Positions 1-10,742 of a stretch of DNA of 10,742 nucleotides are shown here, piece by piece. Numbering within the stretch: position 1 is the stretch's first letter; the number at the start of each line of letters is the position of its first letter. The translations under genes and the position numbers were made by a program. Below the pieces are notes generated by a model that saw only the letters and a program-made list of their open reading frames with translations, was not told where the DNA came from and searched no databases. The stretch comes from a bacterium (lineage in GTDB: Bacteria; B130-G9), in contig JAGHCW010000152.1 of the NCBI GenBank assembly GCA_021160245.1, forward strand, positions 1-10,742, read 5' to 3'.

Positions 1-1
1 G

Positions 2-427
2 ATATTGACGAAGCATCCGTGCAAGAACATCGATGTCGCATGTCGCTTTCTTGCCGAACTCATCAAAAAGAGCAACGGAGAATTGGTCCCCGCGCTGGTT
101 GCATATAGGTCTCAGAGCCCGGAGATACGCGTTGATAGAATCACGAACAACGATCTTCTTTTCTCTGAAAGGCTGAGGGGAGAGTTCGAGCGAATCGTGG
201 ACAACCCGTACGCCGATGAGCAGAAATTCGTCTTCCGCAAATTTGACAGGCGGGCTGTTGCCGAGAGGTTCATAGAGAGCATCAAGAGTCGCGCCGGCGT
301 TACACTCCAGCTGGGCCAGGATTCCGGCAAGTACGTTCTTTACATCGTTGCGAAGGACGAGGCTGAGATGAACGAGATCGCGGAGAAGATAATGAAAAAG
401 ACTGGTATCAGCAGAAAGGCGGACTGA
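2..427 (+). CDS. C-terminal part of a probable SLT-type lytic transglycosylase (5' truncated by window edge)
   Basis: The frame is open to the left edge, so the gene starts outside the window; a TTG at position 5 is only the first possible start codon inside it. The visible N-terminal end (NIDVACRFLAEL, then ALVAYRSQSPE) resembles the last part of the SLT lytic transglycosylase domain, whose members carry a pattern like N-I-x-x-G-x-x-Y-L-x-x-L followed by A-Y-N-A-G. These enzymes cleave the glycan strands of peptidoglycan in the periplasm. Here the usual AYNAG is replaced by AYRSQ, so substrate binding may differ. The last 65 residues alternate helix and strand (GKYVLYIVAKDE is a clear strand) and may be a small SPOR-like or other alpha/beta domain, which is a guess. 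The stop is one base before the next ATG, so the two genes are probably cotranscribed. The family call rests on a short segment. Confidence 0.5.
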   Translation: MLTKHPCKNIDVACRFLAELIKKSNGELVPALVAYRSQSPEIRVDRITNNDLLFSERLRGEFERIVDNPYADEQKFVFRKFDRRAVAERFIESIKSRAGVTLQLGQDSGKYVLYIVAKDEAEMNEIAEKIMKKTGISRKAD

Positions 428-428
428 T

Positions 429-1442
429 ATGTTGCGATTCTTGAAAAACTACCTATCGATCGTTTTGACCGTCCTGGTTGCGTCCAGCGCGGTCTGCCTT
501 GCAGACGCGACACATCTTGACGACTTTCAGCTGATACCTCTCACTGACCCCGAGCTCGCGTGTGCCCGCTCGGGAAGCGCAAACGTCACAAGCCTCGGCA
601 AGGACCTTGAGGTCCGCTTCGTACTGATAGTCGGGCCAATGATGGCAAAATCGCTTCCAGAGCCAGTTCAATTCGAGGGCACATTCGCCGGAAGCGGGCT
701 TGATTTCCAGCGAATCTCAAAAAACGAGTTCATGGCGAAGACCAACACGGGGGTCCTTAAGAAACTGCGCGAGGCAAAGCCCATCAGATTCGGGCTCTGG
801 TATCGGGACGAGGCCAAAGGGCAGTACAGACTGCCGATCGCCCAGTCGTTTGTTGTTGATACGAAGCCACCCGAGGCGCCCGGCAATTTGCGGGTCGAGG
901 AGAAGGCTCGCTCTCATTTCTCGCTTGTTTGGGACCCATCGCCCGGGGAAGTTGGCGGCGGATACGCCGTACAAAGATGGGATGCCGGCCAGTGGCACAC
1001 GGTGGCTAAGAGCCCCCAATACCCCCGCGCCTCAGTGCCGGTTCGCCCGCACGGTCGCTTTCGGGTTGTAGCAAGGGATTGCGCGTCGAACGAGGCTCAT
1101 TCAAGGGAGCTTGCGCTCGATGATACGGTCTTGGAGTTTAGCCACAGGGCCTGCTCACGGACTAAGGACGGCGCATATCTATCGGCTGAGGCGGCGATTC
1201 GGGACGATTTTATTCGGGATGCTTGCAATGTGCTCTTGGAACAAGACCGTTTGCTGAGGCGTTCGGACGTTCTGGATGCGGTTCGTCAGTCGATGGATGG
1301 CCCAGACCGCCCTGAAATTCGCATTACGCCGATGAGCGAGGCGAAGTTCGAGCAACAGGACGGCAAATGGTGCGTGAAGATAACGGGCAAGGTTGATCGC
1401 ATTCACTTCGAGAATTGGTGCAAGAGCATCGCGCTGCCCTGA
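429..1442 (+). CDS. Secreted protein with signal peptide and fibronectin type III-like domain
   Basis: 337 residues. Residues 1-26 form a typical signal peptide: basic MLRFLKN, a hydrophobic core, then a small-residue cleavage region around CLADA, so the protein is exported. About residues 155-225 look like a fibronectin type III-like beta-sandwich, opening with PPEAPGNLRV and having the LVWDPS and YAVQRW strands of such domains. The last 95 residues (AYLSAEAAIRDDFIRDA and after) have a helix-rich then beta pattern that recalls LPP20/FlgT-like envelope modules; this is weak. The ATG lies one base after the stop of the upstream transglycosylase-like gene, with a purine-rich AGAAAGG 5' of it, suggesting translation linked to that gene and a shared envelope role. 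No catalytic motif is visible. Function is unknown. Confidence 0.75.
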   Translation: MLRFLKNYLSIVLTVLVASSAVCLADATHLDDFQLIPLTDPELACARSGSANVTSLGKDLEVRFVLIVGPMMAKSLPEPVQFEGTFAGSGLDFQRISKNEFMAKTNTGVLKKLREAKPIRFGLWYRDEAKGQYRLPIAQSFVVDTKPPEAPGNLRVEEKARSHFSLVWDPSPGEVGGGYAVQRWDAGQWHTVAKSPQYPRASVPVRPHGRFRVVARDCASNEAHSRELALDDTVLEFSHRACSRTKDGAYLSAEAAIRDDFIRDACNVLLEQDRLLRRSDVLDAVRQSMDGPDRPEIRITPMSEAKFEQQDGKWCVKITGKVDRIHFENWCKSIALP

Positions 1443-1451
1443 TCGCAAAGC

Positions 1452-1476
1452 CGCTCAACGAGCGACGGAGATTTTC
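1452..1476 (+). terminator. Possible weak terminator for the secreted FN3 protein gene
   Basis: A 5-bp stem CGCTC/GAGCG (1452-1456 and 1460-1464, loop AAC) lies in the 40-bp gap between two convergent genes and is followed by a short TTTT at 1472-1475. The stem is short and the T-run is interrupted, so the call is tentative. Confidence 0.3.
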
Positions 1477-1482
1477 TGCTCA

Positions 1483-3045
1483 CTACCTGACTAGAACTTG
1501 CGCATTCCGCAGATCGAGTCGCTCCAATCTCCATGACAAACACCTTGCCATGACCGGGCCATGAACAGTCCATGCCCCACTCGTGTCAATGTCCACGAGA
1601 TAATATGTGTATTCCACGTCGGGGCGAACGTGGCGGTCATGGAACTCATAATGAGCGCCTGATGCTGGTGTTCCATTCGCTTGAATCAAATCGCTCGCAG
1701 CCCCGAAATCACCGCCCCGGCTCATTGATCTGAATAGGACAAAACCCGCGTTGTCGATCTCGGCGCCCGTCTCCCAGCTCAAGATAATGGAGCCTCTTCC
1801 CGGCTTTGCCTCGAACGCGACCAGGTTGACGTATGTGATGTCTTCATCAGCGTTGTAATGGTAGCCCATATTCACGTCATCGCCGCCCGTCATATCGTTA
1901 TAGCCTTCCGTGTGGGTGGTGAATTTTGGATTGGAGCTTCCGCCATAGGGGTTCTCGTCAGTGTTTCCAGAATCAACGCTTGGACTCTCGTTTTTATCTA
2001 AGAAATAGCCATCATGCTCCGTTTCCTCGCCTCTTGTGCGGAACTCGGGCTCGCAATTTATGTTGTGGTCCTCATCCGCCGTGCAGGTATCGCCTTCAAC
2101 CCCGTAACCGTCCTGCTGAACGTTGGAATACGTTATATCAAGCGAGTTCTTCTTATTGTCGGCGCCAGATATCTCGTCAGGGCCGTCACCCCAAAAGATC
2201 GAATTGATCACAACTGGATGGCACTTCGATCCCAGAAAAATCCCGCCACCAACTCCGCCAGCCTCGTTTCGAGAAAACGTGCTGTTGATGATCGTGGATG
2301 AGGCCTTGTCGCAGAAAAGACCGCCGCCATCGCCAGATGCGGTGTTCTCAATTACTAGGCAGTTTGTGAGGACATTGGATGGAGAGTTGTCGAAGAAGAT
2401 TCCGCCCCCGTTTCCACCTGATGTGTTTTCTGCGATGACTGTATCCCAGAATGTGGGCGAAGAGTTGTCGCAATAGAGGCCCCCTCCGTTACCGGTAGCG
2501 TCATTCCCAACTATCCGGCAGTGGTTGATCTCGGGGTCAGACCCGTCCAGGTGAAAGCCCGCGCCCTCAACTGCTGAGTTGTCGGTAATGATGCAGTGCC
2601 CGATTATGGGCGAGGCGCCGTTGCATAATATGGCGCCGCCTGATGCGGAATAGCCGTCCTGGAGCCTAAATCCGTCGATCTCGCAATCGGATACAGATAC
2701 AAACGTTACGAGCGTATGGCTTCCGCCACCGTCAAGGATTGTGGGATTGTCCATGTAATCGCGGGACCCGCCTCCTGCGGGGTAGCCGCCCAAAAGGGTT
2801 ACGTACGACTTCAAATTGATCGATTCGAAATAGGTCCCGGCGGCCACGTGGATTGCATCCGCCGATGTCCCCGAACAGGCTGCCATTGCCGTGTTTATTG
2901 ATGCAAAGGCATGACCCCAATCGGCTCCGGTATCACCGTCGTCACCATTTGCGGTATCCACGTAGAAATTTGCGGCGACCGCAATTGATGACATACAGAC
3001 CACGGCGACCATGATCATCGCCAACTGCAAGTTTCTGGACCTCAT
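1483..3045 (-). CDS. Secreted parallel beta-helix protein with GGG-type repeats and C-terminal FN3-like module
   Basis: 520 residues. The start is well supported: AGAGGAGAA lies 7 bases before the ATG. Residues 1-24 are a signal peptide ending at IAVA|ANFYVD. Residues 25-85 (NFYVDTANGDDG, then IHVAAGTY) match the start of the DUF1565-type right-handed beta-helix family. Residues 135-285 hold repeats of about 22-25 residues with the cores GNGGGLYCDN, GNGGGIFFDN, GDGGGLFCD and GVGGGIF, like the polymorphic outer-membrane protein repeat. Residues 404-500 are a separate domain with SWETGAEIDNAGFVLFRS and DIDTSG, often found at the end of exported proteins in environmental bacteria. It is probably a surface or secreted protein; no enzyme residues were identified. 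It is the second gene of a pair, 37 bp after its paralogue. Confidence 0.85.
   Translation of the reverse strand: MRSRNLQLAMIMVAVVCMSSIAVAANFYVDTANGDDGDTGADWGHAFASINTAMAACSGTSADAIHVAAGTYFESINLKSYVTLLGGYPAGGGSRDYMDNPTILDGGGSHTLVTFVSVSDCEIDGFRLQDGYSASGGAILCNGASPIIGHCIITDNSAVEGAGFHLDGSDPEINHCRIVGNDATGNGGGLYCDNSSPTFWDTVIAENTSGGNGGGIFFDNSPSNVLTNCLVIENTASGDGGGLFCDKASSTIINSTFSRNEAGGVGGGIFLGSKCHPVVINSIFWGDGPDEISGADNKKNSLDITYSNVQQDGYGVEGDTCTADEDHNINCEPEFRTRGEETEHDGYFLDKNESPSVDSGNTDENPYGGSSNPKFTTHTEGYNDMTGGDDVNMGYHYNADEDITYVNLVAFEAKPGRGSIILSWETGAEIDNAGFVLFRSMSRGGDFGAASDLIQANGTPASGAHYEFHDRHVRPDVEYTYYLVDIDTSGAWTVHGPVMARCLSWRLERLDLRNAQVLVR
1557..1830 (-). repeat. Copy 1 of a duplicated C-terminal module
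   Basis: This stretch, encoding the FN3-like C-terminal domain of the downstream beta-helix gene, is closely similar to 3187-3460 at a constant offset of 1630 bp. Positions 1580-1618 are identical to 3210-3248 (39 bp without a change). The coding sequence upstream of this module is far less similar between the two genes. Confidence 0.8.
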
Positions 3046-3082
3046 AGCAATTCTCCTCTTGCTTGCTGAAAAAGTTGAATTG

Positions 3083-4756
3083 TCAATTCTGTATAATACT
3101 CAGCATTAGTTCCTTTGTTTGATTAACCGCCCAAAACGCCCCATTCAGATTCATCTCGGGAACAAGGCCGCACCTTGCGGAGGCCGGCCCATGGGCAGTC
3201 CAGGTCCCGCTCGTGTCAATGTCCACGAGATAATATGTGTATTCCACGCCGGGGCGAACGTGGCGGTCATGGAAGATGTACCGCGAGCCTGACGCTGGTG
3301 TCCCATTCGCCTGAATTAGATCACTAATTGCCTCGAAGCCGCCATCCCGGCTCATTGACCTGAACAGGACAAAGCCCTCGTTGTCGATCTCCGCGCCCGT
3401 CTCCCAGCACAAGATAATCGTGCCTATTCCCGACCTTGCCTCAAAAGATGCGAGCTCTATATATGTATTGCTCTCATACTGATAGTGATAACCCATGTCC
3501 ACATCGTCGCCGTCGGTCATGTCGAGGTAACCATTCACATCGGTCGAGTATGCCGTGTTGCCAGCGCCTCCGTAGGGATTCTGGCTGGTGTCGCCGGCGT
3601 CGATGCATGGGCTTTTATCATCCTCCGTCTCATAGCGAAGGAAGTAGGTGTCATATCGCACGCCACCATATCCGCGCGAGACGAACTTCGGATCGACAGA
3701 GATGTTGTTGTTCTGGCCGCTGCAAGTGCCGTCCGAAATGTCGCAGTAGGATATTTCCGAACAGTCCATGTCCGCGATGTCGTCGCCGTTGTCCCAAATG
3801 ATGCTGCTTCTTAGGGTCGAAGTGTGCCCCGAGACGTTCACGCCGTCCGGCGAGTTGTTCGCCACCGTGCAATTTGTCATCGTGAGGTCTGATAGATGGC
3901 CGTATATTCCGCCGCCATGAGCATAAACAGGAGCGCTCAGGCCGTTGTCTATGACGAGGCAGTTAGTTATCTCAACTATGCATGAGTCCGTATCGTCTGC
4001 AATGGCGCATCCTATGCCTCCTCCCGCGACCGAACCGCCCGCGTCCTGCGCCTCGGCGAAATTGCCTGCAATCGCGCAATCCTCGATCACGACATTGCAG
4101 GTTCCAAAATAGACAGCGAGGCAGCCAATGCCTCCACCTGCTCCGTCTGCTGTACCGGTCGTTTTCACGGTGTTGTGAGATATAACGCAATCCCTGATGA
4201 CGGGCGAAGAGGTCCCAGATAGGACGCCGATGCAGGCAATTCCCGCCGCGCCAGCATATTCCCCGAGCGCCTCGTTTCCGGTGATGATGCAGTTCTCAAT
4301 TGTGGGCGAGCAGTTCCAGATAAGGATGCCACCACCATAGGCGTCGGCAGTGAATGGGGTCGAGGCGCCAGCTTTGCCTCCTTTGATTGTCATTCCCGAA
4401 ATCGTCGGAGCGCCGTCGCTAATGCACGAGATGACGTGCTTGGCGGATTCGCCGGCATCAACCGTTACATTGTCGGGAGATTCGCCCAATAGACTGACGT
4501 TGGAGTTCATACCGAGCGGAAAACTCTCGCCCAGCGCGGTGTCGTACGCCCCGGCAGCAATATAGACATAATCGCCCGAGCTCGTCGCGTAATTCAGCGC
4601 GTAGGTTATCGTCTTGAATGGATTGCCCTCGGTTCCGGCGCCGGGGTCATCGCTGCCACTATTTGCATCCACATAGTAATCGTGCGCGATGGCAACGGAG
4701 ACCGGGAACATCATCAAGAGGATTAGGGCAAATAGAGTCAGATAGCGTCTATTCAT
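3083..4756 (-). CDS. Secreted parallel beta-helix (DUF1565-like) protein with C-terminal FN3-like module
   Basis: 557 residues from the chosen ATG at 4756, which has GGAG 7 bases upstream and begins a clean signal peptide (MNRRYLTLFALIL, hydrophobic core, cleavage near VAIAHD). An in-frame ATG at 4780 would put eight extra residues before it and is less likely. The mature start (YYVDANSGSDD, NPFKTITYAL, VYIAAGAY) is typical of DUF1565-type beta-helix proteins. A long helix with repeats of the form IENCIITGN, IRDCVISHN, IEDCAIAGN, ITNCLVIDN and MTNCTVANN follows, each coil carrying a conserved Asn-Cys or Asp-Cys. The end (SFEARSGIGT, TGAEIDNEGFVLFRS) is the same module as in the next gene. It is likely a secreted or surface protein; the ligand is unknown. 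It is the first gene of the minus-strand pair. Confidence 0.85.
   Translation of the reverse strand: MNRRYLTLFALILLMMFPVSVAIAHDYYVDANSGSDDPGAGTEGNPFKTITYALNYATSSGDYVYIAAGAYDTALGESFPLGMNSNVSLLGESPDNVTVDAGESAKHVISCISDGAPTISGMTIKGGKAGASTPFTADAYGGGILIWNCSPTIENCIITGNEALGEYAGAAGIACIGVLSGTSSPVIRDCVISHNTVKTTGTADGAGGGIGCLAVYFGTCNVVIEDCAIAGNFAEAQDAGGSVAGGGIGCAIADDTDSCIVEITNCLVIDNGLSAPVYAHGGGIYGHLSDLTMTNCTVANNSPDGVNVSGHTSTLRSSIIWDNGDDIADMDCSEISYCDISDGTCSGQNNNISVDPKFVSRGYGGVRYDTYFLRYETEDDKSPCIDAGDTSQNPYGGAGNTAYSTDVNGYLDMTDGDDVDMGYHYQYESNTYIELASFEARSGIGTIILCWETGAEIDNEGFVLFRSMSRDGGFEAISDLIQANGTPASGSRYIFHDRHVRPGVEYTYYLVDIDTSGTWTAHGPASARCGLVPEMNLNGAFWAVNQTKELMLSIIQN
3187..3460 (-). repeat. Copy 2 of the duplicated C-terminal module
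   Basis: This is the partner of 1557-1830 and encodes the same FN3-like end domain. The high DNA identity here, against divergent beta-helix parts, points to a recent duplication or gene conversion limited to the module. Confidence 0.8.
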
Positions 4757-4780
4757 ACAGAGCTCCATTGATAGAAGCAT

Positions 4781-5033
4781 ATCGCTCGAAAATGTCTGAG
4801 AATTCTCAATGCAATGGAGTTACGCAAGCTGCGGAATGCAGCCTATTGGTGTGTCCAAGAGCATCGTTTGCGAAAGCCGCAAGCGTTACGCTCTAAATCA
4901 CACCTCACAACTCAATGGTACACTTTACCCAGAACTCCCGAAGTGTCAAGATGGGATTAGTGTATTCTCGTCATATATCTGCTTGAATCTGCCCAAACCA
5001 CTTGGCGGCGCATGAGAAGCCCTGATAGGTCAA
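4781..5033. other. Intergenic region, no gene seen
   Basis: About 250 bp between the first beta-helix gene and the tRNA. It must hold the promoter of the minus-strand pair, but I see no convincing -35/-10 pair. It contains a 10-bp palindrome GAGAATTCTC at 4798-4807 and an 8-bp stem CGTTTGCG/CGCAAGCG (4864-4884, one G-T pair) with no T-run. Confidence 0.5.
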
Positions 5034-5118
5034 TGCCGAGGGCCGGACTTGAACCGGCACGAGCTGTTAGCCCAGCGGATTTTAAGTCCGCTGCGTCTAC
5101 CTATTCCGCCACCCCGGC
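5034..5118 (-). tRNA. tRNA-Leu (anticodon TAA)
   Basis: On the minus strand the sequence folds as a class II tRNA of 85 bases. The acceptor arm is GCCGGGG (5118-5112) paired with CCTCGGC and discriminator A at 5034. The D-arm region is GGCGGAATAGGTAGACGC. The anticodon stem is GCGGA/TCCGC with loop CTTAAAA, giving anticodon TAA. A long variable arm (TGGGCTAACAGCTCG) and the T arm GCCGG-TTCAAGT-CCGGC follow. The 3' CCA is not encoded (TTG follows). A long variable arm and this anticodon identify leucine. The 5' end is only 18 bp from the stop codon of the integrase gene. Confidence 0.95.
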
Positions 5119-5136
5119 AAGCCTTATTTCAGCGTG

Positions 5137-6225
5137 TCATGATTCCACCGTGCCGCTATTGTGCCATTCAGTCCCGGCGCTCGCTGCTACCGCCGGGGCG
5201 CTTTTCGGAGGTTCAACGTCGAACTCGTTGAGCTTATCCGCCGCCGCAAGGAGTCGATTCCAGGAGGAGACGAGGTATATGAATGATGTGTTGATGTTCC
5301 GATGTCCAAGAAGACGCTGTATGCTCACTACGTCTATCTTTTGTCCAACAAGCCAACTTGCGTATTGCCGTCTCAGGTCGTGAAAGCGAAAGTCCTCGAT
5401 CGCAGCTCGTTTGAGGGCCTCGACCCAAGCAGTGCGAACGGTCTTGAATGGGAATACTCGATCTGTATCATGTGGAAGCGCGTCCAGAATATGCCAGGCT
5501 CGCTCTGGCAAGGGAACGACCCGACGCCCGGTCTTGCCGCCTTCGACGTTTAGCCGTCGGTTATGATGGTCAATGCAGCGCCATTCAAGAGCCTGGAGCT
5601 CGCCCAGGCGAAGGCCGGTCAGAAGGGCAGTCTGGACAAGCGGCAAGAGCCACCGAGAACGGCTCTCCTTGCAGGCCTTTAGAAGATGCGTCAATTCCGA
5701 ATCCGTCAACACCCGATCGCGGGATTGTTCCTTGAACTTCTTAACCTCTCTGACGACATTCGGGCCTGAATATAAGTCCCAGGCGACGGCCTTGTTCAGC
5801 GCATGCTTGAGCAGCCCGAGCTCCATGTTGATAGTCCGCTCGCTTGCTCCGGAGTTCTTGCGGTGTGCCTGATAAATTTCTATGCTCTTGATGGAAACCT
5901 GATCCAAGAAATTTCCTCCGAACTCCTCTTTCAGGTGCGCCACCAGATACAGGTCTCTTCGATAGCTCTGAAATCTTTTAGAGGTCTTAGCCCAGGTCAA
6001 GTAGCGCTTTAGGAGATTGGCGATGGTGATCTTTGATCGATCCGGAAGCCCAAGATGCACCTGCTGGGCTAGCGATGTTCGTCGCGCCTCGAGGATTGCT
6101 TTAGCTGTGGTGAACGAGGCCGTTCCGCAGCTCTGCCGAAGGCGCTTGCCACCGACCTGGCAATCGATCCACCAACGTCCATTGCGCAGCCGCAACCCTC
6201 GATGCTTTATGCTCTCATTCTTCAC
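5137..6225 (-). CDS. Tyrosine recombinase / phage-type integrase
   Basis: This protein integrates and excises the element by site-specific recombination. Counting from an ATG at 6270 (377 residues), all active-site residues are present: R221 in TGLRLGEL, K246 in GGKTGRR, H297 and R300 in FHDLRRQYA, H323 in LLGHRN, and the nucleophile Y332 in SFIYLVS. Residues 25-75 resemble a small arm-site DNA-binding domain and 81-165 the helical core-binding domain. The start is uncertain. I prefer GTG at 6225 (362 residues), which overlaps the upstream stop as GTGA and has AAGG 8 bases upstream; the ATG at 6270 has no clear ribosome site and would overlap the upstream gene by 49 bases. The last 25 residues are a poorly conserved tail. 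The gene ends beside the tRNA, which suggests the attachment site lies there. Confidence 0.93.
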   Translation of the reverse strand: MKNESIKHRGLRLRNGRWWIDCQVGGKRLRQSCGTASFTTAKAILEARRTSLAQQVHLGLPDRSKITIANLLKRYLTWAKTSKRFQSYRRDLYLVAHLKEEFGGNFLDQVSIKSIEIYQAHRKNSGASERTINMELGLLKHALNKAVAWDLYSGPNVVREVKKFKEQSRDRVLTDSELTHLLKACKESRSRWLLPLVQTALLTGLRLGELQALEWRCIDHHNRRLNVEGGKTGRRVVPLPERAWHILDALPHDTDRVFPFKTVRTAWVEALKRAAIEDFRFHDLRRQYASWLVGQKIDVVSIQRLLGHRNINTSFIYLVSSWNRLLAAADKLNEFDVEPPKSAPAVAASAGTEWHNSGTVES

Positions 6226-6917
6226 GCTTGCCGCCTTCGCCGTTTTCGCATATACGCCTTGCCCCCGCATTGGTGACCGCAGAATTTAGCACCTCGACGC
6301 CGTGCGAAATACTGTCCGCAACCTCCGCAAATCCCCACTTCCTTCGCGTTCACCCAGGGATGTAACCAATTCGGCACGTCACGCTTCTTCATCTTGAGCA
6401 GCAGCGGCAGCGGCACGAAGCACATAAGCAAGGGCGAAGATTGACTCCATGCGCCGTTCTTGTGCTCGAAGGCAAATCCAAACCATAAGTAGGGATGATA
6501 ACGAGCGCCGGGAGCCGAGGGGTCGGGTTCATACTTGTATCTCCCATCCCGATTCTTCAGGGCGAATGTGCCATAAGCGGAACTCGGCTGCAGAACCCGC
6601 TCTTCTTCCCACCCGGCTCGTGTGAGAATCTTGAGCGGTCGAGCAGGCATCGCCACATAGGAACACTCCGAGAGAATCCCTATCTGACCCAGAGATAGTG
6701 ACTTTCTGTCCTCTGGTGCCAATCGACGTAAAATCAAACGCCTCAACTTGCTGAAGGAGCCGCCCTCCGGAATCTCCACCTGACTCCGAAACTCAGCCAT
6801 GATGTCGTCCAAGACCTTAGGTTCACTCTTGATGACGCTCGACTCCACAAGAGACCGCTCCGCGCAGTGTTCGGGAATGCCGGCAGAACCCCGATCACCC
6901 ACGAATATCCTAGTCAA
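6222..6917 (-). CDS. Putative zinc-binding, DNA-associated protein with C-terminal CxxC-x12-CxxxC motif
   Basis: 231 residues from the TTG at 6917. The strong ribosome site AGGGAGG (6926-6932) lies 8 bases before this TTG; a GTG at 6924-6926 touches the ribosome site and so is unlikely. The C-terminal 35 residues contain CGGCGQYFARRRGAKFCG, followed by a fourth cysteine: CX2C, 12 residues, CX3C, then a very basic end (MRKRRRR). This is a zinc-ribbon-like arrangement seen in small DNA- or RNA-binding proteins. The rest (SLSLGQIGILSE, PYLWFGFAFE) is not recognised; the family may be CGNR-like, but I am not sure. Its stop overlaps the integrase GTG by 4 bases, so the two are translated together. 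It may regulate the integrase or act with it. Confidence 0.75.
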   Translation of the reverse strand: MTRIFVGDRGSAGIPEHCAERSLVESSVIKSEPKVLDDIMAEFRSQVEIPEGGSFSKLRRLILRRLAPEDRKSLSLGQIGILSECSYVAMPARPLKILTRAGWEEERVLQPSSAYGTFALKNRDGRYKYEPDPSAPGARYHPYLWFGFAFEHKNGAWSQSSPLLMCFVPLPLLLKMKKRDVPNWLHPWVNAKEVGICGGCGQYFARRRGAKFCGHQCGGKAYMRKRRRRQA

Positions 6918-6925
6918 CGAGCCCA

Positions 6926-6932
6926 CCTCCCT
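6926..6932 (-). promoter_or_regulatory. Ribosome binding site deciding a TTG start
   Basis: AGGGAGG on the minus strand, 8 bases before TTG at 6917. It favours TTG over the upstream in-frame GTG. Confidence 0.6.
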
Positions 6933-7084
6933 TTCCGCTTCCAGTGCCGATTATCAAGTTTTCGTTGCGCATAAGTAGAAAACATTTGAGCTGCCAGAGT
7001 AACGGCGCAGACTTATGGGCGCAATTGTGCAGACATGAGGACGAAAGGTCAAGCGAGCAGGATCATTTACGAGGAGGAATTTTT
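6927..7084. promoter_or_regulatory. Divergent regulatory region with operator-like repeats
   Basis: This 158-bp gap separates the leftward integrase operon from the rightward HTH-primase operon. It holds an inverted repeat TTGCGCATAAGT (6965-6976) against ACTTATGGGCGCAA (7011-7024), complementary apart from two extra G. There is also a shorter inverted pair GTTTTC/GAAAAC (6958-6963 and 6978-6983), and a direct repeat GCGCAGAC/GTGCAGAC at 7005-7012 and 7027-7034. The direct repeats are 22 bp apart, about two helical turns, as expected for operators bound by a small HTH protein. On the minus strand TGATAAT (GATAAT at 6955-6950) is a plausible -10 box for the leftward operon; its -35 box is poor. 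The arrangement suggests a switch between integration and replication, which is inference. Confidence 0.5.
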
Positions 7085-7309
7085 ATGAGCAGAGCGAGAA
7101 TGATTGCACATGGGCCCACCAAACGCTGGCTCAATTCAGCGGAAGCGGCCTCATATCTTGGACTCTCCATCAAGGCCTTGTACGAGCGATGTCGCCTCCG
7201 AAAACTGCCATATTCACGACTCGGCGGGAGCTTGCGCTTTGACAAGCTCGAGCTTGACAGAATTCTTGAGAGAAGCCGCGTGAAGCCCGTTGGGATGCAC
7301 AAGCAATGA
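7085..7309 (+). CDS. Excisionase-family / AlpA-like helix-turn-helix protein
   Basis: 74 residues. The start at 7085 is fixed by AGGAGG (7072-7077) 7 bases upstream; the open frame continues further up but without such a site. The protein is almost wholly one MerR-type winged HTH of the excisionase class: WLNSAEAASYLGLSIKALYE (recognition region), then LPYSRLGGSLRFDKLELDRI, with the conserved G-G-S-L-R-F wing. Proteins of this family are DNA-bending excision factors or, in satellites, AlpA-type activators of the replication operon. It is the first gene of a three-gene operon and its stop overlaps the next ATG (ATGA at 7306-7309). It probably binds the repeats in the region just upstream. Confidence 0.88.
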   Translation: MSRARMIAHGPTKRWLNSAEAASYLGLSIKALYERCRLRKLPYSRLGGSLRFDKLELDRILERSRVKPVGMHKQ

Positions 7310-7476
7310 TAACAGTCGTGCAGAAACGAAGCCGAGCGAAAAAGTCTGCCAGACGAAAAGTCGCCAAGGAGCTGAGGTGTCGTCTCGTGCCGCTATTGGA
7401 CGAGAATGGACAACCCCTAAACGCCTTCGATCTCGCGACTGCACGCCGCCCCGATGATACCAGGCCCGAGAAATGA
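7306..7476 (+). CDS. Small basic protein (56 residues), linked by ATGA overlaps on both sides
   Basis: The protein opens MITVVQKRSRAKKSARRKVA and ends with DDTRPEK. The first 30 residues are strongly basic, suggesting nucleic-acid binding, and the rest (VPLLDENGQPLNAFDL) is neutral to acidic. I do not recognise a family. The gene is supported by context: its ATG overlaps the stop of the HTH gene (ATGA) and its TGA overlaps the start of the primase gene (ATGA), a pattern of translational coupling that would be unlikely by chance at both ends. It is short enough to be missed by automatic gene finders. Confidence 0.75.
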   Translation: MITVVQKRSRAKKSARRKVAKELRCRLVPLLDENGQPLNAFDLATARRPDDTRPEK

Positions 7477-8963
7477 GCGAATTGAACCATATATCTCAAA
7501 CCGTCCCGGACCTCGACGTGGCGAGCATCCTGGCAATCCACAGAGACCCGAAAGGCTATATCGGTTTCGTGAGGAAACCGGACCCGGCGGCGCCCAGGCT
7601 CGACAAGCACGGCAGGCCTTATCCGTGGCACAACCTCTTTTCGATCCGCGCCGATGATCTTCGCTCAACATTCCCAGAGCTCGTCCGGTTCTTAACGCAT
7701 GACGCCTACTTCACCGTTTCCGCATACTACCGACCCGCTCCTTACACGAACCCAAGGACCGGACGACCGGACGTCTGGCGCAAAGAGAAGTACTTGAGCT
7801 CTCTCACGGCTTGCTATGCGGACATCGATTGCGGTCGGCAAGAGTCTGAAGAACCTGGTGCCGCGCTCACCTGGAGGCAGGCTCAGCATGAGGTGGGGCG
7901 TCTCGCGGACTCCGGCACTATCCCGCAGCCCTCGATCATGGCGCGGTCCGGAAGGGGCATTTATGTTTTCTGGCTCCTGCGTGACGCGAAGGATCCGGCC
8001 AAGCTCCCGCGCGCATGGCCTGAGAAAATCCAACTCTATAAGGCTTGCAACCGTGCTCTGAACGAACGGCTACGACTCCATCAACTCCCGGCGGACCGGG
8101 CGGCTGTGGACGCGGCTCGCGTCCTCCGTGTGCCCGGCTCGATCCATCGGACAGCTCGCCAGCGCGTGTCCTACGTGATCCAGGCGGACGAATACGGCAG
8201 GGGCTTTGTTTACACGCTCCCGGAAATGGCCGCGGCGCTTGACCTCCCGACACTCGAAGGTGACCTGCCGGAGAAGACTCGCTCTCTGGCCAAATCAGCT
8301 CAGTACCGCAAAGTAAAGAACCCAGGTTCCACGCCGTTGCGATCTCACGGTATGCGGAAGCTGAACGCACTGCGCGCTCAGGACCTGCTCACGCTCCAAA
8401 CCTACAGAGGCGGTTTTCTTAAGCGAGGCATGAAGTACCCGGACGACTCGACCTCACGCGGGCGCCGTTTTGTCCTCACTCTCTACTTGAACTTCCTCCG
8501 AGGTGCTGGCGAGGATCAGACCGCGGTCCTCAATGCTCTACAATCGATGGCCGCGAACTGCAAACCTCCTTATCCATCAGACCCGCCTTCTGACGACCCT
8601 CCGCTTCAAAACATCATGCAGGCGGAATACTCGACTAAGTCGCGGCGGCGATGGAGCAATGCGACACTCTGTCCGATACTCGGGATATCGGCAGACTTGG
8701 CGGGTGAACTCGACCTCAAGACCATTCGACCTGACGCTGTGGCACTTGACGCAGACCGAGACCGACCCCATCAAGCGGATGTCATTCAAGCCCGACGCGA
8801 CTTCGCTCGCCAGTATCTTGATCTCGTTCGACATCTGACAGCGCGGAAACTCGCTGAGCTTTACGCAGAGCAAGGTTTCACCGGTGCCAACCACCAGACA
8901 GCAAACCAAGACCTGAACGCGATCGGTTTTCTTGTAAGGCATCCGCCCAGACTCAGGAAGTAA
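7473..8963 (+). CDS. AEP/PrimPol-like replication primase
   Basis: 496 residues. The N-terminal 230 residues fit an archaeo-eukaryotic-type primase of the kind found in plasmids, phages and satellites. They show the metal-binding D117-x-D119 in CYADIDCG, the SGRGIYVFW motif at 159-167, and the basic third motif DAARVLRVPGSIH at 213-225. In many relatives the second motif reads SGxGxHxxW; here the histidine position is Tyr164. The middle part (residues 260-400) is unassigned. The end (ARKLAELYAEQGFTGANHQ, 457-475) resembles an HTH likely to bind the origin. No Walker A motif is seen, so a helicase must come from elsewhere. The gene is the last of the coupled operon and probably starts replication of the element; the origin may lie downstream. 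The function is inferred from motifs. Confidence 0.8.
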   Translation: MSELNHISQTVPDLDVASILAIHRDPKGYIGFVRKPDPAAPRLDKHGRPYPWHNLFSIRADDLRSTFPELVRFLTHDAYFTVSAYYRPAPYTNPRTGRPDVWRKEKYLSSLTACYADIDCGRQESEEPGAALTWRQAQHEVGRLADSGTIPQPSIMARSGRGIYVFWLLRDAKDPAKLPRAWPEKIQLYKACNRALNERLRLHQLPADRAAVDAARVLRVPGSIHRTARQRVSYVIQADEYGRGFVYTLPEMAAALDLPTLEGDLPEKTRSLAKSAQYRKVKNPGSTPLRSHGMRKLNALRAQDLLTLQTYRGGFLKRGMKYPDDSTSRGRRFVLTLYLNFLRGAGEDQTAVLNALQSMAANCKPPYPSDPPSDDPPLQNIMQAEYSTKSRRRWSNATLCPILGISADLAGELDLKTIRPDAVALDADRDRPHQADVIQARRDFARQYLDLVRHLTARKLAELYAEQGFTGANHQTANQDLNAIGFLVRHPPRLRK

Positions 8964-9003
8964 GAAAGGAAGGAAAGGATCAGGCTGCGCCCTCTCCTCT
9001 ACC

Positions 9004-9316
9004 ATGCAAGCAAATGTTGACAAGATGAAAAGCAGCTCAAACCAGGGTGTCCCGCCCTGTCCCATCAGCACCACGAAACTGAGAAACAGGCAACATGAAC
9101 TCCCAATTATAAGTCCCGTTCGACTCCGACCGGGAGACCATAATCAAGGCCCTCAATGACAGACATGTCATCTGCACTTTACCAAAGTCTTGCATTTGCA
9201 TCCTGCCGATCCGGGCTTTGTTCAAATACATACCGCAAGACTTACTCATCGAGGGTTTCCAAAAAGGCAAGCGCATGCGGAGACGACAATCCCTGGTCAA
9301 ACGGACACAAACTTGA
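9004..9316 (+). pseudogene. Possible small gene interrupted by a +1 frame change
   Basis: Two overlapping plus-strand frames look like pieces of one protein of about 103 residues. The first runs from ATG 9004 (MQANVDKMKSSSNQ ... RQHELPIISP) and stops at 9159. The second is open from 9113, just after a TAA in that frame, with DSDRETIIKALNDRHVI and IPQDLLIEGFQKG, and stops at TGA 9316. Joining them needs a shift of one base near CCCGTTC at 9115-9121. Third codon positions are GC-rich in the second part, which supports coding. There is no clear ribosome site before 9004. It could be a decayed gene, a sequencing error, a recoded gene, or chance. I recognise no family. Confidence 0.3.
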
Positions 9317-9336
9317 AAAATGGCCAAATCTGGGGT

Positions 9337-9368
9337 ATGTTCGAGCTGGCGCAAAGCTGCTCGAACAT
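9337..9368. repeat. Perfect 10-bp inverted repeat
   Basis: ATGTTCGAGC (9337-9346) and GCTCGAACAT (9359-9368) are exact reverse complements around a 12-base loop. The position just downstream of the primase/possible frameshifted gene could suit a terminator, but no T-run follows. Confidence 0.7.
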
Positions 9369-9419
9369 CACAGTGAGTCACCCATTGTTACAGTTCGTCA
9401 TCTCATCTATCAGAGCTTA

Positions 9420-9440
9420 TTGGGGGGCACCTCCCCCCAA
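9420..9440. repeat. G6/C6 hairpin
   Basis: TTGGGGGG (9420-9427) pairs with CCCCCCAA (9433-9440) around a 5-base loop. A smaller CCACC/GGTGG stem follows at 9446-9462. On the minus strand the block has four nearby G-runs. Confidence 0.7.
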
Positions 9441-9542
9441 ACCTCCCACCTTGCTTCGGTGGTGTTATTTGAAGGAAGACAGCTCCCTCCAGATGGGCAC
9501 GGGTTGATTGATGACATTTCAAGCAGCGTGTTGAGTATAGAC

Positions 9543-9579
9543 GCCTGCATCAGCTAAGAGCCGACCCCCAAATGCAGGC
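9543..9579. repeat. 8-bp inverted repeat
   Basis: GCCTGCAT (9543-9550) and ATGCAGGC (9572-9579) are exact complements with a 21-base spacer. Confidence 0.6.
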
Positions 9580-9902
9580 TAGGCGTGTTGAGCTCTCCTG
9601 GCCGAGGGGCAGTCGCTCGCGTGATTCATTGCAGGGCACTTGCGAAATTTTCCGAGTCGTTTTTTGTGCATGTTTTTTTTCGATTGAGAATTTTTCAGAG
9701 AGAGAAAAATGACCCACTACTGACCCATGAGAACCCTTTGAAATCTGAACCGGCATACTGTCAACGACAGGCAAGTCAGAGGGCGAGATATGAAGCCCGA
9801 TGATTGATTGATGGAGCCACAAGGAATCAAAGGATGTCGGGAACGGCGCTAAAGGCTTGTTCCCTCTGCATAGGATGGCTCGCACGAATAGGATACTACC
9901 GC

Positions 9903-9958
9903 ACAACTCTTCTCTCCGTTTGAGTTGTTGCTGTTACCGGCGAACGCATACTGCGTTC
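9903..9958. repeat. Two adjacent 7-bp hairpins
   Basis: ACAACTC/GAGTTGT (9903-9909 with 9922-9928) is followed by GAACGCA/TGCGTTC (9942-9948 with 9952-9958, three-base loop). Both are exact. Confidence 0.6.
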
Positions 9959-10089
9959 ACTAACTATACCCACCACCCCAACAATGGAGCACGCGGAACC
10001 CGTTGGCAGATAATGCGCGAGCCACACCGTCAACGGACTAGGCGACTTGAGTAGAGTATGACGCCACTCACAGCCCAGCAATAGCAGAG

Positions 10090-10168
10090 AACGCAGTCAG
10101 AATACTAATAGGAATATCTCACTGTTTGCCAATGCGATTAAAGCTGTGAAGCAGCCTCAACGCAGTCA
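10090..10168. repeat. Direct repeat AACGCAGTCA, two copies
   Basis: The same 10-mer occurs at 10090-10099 and 10159-10168, 69 bp apart, inside the gene-free region. Confidence 0.6.
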
Positions 10169-10218
10169 TTGAACGTAGCCACACAAGAGCCCGTCAAATA
10201 AGGAAGGAAGAGTGGATT

Positions 10219-10253
10219 GTTGGCTTCCGATAACGAGTGTTATCCGAACCAAC
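10219..10253. repeat. Long imperfect hairpin
   Basis: GTTGG-C-TTCCGATAAC pairs with GTTATCCGAA-CCAAC around a 4-base loop (GAGT). It forms 14 pairs with one C-C mismatch and one bulged C. Confidence 0.7.
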
Positions 10254-10290
10254 GCATGATAATCGGTGCAGTAGCCCGACATCAATGACG

Positions 10291-10351
10291 CGGCGTCCGT
10301 AGTTTACATAATGCCGCATTATGTATAAACCATGAAGGAACTACGCCGCCG
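10291..10351. repeat. Nested two-tier stem structure
   Basis: An outer stem is formed by CGGCG/CGCCG (10291-10295, 10347-10351) and CGTAG/CTACG (10298-10302, 10341-10345). It encloses an inner hairpin CATAATG/CATTATG (10307-10313, 10317-10323) extended by TTTA/TAAA (10303-10306, 10326-10329). In all, about 21 pairs fall within 61 bases. Confidence 0.7.
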
Positions 10352-10484
10352 CTACAGTCCCACCAAAGGTGTGACTCGTAAGGACAAGCAGAGCATGAAG
10401 CCACATCACACTCGGTCGGATGTTGACCGACCTGGCGCACCTTCCGTGCTCGAAGGAGAAGGGTAGGGATGCAAACATTGATAC

Positions 10485-10523
10485 CCTCAGAAGCCCACCG
10501 CATTCAGCGGCGTTCTTCTCAGG
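10485..10523. repeat. Nested hairpin
   Basis: CCTCAGAAG (10485-10493) pairs with CTTCTCAGG (10515-10523) except for one C-C mismatch. It encloses CCGC/GCGG (10498-10501, 10507-10510). Confidence 0.5.
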
Positions 10524-10593
10524 TCATGCATGTAAACCGGATCAAGGCGGGCAAAGTAGAACTTTCCCTATAGCCATAATGGAACCTCAGAGT

Positions 10594-10629
10594 GTCAAGA
10601 ACGTGGCTAGGTCAAACCTCATTCTCGAC
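10594..10629. repeat. Nested hairpin, better paired on the minus strand
   Basis: GTCAAGAA (10594-10601) and TTCTCGAC (10622-10629) pair except for one A-C on plus, which becomes a G-U pair on minus. It encloses AGGT/ACCT (10609-10612, 10616-10619). Confidence 0.5.
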
Positions 10630-10682
10630 AAAGGTGACTGGTCGTCTGTCTGTCCGACCACGAACAGCCAGCCAAAAAGTCG

Positions 10683-10717
10683 GTAGGGTGTTCGCCAGTT
10701 GAGCGAACACATCCTAC
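10683..10717. repeat. 13-bp hairpin with a two-base bulge
   Basis: GTAGG-GTGTTCGC (10683-10695) pairs with GCGAACAC-AT-CCTAC (10703-10717); the loop is CAGTTGA and only the AT is unpaired. A related smaller hairpin, GGTCGG/CCGACC at 10414-10432, also has a 7-base loop ending in GTTGA. Confidence 0.7.
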
Positions 10718-10742
10718 GCAAGCGGGTGTGATGGTCTTAGAC

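Follow-up and report, generated by a model that had tools for sequence, protein, structure and literature searches.

A candidate large structured non-coding RNA in defence-carrying integrative elements of two related bacterial genera

Introduction

The right-hand end of the DNA analysed here, positions 9317-10742 of a 10,742-bp contig (C59, in full the window) from a 3.43-Mb draft genome (G000), raises the question of what kind of sequence is at once free of genes and crowded with inverted repeats. A sequence-only reading had proposed that a mobile element here encodes a large structured non-coding RNA, either of a known class such as GOLLD or ROOL or of a new one, had offered the 5′ part of a group II intron as another possibility, and had left the strand unresolved. 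Ribosomal RNAs and introns aside, few bacterial RNAs are known to be this large and complex, and what GOLLD and ROOL do is itself still an open question. Comparison of diverged copies within G000 and in G001, a genome from another genus of the family, indicates that the minus strand of the window probably encodes most of a structured non-coding RNA of about 1.5 kb, a fixed module of integrative elements that carry defence genes.

Results

The hairpin density of 9317-10742 is real: the region contains 10 perfect stems of at least 7 bp against 3.3 ± 1.9 in 100 dinucleotide shuffles, none of which exceeded 9. The region is also gene-free as first described, since no open frame of at least 75 aa in the window copy survives across the copies. 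All 11 indels between the window and the copy on contig C170 (L007) are of 1, 2 or 4 nt and shift the frame. A protein-coding explanation was rejected because frames of at least 75 aa are closed in other copies and the indels break the frame; no conserved reading frame, which the sequence-only reading had named as counting against an RNA, was found.

At least two further diverged copies, 86-89% identical and each cut by a contig end, occur in G000 from about position 9583 rightwards. The C170 copy matches at 86% identity over 9583-10634 (1.06 kb), and the copy on C134 (L008) is 88% identical to the window over 10371-10742 (372 bp). Contigs that start or stop inside a repeat are the usual mark of multi-copy sequence breaking an assembly, and because their overlaps are 88-89% identical, C59, C170 and C134 are distinct copies. 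A further contig, C228, carries the next part of the stretch with 96% identity to C134; C59 stops where C228 starts relative to C134, and C228 may thus be the continuation of the window. The part shared by the copies begins at about 9583 rather than at 9317 and leaves the hairpins at 9337, 9420 and 9543 outside, and on the right the feature continues for about 400 nt past the window edge (L008:371-775; L029:1-400). The rightward extension that the sequence-only reading had called for was pieced together from these other contigs, which end inside the repeat, and points to an element of about 1.5 kb whose 3′ half, inside the window, is better conserved than the variable 5′ domain that lies beyond it.

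Distant homologues are found in G001 on contigs C145, C176, C89 and C171. A mismatch-free overlap of 67 bases joins C176 to C145 and gives a total length similar to that of the G000 element. Between two G001 copies, similarity is 91-55% within the RNA and no better than chance in the genes that flank it. A blastn comparison of the 5′ domains of G000 and G001 gave no match. In all, the RNA is present in two (G000 and G001) of the four genomes examined from the phylum. G001 also contains a fragment with two adjacent hairpins of the RNA, GGTCGGGTGTTGACCGACC and GGCGTCTCTCGCC, beside the end of a possible ArdC-like gene (L179:4030-4075), possibly a remnant or a shorter relative. At L178:2250-2330, in a different context, 56 nt match the GTGTGAT..TCACAC hairpin of the RNA in G001 (E 0.004), perhaps by chance.

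Table 1. Positions in the window of the candidate RNA, its structural parts and the neighbouring genes
Feature	Position	Strand	Basis or remark
tRNA-Leu(TAA), beside integrase gene	5033..5119	-	ARAGORN, Rfam
Tyrosine integrase	5137..6270	-	Pfam Phage_integrase, E 2.5e-24
234-aa protein with C-terminal CxxC zinc-finger motif	6222..6926	-	33% identical homologue in the RNA-bearing G001 element on C89 (L011)
HTH_17 protein, probably excisionase	7085..7309	+	Pfam, E 2.7e-10
Primase-like replication protein, 496 aa	7473..8963	+	PHROG primase families, E 3.5e-7; no Pfam match
Left flank with three hairpins (9337-9368, 9420-9440, 9543-9579) absent from other copies	9337..9582		Copy comparison, stem count
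Candidate large RNA, 3′ half and middle	9583..10742	-	C170 and C134 copies, minus-strand wobble-keeping changes, fold z -3.9
3′-half hairpin CTATGC-AGAGGGAAC..GTTCCC	9833..9876	-	Direct sequence comparison
Hairpin GTGAACGC / GCGTTCGC	9940..9960	-	Conserved in consensus fold of copies
Most conserved core (covariance model R1): palindromic hairpin, hairpin Pc, two-tier hairpin GTTGG..TTC..GATAAC / GTTATC..GAA..CCAAC	10214..10325	-	Retained in G001
Closing stem CGTAG/CTACG around palindromic hairpin	10290..10349	-	Stem count, sequence comparison
Hairpin GTGTTCGC / GCGAACAC, common to L008	10687..10711	-	Consensus fold, stem count

On the minus strand the RNA presumably ends (3′) between about 9583 and 9700 and begins beyond the right edge of the window. 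Its 5′ part, read from position 775 down to 371 of the C134 copy (L008), forms a closed domain, about 270 nt long, whose tip is a 13-bp hairpin; more hairpins follow. The most conserved core lies in the 3′ half (Table 1), and the covariance model built on it, R1, scores 78, 41 and 36 bits on C145, C89 and C176 in a search of the G001 genome. Within the core three pairs are changed on both sides, and 98.8% of cells are paired compared with 29-42% when the alignment is slid; hairpin Pc, shared with G001, has two double changes, and the G001 counterpart of the closing stem, GATAG/CTATC, is a double change at two pairs. Since only two genera and few sequences contribute, this covariation is below R-scape grade. 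The hairpin motif at 9833 recurs in G001 (L010, L011) as CTATGC-GAGGGAAC..GTTCCC. A short GC-rich repeat, GAGCTCTCCTGGCC..AGGGGCAGTCG, and its relatives adjoin the RNA outside the folded core in both G000 (L007:1024-1050 and 1766-1792; window, about 9585-9612) and G001 (L011, about 6733-6760), and could be a recombination site or a terminator.

The strand, described at first as unresolved, can be assigned to minus by a strand-symmetric wobble test and by consensus folding. For the test, helices were predicted giving the two strands equal weight; within them pairs of copies were compared, and single changes that keep pairing through G.U were counted for each strand. Among the G000 copies 37 changes fit the minus strand and 6 the plus (p = 1.6e-6). 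A/G changes (25:5, minus to plus) and C/T changes (12:1) both favour minus, and strand-biased mutation is therefore not the cause. The G001 copies gave 19:8 in the same direction (p = 0.05), and a coding control gave 7:7. Consensus folding of the 3′ half from three copies yielded -117 on minus versus -76 on plus, with 26 wobble-kept changes and one A.C on minus versus 8 and 10 on plus. For the 5′ half of C134/C228 the energies were -183 (minus) and -150 (plus), and for that of G001 -117 and -84, with 13 pairs showing changes on both sides; on the minus strand the 5′ half has 10 wobble-kept changes and zero breaks. For the 3′ half in G001 the changes are few and lean towards plus without settling the strand.

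Comparison of folding energy with shuffled sequence, a check that the sequence-only reading had proposed, places 9583-10742 below shuffles on either strand (z -3.1 for plus and -3.9 for minus). Minus-strand z values are -4.2 for L007, -7.4 for L008 and -7.9 for the joined G001 sequence, which folds slightly better on plus (-9.95), and two coding controls within the window gave +0.6 to +2.2. A further gene-free 1.2 kb, L007:1050-2280, separates the 3′ side of the RNA from defence genes, and its fold is not clearly below shuffles. Scans for a sigma-70-like promoter upstream of the presumed 5′ end and for an intrinsic terminator at the minus-strand 3′ end found nothing above chance.

The genes to the left of the RNA in the window are those of a mobile element (Table 1), and primase-like genes lie near other copies of the RNA too. 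To the right, a gene for a 69-aa CxxC protein is present in both genera (53% identical); in G000 it adjoins an ArdC-like gene, and sequence similar to the ArdC-like gene follows on the G001 contig. The defence genes differ from copy to copy: C228 carries type I restriction-modification, C170 an Hma/DISARM-like helicase together with a PDC-S02 nuclease and an OLD/AriA-like ATPase, and C176 of G001 DSR2 (E 1e-236). At L010:1006-4926 of G001 a complete DSR2-like SIR2 defence gene adjoins an RNA copy. From this joint pattern we infer that the RNA-bearing loci are integrative elements that share the RNA as a module and differ in their defence cargo. On C134 (L008:4752-7031) another integrase region includes a frameshifted gene, and the opposite strand encodes a PriCT_1 primase, together suggesting nested or adjacent elements.

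Integration usually occurs at the 3′ end of a tRNA gene; the 3′ end of the tRNA-Leu gene in the window points away from the element, and the attachment site was not found. This is the one tRNA in the window, and a tRNA scan of eight other loci found none. Elsewhere in the window, 1483-4780 encodes two adjacent secreted beta-helix proteins whose C termini share a domain, 78% identical over 357 bp at the DNA level, that probably serves in sorting or anchoring.

With Rfam 15 the whole window matched tRNA alone at E up to 1. When the threshold was relaxed to E 10, chance matches were all that 9300-10742, L002, L003 and L009 gave, and L010, L011, L177 and L029 had no match at E up to 2. Phage and plasmid collections yielded no homologue of the RNA, pattern scans of IMG/VR returned 15 loci, none with neighbouring RNA motifs (0/15), and a search for the neighbour proteins in viral contigs found none. 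R1 detected G000 and G001 only among 386 relatives and nothing in 195 genomes of another phylum, so that about 580 further genomes gave no homologue. A scan of a large genome collection for the palindromic hairpin pattern gave at least 115 chance matches; 80 loci were scored with R1, with a best score among the matches listed of 25 bits, and the window's own copies score 117-131. Among the genomes searched and the matches listed, the RNA thus appears to have no homologue outside its small phylum.

Discussion

The stretch diverges as non-coding sequence, is repeated and is conserved in two genera; its changes preserve pairing, and wobble conservation is specific to the minus strand. Together with the integrase, excisionase and primase-like context, these observations best support the original proposal of a large structured non-coding RNA carried by a mobile element. 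Conservation on minus only argues for a functional single strand, and hence for RNA rather than a double-stranded cruciform; folded single-stranded DNA is also compatible with it.

The alternative that survives best divides the stretch into several separate minus-strand RNAs, or makes it a leader or antisense RNA regulating either the divergent ArdC-like operon or the convergent primase-like gene. Few well-supported helices bridge the two halves, and in L008, L009 and L177 tens of bases at most separate the presumed 5′ end from the start of plus-strand genes. However, the whole 1.5 kb is kept together in one order and at similar length in two genera, and an antisense regulator seldom requires such extensive folding. 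We regard this alternative as unlikely.

An element acting at the level of DNA, namely an origin of replication, lagging-strand synthesis or transfer whose active form is folded single-stranded DNA, would also account for the wobble bias because G.T pairs are tolerated in such DNA, and a primase-like gene adjoins the stretch in the window, with others near further copies. The length and complexity of the stretch speak against this, as the single-strand origins known to us are far shorter and simpler than about 1.5 kb. No iteron-like repeats were seen in it, and the L007 and L010 copies lie beside defence genes with no adjacent primase gene; an origin is, in our judgement, decidedly improbable.

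That the copies are decayed remnants, a pseudogene or satellite with no current function, would fit their number and the partial trace at L179, but a remnant should not keep pairing on one strand only, nor would its 5′ half be expected to be 94-97% identical between two copies when adjacent coding genes are 76-97% identical, so that this explanation is very improbable. Least credible of all is membership of a known class (group II intron, HEARO/OMEGA RNA, retron or other), which the size, structure and mobile context had invited: Rfam gave neither an intron in the region at E up to 10 nor a match to GOLLD, ROOL or HEARO, and the flanking proteins scanned include no reverse transcriptase and no IscB/TnpB-type gene product.

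If the minus strand does encode a large RNA, transcription would run leftwards from its 5′ end beside the ArdC-like operon toward the primase-like gene at its 3′ end, placed at about 9600-9700, presumably as one molecule that would fold by itself into a variable 5′ domain and a conserved 3′ core. The least certain step is the last, in which the RNA might act in trans as a structural RNA, a scaffold or a homo-oligomer as for GOLLD and ROOL, when the element is active; we think this possible, on the doubtful side. The existence of a folded RNA is far better supported than any particular role for it. Somewhat less doubtful, and still tentative, is the broader proposal that this is a new giant (about 1.5 kb) class of structural RNA, a core module of an uncultured phylum's defence-carrying integrative elements, filling a role in their replication, transfer or defence that is performed by no known RNA. 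If true, it would provide a longer, unrelated case for asking what large RNAs do for mobile elements whose anti-phage cargo varies from type I restriction-modification to DSR2 and an Hma/DISARM-like helicase with PDC-S02, and one amenable to study in vitro with no need to culture the host.

Among known systems, GOLLD and ROOL both form nanocages and are large RNAs found in phages and prophages, frequently close to tRNAs; the 3′ region of GOLLD is conserved and its 5′ region variable, ROOL is without a known partner, and OLE is a large, ornate RNA that forms homo-oligomers (PMC12286853). The candidate RNA resembles GOLLD in being large, heavily folded and carried by mobile elements, and in its conserved 3′ and variable 5′ organization, the 3′-half core being alignable between genera and the 5′ domains not matched by blastn. 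Unlike GOLLD, it has no Rfam covariance match, is about 1.5 kb rather than about 800 nt, resides in defence-carrying integrative elements and is near a tRNA in the window copy only. ROOL, at about 580 nt, is likewise a large ornate RNA in a mobile context, but the candidate has no Rfam match to it, is more than twice as long, differs in host lineage and element type, and shows no tRNA-island pattern. OLE shares its size and ornate structure, but OLE has protein partners, the candidate has no Rfam match to it, and to our knowledge OLE is not known from mobile elements.

Abundant ORF-less transcripts have been described in phage ICP1 (about 800 nt) and its satellite PLE (IIR) (PMC7567579). The candidate is likened to these by description, being ORF-less and in a comparable mobile setting; unlike it, the IIR sits between inverted repeats and has demonstrated expression. 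A cage-like oligomer would be an analogy with GOLLD and ROOL, not a result. The candidate has the features common to large ornate RNAs, being long, non-coding and extensively structured in a conserved way. By the tests made it appears to lie outside GOLLD, ROOL, OLE, HEARO and the group II introns and to exceed the first three in length, and it is best read as a new class of large ornate RNA, comparable but apparently not homologous to GOLLD and ROOL.
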